Shown here: in pieces, positions 1 through 64,000 of the stretch
Position numbering within the stretch: the first letter of the stretch is position 1
Layout of the letters: every line of letters begins with the position of its first letter
Assembly: GCA_036023115.1 (NCBI GenBank)
Contig: JAYKKT010000046.1
Span: 6,811,001 to 6,875,000 of the forward strand
Direction of reading: 5' to 3'
Source: Brasenia schreberi
Taxonomy: Eukaryota; Streptophyta; Magnoliopsida; Nymphaeales; Cabombaceae
DNA length: 64,000 bases
Notes under the pieces: model-generated
Database searches by the model: none
Told to the model about the DNA's origin: nothing
What the model saw: the letters and a program-made list of their open reading frames with translations, nothing else
Position numbers and translations under genes: made by a program

Positions 1-250
1 TGAAGAGTAGTTATAAGAAATGTTAGCAGAAACAGAAAAGTTGAACATTTAAAACAGCAAGCAAATTATCTCGCAAAAGCAAATTGACAATTTCTACGTC
101 GGAATTGATCCCTATATAAGCCTTCGGTGCTTCTGAATCGATCGCTGTATAAGTTCGTCGTAGTGATCTGATCTTTTCCTTTTCTAATGCAAAATCACAC
201 GTCTTAAGTGGAGAAGAAATTAAGCCAACAACTACAATTTTGTCTGATAG
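1..250 (+). other. Probable last intron of the partial neprosin-domain gene
   Basis: No coding similarity is visible here. The stretch ends in a pyrimidine-poor but usable acceptor (gatag) just before the exon at 251. Sister genes have an intron at this exact place, so this is most simply the 3' part of intron 6, with earlier exons left of the window. A TATA-like tataag at 115-120 is probably incidental. Confidence 0.5.
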
Positions 251-634
251 GACAAAGGATCAGGAAATTGGTGGTTGAGGGTTCAGAATGAATGGGTGGG
301 ATACTGGCCTAGCACTCTTTTTACATATCTGGCGGACAAGGCTAACAACGTAGAGTGGGGGGGAGAGATCTACAACAACGGACAAACAAATCCACACACA
401 ACCACTCAGATGGGTAGCGGCCATTTGCCGAGCGAGGGAGGCGATGGAATCTCATGTGGTTTTACGAACGTCTATTATGTAGATGGGTCCAATGTTCTGC
501 AGCAGCCAACCAGTGTGGGCATCATTACTCCCAGTCCCGGTTGCTATGGCATCAACGTAGTTGGAGACACCGGATCCAGTGCAGGATATACCTTCTACTT
601 TGGGGGCCCTGGTCTCAGCTCCAGTTGCCCTTAG
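251..634 (+). CDS. Neprosin-domain (DUF239) protein, last exon only (gene runs off the left edge)
   Basis: This open exon of 384 nt encodes 127 residues plus a TAG stop. It matches exon 7 of the intact sister gene at 17,288-20,004 almost codon for codon: it opens with D-K-G-S-G-N-W-W-L, then VGYWP, then EWGGEIYNNG, then HTTTQMGSGH, and closes with YFGGPG. The Glu in WGGE (about residue 39 of the exon) is the conserved position that I equate with the second catalytic glutamate of neprosin-type (G3) glutamic peptidases. The acceptor is at 249-250 and the exon is phase 0. No lesion is seen, so the gene may be functional, but exons 1-6 are outside the window. Family membership is certain; peptidase activity is inferred. 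Confidence 0.85.
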   Translation, partial: DKGSGNWWLRVQNEWVGYWPSTLFTYLADKANNVEWGGEIYNNGQTNPHTTTQMGSGHLPSEGGDGISCGFTNVYYVDGSNVLQQPTSVGIITPSPGCYGINVVGDTGSSAGYTFYFGGPGLSSSCP

Positions 635-840
635 CAAATTACTGCCAGTGTAAAAAATCATGTAACTGCCTCACTCTATCATCATTGTAAATAAGTGAGG
701 CCTTCTCAGTGGAGTCGACAATAATGATCATTGTGTCTTGTGTGTGGTATTGTGGTGATGAAGCCTGCCTTTGCTAGTGACCACTTCGATTCTATCATGT
801 AGTTGTTACAGGGATGCTTACGTTATACACAAAAATATAT

Positions 841-846
841 AATAAA
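841..846 (+). other. Poly(A) signal AATAAA of the partial neprosin gene
   Basis: AATAAA lies 207 bp after the stop codon in a T/A-rich 3' flank. The same signal is conserved in the duplicated 3' flank at 6278-6283, which supports it as the true 3' UTR end. Confidence 0.5.
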
Positions 847-932
847 GTTGTGGGTTGTTTGAGGGGTTTGAAAAAATAAGAAGGCAAAATGACGAGAATC
901 CATAAAAGAAAAAGGACACCAAAACCTGCACT

Positions 933-1002
933 GAGCGCGTTAACTCAACGGTAGGGCTCTCGACTCCGACACCGCTGTGGCGAGTTCGATTCACAGGGGT
1001 GC
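933..1002 (+). repeat. tRNA-like block (possible SINE head), copy 1
   Basis: A 70-bp block carries an A-box-like motif (ctcaacggtaggg) and, some 35 bp later, a B-box-like motif (cgagttcgattc), spaced as in a Pol III type-2 promoter. It does not fold into a convincing tRNA cloverleaf by eye, so I call it tRNA-derived rather than a tRNA gene. A second copy lies at 6371-6440 within the duplicated flank. Confidence 0.4.
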
Positions 1003-1300
1003 ATGCGTGTGTGGATATTGTAAGGTTTACCTAAGAAGAGAAAGAAAAAAAGGAATCAAACTCAATTTTACATGATTTGAGAGTTGACGTCAATCCGCTC
1101 ACGTCCAGGCCTAGGAGAAGAATGAACTTATGAATGAGCAACATTATTCCAAGACGCTCATAGCAACTTAATCTCATGAACTTACATATGTTTATAACCC
1201 CAAAAAAAAGAGACAACTAGGTTTCCTAAATCATGCACAATTCTTAACAAATATAGGGAACTTGGTGGAAATTTTAGACAAATGAAAAGCTAAAGGTTTA

Positions 1301-2248
1301 CTTTTTACATATGTTTCAGCCATCTACTTTACACAGTTAAGATTAAAATGAACCCTACATTAAGGCGAGGCGATGTTTCCGCCTAACTCAGATTTCGCAA
1401 AATAAACAGAAGGCCTACTAACAAAATCACGAGCTGTACTCATAAAATCCACGAGTTACAATAGGTTGTTTTATTAATTTGAGTCAATGGCTAATACTGT
1501 TTCAATGAAGACCTATAGATAATCTTTTAAACTTTGATTAATATAAAACGCCCTCCGTAAAATTTTTTGCTAAAATTGTTTCTAGCAAAGTGTTTGATGC
1601 AGATCAGAGTCATCTCCAGTTTCAGGTAAGGATTAGGATCCAAATCAGCAACTGTTCTCTCTACGATTACAGCTAGGACTTGAAACTAAAGTTGCATCGG
1701 CAAATGGGAGAATCGGTCGAAGTAGGTGCAGTCACGTAGTGCTACTGGACTTTCCAATGCTTCTAAACGGTAAGACTTTGATAGACACTTGCTAGGAAGG
1801 GTGGGTCGTGGGTAAAACAGTCGGCAATAGCCACAGGCTCTTGAAATTTGAATTCATTATATTATCGATGTCATAGCGGCCCCAAAATCTTTTAGGTCCT
1901 AAAGTTTTTTAAGGCTCTCCTTTTGTTTGAAAGGAAATTTCATTATTAAATGTTCTCTATTCCTTGTCGATGTAAACCAGGGTAAAAAGTATAAAAGCAA
2001 AACTATCCCTTACAACTTTGCACTTTACCTTTATATATAGAACTTCTTCATATTATATATATTATTTAATTTAGTCCACATATAGAAAATATGTATATCT
2101 TATAGGTCACTCAGCGAGGAATTGGCAACAAACGTGCTGCTCGTTGTATTTTTGCTGTAATATGTTTTAATTTAGATTTTTTTTTAGTAAAGAGATTGGG
2201 ATGGAATCATCATCTAACACAAGACTGGATAGAACCCGTATTGCCATA
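1301..2248. other. Intergenic, nothing recognised
   Basis: AT-rich sequence with no coding frame, splice pattern or repeat that I could support. Confidence 0.5.
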
Positions 2249-3165
2249 TAAGCAACAAGTTATGATTACAGTTAGCAAAAGGAATCGAGTTGCTAACGGA
2301 TTCATCATTAAATCCTAAGAAGAAATTGTGTTTTCTATATTGGAACCTAAATATTACATAAACTTGAAAGCCAATCACAATCTTTCCATAAACTTCTTCG
2401 TATTCAAGATGTTAAATTTAAAACGTGTACGGAATGACATCCACTCTCTGCAATAGACCAACGTGTAAAACAAGAAAGAGGTTTCCTCACAACGATGATG
2501 TTTAATTTACTTGGATGGCTCTTTTTAATTCGATAAACTAGTGATCCTCTCAGGTGGATGTTTTCCTCTCATTATTTTGCTGTTGAGAATCCATTTCACC
2601 CAGTTGATCGAAAACTTAATCCTCGTGAGGATCAGATTCTCACGAGAGAGGTACTCCTTTTTTCTCCAACGCAAAGAGACTAAGGAATCTCTACTTTATC
2701 ACCTACATCGACCAAATACTCTTTGTGAAGGGACCGGTAACGCAGCATCCGCAACTTCTACTGATTATCCTATTACTGACAAAGCATGTGAAGAAAAAAA
2801 AACGCAAAGAATCCCTCTCTCTCGATTACTGACAGGACTTGTGAGAATTATCGGATTCAAATCACATTGGACCCGGATGCTACGAACAACCACTGATTTC
2901 CCTGGAAAAATCTGACAATTTCATACAGTTTCTGAAAAATATTTCCCCAGAAACTCGTTCACTTTGCTGCATTGAAAGAGGAATTCGGTCAGCCAAAGTT
3001 AAAGAGCATGGCGTATATTGGCGACGATAACCATAACAGCTCCCACTTAACTTGGGATATAAAAGTATAGGTTTTCGGTGGGGATAGTGTTTGAAAAAAT
3101 CAAATCTGACTTGTATATCAGGCATCTATTTAAACAGGTAGCGTCATCGGATTCAGAGTCATTTT
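2249..3165 (+). repeat. Long dispersed duplication, copy 1 (non-coding)
   Basis: This block recurs in the same orientation at 12,642-14,110. Shared stretches in order: agttatgattacag; tattcaagatgt followed by aaaacaagaaagagg; ggatggctctttttaattcga; ccactgatttccctgg with aaaaatctgacaattt; and taaagagcatggcgtatatt. Copy 2 is longer because of an insertion at about 13,000-13,300. Scattered open frames (for example 2541-2915) are not conserved between the copies, so I do not call a gene. It lies just upstream of a neprosin relic, while copy 2 lies upstream of the intact neprosin gene, so it may be part of an old duplicated unit. Confidence 0.75.
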
Positions 3166-3529
3166 CAAAACACAATCCAAAATCGCAGATAATATATAAA
3201 TATCGACTGGATACATCAAAAGATTCTGAAGAAGAATCCGATAAATTTCTAACATGGTAGTTGTCACGTTCTTGTTCTCTAATTCTGGACTATATTTTTC
3301 TGTCCAGTAATTTATCCGGGAAATTAAAGGGCCTTTATAGTCCATCCTCCAATGTCAGCGACCCTATTTACGTACATTATGTTAAAATTTTCTTATGAAA
3401 TTCTCATGCAACACCTGGTGCCACGGACCTTCAAAATGTATGCATATACTTTTTTTCTTTGAGCAAAATGATATTTAACACTGGCACGGTTAACTTGACC
3501 GGAAAGGGAGAGAGAGAGAGAGACAGAAT

Positions 3530-3795
3530 CATGGGTTTTCGGGGGGACTAGCGTTCGGTTGCTTATCCTATTTCGACTCAAATGAATGGTACTGAAAGCA
3601 CGAACCCACTGAAATCAAATCTAGTCGCCTTCATGTTTTCTTTTGCTTATTAATTCTGTGTAATTATCTGCGGCATTGATTTTTGTTCGTGTCTTCCAAC
3701 GCTACAATTTGATCATCATTTAGTTCTGTACAGTGATGTTGGAGGCGTCATTCATTGTTTAAATATTGACAGTCAGCCAGCTTTTACCCATCCAA
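3530..3795 (+). pseudogene. Neprosin-family pseudogene relic (exons 1 and 2 only)
   Basis: The exon 1 relic begins with ATG at about 3530 after a GA-rich leader. It contains a TAG six codons in, then atgaatggtactgaaagcacg, which parallels the ...NGTEST... signal-peptide end of the intact gene at 17,288. The exon 2 relic (about 3731-3795, following a tacag acceptor) reads as DVGGVIHCLNID then QPAF, matching SDVGDVIDCVNIYSQPAF. No exon 3-7 remnant was found downstream. An early stop and the missing catalytic exons make this a dead copy. Confidence 0.75.
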
Positions 3796-4822
3796 AATGT
3801 AAGTTTATAAAGAATGGATGAGCCGTGAATGGCCTCTAGTGCTTTCAAAGCCAGCCTGCTCACTAAGAATGGTGTGCCATGGGACAACGTATCAGGAAAT
3901 TGTGTGGGTTGACCCGTCCCTTAAAGCTTCGAATCTTCGGTTGTGTGGTTAGAGTGGAGAGTGCTATTTGGTATCGCATGCCGGTTCATATGGGAGTGGA
4001 GAGACGCGGGTGTCATTGATCCGTCCCTGGCTTTTCTATGTAATGCATATCAAACTGTTAAAGATTACGCAGAAATGGTACATGACTCCCGGGTGCAACA
4101 AAATCTCAACACTCGAGTATTCCTATTCAACCGAGAGTTGCTTGCTGGACTTTCCATCTAATAAAGTTTTAATCTTGTTAATTTGAGGGGCCCTTTGATC
4201 TTCCTTTTCGGATATCTGAGATTAACAAAAGCTCTGATGTACTACTGATACACAAGTTTCTAGTTTTGGCATAGCTATTTGAAAGGACGTCATACGGTGA
4301 GGACTGTGAAGCCTAAATCCATCAGGTGATGCCAACCCAAGTTGTGGTTTATCTAGAATGAGAACGGGCTTTGAGAATACGGCACCAGTTGATCTCTAGC
4401 GAAGCCAAAAACCATCCATATTATATTCCATTCCTTGAGACTAGATACGCTTCCATGACATCCCAAATAACCTTCTCATTGAACTGTTAGGTAATATATA
4501 ATAGTGATAGGAGCATAAAGAACTTGCCACTTAAGTTCAACTTCCCATATTCTTCTGTCTGCCTTTGATTTCCTGAAACTCGACTATCTTGTACACAATC
4601 TAATTAGTTGTCCGAGTGCGTGTATTTATAAAAGAAAGGAGGAGGATGCAAACTATCTTTATATAAATTTCATTCAAATCAATATCAAACATTCGATTAA
4701 AGGTCATCAAAGATTGAGATTGAAAATCAAAATGAAATTTAACTTTTGTTTTTTCAATCCCAATCATCTCTGATTCCCGATTGGTTGATTGTTTTGCAAG
4801 TGAATGGTTTGCACCATCTACC
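3796..4822. other. Intergenic, nothing recognised
   Basis: Two overlapping short open frames (3943-4186) show no family signature and are not supported as genes. The rest is AT-rich without recognisable structure. Confidence 0.4.
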
Positions 4823-4823
4823 T

Positions 4824-4917
<94 letters not shown>
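4823..4917. repeat. Compound microsatellite (CT)n(AT)n(GA)n
   Basis: A short CT run (4823-4835) leads into an AT run (4836-4876) and a GA run (4877-4917). The array is close to a perfect palindrome, because CT and GA are complementary around the self-complementary AT core. The same compound type occurs in introns of the neprosin genes further right. Confidence 0.95.
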
Positions 4918-4920
<3 letters not shown>

Positions 4921-5974
4921 GGAACTGGATCTAGTCTACACGGAGGGTCTTGGAGGGTTTACGAATCATATATCAAATGTGGGTATATAGTAGTTAGAGG
5001 ATGGTAATACTTAGATAATTAATGTATTCAAACGCACTTGAATAATATATATGGAGGCAACTATGTTATCCAGTCTCCATTCAAACCCATTTAACTTTCG
5101 TCAAAGGAAATGCATGATCCGTTTACAGCAGAACCAGTAGAAAGTTAAGTTGGTTTTGAATCCAATACTATGATTTAGAGTTTGAAACGGGTTCGAAAGA
5201 TCGAGAAAGATTGCACTTAACACACACGGTATTCTGATCTCAGGTGCCAATGTAAGCAATGGAAAGGTTTCATATCTTTGCACGAAATCTAGTTGACCTA
5301 AAATATCCAATGATTATATCAAGAATAGGTAGATTTGAAGATATCTGTCCTTACTTGTACGCAATGGCGTAGGGCGGCCAACAAGTCATCAATGGGCCAA
5401 CAATGATCTTATAAGTTACCATCAATATCGACATGTACAGGCAGGGAAGACGACGAGAACGCCATGCATGAACAGGCAGCCCAATAGGCCACAGGCACCG
5501 CGGATCCCGGTCCGATCTAAATCCAGATACTAATAGTGCATTAAGCTGTACAAGACCTTTGATACTGAATCTAACATTTAGTTGTAAAATAGATTGATGC
5601 AAATCAATAAATCATTGGCAAGTGATGTTATAATGCCCGGGCAATGCGGATACTGTTACACGAAGGACCGGGAGGGAGGGAGTCGGTAAAATGGAAAGCG
5701 CTCTTCTATAAATTGAGAGTTGCGGACTCTGCACCACACACATAAAATAAAAAGATTCATGTATGAGAATCCGTATGTGGGTAACCAGTAAACACACCCT
5801 TTGCTCTTCCTTCATGGTCCTCTTCTTCTCCTCCTCCTTTCTACTTCCCAGTATGCAGACCACCGTGCCGCTGCTGCCGCCACACAGTTGCTGCGAGGAC
5901 ACCAGGAAAGCGAGAGACATTGGCGGGACCAACAAGAGCAAAGTAACTTCAGCGAAATCGGAAAGATCCCCAAC
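4918..5974. other. Intergenic, nothing recognised
   Basis: No supported gene. A pyrimidine-rich patch around 5810-5850 precedes the neprosin relic but shows no similarity to exons 1-6. Confidence 0.4.
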
Positions 5975-6130
5975 ATACTCCCAGTCCCGGTTGTTATGGC
6001 ATCAACGTAGTCGGAGACACCGGATCGAGTGCTTGATATACCTTCTGATTTGGTGGCCGCGGTCGCAGTTCCAGTTGCCCTTGGCAAATTACTGGCAGCG
6101 TAAAAAATCATGTAATCGCCTATCCATCGT
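5975..6130 (+). pseudogene. Neprosin-family pseudogene relic (3' end of exon 7)
   Basis: About 110 bp here match the end of the neprosin exon at 525-634, including PSPGCYGINV, GDTGSS and the former YFGG end. There is an in-frame TGA after GSSA, the glycine-rich end is mutated, and the original stop region is altered. The 3' flank is also duplicated, including AATAAA at 6278-6283 and the tRNA-like block. Everything 5' of the relic is missing, so this is a dead 3' fragment. Confidence 0.8.
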
Positions 6131-6370
6131 CGTAAATAAGTGAGGCCGTCTTAGTATAGTATATTATAATGGTCACTGTGTGTTGTGTGCTATTGTGGTT
6201 ATGAGACTCTTCTTCGTTAATGACCACTTCGATTCGAGCGTGTAGTTGCTACAGGGATGCTTACCTTAAAATTATATAATAAAGTTTTGGGCTTTTTGAG
6301 GGGCTCTGTTAAAACGAGAGGACAAAATGAAGAGAATCCACACCAGAAAAATCCTTAGAACCTGCACCTA

Positions 6371-6440
6371 GAGCCTTAGCTCAACGGTAGGGCGCCTCTC
6401 CACTACCACATCGCAGTGGCGAGTTCGATTCTCAGGCGTT
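6371..6440 (+). repeat. tRNA-like block, copy 2
   Basis: It carries a better-preserved A-box-like motif (tagctcaacggtaggg) and B-box-like motif (gagttcgattc) than its partner at 933-1002. It probably began as a tRNA-derived SINE head that was already in the flank when the flank was duplicated. Confidence 0.4.
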
Positions 6441-6924
6441 CATGCGTGTGTCGTTGTGTTAAGGTTCGCCCTCCAATTGTAAAAATAAATAAATAAGAAA
6501 AAGCCGTGAAACATAAATCAACCGAGACGAAAGCAAAAAGAGAAAGATAAGAAGGAAGAAAACGAAATTTAACATGGTTTCAGATTTAACATAAATCCTT
6601 TCTTGTGCTACGGGTAAGAGAAGAAGGAACTTATTAATGATTACCATTATCCCAAGGCAATTTAAAGAAATTTTTTCATGTCATATTTTCTCATGGCAAC
6701 TTAATATCATGAATTTACATATATTTATAACCCAATAAAAGAGACAACTGGGTTTCGTAAATCATGCATAATTCTTAACAAGATAGAGAAACTAATAAAA
6801 ATTTTAGACAAATAAAAACTAAAGAAAACATGATGAATTCTTGACACTTCCAAAGTCCATGTACATCAAAAATCAAAATAAAACAGTTGCGTTTTTTATT
6901 CATATTCAAAGCAGGAATACAAAT

Positions 6925-7800
6925 AATTATCACTTAAATATGAAAACTCGCACCAAAAATCTGTGATTTATGTAATTCTGCCATTTCATGCAGAAGGAGA
7001 AAATCTGCAGGTGGTCCTGTGCAACCCGTAGTAATACTGTAGGCAGCCATCGCAGAGCTTGTGGTGTCCGGATGCCATGAGCTGGGTGAGCGCGTGTTGG
7101 TACCACCAGCATACTTCTGGCATTTGGAAGGGTTTTCCAGGTAACGTAGTCGTTAGCCTCTGGCTGGTACTTGCAGAAAGGGGTTGGGTTCCTCAACGGC
7201 TTCTTCTTGAGGGGCCTGTAGCCAAAGATAAAATCAAAATTAATCATTTAAAACATAAAACACTTTTGATACTATCAATTGTTTCATGGAGACTGAGGGA
7301 AAAAAAGGGAGGAATGTGTTTTGCCTGTACCTTTCAGGTGTCTTCGTCCAAGTGTTGTGGGTTCCATGGCGTGGAAAAAGAAGGTTCTCTCTGTAAGAAA
7401 GTGAGGAGTCTTGGGTGCACGAAGCTCTGTCAACAGGACCTCTCTTTTTCGTGGAAGACGAGTTGGGCGGATTGGTGCCTTCAGTTATGGAGCTCGTATT
7501 GATTGTTGCCATTATTGTTGATGATGAAGCTGTTGAGGTTGAATACGACGACTGGGGAATGAAACAATTTGATGTCAAACTTGAACTTCTCGAACGTTTT
7601 ATGCACCCAACACACCCTATTCAAGTATTAATTCTCTTAATGCAACTATGTTAACCAGTTCTTAAGTTTGGGAAAAGTTTCTTTGTTTAACTCATAGGTT
7701 AGTTTCCTCTTTTTGAAGAACACTGTCCTCCATAAGAGAAAATGGGAACACTTGTTGCGAAATGCGGTTCTAGGGCAGCTCCCTTGAGGGCAAGGTAAAA
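6925..7800 (-). pseudogene. Relic A of an unrecognised Cys-rich gene family
   Basis: On the minus strand, a Ser/Thr-rich segment (7578 down to about 7500) is followed by a segment reading EVLLTEL...HAME, then GYRPLKKKP (about 7215) and finally LMASGHHKLCDGCLQYYYG (about 7085-7025). The last motif has a C-x2-C followed by Q-Y-Y-Y. The pieces lie in different frames or behind possible introns, so I cannot assemble an intact protein. It is inverted relative to 9225-10,400. I do not recognise the family. The C-x2-C pattern suggests metal binding, but this is only a guess. Confidence 0.45.
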
Positions 7801-7980
7801 AACATGTATACACATATAAGATCCGTTTGGTAAATCTTTTGATCTGGCAAATAATAGATACAATAAATTGAAGAACTTCAAATTGGGACTTACGTATTCA
7901 ATATCAACAAGGGCAATGGAGGAAAGCTTTAAAACTCAAGGCCTGAATCTCATAAAACCTTGATCGTTAAACAAATTCAG

Positions 7981-9080
7981 TGGAGAAAGAGGTCTTACTG
8001 ACAGAACTTCGTTCACAAAAAGAGACTGTTTACTTTCTTGGACAGAGACCCTTCATACTTCACGCCATGGAACCTGCCATCCTTGGAAGAAGACAAACCA
8101 AAGGTATTGAAACCGTATATGATGTGTGTGTTTGTGTAATGATAACTAATTATACCTGTTGGCCATTAAGGAACTCAAGAAACCTTTAGGACTAAATCCT
8201 TTTCTTGTTCGATTGGCAAGTGTGACAATCTCCCTTTGACGTCGCCTTCAGCATAATCTTCAGCCTCGTCGGCTCCGGCTAACCCATCATGACGTAAAAG
8301 TGAAAAGTTTGCTCATTGGAATTCTCCAAGTTCATAGCTCTCGGAGGCCACACCGCCAGCCATGGAAAAAAACCAAAGAATGCCAAAGGCTACCATGGGC
8401 GCCCACACTCATCAAAGCCGAAAGCCGAGCCCGGCCACCATGCTTGCTCGATTTGTAACATGATCTTTGATAGTGGCCAAGCTTTAGGCTGCATGAGCCC
8501 CTGAAGATGAACCGAAGGATAGTAATTGAAGGTAACGATCTGACGATGCTCATCAATGGCAGATTGCATGAGGCTGATGAGAAGAAGAGAAAAAGAGTTA
8601 CAGAGTTTGATCTGATATGCTTCCTAGTGAAGCAGAAGATTAACTATCACAAAAGCCAGTGGTGCAAACAAATCCTGACCGAGCTTGCGGCTTCCGGACA
8701 CATCAAAACTTGCAATCGCTGCCGGCAGTATTACTATCAGGAGTTGTGCATTGAGATCAACCACCAACATGATGTGTTTCATCTACAATACCATTCAAGG
8801 TTTCTTTTCAACCCCATATTTTTTTTGGTTGAAGATCATGAAAGAGCAGAAATACGTAAAATCACTCTTGTGCTTCTAGTTTCTCTATTTCGATGATATG
8901 TGTATTCCTGCTTTTTTCAAGATGAATCGAGAATTGTTCATGAAAGAGTAGAAATTAGTCTCTCTTTTGTTTTTGGTATGCATTCATTGGACTGTAAAGA
9001 GTCGATGTCATAAGAATTGTTCAATCCTTTTTTCTTTGAAGATGATAAAAAGATGATTTTTCTATAGAGTTTGATCTATG
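7981..9080 (+). pseudogene. Relic B: C2H2 (ZAT-like) zinc-finger piece joined to the unrecognised Cys-rich module
   Basis: Around 7981-8104 an exon-like stretch repeats the EVLLTEL...HAME segment of relic A. From about 8305, the frame reads CSLEFS then ALGGHTASH and KKPK, which is a plant QALGGH-type C2H2 finger lacking its first Cys. A second finger follows, HACSIC...F-DSGQALG, cut off by a deletion of about 14 bp that removes GGH. Further on, 8507-8780 encodes SGHIKTCNRCRQYYYQ, related to the CxxC/QYYY module of relic A. Missing zinc ligands and a frameshift make it a pseudogene. The two-finger spacing resembles ZAT-type transcription factors. Confidence 0.5.
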
Positions 9081-9224
9081 CCATGTTAACAATTAATTCT
9101 TTCTTCTGTTGAGTCTTCATAAATAATCCATGAGGAGGAGGGTGGGCAATTTGTTGGGTCAAGATATTGGGGCTGGGTTTTAAAAAATAAACTAGAGTAC
9201 AAACAACTCGTCTATTTGTACCTC

Positions 9225-10400
9225 ACCATCAAGGGACCCGATATGTCACTCGTAACTGCCCTAGCACTGCATTTGCCAACAAGGTTTTCCGTTTTTCTCT
9301 TATGGAGGTTACCGTGTTCTTTAAAAAGAGGAATTCTATGAGATTAAACACAAAAACTTTCCCTTGTCACGAATTTAAGAACTGGTTAACATAATTGAAT
9401 TAAGAGAATTGATATTTAAGTAAGGCATGTTAGGCGCCTAAAACATCAAATTCAGGTTTGTCAATCAAACAATGGATGGGTTCGTGCCCCAGTCGTCGTC
9501 TTCAACCTCAACAGCTTCATCATCAACAATGGCAACACTCCATAACTGCAGGCACCAATCTACCAAACTCGTTTTCCACAAACCAACGCGGGGTTGAAAG
9601 AGAGGTCCTGTTAAGAAAGAGCTTCGTGCACCCAAGACTCCTAACTTTCTTGCAGAGAGACCCTTCTTTTTTCGCGCCATGGCTAGACAACCATCATGCT
9701 AATATGTGATCAAAGACAAGGAAGGTGGTGTTGCCATGTGGGAAACACTAGCAATTCTTCAGCCAGGAAGAATGAAGCAAATGGGCAGAGCACTTTGGTT
9801 TTTGGAATGAGTTTTTGAGCTGCGAGCCATTTTATTTCTTTCTGCATCGATATGCTATATGGACGCTATATTGTTAGAATGCAAGAATCAGTAGATAAAG
9901 TGCAACCCAATTAATGATTTTGACACAACCGTCTTGCATAATGGGATCAAGTTTTGCGATTCTTCTATTTGCGGAAGACAGTGCAGCTTTAAACTTGCTA
10001 TGCTTAGGGTGCAAGAATGGTTCTTGGCAGTTCTGAAAGGTGTTTGTTGTGTTGGTTGTTTCGTTTACCAAATTCCTTGTTTGTTGGCAATAGATGAATT
10101 ATCACCCTTAATAATAGATTATCTTTGGCTGCAGGCCCCTGAAAAAGAAACCGTGAAGAAACACAACCGCTTTCTGCAAGCATCAGCTAGAATGCAACGA
10201 CTAGGGCACCTAAAAAGCCTTCCCAAATACCACAACTATGCCAGTGGTGACAACACGAGATCACGGCATCCTGACACCGACATAACATGGATCTTCTCCG
10301 CGACTATTGAAGGGTTCATCTTATTCAGAACTTTTCCTTTGGAATGAAATAGCAGAATTACATAAATCAGTTTTGCTGCTAGTCTTCATATTTAAGTGAT
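9225..10400 (+). pseudogene. Relic A' (inverted copy of relic A)
   Basis: This is the reverse complement of 6925-7800 with gaps. The PQSSSSTSTASSST segment lies at about 9487-9530, the pieces related to LLxxxFVHPR near 9610-9650, and the region related to RPLKKKP and CQKYAGGTNTR at about 10,130-10,270 (here degraded to GDNTRS). The end matches the flank of relic A up to the shared atttaagtgat near 10,395. Reading frames are interrupted. Confidence 0.5.
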
Positions 10401-10659
10401 ATATGTGTCCTCCTTTAAACTGTCTTTATAAGGGATTACGCTTGCATGACCGGTTCAAAGCCCGAATAAAAGAGGAGCATTGCATTAACTTTATTGGATT
10501 TTTGATATACTTAAGGAACGGTACCAAAAGAATTAAAAAGGCAGGTTCAATCCTTTTTTTTCCTATGAGCATACTTATCCGAACTCTTTACTAGTGGAGG
10601 TGTGTTATTTATAAAGTATTAAAAGGAAACAATGTAAATTATCTAATTTTATAACGTGA

Positions 10660-11610
10660 CAGGGATCAAGCTCTATAGATAAATCATGATCTTCAAAGAA
10701 GAAAAGGATTGAACAATTCTTTTGCTATCGGTCCTTCAAAGTGCAATGAATGCATGCCAGAAAAAATAGAGAAACTAATTTCTGCTCTTTCACGAACAAT
10801 TCTTGACTCATCTTGAAAGAAGGAGGAACACATATATCATCGAAATAGAGAAACTAGAAGCACAAGAGTGCTGACTTTACGTATTTCTGCTCTTTCATGA
10901 TTTTCAGCTAAAAAAATATGGGGTTGAAAATAAATCTTGAATGGTAGTGTAGATGAAACACGTCATGTGTGGTGGCTGATGTCAATGCACAACTCATAGT
11001 AATACTGTCGGCAGCGATTGCAGGTTTTGATGTGTCCGAAAGCCGCAAGCTCGGTCAGGACTTGTTTGCACCACTGGCTTCTGTGATAGTTAATCTTTTG
11101 CTTCACTAGGAAGTAGATTCAGATCAAACTCTCTTAACTCTTTTTCCCTTCTTCTCATCAACTTCATGCGGTCTGCCATTGATGATCACCATCATAACGC
11201 TACCTTCAGTTACTATCCTTCGCTTCGTCTTCAGGGGCTTATGCAGCATCATGTGCCCTCCTAAAGCTTGGCCACTATCAAAGATCAGGTTACAAATCGA
11301 GCAAGCATGACGGTCGGGCTTGGCTTTCGGCTTCAATGGGTGTGGTCGGCCATGCATTCCTTACTTTTTTCCATCGCTGGCGGTGTGGCCTTCGAGAGCT
11401 GTGGAGAATTCCAATGAGCAAACATTATACTTGTACGTCTTGGAAGATGATGGGTCAGCCAGAGGAGCTCACAAGGCTGAAGATTCTGCCGGATGAGACG
11501 TCAAAGAGAGATGGTCACGCTTGTCAATCGAACAAGAAAAGGGTATGACCAACATATATAATTAGTTATCATTAAACACAAACACATCTACGTGTACATA
11601 TACGGTTTGT
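10660..11610 (-). pseudogene. Relic B' (inverted copy of relic B; C2H2 finger better preserved)
   Basis: Minus-strand copy of relic B. The second finger is complete here: CSICNLIFDSGQALGGHMMLH, then KPLKTKRR (11,124-11,357). The Cys-rich module (TCNRCRQYYY) is at about 11,040-10,990. The first finger has Tyr in place of its first Cys and lost Gly-Gly in ALEGH, so it cannot bind zinc normally. Homology with relic B runs from the flank near 11,610 to about 10,660. I call it a pseudogene because the module is in pieces; a short expressed single-finger protein cannot be ruled out. Confidence 0.5.
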
Positions 11611-12641
11611 GTATATCTCCTACTAATTCGTTTCTGTCTTTATCTCACAGGTATCCTTCATTTACCTAAACTCTTCCTTTGCTTGAAAATTTCTAAAAAT
11701 AAAAATGTATATCTTCTAAAGTATCTAATATTATTAGCTTGGGTGAATAGTAAAAGTTCGACTTGTATGATCTAACAAGATGAATAAAAACACTGTTAAT
11801 AAAACAAAAAGGAGAAAATGATAATGGTGAGTTGAACTAAGCAGTGGCACAAACATCCAATTGTCACAAAAATTTATCTACAATACCGACTTTATCTCCA
11901 AGTCTTCACATTTGGTTTCCTAATAGAATTAGTTAATTAATTAACTGCTGGACTAAAATCAACCGGAACCGTACTGCCTGTGGAACCAACAGTAACCGAA
12001 AGTGGTCGAACCCATCATAGAATCAGGGATCTTCTGGTTGGGTTATGATTCATAGTTTCCCAAAACTGGCCGAGAACTCGAACCAGAACGAGCGGTTCCA
12101 AACCGCCTAACTATGTTTTAAATATTTTTTCCAAAACTCCTTGTCACAAACAAGTTGTTAGCTTAACAGTAGGTCGATCAACTCCTAGAGTACTTATTGC
12201 CCTTGTTAAAAAAATTATTTTTGGAACGGTTGAACAAGAGATGCCTATATGTGATATTGTCATAACTCTCCACGTTAAGTATGTTCAAGCGAGAATATTA
12301 CTATATTTCTAGCAAAGAAACTACTTTTAAATAAAAAAAATCGTATCTGTTACCCTATACCCTTGGAGCCCCACCTCTCTGGTATGGGATTCATTCAACT
12401 TGTGGACCCCCTAGTGAAGTTCGTATTGCTCATTAAAAATAATGATCATCTTCTCCCCCGGGAGGCCAAAGCTGGATATGCACTCCCCGGTTTCCAAATC
12501 CGGGCCAAAATGTGTTTCATCTAGTTTGGACATGAAACTCTGTAAAACACTATGACCCGTAATATAATACTGAGTTGGTCAATCACGATTGTTCAAAACA
12601 TACTTTACCGTCATCAATCTCAGTGAAGGTGGACTAAGCAC
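11611..12641. other. Intergenic, nothing recognised
   Basis: A patch at 11,950-12,110 is rich in ggttcc/ggaacc motifs, a low-complexity pattern that recurs at 45,661-45,950 and 63,080-63,290. No gene is supported. Confidence 0.4.
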
Positions 12642-14110
12642 TAAGTTATGATTACAGGTAGCAAAATGAAGCGAGCGGCTAATGGATTCATCATCAAATC
12701 CTGAAACAAAGTATAAAACTTCAACGTCAATACATAAATCATGTGATAAATTAACTTATATAATCTTGAGTGGTGTCATATTGATACCCTTCCCTGGCAT
12801 GTGCACGCACTCAGTATATTTCTACATTGCGATCTAAATATTACATATTGAAACCCAGTCTCAATCTTTCTGTAAACTTCTGCGTATTCAAGATGTCCAA
12901 TTTAAAATGTTTGCGGAATGAAATCCACTCTCTGCAAGTGTAGACCTTCAACGCGCAAAACAAGAAAGAGGTTTCAACGATGATGTTTTAATTCACTTAG
13001 TGAAAGTCGTTTCCATCACTTCAATCAGGCAAACCGTCCGAATTATTTTAAGCAGGTGAACAACGTTCATTTCATGGGCATCGAATAGAACTTTTTAGGA
13101 TGACAAAAATAGAGCACAGTAATGGTGGCAAACTGTGCGGTATAAACCATGGATAAATAGTGAACTGAGTTAGATGTTGAAAATGTTTAGGAACGAGCAA
13201 AGCTTTTAGGTTGAAAAAAAATCCACGGTTTAAACCGTGATACGCAAAGAGCTACTTTTCTCTCACAACGGTCCTCGGCTATGTAGACTTTCTTCATGCT
13301 TGGATGGCTCTTTTTAATTCGAGACACTATTGATCCTCTAGGGGAACATGTTTTCCTCTGATCGCTTTGCTCATGAGAATCCATTTCACCCGACGTTGAT
13401 TGAAAACTGAATTCTCGTCAGTAACAATTTCTCACGAGAAACGAATATCGTTTCTCTAACTTAAAGATCGTAAGGAATCTCTACTTGATCACCCTACATG
13501 GGCAAAAACCTGAAGATTATATGTTGGGAGATTCAAAGAGAAACGATTGTGTTGATTCCCTCGACAGCTATGTCGTCATGCATTGCATCATTGTTGTTTG
13601 TCATGGTCCGCGGGCTCCAACCACGATCCCAATAGCTAGTGAAAGACAAATTCTTGGTGTGGACAGATTGCTAATGCAGCAGCGCATTTTTTACCAATAA
13701 ATATGCACTCCCTCTTTTTGTGAAGAAACGAAACACAGCAAATAGAGCATTATCAATAATCAGCAGAGAATCTCTTTTTCTCTCTCTCTTACTAACAAAA
13801 CTTGTGAGAGTTATCCGATTCAAATCAAATTGGATTTGGTCGCTAGGAACTACCACTGATTTCCCTGGAAAAATCTGACAATTTCGCACAGACTCTGAAG
13901 TATCTTTCCAGATACCTCATTCATTCACGTTTGCTTTATCGAAAGAGGAACTTGGTCTGCCATAGTTAAAGAGCATGGCGTATATTGACGACGACAATCG
14001 TAACGGCTCCCGTGTTCCCTAGCAAAAGGTATAAAAAGCAAGGCAGTGTTTGAAAACTCAAATCCGACTTATATGCATCAGGCATTTAGTTAAACAGCTT
14101 CATCATTGGA
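12642..14110 (+). repeat. Long dispersed duplication, copy 2 (non-coding)
   Basis: Same-orientation partner of 2249-3165, with about 300 bp extra at 13,000-13,300. The shared core ends near atttagttaaacag. No conserved coding frame is visible. Confidence 0.75.
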
Positions 14111-16030
14111 ATGAACCAAGTAATGCTAGATGGAATAATACAAATGTGTCTTTTACTGTTTATTCAGCATATTTAAAGGGGCACGTTGTAAAGATTCTAA
14201 TTAATATATGATACGGTCACAAAATATTGTGTATTGGTACCTAGATTTGCACTTGTATCACTTTCTCCCATTTAGGGGTGCACAACACACTCTATATTGA
14301 ATATTCGATATACATGTCTGTGTGCGTGCCTGTGTATACGTGCGAGTACAAACACGCGTATGAAGATATACATACACATGCAAGCACGCATACAAGCATA
14401 TACGTTTATCAAGGACCACAATTTGAAACAATGTACAAAAGTTTTTCTGATTTACGTCAAGCATATAAGTTTTTGTTGGACCTTAAATTGCAACTATATA
14501 TACAAAACTACGTACATGATACGATATTTGATACAAACAATATCGTACGGTACAACTTGATATTTTATACAAAGGGAAGTTAAACGGTCCTCTATATAGG
14601 GGATTACAAGTAGATTAGCAGCTTGTTTTCTTGAAGGATTTTGATTTCTCTTCAATAAAATTTCTGTTGAAAATTTATTTTCCAAATTGACGATATTCTT
14701 GGTGAATAAACGCAGTTACATGAGGAATTTCGTTATTTTCATCAGAATTATGGTATCGTTCGGTATTTAGTGTTTTAACAAAGTTACATATTTCAGTCCG
14801 CCCATTTTTTCCCTGCATTGCCATCACAATCCACCACCTTAGTCCCTTCGCTAGATCAATTTGGTTATGTAGTTCACCTATCAAACTATAAAATTGCCAA
14901 ATAGGAACTCCAAGGGAGACCGGGATTTGTGAAGGCAGGCCGATCGTAAAACTTACGCAAACAGGAAGTATTAGCTAGGCATTTCTATTAACATTCATGA
15001 ATGACCAAGAAGTTTTGTCTAGAATTCTTTTCACGGACTGCGTGAAGTGAAACTGGAGGAGTTTAGCAGAGGAAACGCAATATGCTACTCTACCTTTGAA
15101 CCCATCTCGGATCTGTTTTGATATATATGTGTCTATGTGTGTTGTGTCTGTGCGTGTCTGCCATGTGTGCGTGTGAAACTGCCAGTGTGTGCGAGTCTTC
15201 GAATTTCGCCAACTTTGGCAACACCATCGTTAAGTTGACTGAGATGTTAGTGATGTAGTTAATGGACGCATCTGTGCAGTTCGTAAGGAGAAAACTAACT
15301 AAGTATATGGAAGGAATAATTCAAGGCACCGTTCATAACGCCGTAGATTGGGTTTTATAATACTTTTCAATAGCATTTGCATTAAAACCTAATTGGTTGC
15401 AATATATAGCACCCTTTCTTGTTCGACTTAATTTTATTACAACGGCCTAACCTCATCTCCTATGATTGAAGAGAAAGGGGTGTACCATCTAAGATATAAT
15501 GGTCACGTTCATCCACTTGCCGGGATCTTAGGGCGTGGTGTAACTTCGATAAAAACTGATCTGATAGTTGATCCTGAAAATTACAAGCTTAAACATATTT
15601 ATTCCTTTGATTGATGCCCGGTCCTGAGTAAAAAGAGGTACACGAAGCTCCTAAGGCATTGGAAGGAAACAACAAAACATGATTTCTTTTTCGGGAGTTA
15701 AATCCGAATATGGCAGAGAATGGAATTCCTGGTTGACTTAGTTCGGTTGATACAATTGAGTGGAATACATTGGCACCTCTAATTTTTATTTCCATGTGCG
15801 TCCCAACCCATGGATTCAACTCCGACGATGCTGTTTCGAAATTTCTCAGTGTAATTTGCTAAAAAGGAAGCCTTTATGATGGGTGAATTGAACATTTTTC
15901 TAGTGGAATCTGTGTTCGACCCCGCAAATATTTCTTCTAATCTCCCGAATTTCGCGTCTGGTGGATGCCCCGCCTCACCTCAATTGGGTCCGCCACTGGT
16001 AGAATCCTTTCACTAGCTACCTCTTTGCTT
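14111..16030. other. Intergenic, nothing recognised
   Basis: AT-rich sequence with short TG/CA-rich patches (14,310-14,400; 15,120-15,190). No gene, RNA or repeat is supported. Confidence 0.4.
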
Positions 16031-16297
16031 CAGTTTATTATTACAAGAGCAGATCAGCTTTCAGTTTTCGGCATGCAATTCGGCTGATAATAATGAGGTG
16101 TACATCAGCGAAGCCGAGTTGAGGTTCCCACATTAAACTGAATATCGACTTATTCTTAACTTGAAGGTGTATCTTAAATCATCTGCGCATGATTGCGTGT
16201 GTCATACTGAGAACCTAGCCACTCAAGATGATCTCATCTGAAGAGCTAGTGTATTTCAAAATGATAATCTCAAGCGCTACAGTACCTAACGCATGCC
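16031..16297 (+). repeat. Direct repeat upstream of the intact neprosin gene, copy 1
   Basis: It begins with cagtttatta, contains agatcagctttcagtttt and gataataatgaggtgtaca, and ends at acgcatgcc. It recurs at 16,739-16,973 with small deletions. Both copies lie within 1.3 kb of the intact neprosin start codon. Confidence 0.9.
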
Positions 16298-16738
16298 TCT
16301 CGTGCCGTCCCATTAATCGCACGGATGATAATATCGTCCATTGAATGCACGGTATGAATGATACTGATAATTAATTAATGGCTCATGCAAATGAGGTTGT
16401 CTAGTCCTCCTCTCTCTCTTTAATATATATAAGGTGAGTTTGGTGGTCATTGGGAGGATTGTTGTAATTGACAGGGTTGCGTTGGTGGTGACCGGGTCGG
16501 GTAGCCAGGTGGCGGTTTGTTAGTGTGTTCTCTGGGAGTGGTTGTTGTTGGCCCGGAGGGTTGTATCTGTTGTGTGTTGAAGTTGTATATATATAAAGGA
16601 GAATTAGTTATTATTTAATGTGGAAAAACTATTCATGTTGGCTCTTCTTAAGGAGGAGTTTGGGTCGCTCATACACTGCGTTAAATTAATCCGTCTAGGT
16701 CTTCTAACCTTCATAACGCCCAGGCCCCCGAAATTAAT

Positions 16739-16973
16739 CAGTTTATTAGTACAAGAGCAGATCAGCTTTCAGTTTTCTGCATGAAATTTGGCTGATAATA
16801 ATGAGGTGTACATCGGTGAACAATGTTGAGATTCCAACATTAAACTGAATATCGACTTATCCTTAAGGTATATCTTAAATCATCTGAGCATGATTCAAGG
16901 TGTCATACGGAGAACCTGACCGCTCAGGATGATCTTATCTGAAGAGCTACAGTACCGAACCAAAACGCATGCC
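16739..16973 (+). repeat. Direct repeat upstream of the intact neprosin gene, copy 2
   Basis: Partner of 16,031-16,297. It is shorter because of an internal deletion before ctacagtacc. It could be promoter duplication or a leftover of unequal exchange. Confidence 0.9.
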
Positions 16974-17226
16974 CCGACTTTGTTTTTCTTTTTTGTTTTG
17001 AATGAGAGATGCCTGGTTTGATTGGATGGAAGAAAAAAATGACTCCATGATCGGATTGCGTGCTCGTTCATAGCGTTGAAACTTTAACTATAAAAGGCTA
17101 GTTGTAATTCATGCACCGTCACCAGGAATAATGCATGACGTGCAATCAACCTATCGACATTAATGCGGAATGTCAAAACTAAGATATGTCCTTGCCTTGG
17201 AGAGAGAGTCAATGAGATTCCATGGC

Positions 17227-17234
17227 TATATAAA
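17227..17234 (+). promoter_or_regulatory. TATA box of the intact neprosin gene
   Basis: TATATAAA lies 54 bp before the ATG at 17,288. The same octamer stands 54-75 bp before exon 1 in the other neprosin copies (25,081; 28,394; 29,645), so the core promoter is conserved in the cluster. Confidence 0.7.
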
Positions 17235-17287
17235 CAAGACGTCATTTGGTGTTAGAGCACAAACGAACTCAGAGAGAGAGATACAGA

Positions 17288-18919
17288 ATGTGTTCAAGGG
17301 AGAGTACTGGATTGCTTCTCCTGTTAACTCTTCTGGTTTCAATTCAAATCAATGGCACTGAAAGCACGCGTCCCGTAGAAACCATTCTCGTTAGTTTTCT
17401 TACTCTTATATATAATACTTGTTCTATCTTATTGATTCATGCATAAGTGCCAATATGTATTTGTTAATGTTTTTGTGTGGATGCAGAGCGACGTAGGGGA
17501 TGTGATTGACTGTGTAAACATTTACAGCCAGCCGGCCTTCAACGAACCACTTCTCAAGGGACACAAGATCCAGGTTGATCTTACACTTCTTTCTGTATTG
17601 TCCTTTACTTTAGATGAGCTACAAGGGACGTCAGTGATCATGCTGGAGACTTGCTTAGAGTGGTTTGAAATGTATATGAAATACCAAATGAATCCGATCA
17701 CAAACTCGATGCGTTCTAGCAAAATTGGATTCCGTTAATTCATCAGCTATCTTTTGAATATCTGATACATCCCAACCACATTTACAGCTTAAATAGGGCT
17801 GGGAAAACGAACTAAGCCACTGTAGTATATGCTATATCTTTAAGCACATTCATGTTCGGCTCGTCATCTAGCTAGTTGAAGGACATGTTATAGCAACTAA
17901 TTTACGCGTTTGTGAACTAAGAATTTCTTTGCGTTCGCTTTTCAGTTGGAATCATCACTAGCTATCATTGGAATTCTGAGATTTTGAAGTGGTTTTAATA
18001 AACTTTTCTCTTACATAAATTGCAAGTGCAGATGAAACCATCTTCGTACTTAGACGAGCTGGTGAAGAACGTTTCGAGCCCAGAAACTATGTACCAACCA
18101 TGGGCGGATAAAGGACATTGCCCTGAAGGAACCGTCCCCATCGTCAGGCCTCCATCGGACAAGAAGCTTATAAGCAAACCCAACGGATACACTCTCCCCA
18201 GTCGCAAGTACTCCACGGCTGGACATGAGGTCTGAAGTGCATGCGCATGCATACCCATGCACACACGCGCACTCACTCGCACACAGGTAGAAAAGTGAAA
18301 TATATGACTAGTGGAACAAGAGTCTGCAGATTTTTTTTTTCAAATCTAATTTATTTTCGAAATGAAGTTTTCGTGCTTTGCATGAATGCATTGGCTCGTG
18401 TACGACACACTGAGTAAGTCAACCAATTGAGGAAGTTTCACTTCCTAAATCAATCAACTTAAAGTGACGCTATAGAATATAGGAAAGCTTTGGCTTTTCA
18501 TTTGGGATACAAGATTGTTGTCAACTTCTCACAGACGTCAAAAAATCCTACGAAATGCAAATGTACAATTAGCTCTTTTCTGCCGGTGGAGGGGAGGATC
18601 CGAGAAAAAGTTGGTCGATCCTCTCTCAATTTCAAAGATATTTTCCTTACATGCAATTTTCTCACGCCATAGATCAGCACAATCTTGGATTTAAGGATTA
18701 AGTGGCTCTCTCAATTATCTTGTTATGTGTTTCCGTTTCTTCTTTGTTCATCAGTATGCTGTAATGTACCAAAGTATCACGAATTATGGGACCCAACTAA
18801 ACATGAACGTCTGGAATCCCTCCGTGGAGACAAACCAAATGTTCAGCCTGGCCCAGCTATGGATTACGAATGGTCCTTCCTCTACAATAAACACCATTGA
18901 AGCTGGTTGGCATGTAAAT

Positions 18920-19005
<86 letters not shown>

Positions 19006-20004
19006 GTATCTGCGTGTGTGTGTCTCTGACAAGCACATTTGACGTCTGACTGTTGTAACTTAATGCCTGTGTATACATAGGTTTACCCACAACTGTTTGG
19101 AGGAGACAAGCGAACCAGGCTCTTCATATATTGGACTGTAACTAATCTTCTTCTATTTACTCTCTCTCTCTCTCTCTTATAAAACACAGAATTGATTAGT
19201 CTTAAAGAGTTCTCCCAATACAACAATGGTAAATATGCCGTCAAAGTTATTAAAGGTGGAAAAAAATCAAAACGATAATGGAAGTTTTCATTCTCGTAAC
19301 AAACCTTTCGTTCTTGATCTCTAACTGGTTTTGCCTGACTTCCCATAATGGCATGTTAAAAATGGCAGAGAGATGGTTATCAGAAAACTGGCTGTTACAA
19401 TCTCTACTGTGCGGGCTTCGTTCAAGTGAGCACTAAGATTGCCCCAGGCGCAGTTCTTGCCCCTGTCTCCACATACCTAGGCACCCAATACATTATAGGA
19501 GTTCTTGCTTTCAAAGTAAGTTTATGTCCTCTTCCCCTTGCAATTATCCTTAAATAAAGTATATTCCATTCTGATGATTATAGCTAACAATTTTCACTTA
19601 ACTTAAAAAAAATGTGATAGGACCCAAGTTCTGGAAATTGGTGGTTGAGGGTTCAGAATGAATGGGTTGGATATTGGCCCAAAAGCATCTTTACATATCT
19701 TGCAAGCAGTGCATCTCTTTTAGAATGGGGTGGTGAGATCTACAATAACGGAAAAACTAGTCCGCACACAACCACTCAGATGGGTAGCGGCCATTTCCCC
19801 AGCCAAGGTGGCGACAAAGTCTCCTGTTATTTCTCCAACATCTACTACGTAGACGGAACCAACACTCTGAAGATGCCAACCAGTGTTGGTACCATTACTC
19901 CCAGCCCTGGTTGCTATAACATCAAAGTACTTGGTAACACCGGTTCCAGTGCAGGATACAAATTCTACTTTGGGGGCCCTGGCAAGAACTCCGCTTGCCC
20001 CTAA
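17288..20004 (+). CDS. Neprosin-domain (DUF239) protein, intact seven-exon gene
   Basis: Exons: 17,288-17,389; 17,487-17,573; 18,032-18,229; 18,755-18,913; 19,081-19,137; 19,369-19,515; 19,621-20,004. All are phase 0 with GT..AG introns, giving 377 residues. Residues 1-26 form a signal peptide (LLLLLTLLVSI core). The propeptide-like part contains SDVGDVIDCVNIYSQPAF and MYQPW, and the C-terminal neprosin domain starts near residue 130. The conserved glutamates TIEAGW (E178) and WGGE (E289) are 111 apart, against 109 for the dyad 188/297 that I recall for Nepenthes neprosin, so I infer a glutamic peptidase of family G3. It is the only copy in the window with all exons open. Intron 4 carries a CT/TA microsatellite (18,922-19,001). 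The exon 3 donor (gtctga) is weak but conserved in position. Proline-specific cleavage and location (apoplast or vacuole) are inferences. Confidence 0.88.
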
Positions 20005-20095
20005 TCACAGTCTATCAACTGATATATATGCATATAGCAGCCTCACACTTTTACATCTTGCTAAATAATGAGGCTGCTCTGTCAACCATCAACAC

Positions 20096-20101
20096 AATAA
20101 A
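20096..20101 (+). other. Poly(A) signal AATAAA of the intact neprosin gene
   Basis: AATAAA lies about 90 bp after the stop, following a gaggctgctctgtca motif. A degraded version of that motif reappears at about 28,220. Confidence 0.55.
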
Positions 20102-23074
20102 GATCCTACAATGTATATGGTGATGATGAACATGTCATCTCACATTATACGTATAAATCCTAAATAAAGCTTCTATACAGTTTGTGGGGTTATTCTTTGC
20201 TTCTTTTTGTAATTTGCTGGAAGATGGGATAAAATGCAAAAGAGAGGGAGTGGGTGAAAGGGAGAACAATCGTCCAAAGTCCAAAATAATTTAGTACCTC
20301 AACGAAAGAATGTTTCAATTATTTTATTCTCCTGACTCCTGGATATGTTCATAATATTCCAATTCTTTGGACGTGTTCTGAAAATACATGATTCAATGTG
20401 GAAGCTTCAACCGATTCATAGAAAATACACCATAAAGAGAAGAAAGAAGAGCACTCGGATTTAGGTGGTTCGGTAGAGATGCGTACTCCTTGACAATACT
20501 AGGAAGAAGAGACCTCTAATATGATGAGGAAGAACGACAAACAGCTACGCCTCATTGGCTAGTTCTATCGACGACTGCAGCTTCTAGCACACATCTCGAG
20601 AAAAAATTGCACGAGCCAACGATACATGAACATGTTTTTTCCTGTTTGTGAATCCTTGACCTTGTTTTAGTTTTTAATCGAAAGTCTTCTGGATATTTTC
20701 TTTTCGAGCTTCCAACTGTCTAAAGACTATGATGTCAAACAAGTACAAATCAAAAGCCAGAGTATGATATACCGGACAAGACCAATATCTCGTCCAAAAG
20801 AATTGCAATATTTTAAACATGTACTGAAGTCACGGATAATTGAGACTGAGGTATTCTTGAACTAAAATTGGATGGCAGACTCTTTCTCTTTCTTTATATA
20901 TATATTGAAGAACTACAGTGACATGAGTATAATTTTTTAAAAATTAAATTTAAAAAAGATAAAAAACAATATTATTATACTCATCTTTCTTACCATCGTC
21001 ATGCATGAGTGAGAAGTGTTAATGGTGGGCGAGATATAATCACTCTATATAGAGAGGGCGAGAGAGAAATATGTTTGTAGAAGTCAACCTTTCGTTCTTA
21101 TGCCCTCCCTTTTTGTCTCAAGAATATATCACATTTGCAGACTTTCTTTTTTCTGTGACGCAGGCCCAAGTTCGGAATAACATCCTAACCTAATAAATCA
21201 TTTAAAGAGAGAGAGTCCCCGTTTCACGTAATATCGCACCGCAAACATCTCAACTATCGCATGGGCGGTTTGCACGGATCTGTGTCGATATCGACCTTAC
21301 TCAACCCCTCTTTCTTCTTTTTGTTAAGTATGTGAAGAGTCGAGCGTCAATGATGGCAAGCTGAAGCAGAAAAGGGAACACCAAAGGCGAGTCCAAGCAT
21401 GTATAGGGAATACGGTTTCTGTCCAGGACCTTTTGTTTTTGTATATATCCGTCTATACGAGAGAGTTCGTATATATGTCTTCGGCGCATTTGTACCTTAT
21501 GATTTTAGGTTGTCTGTTTCAATTAGCATGAGAAACGGCTTCTTCTTTTTCCTCCATGCATTTAGTAAAACAAAATATTTGTTTTGTAAATCATTTTATT
21601 GTAGATGAGAAACCGCATCCCACGAAATTTCGGAAAAAAACTTTCTTTCCAAATTCCGTGGGAGTGGTAACGGAAACCGAATGTGGCTACTCAGTTACAC
21701 ACAGTAACTTAGTAATGAAGATGACTTTTCAACTCTAAGAATAATGAGATGTAATCGAGGAAGCCTCAGTGAGCTCACTACCCTTGTTGTTCAATCGCAT
21801 GGACCAAGATTGAAATTTTGCGCTCTAGAAAAGGCATCACTTCCTTAATTTGGAAAGATCGCATTGAACGTGAAAGAAATTTATTGTAAGCACTTTCCAA
21901 CTTCTTGATTCACTCTTCGTTCTTTAAATCACCATTAGCTCCATCGCAGTGATTAGAGATCACAGAAAAGAACTCTTTAGTGGAAGAAAGCATCTTAAAC
22001 ATAAAAACTAATCAAGAACCAAATGCCTGGACCAACATTACTATATGGAGGACTTTTAACTTGTTCAGCAGATGTAAACAACTAAAGGATAGTTGATAAA
22101 ACTGCAGATCCGACTAGTGGATCACATAACTGATGAAATAAACTAGTGAACCACCCCTATCTTTCTTCCAGTTATTCATTGTACCTAGATCACCAAGTTT
22201 CGACTATATTTAACACCAAATATGTTTGATGTTCTACGTACCAAATTCTCAAGTCGATAATGTCATATTCTCTTGAGATTTAAGAAAACATGGCCTGTTT
22301 TAGGGTAAAGCTCAACGAGATATTTTCTTACTAGAACATATATGTGCAAAGTTGTATGAAGAATATAATTTTAACTTAAATATAACAAGAAATGAATCTT
22401 CTTACTAAAACATATACGTGCAAAGTTGCTTTTCTCATTTTCACGAGAAACCAGTAATCAACTTGTCTAACTTGAGATGTGTCTCGTTTATGTAAGTTGG
22501 CATAAAGAATCTGTTGAGGGAGAAGCCACGGAGAATCCCTGTTCGATCCGCTCAACTTGATTACCAGCCTTTTAATATATATATATATTAGGAAGACAAC
22601 TTCTACTATGATGAAGAACCAAATACAATAAAAACTGACCTGTGCATGTATATTTTATATGCACCATCTCAAAATATACCATCTGCTCTCTTTGACCAAC
22701 ATAGATATCTCGTTTTTGTGTTCACTTCATGTCGTGCCATCACAAATTAAAGCCACATCAACAAGACGAAATCTAGGTCTTCTCAGGCAGGCCACTTTAA
22801 GAAGTCATAAGACGAATTAAATAGATTGAAAATGCTTTGCTTGTGACGTCTTCCATATTTTGTTTTATTCATTTGGCTCTGGATTTTGATAACTTCAAAC
22901 TATTAACTTTATAGTCTCTAGAGAGCTTATCTTGGTCCCTCTAAAGAACATATTCAAATGACTTCTCCATTAAGAACTAAAAGAAGTTCAAGGGTGCATA
23001 ACTAGAAAAACACATTAGATTACTGCCGTAATGTTAGTCAGTTAAGGCTCTTAAGACAGGCGGACAAGAAAGCA

Positions 23075-23076
<2 letters not shown>

Positions 23077-23166
<90 letters not shown>
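23077..23166. repeat. Microsatellite (CT)n(GT)n
   Basis: About 38 CT units followed by seven GT units. Confidence 0.95.
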
Positions 23167-23167
<1 letters not shown>

Positions 23168-23638
23168 ACACACGGTTATTGGATTCTTTGCTATCGTCCG
23201 TTGAACTTACCTTCTGAGAATTTTCTACAAAAATAATTATAGCAAATTGGCTATCCTTATCCCTTGTAGCTTCAAACAAGTCAACACAAGCTCTCTATTC
23301 AATGCTTGAAAGAGCCCCCGCTCGTTCGAGTGGGTCGTCTGCCAAACGTTAATGCTAAAGAAACTAATAAAAGACTTGAGCTCATCGGCCTAAAATCTTA
23401 ATGAACAGTTCACTTTTTATCACAAGAAGAGATGGTTGACTTTCAATTTCACGCGTTTGTGCTCTTAATGAGGAGATATAGACGAACCAATTCCAGCAAA
23501 TTGTTTAAGATCAAGTTCAATTAAATTGGAGAAAACGTTCCATCATGAATTTATGTTCAATTGCTTTTAATATCAAACTTTTCCAAAAGCCACCTAAGCA
23601 TTCGCAGAAATGCTAAAAGGTTGGCTAACCACGCAATG

Positions 23639-23841
23639 ATTTCCAACGTGCGTACATTGATAAATTTTCGCGTACATGGCCTACCATAACGTTCTAACAA
23701 CGTGCTTAGGTGCATAACTAGAAAAATACCAATTCCAAGTGCTTGCTTTCTTTCTGATGTACGTTGGAAATCAATTGATCGTGTCTGGTCCAAATTCAAC
23801 CTGTACGGAATCTGTTAGAACATTATGGTAGGCCATGTACG
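23639..23841. repeat. Nested inverted repeats, foldback element candidate
   Basis: The arm gtacatggcctaccataacg at about 23,672 is answered by its near-perfect reverse complement ending in ggtaggccatgtacgc at about 23,841; the arms are about 31 bp. Inside, gatttccaacgtgcgtacat (23,640) pairs with tgatgtacgttggaaatca (about 23,755). The two nested pairs would fold into a long hairpin. It has the size of a MITE, but I see no clear target-site duplication. Confidence 0.6.
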
Positions 23842-24234
23842 CACTTATCTGGGTCGCATTCACGAGCATGACTAATATGTGAAATCCGGTATGCTTAATG
23901 AAAATTTACTTTATCAAACCCAGCTTCAACAAGTGCCAGAAATGTATTACTTTTTGAGTACAGTCTAGGTATGGTATACAATATTCTCACAGACTTCCTA
24001 TGGTGCTCCTCATGAAAGATAAGATAGAATCCGGATCGAGCTATGCATATATATATAATGTATATTCTCATCAGCTAGCGCTTCAGAAAATGGTTATCTG
24101 CAAACCAATGGCAGCCGCTTCCTGAGGGCTGGAAAAAACTTTCCGTTGCGAGTGTGGCAGAGCACAACGGAGGGTAGGACAAACAAATAGAGACCATTGA
24201 GGCCATTTCTAGTTCAAGAGGCTCGCTCAAACTA

Positions 24235-24597
24235 TTGGGGACGAATTCGGGTGACCGGTTGGCTGATTGTTTGAAGAAGGTGCACTCAGCCAAGGTCATC
24301 GTAGAGTCGTCTTGGCCGGATATGGTAGAAGCATTTAGTAGAACAATGAGTGGGATGATGAGCGGTCTGCAGGTTGATGAGGAGACGCAGATGATACTTG
24401 GAACTATGAGTGTTATCCCTATGTCGGTTTCTGTATATATATTCTTCTTTCGTATTCCAGTCTTGCTAATCAAAGAAAAAAATGAACTGGACCTGGATAC
24501 GCTTGGATCCACAGTGCGTCCGTTCGTCGACACCCTAATTGTACCTAAATGCCAAGATAAAATAAATTTGCATCAAACGATATGCAGCTCGAACTGA
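24235..24597 (+). other. Unassigned open frame, 120 codons
   Basis: The frame starts at a non-initiator context (GGG ACG) and can be read through from upstream (about 24,185) after a stop, so it may be an internal exon or relic. Composition looks protein-like (GDRLADCLKKVHSAK, ESSWPDMVEAF) in its first half and hydrophobic in its second. No family is recognised and no splice structure is evident. It could be a fragment of a captured or transposon gene. Confidence 0.2.
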
Positions 24598-25080
24598 ATT
24601 TCTCATTAAATTGCCCAACCAGGAAGAAGTCACGTAGCTACATGCCCGGCAGTGGTGCATGCATGATGGCCATGCTTCTCATATCGCAAAGCGTAGTTCG
24701 TGAATGTCCTCTATATAAAGTTTATAATCTCTAAGTCATTAGCGTTAACTGCTCCAATGTCGATTATTTTCGGTGAATCCCTAATCCAATTTAATGGCAT
24801 ATTCAGCGTGAAGGTATGAGGAGAAAGGCCTACAGGAAAGCCTGATCAATGACATCAAAGAGCGTCAGGACGACTGTGAAGCCCAAGTAATAGCGAGGAT
24901 ATAACCTTGACTGAGATCCTAAAAGGAATGTTTCAAAGCTATTATGGTGACCCGGAGCTCCAAAGGACGCCCTTTCATATTTAGTTCTATCTCTTGTACA
25001 GTCAAACGTACCAGATAACACTAAATGAGATCATTCTCTTTTTTATTCCCAAGAAACAACAACCAACATTCCAGTATGTC

Positions 25081-25088
25081 TATATAAA
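25081..25088 (+). promoter_or_regulatory. TATA box of the broken neprosin gene
   Basis: TATATAAA lies 75 bp before the ATG at 25,156, at a position comparable to the other copies. Confidence 0.6.
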
Positions 25089-26314
25089 CTTAAGCAACCA
25101 TGATCCTAAGAACACCCAAAGACGCATAGAGGTAGAGAGAGGGAGAGCGTTGAGCATGATGGGCTTACGAAGGAATCCCTTTCTTCTCCTCCTAACACTT
25201 CTATCCCTTTCTTCTCCTCCTAACACTTCTGATTTCGGGTCAAGTGAATGGCTCTGAGTCTAGGAAGACTGAAAACAATTTTGGTAATTCCTTGCTCATT
25301 CCTTTGGTTTTTAATTCCGTTTATGCCAGCTCCTTTCTTCTGTTTTTTGTCTGGTTCATGCCTTTTATTTTGTACAGAATACCATCCTTTTTATGATGAT
25401 TTATTTGTGTACAGAGCGATGTAGGGGACGTTATGATTGTGTAAACATTTATGGTCAGCCTGCATTCGCCGAGTTGCCATCTCTTTTAAACCAGACAATA
25501 CAGGTGCCGCTTACTACATGTCTCCCAATTTTAAGCGAATTAGGATGCAACCTCTCCTATTCTAGGTTGGATTCTCCAAATAATAAATTCAAAACCACAA
25601 TCATCTAGGTTAAGTAGTTTCTCAATGATTACTGATAAGTCGTATATAAGGTTTTGTTTTCATTTACAAATCTACATACCATATATATCTATATGCTGAT
25701 GCACCAGCTGTGCTTCCTCTCTGAAAGGGAAACAATACTGTCCTTTAATATAAGAAACTGTACATATAATTCTAGCAAATGACCGAAAACTGCAAGCATT
25801 CTACTGCCAAACAAATAAACCAGATATCAAGTTTTCTTTAACTATTTTTAAGAACCATTAAAAGATTTACTTTAAAAAAGTATGGATATAAATGGCTTTC
25901 TTTTGTACAGTTATACGCATATAAATGCTTATAATGTCCCTATATGTGTAAATGGAGAGATAGATAGAGAGAGATTGCAATAAGATTAAACTAGATATAC
26001 ACTTGTGCATACGTAAATACTCTTATCAACAAGATGTGATACTTGTTTTGCAAGCGACATACTTGACAGATTGAAGTAGTATTATACCAGACTTTGTGAT
26101 CTTTTATTTCTTGTGCTTTCCTGCTCTCAAATGCAGACGAAACCGACGTCATACTTGGACCAACTTTTGAACTATGTTTCTGCGCCTCCAATCGTATTTC
26201 AACCATGGACGAAAAAGGGAGCATGCCCTGAAGGAACGGTGCCAATTATTAGGCCTCCAATCGTATTTCAACAATGTTTCTGAGCCTCCAATCGTATTCC
26301 TTGTATATGGGTGT

Positions 26315-26315
<1 letters not shown>

Positions 26316-26394
<79 letters not shown>
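26316..26394. repeat. Compound microsatellite (AT)n(GA)n in the broken exon 3
   Basis: About 46 bp of AT and 32 bp of GA lie directly after the disrupted exon 3, where the intact gene has coding sequence followed by a simple intron. Confidence 0.95.
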
Positions 26395-26397
<3 letters not shown>

Positions 26398-27054
26398 CGT
26401 CATGAACAGAGTAAAACTTTTGATAGTTAAGATATTGTTTTGATCAGAAAGTCAACTTTAGAATAGTAAAAACTTCTAAAAGTTTTCATGCACCGCATGT
26501 TTCATTTTTTGGTCGCACTTTTATAAAATCAAGGACACAGAAACCCAATATAAGGAAAAGATTGCACACGTGCGATCTTATTTCAGACCTAGCAACCACC
26601 GAACAAAATAACTTGTAGGGTGAGGATCTGATGAACTAAAATCGTCATGTATCAAAACCCAAATTCTTTACAATGTGATGTTGGAGTTTCGCTGCCTATT
26701 AGTGTTACCTTGTGTCTTTACTTGTTGGTCTTTTTCTGAAATGATTAGTACGCTGTCATGCACCAAAATGGAGAGAATTATGATACAAGTAAACATGAAC
26801 CTCTGGAACCCACGAGTGGAGACGCCTCAAATGTTCATCTTGGCTCATCTCTGGATCGTCAATGGTCCTTCCAACACTGTCATCACCATTGAAGCCGGTT
26901 GGCATGTAAGCGATTTGTTCTTCCAGATTTATAAGCATCCCTAGTTATGTCAAGCACATGATGCCTTTCGTTGCACTTTGGATCACAAAATAACAGCATA
27001 AACTAAGATTCTTTTCGGTTTTGATGTGGACAATCGAAGTAGCAAATGTGCTTG

Positions 27055-27165
<111 letters not shown>

Positions 27166-28064
27166 GAAACACACACTCAATCACATCTATGTGAATATAT
27201 AGCTACTCTACTTTTAAGAAACTGAAAGTTTTGAATGTTTACCTACAAGATCAACTTTGACTATCACTTACAGTAAGCTCTTTACTGCTCCTTGGGGAAT
27301 TACTTGGACAGAAATTCACCTTCTATTGCTCATTTCCGAAATAAAAATACTTGGTTTTTGTTAGGCGAGTTCAAGCTGCATTACATACAGTCGAACATAA
27401 CCACTTTTTTTTTTCCGGAAAATGGAAGAGAGATGGGTACCAGAAGACTGGCTGCTATAACCTCTACTGCGCTGGTTGTGTTCAAGCGAGTCGTAAGTTT
27501 GCTCCTGGTGCAGTGATTGCCCCGTCTCCACATACAAAGGCACCCGGTATTACATTAATGTTCTTGCGTTCAAGGTAAGCATGAATTTAAAACTTTAATA
27601 CTGTTAGATATTGTTTAGATATTTAAAATGCAAAACTTTTAAACATCACTGGAATTGGTGGTTGAGGGTTCAGAATGAATGGGTGGGATATTGGCCGAGA
27701 AGCATATTTATGTATCTCGCGATGGGGTGGAGAGATCTACAACAATGGAAAATCGAAGACACACACAACTACTCAGATGGGTAGCAGTCATTTCCCCAGT
27801 GAAGGTCTAGATGGCATCTCATGTTATTTCTCCAACGTCTACAATGTTGATGAGTCCAATGCTCTGAGGATGCCAACCAGTGTTGGTACCATAACTTCGA
27901 GCCCTGGTTGTGATAACAGCAAAGTACTTGGTAACACCTGCTCCAGTGCAGGATACAGATTCTACTTTGGGGGACCTGGAAAGAATTCTGCTTGCCCTTA
28001 GTTGTGATGTCAAGACTTTCACACTATAGCATATGTTAAATAACGTCACTAGCATGTTCAGCTA

Positions 28065-28070
28065 AATAAA
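28065..28070 (+). other. Poly(A) signal AATAAA of the broken neprosin gene
   Basis: AATAAA lies 64 bp after the stop at 28,001, similar in spacing to the intact sister gene. Confidence 0.45.
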
Positions 28071-28393
28071 GAGGTTCACTTGACCATCTGTGGCGAGACT
28101 TCTCTCTGTCTTTATCACATCTTCAATAACAAAGCTTGCTCTATGTCAGTCATCAATGAAAATTACAGCAATGTTTGCATATGCATTCCTTTGTTTTGTA
28201 TCATATATAGATAACGAGGCTGTCTCTGTCAATCACCAATAAATATCATATAATGTGTGGTATGATGTTTTTCTCTGTAGTGGACTTTATCTTGTTACCG
28301 CACTGGCATGCTTAGGGTTGCATATGTTAATCTTGAACAAGAACTTCACATCCGAAAGGTACATATTTCACTTGTGGGGCAAACACTGAGTGA

Positions 28394-28401
28394 TATATAA
28401 A
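28394..28401 (+). promoter_or_regulatory. TATA box of the two-exon neprosin relic
   Basis: TATATAAA lies 51 bp before the relic ATG at 28,445, so the promoter core survived although the gene did not. Confidence 0.5.
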
Positions 28402-28444
28402 CCTGTCGTGCTCTTCAACGCAGCAATTAGACGCACACACACAG

Positions 28445-28697
28445 ATGGGTTTTCGTTAGAAGTTCTTGCTTCTCCTTGTAACATTTCTGGTCTCAACTGA
28501 AATGAACGGCAGTCTGAGCAAGAATCCTTCAGAGATGATCGTGATCATTTTCATTGTTACCTTAATTAACCTCCTTAGTGCTTGAATACAGATTCTAATG
28601 ATGGTTTGCAGAGACAAGTGAGAGACATCATTCACGGTAAAGTTTTACAGTCAACCGGATTTTTCCCTTCCATCAATTACTAGCTACACTGTTAAGG
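28445..28697 (+). pseudogene. Neprosin-family pseudogene relic (exons 1 and 2)
   Basis: The exon 1 relic starts ATGGGTTTTCG at 28,445. It has a TAG at codon 5, then KFLLLLVTFLVS and EMNGS, a signal-peptide end like the sister genes. The exon 2 relic follows a tttgcag acceptor (28,612 onward) and reads RQVRDIIHGKV in one frame where the family has SDVGDVIDCVNI, with later stops. No exon 3-7 remnant is visible before the next gene starts at 29,710. It sits 440 bp after the stop of the broken gene and about 1 kb before the next copy. Confidence 0.75.
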
Positions 28698-29644
28698 TCA
28701 GACTCGTAGTGCACATTGGTATTTTCTTCAGTTCCTAATTTGAATGAACTATTAGTCGCTTTTATTATGGGGGTAAGCTTGAGCTGAACCTTAAGTGAGA
28801 ACGATGATTTTGCCTTGTGCTTCACCAAGGGAGTTGAGCTTGGAGCATATATGTTGTGCTAACACCATTGTTTTCTGGCAGTTACACATAGCTAACCTCT
28901 CAGCAGACAGTCGTCCTGGGATGGGTGACCGTTTGGGAAATTCTTATATTTAATCTCCCAACTGATCCATTGCACCACGCGTAGGAGCTGATCAATTAAC
29001 GTTAAAGTGTGTTTTTCATTTTCTACATTTATTCTGAAGAAATTAGTATGTCATATAAACCAACTTCTAGAACCAAGACACGACCTTTTGACGTAAAAAA
29101 ATGATTACCTACTTCTCGAAAGAGCAGAAGTCGTTTAGTCCTCTAATACTAACTCAATTATGGAACTTCATGAGAATTCTATGCACATAGGTCTAACAAA
29201 GAAAACAACCAGCTGTACATATATAAACCATCCAAAAAAAAATTTGTGCAACTCATAACAAGCTCTAAATATCAGTATACTAGGTAGGGGTTTGCAAATC
29301 GCGAGCTGGATCAGGAAATCATGAGCGAGCACCAAAACATGTCTTCCTGTCACCGTCAAGTCATTAGGATGACATGAATCCAAAAGCACTTAAGATATGG
29401 CTGCAACTCTACCTTAATCACTAACCTTTTCTTTTTCGCTTTTTTGAAGAAAAGAAGATTTGTAATTTAAGCCATCGCTACCGTGAGCGCGCGCACACAC
29501 ACAGACACACACTACGATCCAATTCGGAAACTTTAGATGCCAACAAAATTTCGTACTACATTATAACACGACTTGTTTCAAATGTTATCCAATCTCTTAC
29601 GTCAGAGATAACAATTGCACTAAGTAAACATTCAACATGTGCCC
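28698..29644. other. Intergenic, nothing recognised
   Basis: AT-rich, with a short CA-rich patch near 29,490-29,510. No further neprosin exons were found. Confidence 0.4.
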
Positions 29645-29652
29645 TATATAAA
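29645..29652 (+). promoter_or_regulatory. TATA box of the neprosin gene at 29,710
   Basis: TATATAAA lies 65 bp before the ATG. It is followed by a CA-rich leader. Confidence 0.65.
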
Positions 29653-29709
29653 GCCAGCGAATTCGACTGGTGTTCAACACACACATCACGTAACGCACAC
29701 ACAGCGAGG

Positions 29710-32700
29710 ATGGGTTCAGGGGAGAGTAGACAGCTGCTCTTGTTTTTGGTTTTCTTGGTTTTGGTTCCAACATCAAAAAGTGGCGAAGAAACACCTCAAA
29801 ATGGTCTCACCAGCAAGTTTTATCCCCACATACCTCCAGTGAAAACCATCAAGGTAAGTCGCCCATCAAGTGATATGGAAGACCATGACATGCCTTGCCC
29901 ACCAAAATGACATCATTCATGAAATGTCGATGCCATATGTGTTGGTGTAACCAGGTGAGATGGATGATGCTAGCTAGATCATGATACATCTCCTAGAGCA
30001 CCTGTGGACAGCGTCTCTTCGATCTTCTTCCTTGTCTTTGCTAGCGTCGACCATCAAGTCTAGAACATGATATTGACTGTTCGAGTTGCGACCTTCCTCA
30101 TTGTCTTCGTCAGTGTCGACCATCAGCCCTAGATCGAAAACTATTACGTATGTTGCCTGATGTTTACTGTTTATGTTCAGAGCGATGTGGGTGACGTGAT
30201 TGACTGTGTGGATATTTATAAACAGCCAGCGTTTTCTCTTCCTTCTCTTCGGAACCACAAGATCCAGGTCTGCTTCTTACGATTCACATATTATTAATGC
30301 ACTTGGTCGTTGACGATCTTAATTGAATGTTTGAAAATAATGACACTGTTAATGGTGGTCATATATATAATGGATGCAGATGAAACCAACTTCACTCCCT
30401 GTAGAGAATAATGGCGACGTCTTCTCCGAGACGTCTGGGGCTTTTATGAGACGAGCTTCACACGTAATGTATCAACCGTGGAATAAAGACGGCGCTTGCC
30501 CTAATGAAACAGTTCCCATTCTTCGTTCTCCGCAAAACAAAACCCTCATTCGTAAATCGGGAAATCGGTTTGGCAATGTGAAGTCTGAACCCGGCCACGA
30601 GGTATGAGTTGTAGCCTTGCAAGTATATCTCATCGTTTTACTTTTCCCAGTGACAATGCATGAAGTCTACTTTAATTTCCTCATCTACTGAAATGGCTGC
30701 CTACTTATATGAACCTTACATGAAAATTAGGTTGATTGCGTCTCCTCCCAATGCATGCTCCGTTGAAATCATATATCCAATACATAAATTTATGTATCAA
30801 AGTCATGTTGTATTTGGTCATAGATTAATTTTACATGGTGTAACTCGTTATGTTTATTCTTTTGTTTCTTTCGGCATTAGTACGCAGTGATGTATCAGAA
30901 TATAGAGAATTATGGGACTCAATTGAACATGAATGTCTGGAATCCACGAGTACAGACAAACCAAATGTTCAGCTTGGCTCAACTGTGGATTGTAAATACC
31001 GTTGGAGCTCTTAACACCATCGAAGCTGGTTGGCAGGTAAGCTTTATGTACTAAGCCCTATTTATTCTCATAATATGAACATTGATGCTAAGAATTCTCG
31101 AGAATCCACTCCCATCTTATAGCTAAGTAACAATTATTCCATCGTTTCATATCTCCAATCCTTGGAAGTTAGGAGTCTATATATGAAAAAACACTGAAAA
31201 ACCTGAGAACTGAATTATCATTGTTAAAAGTGAAAGCGAAACTTTGACCCCAAAAAAAAAGGTGAAAGCAAAACATGAGAAATGAAGAGTTAGGCGATAA
31301 CTCCAAGTCTTAAAAGACGCTCTAAATCAGACGCTTCTCCAGATTCTGGTGCTTAGTTTGACTGTAATGCACGAATCAGAAACAGTTGCACGAAAACGAT
31401 ACATACCAGGGAGGAAGAGCAGATAAATATGGCAGGCCAATGCTGACGGCAAGCTCTAGTTGACACTAGAGCTTAGGGATATTCATGGGTAGGGTAGAAC
31501 AGATCCCGCTTCGATCCTCGTTTTAGAACTTTGTCTCATCTCCGATTCATTCCTGTAGTGGGACATATGGTTACAGATGAAATGCGGAGAATGGAGATGA
31601 ATTCGTGAATTAAAAAAGAGGTAATATTTTATTTTATTTATTTTCTCAAAACAAAAATAACACTTTAAAAAAGGTCGAGGTTGGGTTCACATGAAACATG
31701 CTATCCCATTCCGGTCAGGATTTCCTTACTCTCTCATCTTCCTTTCTACACCTCAAATCCATTCAGTTAGGACGGGTCCCCATGGAAAACGGGGATCCCT
31801 TGCTGCCTTCGTCAGGATCTGACTTCAGTATTATGGATCGATATCTAATACACCTACCCTGTAGGACAGAAATGCCTTCACCTCGATCCATTTTGTGGCG
31901 GCGCAAACCTAACTCAGACCCGTCCCTGGGCTGGTCTTTAAAATCAACCACCTTTCCTTTTCTTTTTGCTTCTTACTGAAAATTTGAGAAATCTGGTTAA
32001 GTCGATTGGAATCATGCAATATGCGTGCACACGTAATCGTATCTTTCTTTGGTTAACTGCCTCGAAAAGCTACTAGATCATCCTTTTGGTGTGTTTCAAG
32101 ATCATGAACCTGAAAGCTCCTATGTTGTGATTTCATCTCTCTTATGAATGTTTACTTTATAACCTTTTAGCTTCGGTTCTCATATTCAGATCTACCCGGA
32201 TTTAGTTGGAGGAGACCACCAAACAAGGCTTTTCATATATTGGACTGTAAGCCATAACTTTCCGCTTTACAATTTTGTTTGTTTATTTGCGTGTGTGCGT
32301 ATCATAGAGTTCCTGGAATAAGCTTAACGTATTGGCATGACTTTTGAAAAATCATGAACATACAGCGGAGAAGAGCATGACATAAGGACCAATTCGGAAT
32401 TGGTTATACAACGAAACAGCGGAGAAGAGCATGACATGTAATATTACCATGTCCATGTGATCTTAGCTTGTTTCATCCAGCAGCACAGCTAAACAAAAGA
32501 CGAGCAATACAGCTTGCTTATTTGGTATCGTCTTTATCATACATTGTCATCGTCAAAAAGCCAGGCTTGCAAGTTCATCAATTTCTTATAGATATTATAT
32601 CAAAATTTTGAAGTGAACAAGTTACTTATGAAATTTGTAAGCATTTGTGACGTAGACAAGACATAACACCAAACTGTACAACTATATATATACACAGATA

Positions 32701-33107
32701 TACATATACATATACATATATATACACATACAAACATATATATATATATATATATATATATGTTTGAATTTACGATGGATACGAATTGTTATCCAACTAC
32801 AAAGGCACCCAATGCGACTCGAACTGGAAACTTCATGTTGGTTGTTGGTCACGGAGCGCACCAGCCTATTGGCCTACATATGTTGAAACCCAACATGGGC
32901 ATCATCGAAGCCAACCATGGGTATCACTACATTATGGAAACCTCATGTTATAAGGGAACTTTATTTTGCAATTATTTCTTCCCGATATTTTGAGAGAGCA
33001 TATGAAAGCGATGTAGACATTGTGTTTGTATGTTGCCCTTTGTATATATACATTCCTTATTTCTTCCCGATATTTTGGCCTGGACCACTCCCTCCCTCTC
33101 TCTCTCT

Positions 33108-33158
<51 letters not shown>

Positions 33159-34193
33159 TGAGATGTCATCTCGTAACAACCGAGCCACAATGTCCCATAA
33201 GACTCACGCGACAATGTGACAAAGGAATTGAGGGAAATAAGTACTCAGTCTCGTCTTGCAACCGTGGTTAACAATTTTCACTTAGATTTTTCTCTTGGTA
33301 ACTGCATATACGCTTTAGCTATGATTTTCATAGACGATATAAAGCTGCACTTACTTTGCATGATTTTGCGCATCTGATAAGTTTTCTGTTTCCTGAAAAA
33401 TAACAGAGAGATAACTATCAGCACACTGGCTGCCATAACCTCCGGTGTGCGGGTTTTGTTCAAGTAGCAAGGTGACTCCTGGAGCCGTGATTAGCCCTGT
33501 CTCTACATACCACGGCAAGCAGACTTCAATTGGAATCCTTGCCTTCAGAGTAAGTATATTTTCTTACTTGTGCCCTTCACATCTACCAGATTAAACAATC
33601 ATGATCAATATGAACAGGACTTCATTATGCTTGAATCTACTTATGCTGTAAAACAAACATATTTGTAGTATAAACTCCTGAAAAACTCTGCTATTGCAGC
33701 AAACATACATGGATCCATGATTTATATATTCTCTGATCAGTTTTTCATGTGCCCATGCATATTCTCTCTCTCTCTCTCAAAAGAACCTTAAATTTTTGTG
33801 TGACAGGACAAAGGAACAGGAAATTGGTGGTTGAGATATCAAGGTCAATGGGTGGGATACTGGCCTAAGAGCATCTTCACCACTCTTGCGGACAAAGCAA
33901 CCGCTGTAGAATGGGGTGGAGAGATCGCTAATGACCTGCAAACAAGCCCACACACAACCACTCAAATGGGGAGCGGCCACTTCCCGAGAGAGGGTGGTCA
34001 GGGAACTTCCTGCTTCTTCTCCAACGTCTACTACTTAGATGCAAGCAACAATCTGAATGTGCCACATAATGTTGGAACCTTTGTGGATCCAAACTCGAAT
34101 TGCTATAACATCAAGGTAGTTGGTAATACAGGCACGAACAGAGGATTCGAGTTCTTCTTTGGCGGCCCCGGAAAGAACGCCAAGTGCCCCTAG
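29710..34193 (+). pseudogene. Neprosin-domain gene, seven exons, single frameshift in exon 6
   Basis: Exons: 29,710-29,853; 30,181-30,267; 30,380-30,601; 30,881-31,036; 32,190-32,246; 33,407-33,549; 33,807-34,193, all with GT..AG borders. Exon 1 encodes a signal peptide (LLLFLVFLVLVP), exon 3 has MYQPWNKDGACP, exon 4 has TIEAGWQ (glutamate 199), exon 7 has VEWGGE. Exon 6 is 143 nt instead of the 147 of the intact sister: one codon plus one extra base are missing at about 33,464-33,467, so translation hits TGA right after FVQVAR and would lose the rest, including WGGE. Downstream of the lesion the other frame and the whole of exon 7 are clean, so the break is recent, or is an assembly error. 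Introns 4 and 5 are each about 1.15 kb with inserted repeats. If the frameshift is real, this is a very young pseudogene. Confidence 0.85.
33097..33158. repeat. Palindromic compound microsatellite (CT)n(AT)n(GA)n in intron 5
   Basis: CT, AT and GA runs in sequence form a self-complementary array inside intron 5 of the frameshifted neprosin gene. A second AT array lies at 32,736-32,761. Confidence 0.95.
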
Positions 34194-34374
34194 TTTCCGC
34201 CCTATGCTTTACACTTGCCAATCACCAATAATCATCTATGACCATGTTAACAAGTGAAGCTTACTTTACTGTGCCCTGTCGCTCATTATCTTTATGTTAT
34301 ATGATCTTTAACTGTTGCGGTGCTCACTTGTCAAGTTTGTTATCTTATATGTGCAAATCATTAGTAAAATGATG

Positions 34375-34378
<4 letters not shown>

Positions 34379-34443
<65 letters not shown>
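34379..34443. repeat. Microsatellite (CT)n in 3' flank
   Basis: About 32 CT units precede an AATAAA at 34,449-34,454, which is the likely poly(A) signal of the neprosin gene ending at 34,193. Confidence 0.95.
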
Positions 34444-34446
<3 letters not shown>

Positions 34447-34454
34447 ACAATAAA

Positions 34455-35215
34455 GACATCCACGTCAAAAGTGTGAAGACTGATGAAGACGAATCCCTCA
34501 GTGGTTTAGGAGCAGTACAGCCTCTGAAACGTGGCTTTCCGCGCTGTAACACGATCCTATTCATGCAAGATGCTGCTCGGGACTCTGGTTTGATTGCTGA
34601 TATCATGCATAGCCAAGCGAGTCACAAGGGAGCGACAGAGTACCCCGTAACTACGGACACGAAACAGATAACGGGTTGCTCTTTTATTGGAACGATGTGT
34701 AGCTAATCGACGAACCTCTTTCGCTGCTGGAACGAGACTCTGATTTTGGGTAACCACAGGTTCCAGCCAAATTTCGTGATCATGTATCCTTGTAAACAAT
34801 TGTACCTTGCAGAGTTTAGGCCACCCAGCATATGAAACACTTGCCCGCTCAAACCATCTAACGGTTTTGAAAACACATTTCCGGGTCGATATAGTTTCTA
34901 AAGGAGTATATACACAAATCGGTATATAAATGGGTATTAATGCAAATAACTCCCCTGTGAGAACCTTTAATTTAATTTCTACTGTGGGATCAAATGCTGT
35001 AATGGTCCCACAGAGAAACTCCTTTGTTCTCCAAAGGTAGGAAAATAAGGAGTGCGCGTCAGATCTGATGAACAGCGTCCAACACAGCCCTAGATGAATG
35101 GCGGCGTCATTGTTGAGAGATCATAAGTACTGCCACGGAATGCCGATCATCTCCAAATATGAACAGTAACCGAAGGATCTCTGACGGCCTAGGTTACCTT
35201 CAACTATGATTAACT
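34455..35215. other. Intergenic, nothing recognised
   Basis: No supported gene. Two overlapping short open frames (34,473-34,706 plus; 34,557-34,799 minus) have no family signature. Confidence 0.4.
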
Positions 35216-35221
35216 TGACGA

Positions 35222-36066
35222 GGTCGTGATTAACTTGACAGCAGTGCATCCTCCATCCACAATAAGATTATGACCACTGATGTGGCGGACTCATCCGATG
35301 CTAGACACAACGAAGCATCTGCAATATGCCTGGCCTTCAACACGATGCCCTTCAAGTTAGATTTGGCGCTGGCCCTGGCTTCTACTTCTTCCGGGCTCAT
35401 GCCAAGAGCGGCACATAATAAGGGAGTGGCAATTCCAGAGGGAGAGACGCAGTTGACCCTGATTCCATGTTTCCCTAGATCACTTGCCGCAGCCCTTACC
35501 AGACCCACCACACCATGCTTTGAAGCAGTATAACAGACCGCACCAAGCCCACCTTGAGATGCCGCTATGCTAGCTGTGCAGATGATCGAGCCGCGCGTGT
35601 TCTTTGACACCATTGCTCTGGATGCATACTTGATCATGGCAGCACAGCCGTGTAAATTCACCTCCATGACGCGATCGAGCACATCTAAGTCGAGATCTAA
35701 GATGCTTCTGAACTCGCCGCAGATCCCAGCATTGCTGAACAGGAGGTCCAATTTGCCATACCTCTGTATGACATACTGTATGGCTTCCATTACTTGATTA
35801 TCATCTGTGACATCACAATGTTTATAGGCGCACTTCTCGTGGCCTATGGAGGCAGCAACTTAGATCCCCAACTCATCCTGTATGACAACAAGGACAACTA
35901 TGGCACCATTGTCTGCGAACAACCAAACAGCAACCTCACCGTTGCCGCTAGCTCCACCGCTTACTACCACCACCTTTCCGTCCAACCTCCACCAAATAAT
36001 CAAGAAGATAACTAACACTTGGGCAATCCGAACCATGCATTCTTTCAAGGACCAGTACTCTCTCAT
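35222..36066 (-). pseudogene. Short-chain dehydrogenase/reductase (SDR) pseudogene
   Basis: It is about 90% similar to the SDR gene at 47,934-48,794, with matching flanks on the 5' side up to about 36,123. Lesions: a TAA stop replaces the Gln codon after DELG (about 35,868-35,870); the cofactor loop SGGASGIG became SGGASGNG; and a base is lost near 35,285, so the C-terminus after DESA runs out of frame and the NVDGGC end is lost. The internal part from MEAIQY to ASDES is still open (35,790 to about 35,290) with SNAG, S and YxxxK motifs present. Not functional as a whole. Confidence 0.92.
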
Positions 36067-36177
36067 CACAAAGTAAATATAGAAGAAGAAGAAGAAGGAC
36101 GAGATAGCCAGTCGACTATCACTTGTCCAACGAGCATTAATTCTATGCGTAACATCTCCATCAATTCTTCCACCACT

Positions 36178-38730
36178 AAACCTAGGTATTTAAAACTTTT
36201 CTTTTGGGGATGCAATGTGTGCCAATTTTAATTTAGGTAACCAAATGATCAAACTTATATTCCATATATTTTGTCTTTGTTCTACTAAGTCGGAAGCGTT
36301 TGCTTTCTAATGTTTCTCGCCATAGTTCCAATTTTCTATTAACTTTTTTCTTAGACTCCTCCACTAATACAATGTCATCTGCAAATACCATACACCAAGG
36401 TACTTCATCTTGAATATGTTTTATTAACTCATCGATCACCATTATAAATAAGTATGGACTTAAAGTTGATCCTTGATGTAACCCAATATTAACTTCAAAA
36501 AAGTCTATCGTTCATTTATGAGTCCTCACACATGTTTTTGCACCATCATACATGTCTCTTATAAGGTTAATATATGTCAATGGGATACCTCTTTTTTCCA
36601 AAGTTCTCCAAAGAACCTCCCTCAGTACCCTATCATAAGCTTTTTATAGATCAATAAATATCATGTGAAGGTCTTTTTTTTTCTCTAAAATGTTCCATAA
36701 GACATATCAAAAGGTGAATCACTTCAATACTAGATCTGCCTGGCATGAATCCAAATTGGTTCTTTATTGTACTTGATACTTGTCTTAACCTACGTTCGAT
36801 AATTCTTTCCCATAATTTCATAGTATGACTCATTAACTTGATATCTCGATAATTCACACAATTTTTAATGTCTCCCTTGTTCTTATATATGGATATAAGT
36901 GTACTTACTCTCCATTCCTCGGGTATCTTTTGGTTTTTTCATATTTCATTAAATAGTCTTGTGAGCCAAGTGATTCCTATTTCACCTAGTATTTTCCAAA
37001 ACTTCTATAGGAATATTATCTGGTCCTACCGATTTACCACCCTTCATATGTTTAAGAACCTCTTTGACTTCATTCTTTTGAATACGTCGGTAGAAATTGT
37101 AGTTTATATACTTTTCTTATTTGGTTAATTCTCCTAAGCTAATACTAACATCTTTATTTTCATTAAAAAGATTATAAAAATAGTTTTTCCATCTATTTCT
37201 TATATCATCATTTGCCACTAGAATTTTTTCATCCTCGTCTTTGATCCATCTAACATAATTAAGATCTCTACTTTTCTTATCTCTAGCCCTAGATATCCTA
37301 AAAATATCTCTTTCACCCTCTTTTGAGTTGAGTTTTTTATATAAGTCCTCCCAAATTTTAGCTTTTGCTTCACTCACAGCTTTTTTCGCTTCCTTCTTTA
37401 CTTTCTTATAAGCCTCTAAAGTTTCACTAGTTTTTTTAGCATAATATAATTTGTAACATGCCCTTTTTGCCTTGATTTTATTTTGTACTACTTCACTCCA
37501 CCACCAAGCTTCTTCTTGTGCTGGTACACCTCCCTTAGATTCACCTAACACATCTTTCGCCACTTTCCTAATATGTATAGCCATATTGTTCCACATATCA
37601 CAGGGTGTACCAACATAATTTCCAACATCTCCTTGAAGGATTTTCTGTTTAAATATATCTTCTTTCTCACTTTTGAGGTTCCACTATTTAGTCCGAATAG
37701 CTCGATGCACTCTTTTCTTCTTTGTTCATTTTTTTTATTTATAAATCCATAACTAAAAGTCGATGTTGGGTGGTTAAGCTTTCTCCTGGAATTACCTTGC
37801 AATCTTTACAACACGCTCTATCTTTTTTTGTACAAATAAAGTAATCAATTTGTGTTTGTGATAAGCCACTCTTATAAGTAATTAAATGTTCATCTCATTT
37901 TTTGAAGATTGTATTGACTATAAAGAGATTAAATGCTATAGCAAAATTTAAAATCTCCCTACCTTTCTCATTTATATCCCCAAAACCAAAGTTTTCATGA
38001 ATCCCTTGATATCCTAATGCCTCTTTACCAACATGTCCATTTAAGTCTCCTCCTAAACAAGTCATCTCCCTTTGTGGAATCTTTTGAATCACCTTATCTA
38101 ACTCTTCCCAAAAAGTTGTCTTTATACTATCTTCTAGTCCTACTTGGGGTGCGTAAGCACAAACTATATTCAAAACCTCTGCTCCTAACACTAATTTCAA
38201 TGTCATGATTTGGTCACCATATCGTTGTATGTCTGCTACACTATCCTTTAAATCTTTATTTATGATAATACCAACTCTCTTTTGAGCCTTTTCTTTACCT
38301 AAGTAACATAATTTAAAACATGTATCCTCTATCTCCTTTGCTTTTTCTCCAACTCATTTAAAACATGTACCATAATCATATTATCTAACACCTCCATTAG
38401 GTTACTGGATAATGTTTCCATATTCCAAGAACCAATACGAATATTATTATCTAAGACTAGCTTCCTTACCTCCCGCATCCGTCCAGAATCAAAATGCGGA
38501 GACCCTCTCTGAAAAATTTTTACTACATTCGGGCGGCAATGTAGCGGGACTAACTTCTTTACCCACACCCGTCCATGATGTGGGAACCCTCTCTTCAATT
38601 GATTCACTATATTCGAGCGAAAATGTAGTGGCCCTTGCTTACTTATTACTACGTTCGGGCTCTGTAGCACGTCGCTAGGCGGGGACACTCCAAAGCAATA
38701 CTCATAATTTTTGTAATCCATGTTATAAAA
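36178..38730 (-). mobile_element. LINE (non-LTR retrotransposon, RTE-like), decayed
   Basis: On the minus strand, from high to low coordinates: an endonuclease start (IRIGSWNMETL, about 38,460), an endonuclease core with GGDLNGHVG and a NTIFKK end (38,206-37,895), a linker with RNRWKNYFYNLF (37,596-37,117), reverse transcriptase pieces with QFGFMPGRSS (36,857-36,651) and a FADD box (36,388-36,377). Frames change between pieces, so it is dead. The APE-RT order and the wording of these motifs fit RTE-clade plant LINEs. The 3' end is cut off near 36,178, close to the SDR pseudogene edge (36,123). A second copy of the family is at 50,170-51,990. It is a plant genomic element, not a virus. Confidence 0.9.
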
Positions 38731-38840
38731 ATCCTACGAAGGTTTACGCTGGTTGTCAGAAGCCTAACACAACCCTTCTCCTTTATTCGGGCTTGGGACC
38801 GGCAATGCAAGGGTGATCTCTTACATGGGCGGAGTTAAAG
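38731..38840 (-). mobile_element. Probable 5' leader of the LINE, between 5S-derived sequence and endonuclease
   Basis: On the minus strand this contains ggtcccaagcccgaataaag and gttgtgttaggcttctgaca, a leader type I associate with plant LINEs of this kind. It connects the 5S-derived block to the element without an obvious boundary. Confidence 0.5.
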
Positions 38841-38941
38841 GAGTACAACACGAGGACTTCCCAGGAGGTTACACATCCCAGTACTACTCTCGCCCAAGTA
38901 CACTTAACTTCGGAGTTCTGATGAGATTCAGTGCTTTAAGT
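38841..38941 (-). repeat. 5S rRNA-derived sequence (about 100 of 120 nt)
   Basis: Read on the minus strand, this matches plant 5S rRNA from about position 19 to the 3' end: the conserved blocks catcagaactccgaagttaa, gggcgagagtagtac and cctcctgggaagtcctcgtg are intact. About ten substitutions are scattered through it, including at the start of the A-box region (ctgaatctc for ccggatccc). The internal Pol III promoter region is therefore partly degraded. The 5' end of 5S is missing and an AT microsatellite follows at 38,952-38,979. It is directly 5' of the LINE in the same orientation. Confidence 0.9.
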
Positions 38942-38947
38942 GCGTAA

Positions 38948-38982
<35 letters not shown>

Positions 38983-41450
38983 AGATGACAAAGATACCTA
39001 TCTATAGATTGATCTTGTATAGCCAAAACATTAGAAGTATCCAATGTAAGACGTCAATTGCATAGATTCTGGATCGCAGATGTGTGTCGGTATCTCTGCG
39101 TCATTGTTCGAATTGATGAATCAGCCCAATGTGCTAAAAAGCAAATGAGTATTAAAAGTTTACAAAGAAAACAAAAAGAAAGTGAAATCAACGATATCCA
39201 AGGGCAGTTGATTCAGGCCCAAATCAGTCCAATTTGGGTTCAGCAATTTGGCTAACCCCTCTCTCCCCCATCCGAAGCAAGTGCATAAAAGCAAGAAGTC
39301 CTGTATAGAACCGAAGCCCCAGCGTTTCGATTGACGGATTTATGTTCACACATCTGTAACACAGTTTTTCCGACGGAAAAGGGAGAACATCGGTACTGTG
39401 ACTAAACGAAGCCACGGGTCTCCGGTATAAGGTTCAACTCGAAAGCGCCTCGAAGTTGAAGGTCATTAGTTCGATACCGGGGCAGCATTCTAGCAGGGGT
39501 TCCATTAACCGAACCCCACCTTGCCTATCAAAACTTTTGAGAGTTCTCTTATTTAAGGCTCGTTTGGTTCATGAATGAGTTTCATTTGGAAGTTCGACTT
39601 TTGAAAACCCAATTCAAACCCTAGCCGTCAGGCACCTCAAGCAAATTTGAGAAGTAATTCACTTCCAACACGTCAAATCAAAATAACCCTTTAAACACTT
39701 CCCAAGAAGTGTAGTTGAGATTCGTACCGTGAGACCATGAATCTTTTTGATAGCATCAAAACTTTTGAGAGTTCTCTTATTTAAGGCTCGTTTGGTTCAT
39801 GAATGAGTTCCATTTGGAAGTTCGACTTTTGAAAACCCGATTCAAACCCTAGCCGTTAGGCACCTCAAGCAAATTTGAGAAGTAGATTCACTTCCAACAC
39901 GTCAAATCAAAATAACCATTTAAACACCTCCCAAGAAGTGTAGTAGAGATTCGTACCGTGAGACCATGAATCTTTTTTATAGATTCGGATCCACAGGTAA
40001 ACCAAACATGCCCCAACAGTTCAGGCATTCAATTTAAAGCAAAGAACAAGTATGCGGCTTTTTGAGAAGGTTGAAGCACAAAACCAGAAGCATCAAACAC
40101 GGGTTGTGGTAGGGCAGGTTCCTAGCTCAGCTCGTTTGTCACTTGTTCGTGGAAATGGTTTGTCAAACCAATGAGCTGAATAAGAACATGGTATCTTAAG
40201 CTCATTTATGCTCACAAAATCTTGTTAAGCGATTAAACATTTTACCTAAACTGTTGCTTTCCAAACTAATCCAAACGTATTGGTATTTCAGGTTAATGGA
40301 GGCTCATTCTATAACATTTTCACAACCACAGCTCGGGTCGTAAAAAGATGGGTACTCGTTCACAAACATGTGTTAACATAAGGCTGTGGTAAGCCTCACA
40401 ATACACCAAGTCTAATTCATGATCCACGGGACATCTGGGTGCACTGTGGAGTCTCAATATCATGGGTGCTGATGACCAATTTGGCCCGCATTGTTTTTTA
40501 AATGCAATATACTTGAAGGTAAAGGATACACGAATCCGTATGGTCATGAGTGACTTCATATAATAGCATAAAGCCTTTGAAGCTTTAATTAGTTGGCTTG
40601 ATCGATGACTTGGAGCAAGCTCTTGACGGAGCGTATACGTTCAGTTCATGATTTTAGCTTTGAAGGAATATATAACCAAGTATCTCTACTACTCATCATG
40701 TCATTTGAACGACGGAAATATTTAAGTGGTTTCATGCATAGATGAGAGAGAGAAACCCACGAGAAAGCGTATACGCTTCACCATTGGAAATTCGGAATCT
40801 TATAAGAAAACCAACGAATAACGAAATCTTATCACGTCGGAAACAAAATATCAATATTCACAGGTTAACTAATTTCCAAATACAGTGCAACCTAAATTGA
40901 ATTGTCTGATTTTCCTGACACGTTTCTGACATCGACGCATATTTATTAATGATGATCATCATTCCTTTCTCTGCTCTACATTTTTATCACTTTAGGATAC
41001 ATTCGTGATATCTACATTTTGATCTCTTTGGTATACATTCCTTATCAGGCATCTCGTTTCCAGTTAGACCAGACACGGACCTTCATGCCTGGCATAGGAT
41101 AAGTTAAAAGGACCCAAGTAGGAAGGTCATGCATTCAGCCGCTCAACTTGTGATGGTAGTAAAGGATTTCCACAAGTTCCATATAAGGGAAATCATTAAT
41201 AAGCTAAATATCCTGTATTTATAAAGTATCCAAGTTGGCGATGACATGGCCGAGACTTGACGGCAGTACCAACAAAGAAGTATAACAAAGATTTCCTACT
41301 AAAATACACAAATCTCGTCATTCTATTTCGCTTCTTTCATGCCTCTTATTGATGGATAAAGTTTACATAAATACATTCTATTCATGGTATAATCATATGG
41401 ATAAAGTTTACATGAGTTATTTCTATTCATGGTGCTCTTACCCCAAAACA
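38942..41450. other. Intergenic with repeats
   Basis: An AT array (38,952-38,979), a SINE-like block with a B-box-like motif (ttagttcgataccgg, about 39,467-39,481), and a tandem duplication at 39,527-39,982. No gene is supported in the rest. Confidence 0.45.
39527..39982 (+). repeat. Two tandem copies of a 228-bp unit, possible foldback/MITE
   Basis: The unit beginning atcaaaacttttgagag at 39,527 repeats at 39,755 with about 95% identity and one small indel. Within it, ggctcgtttggttc (39,557) and the flanking aaaccaaacatgcccc (39,999-40,014) look like imperfect terminal inverted repeats, so a hAT- or PIF-like MITE may have expanded by internal tandem duplication. Confidence 0.85.
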
Positions 41451-41458
41451 TGGTTCTC

Positions 41459-41466
41459 TATATAAA
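41459..41466 (+). promoter_or_regulatory. TATA box of the beta-xylosidase gene
   Basis: TATATAAA lies 67 bp before the ATG at 41,526. Confidence 0.65.
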
Positions 41467-41525
41467 GACAACCTCTACCTTGTTCATTTGCAATACTGCT
41501 GTTCGCTAGAGTGTCAAAACACAAT

Positions 41526-44500
41526 ATGGCTACTTTTAGACAATTTCTAGCCTTGGCACTCTTCTCATGCTTGCTTGTTGAGGCCTCTTGTTCATTTAGA
41601 AAGCTTGGCTTAGCGACGACTCAATCGCGGGACACAGCCACCATTGTCTGCAATGCGACGAGGTTCACAGAATTGGGCTTGGACATGAGAAAATTTCAAT
41701 TCTGCAACAATAGATGGCCTTACTCCCTTCGTGCAAAGGACTTGGTTGACAGGATGACTTTGGATGAGAAGGTAGCTCAGATGGGCAACACTGCTCTAGG
41801 AGTCGAGAGACTCGGCCTCCCGGGGTACCGGTGGTGGTCTGAGGCACTTCATGGTGTGTCCAATGTCGGCGGTGGGTCTACGTTCGATGAGAGGGTTCCT
41901 GGAGCCACTAGCTTTCCTCTTGTCATCCTCACTGCTGCTTCCTTCAATGAGACCTTGTGGAAGGTCATTGGTGAGGTATGTCAACATATCAAACTACAAA
42001 CCCACAATTAAAGCATGAGACAATGGATATTTCTAAACGAAATATCTACAATGGTGTGTAGATGGATCTATCTATAGCATAGTTGTTTCAGCTGCTACAT
42101 TGCTGATCAGTGAATTATGCGTACAGGCTGTTTCTACTGAGGCCAGAGCCATGCGCAATTTGGGTTTAGCCGGTCTGACTTTTTGGAGCCCAAACATCAA
42201 CGTCGTTAGGGATCCAAGGTGGGGAAGAGCTCTGGAGACACCGGGTGAAGATCCATTTGTCGTTGGGCGCTATGCCGTTAACTATGTGAGAGGCCTGCAG
42301 GATGTAGAAGGTTCGACGAAAGTTGCCGATCCAACCACTCGGCCTCTCAAGGTTTCAGCTTGTTGTAAGCATTATGCTGCCTATGATATTGATAACTGGC
42401 AAGGCACCGATCGCTTCCATTTTGATTCTAGGGTAAGAACCATAATGTACTTTCAAATATTTATATATATATATATAGGGATGTCTTTTTGTGTAGGTGA
42501 TCTTCATTTCTTGCTCTTTAAATGAAGGTGACGGAGAGAGATATGATCGAGACCTTCCAGCGTCCGTTTGAGATGTGTGTGAGGGATGGGGATGTTAGCA
42601 GCGTGATGTGTTCTTACAACCGTATCAATGGCATTCCTGCATGTGCCGATTCCAAGCTCCTCCTTGAAACTATTAGAGGAGACTGGAACCTTCATGGGTC
42701 AGTATCTCTCTTTTTTTTCTGTGCGCATGTGCATGGCAACCGACTGTGAATTTATGGACAGATGTTTAGGGCTAGTATCCAATTGCTGTAGGCTTCCCAC
42801 GTAATTTAACGTGCTCGATCTCAAATTTATTGAAATCCAGATACATCGTCTCCGACTGTGATTCTATTGAAGTGATGTACACCGGTCACAAGTTCTTGCA
42901 AGACACACAGGAAGATGCCGTTGCCCAGGTGCTCCGAGCTGGTAATTTAACGCAAACTGATCTTACTTTACAATCAATAAGAACACAAGCAAAAACTGTA
43001 TTTATTCCTCCAGAGAAAAATACATGATAAAGAACAATGATTTCTTACTGCTTGCGACTTCCTTGATAGGTCTTGACCTTGATTGTGGCAAGTACTATCC
43101 AAACTTCACTAAATCTGCAGTCCAGAAAGGAAGAGTCAGAGAATCTGACATAGACAAAGCATTGATCAACCTATACACTGTGTTATTGAGGCTTGGATTC
43201 TTTGACGGAAACCCTCTCTATGATCCACTGGGAGCCAGTGATGTATGCTCTGCAGAGCACCAAGAGCTGGCAAGGGAAGCAGCAAGAGAAGGAACCGTTC
43301 TACTGAAGAACATTGACAACACACTTCCTTTGGACACTAACAAAGTAAAAGTCCTCTCTGTTTCTGGGCCTCATGCGAATGCAACCGACGCAATGATCGG
43401 AAACTATGCCGGAATTCCATGCAAATATGCAACGCCATTGGCCGAATTGTCCTCCTATGCTACAGTAAACTATACAGTCGGCTGCGACAACGTTGCTTGC
43501 TCGAGTGATGTTCCCATAGCTGATGCGGTTATGGCAGCCACCGTAGCGGATGCAACAATCATATTTGCAGGGCTAAACTTGCAGTTTGAGGCAGAGTCTT
43601 TAGATCGGAGTGACCTTCTCCTTCCGGGTAATCAGACTGAATTGATCGTTCAAGTCGCGAATTCCTCTAGGGGACCCGTTATATTGGTGGTATTTTCTGG
43701 AGGTTGTGTGGATATTACCTTTGCGCAAAACCATCCCAATGTCAAAGCCATTCTTTGGGCTGGTTATCCAGGTGAACAGGGTGGTGCAGCTATTGCAGAC
43801 ATTATCTTCGGTAACTATAATCCAGGTACTTCACAAGAGAACCCAGAGACCCAAGATATTAAATTTCTAATTCAAGCATGTCGCACACACGAGCACAGGC
43901 ACACAGATACGTGTTTGTGTGTAATAGAAAGATTATGATTTAATCTGATCTATTCTTTGGATGTGGCAACTAATATAAGGAGAGTATGAGTTTTTGTGAG
44001 GATGCAAATTTAGATGTTATTATTGGTGATGCTTTTTTGTTTGTCATATTGAAACTATGTGACTTTGTAACTATACAACTCATTTGCAGGCGGCAGATTG
44101 CCCATCACATGGTACACCAACGACTACAAAGATGCGCTTCCCATGACATCAATGCCTTTGAGGCCTCTCCCTGAACTGGGATACCCAGGAAGAACCTACA
44201 AATTCTTTAATGGCACAACCCTTTACCCATTCGGCTACGGCTTGAGCTACACTACATTCAAATATGCTATATCATCTGCACCAACTAGTGTTACAGCCGG
44301 ATTGAGATTTTACCAGCAATGCAGAACACTAAATTACGCTCCGGGCACGTCCGTGCCTTGGTGTCCGGCCGTCCTGATCGAGGATTCTAGATGCCATGAA
44401 ATAATTAAGATAATTGTGAACGTGACTAATTCTGGTAATAGAGGCGGAAGCAATGTGGTGTTGATGTACTCTGTGCCTCCTAAGGAGATACTAAACACCC

Positions 44501-44709
44501 ACATAAAGCAAGTTATTGGGTTTCAGAGAGTGTACGTGGATGCTGGTATGACTGAAACGGTGACGTTCAACATCAGGCCATGCGATGGATTAAGCATCGT
44601 GGATGACAATGCTAACAAAGTTTTGCCTTGGGGAGTGCATACCATCATCGTTGGAGATGGAGATCAAGCTGTGTCCTTTCCACTTACTATGAACTTCAGT
44701 GCAGAGTAA
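41526..44709 (+). CDS. Beta-xylosidase / alpha-L-arabinofuranosidase, glycoside hydrolase family 3
   Basis: Six exons: 41,526-41,975; 42,127-42,432; 42,528-42,697; 42,841-42,941; 43,070-43,825; 44,090-44,709. All introns have GT..AG and all frames join, giving 800 residues, usual for plant GH3 xylosidases. The protein starts at the first ATG; residues 1-23 are a signal peptide. Motifs in order: FCN...[42 protein letters not shown], then IVSDCDS with the predicted nucleophile D314. The second domain has [14 protein letters not shown] and EAESLDR, and the C-terminal fibronectin-III-like part has [10 protein letters not shown]. It would trim xylose or arabinose from xylan, arabinan or arabinogalactan in the apoplast; substrate preference cannot be decided from sequence. 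Exon 4 is short and GH3-typical in position. The gene looks intact. Confidence 0.95.
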
Positions 44710-44849
44710 GAACTTATCGACAGGAATCAGTGCAGCAGCTAGAATGGTAGCTGCTGTTACTGAGCATTAAATCAGCTTTTGCAAGTATCTTTTCCCTTGC
44801 TATGTTGGTCTCATATATTTGTACTGGATCAAATTGATCTTCTCTTGCC

Positions 44850-44855
44850 AATAAA
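44850..44855 (+). other. Poly(A) signal AATAAA of the beta-xylosidase gene
   Basis: AATAAA lies 141 bp after the stop in a T-rich flank. Confidence 0.5.
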
Positions 44856-47800
44856 GCGTAGCAAATGATGAGAACCTTTTTCTCGATGATGGTGCAGTTG
44901 GTTTCTAATTCTTGCTCATTTCTTATTCGAGATAAAAGATAAATGCAACAATCTTTGGATTGTGGACATCAACTCAAATGATAAAAAAACGGAGCTAATT
45001 TCTTCGTGCTCGTTCAGATCAGAACTGAAGAATCATCTGGACAAATAAGAATCTGATTAAGGAAATCTCTCTCTCAACTTGGTTCAGCTCATCTCTTAAA
45101 AGGGTAATGTTCAGATTGCTCACACACAAAATTAACATGATATCCCCTTTAGCCCAGTGAAGTATAAAAAAGTAGCATACCTCTCCTGGGCTTCGGCTCC
45201 CTTCTTACAGAAACAAAGGCGTGATGCTAACAAAATCCAAATAAGTAAAATTGCTGACTATATGACATCCAACCGGAATGCTCTAAAGGGAGACAGCCAT
45301 CAGATTCCACCTAAAGTAACATGATAAAATAAAATGGTTACCTATTTGTGACACAAATAAGAAATGACATGACACCAACATTACCTGAAACACAGAATGA
45401 CAGCTTCTATAAGAATCATCATGGTTTAGGGAAGGATCGTTGTTGGATGAAGATTTGACACAACACATGTTTATTTATTATAGGAGATATGAATATAATA
45501 CAACAATTTCCAAGAAGGGAACTCATGTAATTAACTCTTATAGAAGTTTACTTATTCGAAACTTTTACTTTATTATCTTTTTTTTTTACACATTAATGAC
45601 CTATGGTTTAAGCTTTTATAATACTTACGATGCTACTTTGATATAGCATACTTTAGAGAACTGAACCGAACCGTGATATGGCAGAACCAAATCAAACCAA
45701 ACCACCGGTTCCGGTTTCTATATATATGTGTGTGTGTTTGTGTGTGGTTATAAAACTCATATATATAAATGTATAAACTTGTAAAGATTTATATCTACTA
45801 TAAACTTTATTTTTATAAAAAAATGGTTTGGTTCCATGCTGGAACAATGAACCGAACTACAATATTTTTGTCCTGATAGAGCCGAACCAAACCAAGCCAC
45901 CATACATCTAGAACAGAACCTGTTTCATGAACACCCCTAATGAAACCAAACAAAACCAACAGGCCTTGAACACAAAATTTCGGCCATGGAGTCTAGGGAT
46001 GACTCTCATCCGCATCTTTTTCACTCTAAAGTGTTTTAGAATGTAAGATCATAAGCTCGGTTCGGGTTGCCATGTGCAATAAGCTCGGTTCAGGTTGCCG
46101 TGTGCAAGACCCAGTACCAGTACCTTAAGTACAAGGCAGGTCCCAGCGACCCATACATTTCCTCATCTCATATACTTATGTGAAAAGTCCCTCGATGATG
46201 TAACATAAATTGATAATTAAGCTTGGTGCCAGTATTGGAATCACTTTCCAACTCAAAAACTTGCTGCAATCTGAGAAAATACTTTCTGTACATGGACTTC
46301 TTTGGTTAGAGGTTGCTCCCCTTAAGGTAAGCAGTCCCATTTGATGTGGGCCTCTGGTCTTACTGCCCCTTCTGTCCTGGACCTCGGATTATATCCTTGA
46401 TCCAATTACATAAATGCAGATCCATGAACCACCGCCATGTCAGGGTTCCCAAATTCAATTCATCCATTGGATGGAGCTCGAGTTCCGTGCCAGCTGAGCT
46501 AGCGCTAGCTCTCTTCGCCGGGAGGCCTACTCAAAAGCCGAGTCTGTCTTACGCCCTTATGTGAAATCGAAGTGCATTAACGAGCTTTACCATAATCTTT
46601 CTTTTTGATGAGAAATTCAGTTTAATAGTTTTTAAACAGTTGAAGTTACAAGAAAGAAACCAAATTACATAGTGAAGAAAAAGTAAAATACAGCAACGTC
46701 GTAGTCACCGGATCTGGCGTGGACCAACCATGAATACCATATCCAGATTTGATGGTGAAGATAAAGTTTGAATAATAGAACTATTCGAGATGGACCAATA
46801 GCAATCTATCGGGTCCGTGTCCACTTGAAATAAGAGAAGGAAAAGCCGGGTTCTGGCCAGTTTCTGACACAAAACGAAACCAACACGGCTTGGACACAAA
46901 AATGTCAGCCCTAGAGTCTATGCATGACTCATCTACTTCTTTTTCATTGTGAAATGTTTTAAAAGGTCATGCGGTTCGGATTGCCGAGCACGAGTCCACT
47001 ACTCGTAGCAGGTCTCGTCTCGTAAATCCGATATCGATTCTTCTTCTTATTTTTTTTTTTAAGAAGTTAGGCTCATCTAAAAATAAAACAAATTATACTA
47101 AATGATAAAAAGAAACTATCAGCAACAAGTGACGGTTAGGAATGCAAACGCATCCGTTTGAACCCTCGTCCGCCCACTGTGACTGTGAGGTAAAGTTCTT
47201 CCATTCACGAGACACAAGACATGCTTTTATAAGAAAATAGTCATTCTCAACAACCGCACAAATGGTGTTATATGTGGTCGGGGTGCGAAAAGAATCGTAA
47301 CAATCACCAAAAGCCAAAACTATCGAACAGTTTCTGAATAAAATAGTAACAATATAGATAAGGCGACAAATCTATCAATTCAAAAATCCGAAAAAGAATG
47401 GAGGCGACAAATCTATCAATTCATTCATTCATCTATCAATCATTCACAAGAAAATACCTAAGCATAGAGAGTTTTCTTCCCAAACAAACCCAACTTAGAA
47501 GAAATCTCAAATCATCAAAATCACATTAGTGAACAATAAGATCAATTCACCCAGAGGTCAACTGAAGCAAAATAAACCTGCAAGGAGTTGACCGGAATAC
47601 CCAAGCTTTACCTAAAGGGGACAACTTGAACCATCTAACTCTTAATGCAATTTAACGGTATGTAAACCAGAGTGCTTGCTCAGCGGCAAGCGTGCATGAC
47701 GGTGTCGCCGAGGCAGGAGTTCCACTCGTGGTGGTTGCACCGCTTCGTTCTCCGGTTGTAAAAAAGAAAAATTAACGGTACGTACACAAATCAGCTTATA

Positions 47801-47930
47801 AATAAGTAATGTAAATACGTTGCCCCCAACGATCTGATCTGTGCTCAAAACAGGTACTTCTTGAAAACGAGAACAGCGAATGATCAAACTGAACTAACTA
47901 ACACACTTTTATTCTCTCTCTCTCTCTCAG
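44856..47930. other. Intergenic with diverged repeats
   Basis: No gene is supported. 45,661-45,950 is rich in ggttcc/aaccgaac motifs. 45,945-46,115 and 46,870-47,010 are diverged direct repeats sharing caccaac...cttg-acacaaaa, then gagtct, then gactc-atc, then a ggttcgggttgcc-like block. A CT run at 47,913-47,929 lies just 3' of the SDR stop. Confidence 0.45.
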
Positions 47931-47933
47931 TCT

Positions 47934-48794
47934 TCATTTTTTGTACATAGCGAGTTCATGATTAACAGCAGTGCATCCTCCATCCACGTTGAGGTTTTCA
48001 CCGCTGATGAAGGCCGACTCATCTGAGGCCAAAAACAACGCAGCCTCTGCAATATGGCTGGTCTTCAACACGATGCCCTTCAAGTTAGACATTCCACTAA
48101 GATGCGCTTCTACTTCTTCCGGGCTCATGCCAAGAGCGGCACATAATAAGGGAGTGGCAATTCCAGAGGGAGAGATGCAGTTGACCCTGATTCCATGTTT
48201 CCCTAGATCACCTGCCGCAGCCCTTACCAGACCCACCACACCATGCTTTGAAGCAGTATAACAGACCGCACCAAGCCCACCTTGAGATGCCGCTATGCTA
48301 GCTGTGCAGATGATCGAGCCGCGCGTGTTCTTTGACACCATTGCTCTGGATGCATACTTGATCATGGCAGCACAGCCGCGTAAATTCACCCCCATGACGC
48401 GATCGAGCTCATCTAAGTCGAGATCTAAGATGCTTCTGAATTCATCGCAGATCCCAGCATTGCTGAACAGGACGTCCAATTTTCCATACCTCTGTATGAC
48501 ATACTCTATGGCTTCCATTACTTGATTCTCATCTGTGACATCACAATGTTTATAGGCGCACTTCTCGTGGCCTACGGAGGCAGCAACTTGGTTCCCCAAC
48601 TCGTCCTGTATGTCAACAAGGACAACTATGGCACCATTGTCAGCGAACAACCTAACAGCAGCCTCACCGATGCCGCTAGCTCCGCCGCTTATTACCACCA
48701 CCTTTCCGTCCAACCTCCACCAAATAATCAAGAAGACAATTAACAGTTGGACAAGCAGAACCAAGCATTCTTTCAAGGACCAGTACTCTTTCAT
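47934..48794 (-). CDS. Short-chain dehydrogenase/reductase (SDR110C/ABA2-like), single exon, hydrophobic N-terminus
   Basis: Single open exon of 286 residues starting at ATG 48,794 (the preceding in-frame GTG is not a start). It has the classical SDR signature: cofactor loop GGASGIG (residues 37-43), D61 in LVDIQDELG, which points to NAD rather than NADP, SNAG 111-114, N137, catalytic S166, Y179 and K183 in YTASK, and SPSGIATPL. The C-terminus NVDGGCTAV is typical of the SDR110C group (ABA2, secoisolariciresinol dehydrogenase and momilactone synthase-like enzymes). It would oxidise a secondary alcohol; the substrate cannot be told. Residues 10-26 (CLVLLVQLLIVFLIIWW) form a hydrophobic helix not seen in usual cytosolic members, so a membrane anchor is likely. 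A broken duplicate lies at 35,222-36,066. Confidence 0.9.
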   Translation of the reverse strand: MKEYWSLKECLVLLVQLLIVFLIIWWRLDGKVVVISGGASGIGEAAVRLFADNGAIVVLVDIQDELGNQVAASVGHEKCAYKHCDVTDENQVMEAIEYVIQRYGKLDVLFSNAGICDEFRSILDLDLDELDRVMGVNLRGCAAMIKYASRAMVSKNTRGSIICTASIAASQGGLGAVCYTASKHGVVGLVRAAAGDLGKHGIRVNCISPSGIATPLLCAALGMSPEEVEAHLSGMSNLKGIVLKTSHIAEAALFLASDESAFISGENLNVDGGCTAVNHELAMYKK

Positions 48795-48859
48795 CACAAA
48801 GTAAATAAAGAAGAAGAAGAAGAAGGACGAGATAGCCAGTGGACTATCAGTCTATATGC

Positions 48860-50165
48860 TTCAGAAAGTTTCATCATCATGAAATCCAGAATCTCTTACA
48901 CGTTGCTGCAGGAGGATTTTGGAACGAAAAACATTAACAGTATCGCTCCAGTTTTTTAATCTAATCATTATTCAAAAAAGGTTAAGGGACATGAATGTAA
49001 TGGGGAATCGTGAATCAGATCTGAATTAAAATTTAAACTTGTGAAAGCTTTAAAAAAATCAGAAAAAGAATCGGTCCGCATCGGCCGGCTTGCATTGTTT
49101 AACCAATGATTTCAGTCTGTTCTACTAATTTTGCCCAAAACATACGATACCGTTTATCCCATGGGAGAAAAATAAAATGCTTGAATAACTTGCCTGCCTT
49201 TTGACATTCTCTGCAAATGGTTGTTGAACCTCCTTCTGCTCTGAGAGAGAGAGAGAGAGAGATGAGTAGCTTACAGAATACTCGTAAACTTAGAGACTTT
49301 GTGAAAGACCCTTAAAACCAGCGTTTGTCTTTCACAATAATATTTGCCAGCATCGAAGCAAAAGCCGAATGGGTCAAGTCAATGTACCTATCACTCGCAA
49401 AATATCGCACACGCTTGGGACAAAATAAATGTACCAGTGGAACGAAAATGCCAAAGTTCCGGGACCTACCCATATATTTATTGTCGAAATAAAGGAGAAT
49501 ATGACCAATAAACCGCTTGTCTTTTGTTCATAAATGCAATAGGGAGCTACACGAAAGTTTTTTATGACACTTGAATACAACTGCCGGTGGTAAAAGAGTA
49601 GCTGATGGGAGGCAAGCCTCTCTTTGATCGGATGTTTCCGGATGTGCTCTCACTGTTTCCTTCTTCTTCTTTTCGAGGAACGAACCATAGAACACTTTAC
49701 TCTCTCAATCTCTCTCCCTCTCTAATCTCGCAAAAATAAGAAACCATAGACTTCTTTAGTTTCCAAAGAAAACAGAACTGATTTCTTAAAAATGAGGCTG
49801 AAAAGCAGGAGCTAAAACCATCTATGCTCCTGATTTTCAAAAACCAGAAACCACTAGATTTCGTGAAATTGCTAGCCTACGTCGCGGTTTCATGAAACCG
49901 TTGATCGATTTTGAGGTAAAAATTATCATCTGTCTATTGGGATTAGAAGTCTGTTGTGATTCAAATTAAAGAGATTTGTTTATGATTTTACGGAAAAAAA
50001 CTTGGAGTTTACTATTTTACCTTTTCTACTTCGTAACATTTTAGTTTTGTATATAGAGCGAAGTTACATATTTAAGCTGGTTATTTTTCTCAAATAATAG
50101 AAATGCCTATAAGAGTGATTTTACTTTTATGCCCATAAGAGTGATTTTACTTTTATGCTCATAGT
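48860..50165. other. Intergenic, nothing recognised
   Basis: A small tandem duplication of about 28 bp (50,108-50,160, taagagtgattttactttta) and a twice-used phrase tttgtatatagagcgaagtt (about 50,047 and 50,170) precede the LINE relic. No gene is supported. Confidence 0.4.
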
Positions 50166-50169
50166 AGTT

Positions 50170-51990
50170 TTGTATATAGAGCGAAGTTACAAATTGTATT
50201 ATACTAAGAAGAAGACTAGTAAAACTTGGGAGGCTAGTAAGAAAGCAAAGAAAGACATGAAAAAAGTCCATTAGTAAAGCAAAATCAAAATTTGGGAGGA
50301 TTTATATAAAAACGTAAATCAAAAGAAGGTGAAAGAGACATTTTTAGAATATTAAGGTTAGAGGTAAGAAAACAAAGAATCTTATTTTTCTTAAATGAAT
50401 CAAAGATGAGGGTGAGAAAATTCTAGTGGCAAATGATGATATCAAAAATATATGAAAAATTATTTCTATAAGCTTTTTAATAAAAATAGAGATATTAGTA
50501 TTAGCTTAAGAGAGTTAGTCAAATCATAAAAGTATATAAACCGTAATTTCTATTGACATATTCAAAGGAATGAAGTGAAGAGGCTCTTAAATATATTAAG
50601 GTTGATAATACTTTAGGATTAGACAATATTCATACAAAAGCATGAAAAATCATAAGAGAGATGTAACTCACTTGGTTCACATATACTCATATATAAGAAC
50701 AAGAGAGACATTTACAATTGTGTGAATTATTGAGGTATTAAGTTAATGAGTCATACTATAAAATTATTGGAAAAATTATTAAACATAGGTTAAGACAAGT
50801 ATCAAGTAAACAGAGAAACAATTCGGACTCATGTCCAATATATCTACTATTGAAGTGAATCACCTATCAAAACGTCTTATGAAACATTTTAGAGTAAAAT
50901 AGAAGAACTTTCACGTGATATTTATTGATTTAGAAAAGGCTTACAATAGGGTGTCAAGAGATACTTTGGACAACCTTGAAAAAGAGATGTATCGCATTGA
51001 CATACATAAATCTTATAAGAGACATGTAAAATGGTGCAAAAACTTGTGTGAGGACTTATAAAAGAATGACAAACTCCTCAGAAGTTAATATTGAATTACA
51101 TCATGGATCAACTTTAAGTCTATATTTATTTATATCGGTCTTTGATGATAGTTAACAAAACATATTTAAGATGAAGTACCTTGGTATATGTTATTTGCAG
51201 ATGACATTGTGTTAGTGGATGAGTATAAGAAAAAATTAATAGAAAATTAGAACCATAAATAGAAACATTAGAAAGTAAAGGCTTCTGACTTAGTAAACAA
51301 ATAATGAATATATAGAATGTAAGTAAGTTTGATCATTTTGATACTTTAGAGGATAGAAATTAATATTGGCACACATTTCACCCCTTACAAGGAAAGTTTT
51401 AAATACTTAGGGTCAATTTTTCAAAGTGATGAAAAAATTAATAGAGATGTTACACAAAACTAATATCAGTTAGTTAAAATAGAGAGGGACATCAAGTATT
51501 TTATGTGTTTAGTAGATATCATTAAAGGTAAAAGGTAAATATTATAGAGCAGTAATTAGATCTCCTATGTTTTATGGTTCTGAGCGTTGGGCAATTAATC
51601 ATCATATGCAAAAGATGTTCGTAGCAGAAATGAAGATATTGAGATAGATGAGTGGTCACATGAGAAAAGACCATATACATAATGAAGTTATTAGAAACTA
51701 ATTGGGAGTAGCACCAATAAAGGATAAAATGAAGGAAAATCGTTTAAGATGGTTCAGACATGTAAAAAGACGACCAAATTATACTTCCATAAGAAGATAT
51801 GAAAAACTAGATTGTGAAAATGTTAAAAGAGTAAGAGGACGACAACAAAAGTGTTGAAAAGCAATTATAAATAATGATCTAGTTTATATTGAGTTAACTG
51901 CTAGCATGACACATGATAGGGCTATGTGAAAATAAAAAAATCTATATAGCCCACCAATCTAGTATAGTAAAAGGCTTAGTTATTTGTTGT
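50170..51990 (+). mobile_element. LINE relic (second copy, 5'-truncated, heavily decayed)
   Basis: Plus-strand copy of the family at 36,178-38,730. It starts in the linker (LYYTKK near 50,195; KIWEDLYKN near 50,295), continues through RT pieces with LLFADDIVLVDE (about 51,185-51,220) and ends with the typical 3' region gacacatgatagggctatgtg (about 51,906), followed by an AT array. Stops occur every few dozen codons. The 5' half, including the endonuclease, is missing, as usual for 5'-truncated LINEs. Confidence 0.85.
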
Positions 51991-52004
51991 TACATGCAAT
52001 AGAA

Positions 52005-52008
<4 letters not shown>

Positions 52009-52076
<68 letters not shown>
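52009..52076. repeat. Microsatellite (AT)n at LINE 3' end
   Basis: About 34 AT units follow the decayed LINE, possibly the expanded tail of the insertion. Confidence 0.95.
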
Positions 52077-52079
<3 letters not shown>

Positions 52080-53825
52080 ATACAATTATTTGTTTAAATA
52101 TTTAATTATTTCTATATTTATTTTTATGAGTTGGGCCCACATTTTACGGGTTCGGCCAAAATCTGGCCCGGCCCGGCCCATATTTTTCTGGGCTCACCAG
52201 GGACCGGAACATCTCTACTCAACACTTAAGACTGATCCTTCGATTGCCTAAAAAAGCATGGTCTAAAATCGTTCACATTGATTTATTGCTCACAAAGAAA
52301 ACAATACGCCACGATATTGTTTTTCCTAGAGTTCAAATGCAAATATGATGTACCACAAAGAGCATCAATGAGGACTAACATTTCATAAAGCCAACCCCCA
52401 CATATAGCATCAACTGAAGTACTGTTTCCACCTTTTCTTTGGTATAAGGGATACGACTAGCCCATACGCATTCCAGGGGTATCGAACTCATGACCTCTAA
52501 CTTGTATCGAATCCTTAGCCTCATGACCCATTATGTGTGTGTGTGTGTGTGTGTGCGCGCGCCCAAGGGAACATTGTTAGGCTTGGCCACTTCATCACAC
52601 ATGATAAGAATCAACTTTGATGTGGTTGACGTCTACGTGCTACACCCTCTACCATTCATTTTTTTTAGTATTTTTAAGATAAACTTGGAAATGGTTGCGT
52701 ATCAATGTGGGAATGGGAGGGCCCTTGCCGTTCAATTTTTTATCTGTTTTGTACTAAAGAAATAGATATTACGATTTGATTAGTAGAATCCATAGAGCAC
52801 ATGGAAAAGTATATACTCTCATCGCCTCAAATAATTGTCAAAAAAATCTTTGAAAATACACGAAACGAAGTCCAAGATATTTATTTTTCTCCTTAAACTC
52901 TGTTTGTCTAAGAGAATTCTCCAGCTCCTCCACTGGATGAAATTATAAATTTTAAAGAAATGCATTAACCTTGTATCAACCATCGGTTAGAGTAGATCCT
53001 GACTGGATCGAATTAGCTTCAAGATCCAACGAAGGCCGAAGCTTGAGATGCCAACAGTACTGCACTTTATCCATTTTTTCTGCAGTTTTCTTATAAATCT
53101 GTATATTTGTTATTTTTGTTTGTTAAATACAAATTCCCTTCAAATGAGTAGAACCTGACTGTGCACCTTGGTAGAAGGTTTCTTAAACCTCGCATTCCCA
53201 TTCTCTTAATCGGGAGTTTGGAAATCGGTGGATGGCGGATGGCCATGCACCCAGAGCGGTTGCTCAACGTCCGTCCGCTCTGACGCCCTTCCTGCAGGTG
53301 GGAGTTCGACTCCTTGATCAGGGTGCACGGCTTCAGCATCCTCTTGTAACCAAACACAGGAATAAGAATAATAACTTTCATTGTCGTGGTTATAGAAGGG
53401 ATTATGCTTCTCGACTCCGTGATCAGGGTGCCCAGTTTTATTCTGTAAGAGTCTTAGTTATGTTTACCAAGAGTCTTGGTCTATTTTTATGAGTCGAGCT
53501 AGACTCATAATTGTATTCAGCTGAAAATCATGTTTCACCAATACAATTTTTAACTTCTGTGCTTTTTTTTATAACAATTGGTGTCCAAAGACAGGAATGC
53601 ACGCCCTGATATCGAACTCACAACCAGCATCTCGTGAATCAGCCCCCCTAACTAGATAGCCAGAAGAGCAATCGCTCAGAGTGCAGCTTCTCTGCTGTGT
53701 TTATTCTCTTTGTGACATCAAAGAGATACAAATCTCTGCATACTTGATCTGCAACTATTTTGCATTAAGCTGGTTCTTTGACATGCAGTTTAGGGCTCTA
53801 CCTAATGCTTCCCCCTCCTCTCCCC
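52080..53825. other. Intergenic with tRNA-like blocks
   Basis: A ggcccggcccggccc tract lies at about 52,166. A tRNA-like block (53,252-53,325, with ggagttcgactcc as B-box-like motif) and a minus-strand one (about 53,595-53,672, ctgatatcgaactcac) look SINE-derived. Nothing else is recognised. Confidence 0.45.
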
Positions 53826-54206
53826 TGCTACAGAAAGTGGTCATTTGGTTGGACTGGCCATCCAGTCCATTACATGAGGATAGGGCCAGATCGGTAATGA
53901 ATGACTGTTATCGAGATTTCCGATAACAGTCATTTGTTACAGCTCTCAAATGAGGGAAGCCACTAGTGGATAAGCACGACGAAGGGAGAGTACCTGCCTA
54001 TAAAAGGCAGGCATTACAGACACACAGAGAAGTATGAAAATACAAAAATGAGTAAGGAAAGGGTGTATATCTTCGTCTGTGCGAGAACCCTGTATGGGAA
54101 CCTCGTGTTCATCTTCCACTGCATCTTAACAAGGCTCCTCACCATCTAAGAGGCCATCACCGGAATCCGGCGAACAGGAAGAAGGTACTGCACATCCTCT
54201 TCAACA
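53826..54206 (+). mobile_element. Copia element, 5' LTR
   Basis: The LTR runs from tgctacagaaagtgg to tcctcttcaaca (TG..CA, 381 bp) and aligns along its length with 56,488-56,882. It has a TATA-like cctataaaagg at about 53,998. Five bases before it (tcccc) resemble those after the 3' LTR (ccccc), a plausible degraded target-site duplication. Confidence 0.85.
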
Positions 54207-54207
54207 T

Positions 54208-54219
54208 TGGTATCAGGAC
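54208..54219 (+). other. Primer binding site (tRNA-iMet type, imperfect)
   Basis: tggtatcagg begins one base after the 5' LTR and matches the usual plant copia PBS over nine bases before diverging. Confidence 0.7.
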
Positions 54220-54317
54220 CTAAATCCCTGCAAAATAAGAGAGTAACAGTAAAAAAAAAAATAGGCAGAGAACAAAATTCAAGGGAGAAGCAACGGCAGT
54301 CGACAGAGGCACAGCAG

Positions 54318-54605
54318 GCTGGCAAGGCCGCACAGGTAAAACCCAGGGCGGCAAGCCGACAAGGCCACAGAGGCAACGCCTAGGCGGCAGGCCGGCAAAG
54401 CCAGAGGCAACGCCTAATCGGCAGGTAGGCAAGGCCAAAGAGGCAATGCCTAGGTGGCAGGCTAACAAAGCCAGAGGCAACGCCTAGGCAGCATGTCGGC
54501 AAGGCCACAGAGGTAACGCCAAGGCGGCAGGCCGGCAAAGCCATAGAAGCAACGCCTAGGACAACAGGCCGACAAAAATAGAGCGGCAGGCCAAACGGGC
54601 TGAAA
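54318..54605. repeat. GC-rich minisatellite inside the copia element
   Basis: About seven to eight imperfect units of 33-37 bp, each carrying caaggcc or caaagcc, then gaggcaacgcc, then ggcaggcc. It stands in the leader/gag position. Its open frames on the minus strand (54,146-54,740) reflect repeat composition only. Confidence 0.85.
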
Positions 54606-54899
54606 GGCTGGAAAGAAGATGACAAGGATGCCGACAGCCAAGGAACAGTAGGAGAAACCCGTCGGGAAAAGCCCCTCCGGCCACCCCCTCACACTCTCTC
54701 TTCTCCCTTTCTCTCTGTTCAAACTCTCTCTTTGTAACACTGTAATAGCGTTTTAAGTGTACTGGAAAAAAAAAATAAAATCAGCGTTTCGAAAAATCGC
54801 GAGCGGAAAAACCAGCAGATTTCAAAAACCGCCTACGGTTTCTCGAAAACTGCCTCAGGGAACGTAGCAAAAAGACAAAACTACCCCTATCTGGTTTTT

Positions 54900-56280
54900 G
54901 ATATTACCCCAAGTCGATGGTACAATCGATAAGTTTAAAACGAGGTTGGTTGCAAAGGGTTTTTCGCAAAAATAGGGGATAGATTATGTTGAGACATATT
55001 CCCCAATTACAAAATTTGCATCCATATGGATAATCCTAGCAATATCTTCATACTATGATTTGGATTTACATCAGTTAGATGTAAAGACCGCTTTTCTAAA
55101 TGGAGATTTAAAAGAAATCATATACATGCAGCAGCCCGAAGGATTTGTGGTTGAAGGCCAAGAAGATAAAGTATATAGGTTGATAAAATCCTTATATGAC
55201 CTAAAACAGTCACCTCGCCAATGGTATTTGACTTTTCAAAATATCATTATAGAACTTGGGTTTGTGGCTAATAAACTTGATCACTGTGTATATGTTTGAA
55301 ATAGTGGGAATCACTTTGTCATCTTATCATTTTATGTTGATAACATATTGTTGACTGGAAACGACAATGAGATGATTGTCAAAACCAAGTTATGGTTGAA
55401 CTCTAAGTTCAAAATGAAGGATATGGGGGAAGCATCCTATATCTTGGGTATAAAGATTTCTCGAGATAGAGGATTTAGACTCTTATGCTTGAGTCAGGAG
55501 AGATATATTGACTATATCCTCAAGAAATTTAAAATAGGTGAATGCAAGTCTGCAGATACACCTGTTGCAAAAAGGGTTAAATTAAGTAAGGTTGATTGTC
55601 CCGGTGAAGGAGACGATAAGCCTAATGTTCCTTATGCACAAGTTGTTGCAGCTTGATGTATATTATGTTATGTACAAGACCCGATATCAGCTTTGTTGTT
55701 GGTCTTGTAAGTAGATATCAAAGTAATCTTGGTTGGCAGCACTGGGTAGCTATGAAAAGGATTATAAGATATCTGAAAGGAACAAAGGACTTGAAACTGT
55801 GTTTCTGAAAGTGATAGGATACTGAGATGCTGACTTTGCTGGGAGCAAAGATGATAGCAAATCGACTTCGGGACAAATATTTTTATTTGGAGGTGGTGTT
55901 GTTTCTTGGACACATAAGAAACAAGGTTGTGTAGCATTGCATACACAGGAAGCTGAGTATGTTTCTTGTTGTATGACTGCAATAAGTGTTGTCTGGATAA
56001 GCCGCTTAATACGAGATTTGAAGTTGGAGATAACAGACGAGCCAGTGGTTATCTATTGTGATAACAACGTAGGAATTACTCTTATTAAGAGGAGCAGATT
56101 GCTCGAAAAGCAAGCATATAATGGTAAAATACCACTATGTTCATGATATGGTTATGAGAAAGGAAATATCCATCTTATACATGCCAACGGAAGACATGTT
56201 GACAGACCCCTTAACAAAAGGCATAACAGAGGATTTCTTCTCAAAACATGTTACAAACATGGGTTTGAGATATGTTTGAT
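54900..56280 (+). mobile_element. Copia reverse transcriptase-RNase H remnant, inactive
   Basis: Copia RT motifs in order: ARLVAKGF-like start (about 54,935), VKTAFLNGDL (about 55,080), YDLKQSPRQW, then a stop at 55,297-55,299. The active-site box reads Y-V-D-N at 55,333-55,344 instead of YVDD. Then TGND, YILGIKISRD, a stop at 55,654, and an RNase H part with QEAEY (about 55,948) and YCDNN (about 56,055). Gag, protease and integrase are absent: the 2.28-kb interior is roughly half the usual length. It is a dead, internally deleted element. Confidence 0.92.
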
Positions 56281-56487
56281 TGTTGTATAGGTAAATAACC
56301 ATGCAACGGACATGTTGTTGTATAGGTAAATAACGATACAACAGGTGATTTATTGTGTAGGAAAATAACCACACAACTTATTCTGATTGCAAAAGTAATC
56401 AGAATCGACATAACTAGGAAAAACTCCTGAAAAGTGGGAGGAAAACCAGTATGTCGATACACTTGGCTCGAATGGCCAAATGAGAGA

Positions 56488-56882
56488 TGTTACAGAAAGT
56501 GGTCATTCTTGGCTCAGGTAACGGCTGGATTGACCATCCAGTCCGTTACTTGAGGATGGGGCCAGATCGGTAACGGACGATTGTTACCGAGATTTCCAGT
56601 AACGATCATCCATTACAGCTCATAGACGAGGGAAGCCAAAGGTAGATAAGAACGACGAAGGGGGAGCACCTGCCTATAAAAGGTAGGCGTTACAGACACA
56701 TAGAGAAGTGTGAAAATACATAAACGAGTAAGGAAAGGGTGTTTATCTTCATCGGTGCGAGAACCCTGTATGGGAACCTCGTATCCATCTTCCGCTGCAT
56801 CTTAACAGGACTGCTCACCATCTAAGAAGCCATCACCGGAATCCGGCGAACAGGAAGAAGGTACTGCACATCCTCTTCAACA
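56488..56882 (+). mobile_element. Copia element, 3' LTR
   Basis: Partner of 53,826-54,206 (395 bp, starts tgttacagaaagtgg, ends ttcaaca). A G-rich stretch aaagtgggagg at about 56,431 may be the polypurine tract, though it lies about 45 bp before the LTR start. Divergence between the LTRs, with several indels, indicates an old insertion. Confidence 0.85.
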
Positions 56883-59800
56883 CCCCCACCCCCGCAGCAG
56901 TCAAACTCCCTAGTAGCAGAAGGGCGTCAAAGCTTTGCAACCCTATCGCTGCATTATGCTGCACTTTGACATGACAATCGTGTTAGGTTTCTCATTGGAT
57001 AATGGAATAAAGGGGAAAAGAGAATAACTATATAAGAAGTGCCTTTTTCATGCATTGTGATGTAGCAGAGGTCGTGGATGACGATGAAACGCCAACTACT
57101 CCATGATTTTATCTGAAATTTGACGATGAACCCTTGGTTTTTAGATATTCTCCAATTGAGAATATACTTTTAAAACTTTATTATCGTCATAATATAAGGA
57201 CTCCACCGACCTCAGTTACCAATTCTTCAACGTGCATAAATATTATAAAAACTGGGATCCAGTCTTCAGCTTTTCGTTGCTCTTTCAAAGGCTTCTCGTA
57301 GCTTATCATGAAATCTCAATAACTTAAAGATAGCAATCATTTTTCTCTTTGTTTATTGCGGGAGGGGAGGCTGAAGGTCGGTATACATGTCCCTGGTATC
57401 GATCTCACGACCTTCATCTTGTGAGCAGAGTTCACTGTCAGGTGGGCTACCTCTTCCTCTCTTAAGTAGAGTTTCCTCCGGCATTGACGGATTTAGAAAC
57501 TCTTTTGCTGTAGGGTTTTAAGTGAGACAAATTCTGTATTAGAGCTCAAGAATCTCATCATGAGCTATAGACTTGTTGATTTTTGAAATTGATCGCTTCA
57601 CCTTCGCGCTCAATGTAGATCCATCACTGCCTGTGTTTTTTTTTATTTACATGACAAAGAACCCTCCTTAAGGTAAACCGCGAGTAGTGGCAGAACCACC
57701 GTGGTGCGTGCCTGCCTACTTGACAAAACTACAGTGCACCCGCATGAGAGGACTCGAGCCTGGGTCATGTGACATAAAAGTATACAAGTAGTGACTTGGC
57801 TTCGCAGTTTCCCTGTAATGGTTTCTTTCATAGAGCACGTTTTTACCGAAGACAAAACCAGGATTGAGCCTAGTGATCAAGCTAACCAACCAGCCTTATC
57901 ATTTGTTAAGTTTGGGTTTCATATAATACCAATTTGAAGTAATTAGAAACTGAACATTTAAAGTTATAAAACAGACGATATGGGATATGGCAAATTTTCA
58001 TGGAAATAAGATTGGTCCGGAGTATAAATTCAGAACTTGTTTTGTCCAGTTCTATACCAATGAAAAGAATAAGCTTGCATAGTTGCAAGTTTGTGTATAT
58101 TAACATTTACTTTTTGGTAAGATGCATTCCCCGGTTATCGAGATCAGCCCTTTTGGTTTGTGACTCACCCCTCAGCCAGGTGAGCTGTTGCTCATGCAAT
58201 TAGTGCTATATATTTCTTCTATAAATTTGCACTCTTCAAAAAAAAACTATATGATCTCTTTTTTATGTTATGGGCCAGATCACCTGCGCGTCACTCAATT
58301 AATGAAGTTCGAATCACACCTAGGAATTTTCAGGTAGGCCTAGTGTTGTTCATGATTAGGGTTGGTTCACGCCAAGCTGCACAAAGTTCAGTGAAAAAGT
58401 TAGAAAAGTAAATTTATGTTTCATTAAATGCACTAACATAATCACTACGAAGGTATTATTTCCTTATAATAAATTCAAAAACGCCATTTAAGGACCTTTT
58501 ATGGGTCGAAACTAGTTGAGCAATGAACGCACTCTGTTGATGGCCTGCTCATATGATTTTACGAACCAAACAAGAACGAGAACTGAGCATATACAACCAC
58601 GATGACATCTATTCATTTACCAGCGCTACTGAGAGGCCTCCACTATAAAGAAAAAGCAAAAGTCACAAGGGCAGGTGGGATTCAGATATGGGACCGTCCT
58701 ACCCAGAAAAGAAGGAAAGGAAAAGGAGAAGGGAGCACCGATAATTATTGCTGCTGATTTATTTCAGTAAAGTTAACACCGATAACTGTTGAAAGAAGAT
58801 TGGAATCCTGCTTTTAATCAAAGAATTTATTTATTTATTTATTTCGTATTAAAACAATCCTACGGAGGCGTATTCCGTAAGCAAATTATTCGTATAGTAG
58901 AATATCAATCGAGAAAAAGCAAATAGCCATTTTGTCCTCCATCTGTAAATCATTCGACTTCTTTTAGAAGCCTGCCACAAACTTTTCCTGCTAATTATCC
59001 TCACAGAAGCATGGAAGTGAACATGTTAAGACATCTAGACGACTGGTACAACTTTGTGATTTCTTTTCTGCAAGTTAAGGATTTTTTTTCTTCGAGTTAA
59101 ATGCTAATATGGTATGGATTTTTTTCAAGTTAAATGCTAATATGACATAAAAATCGAGCTCTATGGCGCTAAAGAATCCATATATCTGAAACTATCCTAA
59201 CACGGGATATAGATCTTGGTTGTGCTTTTGTATTGGAAACTAGGATCAGGTAGACTCAATGGCGGATCACCCAAAATTTTGAAAATCAACTTAAAGTCTA
59301 TAGCCCATGTTGGGATCCATAAACTATAATACATTTTGTTCACTCCACCTGAAACCATTCAAGGGGCCATTTGCCCCAACCCGAAATAGTTTCTAAATCC
59401 GCCACTGGGTAGAACCCAACCCTGGAGTATCAAACTCAAAACTTTCAGCTAGAACGTTCTTGACTTGACCCCTTAACTATTAGAGCCGTAGCAACTTGTT
59501 TGAGATTAGTGAAATCATGGAGCTTTGAGAGTTATTATTTCTCTGTTATGTGAACCAAACCATGCCATAAGCATGTGCCTTTGTCACCATTAATTTGTTA
59601 AGCACAATTTGGAACTATAAGGCCTGGGCTCGGTTCATATTTAAGAGTCGCATGCCGGCATATCATCGTAATTAGGCCGTTAATTTCCCAAAAATCCCCT
59701 TCATTACCTGACCTATGCATTTTTTAATTCGATTAGATAAAGCCACTAATTAGCAAAACTTTTTGGTGGATGAGGCTATGATATATGATAAATATGTATT

Positions 59801-61350
59801 GGATTTGTATCATTGTCAAAGCGGATCTTGCTTTAAATATTGCTTCGTCTTTGTATTCATCAAAGTTAATGGCCAGTTGTCAATAAGTTGCATATGAATA
59901 CAATACGCTCAGTTATTGTCGGTGGGCTCTTGGTTCTTTGCTCATAGATGCTAGTACGACAATGCCCAACTTTTATTTATTCACCAATAATGTAGATGGT
60001 TCTCTTTCTTATTTTATGTTTGTATGCAGCAGGCTATCTTGTAGCTTGTTGGGGTGCAGCTGTGACTCGAGCTGCTCACTTGCTTATCAAACTCGGCTTA
60101 AGGAAAACTCAAACTCAACCGGATCGGCAAGATGTATCATTATTTTATTAATCTCCTGTGATTTATCAAAGAATTTGCCTTCAAGAATCTTCATCGACTC
60201 ATGAATGCTACAACATGGATCACTACCTTTACAAAGATTATTAGTACTTAGGAGGGTATGCCTCTACTTTGTCTCGAAACGTTATAAAATTGGTTTAGTT
60301 TTAATTGAATGTCTTCCAGTTATTTATGGTTCCGGATTATCTAATGATCTTCATCAAGTCATTACAAAACTATCGAAATCAGTAAAGCTTGACTTGAGCC
60401 AACTTAATGGAGTCAAACTTTATTGCTCGGTGCCCGAAACAGTGGAGCGAAATAACTCAAGTTTGTTTCAATATAACTTGCGGTCAAGTTCAAGCTAAAA
60501 TTGAAGCTTTCTCGAGATCGAGCCGAGTACTTTCTTAATGAGTCAACTTGAGCTTGACCCACCTCGATTACACCCCTAGTGGCTTATGTGTCTGGCTGTG
60601 TCTAACAGTAGTCGAACTCGAATCCAGCATAACCAGATCGATTTCCACTTTTAAGTTTTTGGTGTATGAAATTGGAAGGAGATACGGAGTCCTATTACTC
60701 GGTTACATATGGTAGTCAAATCTTGTTAACTGACTCGAATCACTATATAATGGGCCGAAATGGGTTCAGTATAGTTTGATGTGGGTCAAACTCGACAGAC
60801 ACCTCTAGATTGAGCCGGATGAGCTTTTTTAACTGGATGAGCAACCCATTAAGACCCGACGTTGACACAATAGGTTTACAACCACTGCAGAGTTTTTTCT
60901 TTTTTGTTCTTAGTAATTGAAGAGATCAAATCAGTCGATGATACTACGCTACGATCAAATTTTCATAATGTTTTTTAAAATCTAAACCGTCCCGGACCTG
61001 GCGATGGACGGCTGCTGCCTTGGAGGTCAGAAAAGAAAGGACACGGATCAAAGAACACTCACCATGTATCCAATGGCCGAGATTTCAAAGTAAATATCTG
61101 ATGTTATTTGACCTAATATCTAGCTGGTCCCTGCCATTGAGCACGGTCACAGTGAGCTCAGAAAGCAGAACGCAGGGAAAATTTAATGTTTTTGTCGTAT
61201 AATTTTTCATCAACGTGACGAGTGACGAAGGTCTCTCTCTCTCTCTCTAGCCGCCCTGTATAAGCTCAATTTCTGGAGGAGAACAAGTCAAGGGTAACCA
61301 ACAATAGTTCCTTTCTTTCCAGCTCTTGGATTTTCCTTAGTGGATTTTTC
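56883..61350. other. Intergenic with SINE-like and foldback remnants
   Basis: SINE-like blocks with B-box-like motifs lie at about 57,370-57,450 (minus), 58,115-58,200 (minus) and 58,290-58,330 (plus). A segment at 60,047-60,583 has gagctcgagc-type composition and similar ends (ttggggtgcagctg... and ...cgattacacccctagtgg), as in some plant foldback elements. No gene is supported. Two open frames at 59,938-60,498 fall inside this element and look non-coding. Confidence 0.4.
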
Positions 61351-61359
61351 TATATATAT
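61351..61359 (+). promoter_or_regulatory. TATA box of the peroxidase gene
   Basis: A TATATATAT run lies 64 bp before the ATG at 61,415. Confidence 0.55.
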
Positions 61360-61414
61360 CTAGAGATCACGCTCAGCCCACAAGTCACACTGCTGTAACT
61401 TCGAGCCCTCAATC

Positions 61415-63962
61415 ATGGGTGCCAAGTTCCTCCCCTTGCTGGTGATTCTGACATTTCTCTTGATCCAGTCTAGCCATGGTGCTACGAGTCTGAAGATCGG
61501 ATTTTACAACAGAACCTGCCCTTCCGCTGAGAGCATAGTCCGCAATGCCGTCGCCAGTGCTGTGGCTGCTAACCCGGGCATTGCTGCCGGCCTTATCCGG
61601 CTGCACTTCCATGACTGCTTTGTGAGGGTAAGTCGTGTTGTAGCTCGCTTTGGCTTGCAACTTGTAAGAAAAGTTTTCTTTTGCGAAGATGCCTCTGTAT
61701 GGCTGAAATAATAACTTAAATCTCTCTTTCTCTCTCTGCAACGATTATTTTTTCACTCTTGTCTCCTTTATCAAGGATACAGTTTTCAAATGTCACCTGG
61801 GCACTCACCTTGCTCTTGTCTAGTGTCTCCTTCGTCTTCACTCAACTTGAAAGCGGACTTGGAAGTTTCAGTGTGATAGCCAGTTAAAAGTTGGATGACC
61901 ATAGCATTGTGTTCATACTGGATTTGAACGGGATTTTTACATTTTCTCTGGCCAATCTCAGGGGTGCGATGGCTCGGTTCTGATCGATTCAACGAGCAAC
62001 AACACTGCGGAGAAGGACTCACCGGCCAACATGCCGAGCTTGCGTGGGTTCGAGGTGGTCGATGCGGCGAAGACGCAGCTGGAGGCAACGTGCGCCAACA
62101 CGGTATCCTGCGCGGACATCCTAGCGTTTGCGGCACGGGACAGCGCTGCCCTCGTCGGCAACATCACCTACCAGGTTCCCTCCGGCCGCCGAGACGGCCG
62201 GGTTTCCAACATAACAGAGGCCAACACCAACCTCCCTCCGCCAACCTTCAACATCACCGAGCTCATTAACCGGTTCGCCGAGAAGAACCTGACCGAGCGC
62301 GACATGGTTGTGCTGTCTGGTGCGCACTCCATCGGCGTGTCCCACTGCTCCTCCTTCCTCAACCGAATATACGGCTTCAACTCCACCTTCGACATCGACC
62401 CCACCCTAAACGCCACCCTCGCCGCCTCCCTCCGAGCCGTCTGCCCCGCCAACGTCCTACCCAACGACACCACGGTTGCTAACATGGACACAATCACGCC
62501 CAACCTTCTCGACAACAATTATTACGTCGGCCTTACTCGCAACCTCGGCCTCTTCACTTCCGACCACTCCCTCCTCACCAAGAACACCTCCAACAGGCTG
62601 GTGAGTCCGACTAACATAGACACGCTGCTTTAGCCTTTTCGTAGAGAACGAACACGACACAAAGCGCGGTTTAGAACTTTAGGCGTGCAAAGTTCCTGTT
62701 TGAGATCCCGGCCTCGAGGATACTGTGCTGCTTTTTCCCACGAAGCGTCCAGTGCGTAAAAACACGCTTATCGGGACGAAGCGGCACTCTTGCGTTGCGG
62801 CCCGGGGATGCAAACGCACTTGATCGGCTGGTGGGTGCAAGTTACAAGACGAACCATGATCACACCCCCCCCCCCCCCCCCAATTCCGTATCTGACTCGT
62901 GTCCTTGTCATTTCCTCCCGGATCAAAATCATGTCAACCATCTTCACGCTAGGGTAGATACGCAAGGTTCATGTCGTCCTTATCTCCGGTCTGTGGTTAT
63001 GTTCCGTCATTGCTTGGGGTGGGTATATGAGCAACCATGGTCGTGCCAGGTTGACATTGCCGCTTAAGGTTTTCTTTGAACCAGGAACCAGGCTGAGTCG
63101 GTTCCGGTTCAGGACCACTGGTTACAGTTTCAGTTCTAGTCTCAAACTATTTTAGACCGTTAAATATATAAAGCAAAAAAAAATTAAAATTAGAATATGG
63201 TGGAACCAGCGTTTTGAACCACCAATTCCAATTCTAACACAATTAATGGAACTGGGTTCTATAGTTCCAGGTCTAGTGAGCCGATTCTGAAACTTTTGTT
63301 TTATTGTATTTTTTGAACTATTTGTCCTAGACCCGTCACGCCCCCGCTGCAGTTGTCATATGGTGTATATATATGGTCTGGCAGAAACTAACATAGGGAG
63401 AGACAAAAAGAAAAAAAGGAATTATGCTATCAAATTCAAATAAATTTCAAACTTTTCATGATAAAGGGTTGAGATTTGTTTGAATTTGTTAGCATATACC
63501 GATTTTCTCGAGAGTTTTGTATGAATCACTTTTAAACCAGTGATAGATCTACCTAAAAATCGAGGTTGGATAACCATCGTAATTAAAATTTAAATGTCAA
63601 TGGAAAAAAAATATAGCTAGCAGTGGGTACGACACATAGTTCGTCCCAACTTGAACCGTTTGATATTATCAGCTATCATGTACCCTAAAATTACAATGGC
63701 GGACTGTGTGCTGCATAGCCACGCATCTTTTGTGCAACAAATTAATCATATACCTCACATTTGAATTCAGGTAACGGACTTCATAAGGAATCAAGCGAAG
63801 TGGAAGAAGCTATTTGCCCAGGCAATGGTGAAGATGGGCAAGATCCAAGTACTGACTGGAAAGCTTGGCGAGATTAGGAAGAACTGTCGTGTGATCAACC
63901 CTGCCGGAGTCGATCTTCTTCTGTTGGAGCCAGCAGAGGATTCCCAAGTTGCTGCGAGTTGA
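61415..63962 (+). CDS. Class III (secretory) peroxidase
   Basis: Three exons: 61,415-61,627; 61,962-62,600; 63,771-63,962, phase 0 joins, 347 residues. A signal peptide of about 22 residues ends at SSHG. Heme-peroxidase motifs: distal RLHFHDCF with R62 and H66, GCDGS with calcium ligands, VSCADILAFAARDS, and proximal SGAHSIG with H193. Eight cysteines stand at the standard positions (CP, HDC, GCDG, ATC, SCAD, SHC, AVC, NCRV). Ten N-glycosylation sequons suggest a heavily glycosylated wall protein. It would oxidise phenolics with H2O2 (lignin, suberin or ROS control); the substrate is not predictable. Exon 2 is much more GC-rich than its surroundings. Intron 2 (1,170 bp) holds a poly-C run at about 62,865-62,882 and a ggttcc-rich block (63,080-63,290). 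The C-terminus runs past NCRVINP by about 20 residues. Confidence 0.95.
62865..62882. repeat. Poly-C run in peroxidase intron 2
   Basis: About 18 uninterrupted C residues on the plus strand, within intron 2. Confidence 0.95.
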
Positions 63963-64000
63963 GATGGTTTTGTTTGCTGGCGATGCGAGAAACAATAAGA

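Follow-up and report, generated by a model that had tools for sequence, protein, structure and literature searches.

A composite element on the minus strand

The window analyzed here is a 64,000-nt stretch of the Brasenia schreberi genome, and its minus strand carries, one after the other, a 5S rRNA-derived head, a putative twister ribozyme, and a decayed LINE. A cmscan search of the window identified a 5S_rRNA match (RF00001) at 38958-38840 (minus strand; 53.3 bits, gathering threshold 38, E = 2.6e-08), and alignment to the 5S head of the family placed the 5S homology proper, nt 17-119, at 38943-38840, with 95 of 103 positions identical. The head is 5'-truncated and has an intact 3' end. This match and this identity establish that a 5S-derived stretch does lie directly upstream of the LINE, as claimed in an earlier note made from the letters alone. 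The flank 5' of the fragment (38944-38980) is mostly a (TA)n run and, by sequence comparison, is not common to other copies. The earlier note had seen no spacer between the two parts, which holds except for three T (38839-38837) that intervene between the 5S end and A38836; such joints differ among copies (see below).

The interval in which that note placed the joint, 38460-38941, holds the 5S, the ribozyme, and the initial part of the ORF. The ribozyme, a feature absent from the note, sits between 5S and LINE and was found with a permissive Rfam scan as a type-P1 twister (RF03160) at 38841-38769 on the minus strand (49.2 bits, E = 3.1e-9), overlapping the final two letters of the 5S match. 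It fits the covariance model with a conserved core, though its score is below the curated cut-off of 67.2. The conserved UAA of the twister lies at 38837-38835, so that the predicted cut falls at U38837^A38836, three T past the 5S end; U-A is the step at which twisters cleave (PMC6154101). Inspection of the Rfam alignment revealed that the letters of the degenerate P1 hardly pair, and P1 is described as dispensable for twister cleavage (PMC6154101).

The LINE proper occupies 36127-38836 (minus strand), as delimited by alignment to family copies, with a decayed EN-RT frame and its 3' part missing. We take it to be of RTE type on account of its architecture (EN and RT, short 3' repeat tail). Its first ORF fragment (38329-38721, minus strand, 130 aa in the ORF list) has no Pfam match, and a second fragment in the endonuclease region (37895-38206, minus strand) matches Exo_endo_phos_2 with an E value of 0.0055, which is below the cut-off. 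L012, a near-majority copy of the family, has RVT_1 and Exo_endo_phos domains spread over two overlapping frames, with the endonuclease at 22.7 bits, just under the cut-off of 24.5. The fragments in the window and the domains in L012 bear out the same orientation of LINE and 5S. The alignment with most of the 39 family loci described below stops at 36127, where the window LINE ends, and those copies go on for about 500 nt before they reach a (TTG)n tail; the missing 3' end adjoins the edge of a duplicated segment (35219-36121 and 47951-48849, 92% identical) with an ORF that may encode a short-chain dehydrogenase. By eye, two imperfect repeats (GPLHFR..VKKLV and PLHCRP..VRKLV) can be discerned at 38500-38680 within the first LINE coding stretch, accompanied by hairpin-like inverted repeats. 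A protein search returned two relatives. The window itself contains, at 50186-51456 on the plus strand, a second LINE copy that is about 80% identical over two stretches and has no recognisable 5' end.

With window positions 38700-38960 as the query against the 1.055-Gb genome, 41 matches were listed (the best 40 of 4356 candidates were scored): the window itself, 39 further loci (L009-L047), and a second piece from one locus. The 39 loci are 86-92% identical to the query over most of its 5S-twister-leader stretch, and most of them align along the whole window LINE, reach about 3.4 kb, and end in (TTG)n. SINE3, a short non-coding element with a 5S head and a LINE tail, was considered and discarded, given that most copies have this length and include LINE coding sequence. 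In viral contigs, neither the LINE leader, the 5S-leader joint, nor the twister had a match, and a protein-based scan likewise found none.

A common LINE boundary and its variable joints with 5S

An unselected set of copies was collected with a query comprising the twister and leader only (38640-38836), for which the best 40 of 4516 candidates were scored. It contains 39 copies other than the window, all of them best-scoring, so that older copies are under-sampled. Thirty-eight of the 39 start with AACTCC and one with CACTCC, the query beginning at the first A of the LINE and the letters from CTCC onward serving as an anchor that is conserved by construction; the flanks are unrelated. Information content is 0.19 bits just before the boundary and rises to 1.83 and 2.0 bits over the two A, and the intact LINE end in the family reads AACTCCGCCC. 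Since the unselected copies start at the predicted cleavage site (38836-38837 in the window) and have unrelated flanks, the element begins exactly where the product of the predicted ribozyme cut would begin. The RF03160 match was present in all 20 of the non-5S copies scanned (E = 0.0037 or better; the scan took in 20 of the 39 fetched copies, as stretches trimmed on the 3' side). Predicted self-cleavage of the family twister may therefore set the 5' end of the LINE RNA in the plant.

None of the 39 unselected copies carries 5S, as against at least 47 copies found by asking for it, and 5S-headed copies are thus a minority. At the curated threshold, no other small RNA was found near the 39, except for one tRNA, which lies ~85 nt upstream of the element in the same direction and past an AT repeat (L068).

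Other junctions with the breakpoint of the window, which the earlier note had proposed to look for, occur at other loci with no change in the LINE position, so that the window junction is not unique. An exact pattern (the 5S end, then the LINE start within 22 letters) occurs at no fewer than 31 places and its reversed control at none; such counts are lower bounds, and the pattern requires the 5S 3' end and covers sense 5S only. Among these 31 places, 22 were already included in the 39 loci, and seven of the nine others have at least 15 nt of 5S. In the remaining two (L088 and L091), the match to 5S is only 10 nt long, and they are not part of the 5S-headed count. Collectively, at least 47 5S-headed copies (39 loci, the window, and seven of the nine extra places) join at the same LINE site, and these 47 have 33 distinct junction strings.

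Such variability is greater at the joint than around it. Across the 40 copies that were aligned, the joint takes 28 strings of 9 lengths, in comparison with a mean of 8.5 and a maximum of 18 strings, and at most 5 lengths, in 496 neighbouring eight-column windows; 63 windows of 5S show no more than 14 strings and 2 lengths. Nine of ten nearby A/T runs in the LINE hold one length in 36-40 of the 40 copies, and the tenth, which overlaps the joint itself, does so in 35. The 3' end of 5S is intact throughout, reaching nt 117-119 of 119 in all 40 copies, and its start is at nt 1 in 9 copies and at nt 2-61 in the remainder. The T run that follows the 5S end is 0-5 letters long, most commonly 3 (15 of 47), and probably derives from the 5S transcript; the insertions at the joint are A-rich or mixed and of variable length. 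One trailer, TTTTTCCTTTT, is common to L018 and L095 despite their different 5S truncations and flanks, which suggests that it was templated by 5S.

Several copies contain more than one piece of 5S. A second piece directly abuts the first in L013, L025, and L035, L012 has another stretch somewhat farther upstream, and L031 has a short one. In addition, the 5S heads of L089, L090, L092, and L094 have internal deletions or a rearranged double joint. The joint of L089 (C77:7611820-7612080) is duplicated around an inverted twister scrap (CTTACATGG), as if templates had been switched back and forth. Judged from their sequences, extra pieces, deletions, and double joints look like signs of a jumping reverse transcriptase, with later mutation being possible for the deletions.

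Target-site duplications (TSDs) were sought by script in the 34 of 39 loci that have a usable 3' tail, a set that excludes the window copy, whose 3' end is lost. TSDs with a score of at least 12 enclose the 5S in 13 of the 34, some overlapping the first 5S letters; three more have a weak TSD (score 10), and the script found none in 18. In the control, consisting of eight mismatched partners per copy, the highest score was 12 in one case and otherwise 10 or less, and two of the 13 clear TSDs score exactly this highest control value. A TSD of ~20 letters in L035 was missed by the script and seen by eye, and the extra 5S pieces lie inside the TSD in L035 and, by eye, in L013. Among the nine copies with complete 5S, L014 alone has a clear TSD and L046 a weak one, L010 being outside the tested set. 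A TSD separating 5S from LINE, the arrangement which the earlier note had named as an argument against a chimera, was not seen in any of the 13 copies with clear TSDs. Instead, TSDs in this family enclose both parts, as they do in chimeric insertions.

Origin of the 5S heads

Distance and joint comparisons were made on 27 near-complete copies (12 gapped or truncated loci of the 39 were left out, as was the window). In none of the 27 does the nearest relative by LINE body share the joint; L012 and L018, for example, differ at 0.78% divergence. Different joints are likewise found in the tree pairs L012/L018, L011/L030, L026/L029, L009/L017, L015/L027, and L034/L047, all with support above 0.84, and the sisters L010 and L013, at a weak support of 0.57, have one joint in common. 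The same joint occurs in 5 of 351 pairs, whose body distances of 0.020-0.065 span the overall mean of 0.039. The family thereby displays the independent joints of chimeras, and 5S was apparently joined afresh in most or all copies. With CpG and CHG sites masked, the ratio of pairwise to summed divergence is 0.979 for 5S (nearly star-like), against a leader value of 0.811 and a body value of 0.93; without masking, the values are 0.916, 0.865, and 0.92, so that the test is weak alone, the unmasked 5S being no more star-like than the body. The correlation between 5S and LINE-body distances (Spearman 0.67) was not counted as evidence because copy age confounds it and inheritance would also produce it. 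By eye, a change from CTCC to CTCT in 5S looks commoner in older copies.

Starting from the observed ribozyme match, common 5' boundary, variable joints, intact 5S 3' ends, partial TSDs, and double 5S pieces, we propose template jumping, in which the LINE reverse transcriptase, on reaching the ribozyme-set 5' terminus of its RNA template, moves over to the 3' end of 5S rRNA, and we assign this reading a rough probability of 0.78. Self-cleavage of the twister at U^AACUCCGCC would set the 5' end of the LINE RNA, and target-primed reverse transcription would copy the cleaved RNA up to this end. The usual outcome would be direct joining to the target; sometimes, a few letters, mostly A, would be added and the enzyme would then jump onto the 3' end of a 5S rRNA with a short U tail, copy it to or towards nt 1, and complete the insertion. 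The 5S would accordingly be a host RNA that is newly captured, not an inherited part of the element. A single capture event, with 5S cut at nt 17, TTT at the joint, and then the LINE, is the simplest account of the window copy. Template switching was among the options listed in the earlier note, and it is well supported by the recurrent LINE site, the 33 strings in 47 copies, and the TSDs in 13 of 34.

The same orientation and the end-to-end joint would fit equally well if an RNA ligase had ligated 5S to the 5'-OH of the ribozyme-cleaved LINE RNA before reverse transcription, which would then have copied a chimeric template. Ligation is one of the two mechanisms given for U6/L1 chimeras (PMC13174262). 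However, the ligation of intact ends does not alone account for A-rich or mixed insertions of variable length, nor for the joints in L035 and L013 that connect an internal position of one 5S with the 3' end of a second, and we regard it as unlikely; the jump probably took place at reverse transcription. A different possibility, raised in the earlier note, is that the LINE recruited a 5S-type promoter, such that 5S would be a heritable internal Pol III promoter of a 5S-headed subfamily amplified through it. While the 5S-twister-LINE order common to many copies, the 9 of 40 heads that begin at nt 1 (the expected Pol III start), and the 5 of 351 pairs that share a joint would agree with such a subfamily, 5S is absent from all 39 unselected copies, nearest relatives differ in their joints (0 of 27 shared), the masked 5S is nearly star-like in contrast to leader and body (a contrast that is weak when unmasked), and the ribozyme would sever the 5S. 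The majority sequence of the body also has 17 runs of 4-6 T, and T runs of this length should hinder Pol III. We therefore disfavour this subfamily as very improbable, and a role of 5S as promoter for the LINE, while conceivable, is unsupported.

Least credible of all is that the LINE inserted beside a pre-existing 5S gene, 5S pseudogene, or Cassandra LTR. That 5S adjoins the LINE, and that Cassandra LTRs carry 5S, is what this would predict, but the 5S lies within the TSDs of 13 among 34 copies, upstream sequences are unlike among the 39 copies, and one LINE breakpoint recurs in at least 47. The Cassandra-type TRIM proposed in the earlier note is rejected, since 39 copies have no common sequence upstream of 5S and the LINE ribozyme follows directly downstream. 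To return to template jumping, it could also be imagined as part of a renewable-promoter cycle, in which the twister strips upstream sequence and the reverse transcriptase specifically re-caps some copies with host 5S. We think this improbable; if it were true, a promoterless insertion would regain a Pol III promoter, fresh from the host each time.

Known chimeras and further features of the window

Mammalian U6/L1, 5S/L1, and other small-RNA/LINE-1 chimeras are described as single insertions with the small RNA upstream and TSDs around the pair, and with joints that arise repeatedly and independently and, as a rule, are not propagated (PMC13174262). The Brasenia family resembles them in all these points. 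In mammals, however, the LINE-1 is often 5'-truncated and the 5S typically antisense and truncated (PMC13174262), whereas the Brasenia LINE begins at a ribozyme-defined 5' terminus and is joined to sense 5S with an intact 3' end, the searches having covered sense 5S only. In Magnaporthe, double template jumps have produced tripartite LINE chimeras (PMC2104539), which have in common with the present family that the enzyme jumps serially onto abundant cellular RNAs, that direct repeats flank the insertion, and that the jump occurs at a preferred template position; they involve another RNA partner and another LINE, and a ribozyme is not mentioned in the abstract of that report.

Truncated twisters conserved at the 5' ends of RTE retrotransposons have been announced as "in preparation" (PMC7761336), which agrees with the present element in the twister at an RTE-type 5' end and the proposed processing of the RNA 5' end; the capture of 5S and the junctions are not touched upon in that statement. 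SINEs have arisen from chimeras of RTE elements with tRNA or 5S (Kojima 2018, as cited in PMC13174262), and so recombination between RTE and 5S is shared with those elements, which that citation describes as SINEs; in Brasenia, long LINE copies with EN-RT bear the 5S. Cassandra TRIMs, LTR elements with 5S-derived sequence, PBS, and PPT (PMC10853983), are a further case of 5S-derived sequence inside a plant retroelement, unlike which the Brasenia 5S-LINE has no LTR borders and no common upstream sequence in 39 copies. In the literature searched, which did not extend to subscription papers and preprints, we found no description of a plant RTE with 5S attached to its twister end. LINE-small-RNA chimeras are known, and what appears to be new is that, in a plant RTE, the two parts meet end to end at a ribozyme site.

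These joints offer a natural record of how reverse transcription ends in a plant LINE, seemingly at a ribozyme-made RNA terminus, with apparent addition of extra nucleotides and end-to-end template jumping by the enzyme. They also suggest one way in which retroelements with a 5S head may have originated, SINE3 among them and perhaps Cassandra. For annotation, we note that 5S matches in plant genomes may be LINE 5' ends and that the twisters of this LINE family score below the Rfam curated threshold.

Elsewhere in the window, a twister-like stretch of ~70 nt lies at 10406-10480 on the plus strand and is 77% like the LINE ribozyme over 73 nt, a twister not being called there by Rfam. It was considered as another 5S joint, and this was discarded when comparison with a paralogue showed an ordinary flank upstream. 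Because this flank is common to a paralogous repeat (the reverse complement of about 6600-7000), the stretch is read as a twister-only insert or an extremely shortened LINE. Positions 39527-39982 hold a tandem duplication of about 228 nt (96% identical), and 54314-54576 a short tandem array whose units measure about 70 nt. Finally, several diverged copies of one gene-like sequence are distributed over 233-34195 (at about 240, 6000, 19600, 27700, and 33800) and resemble a tandem gene family.
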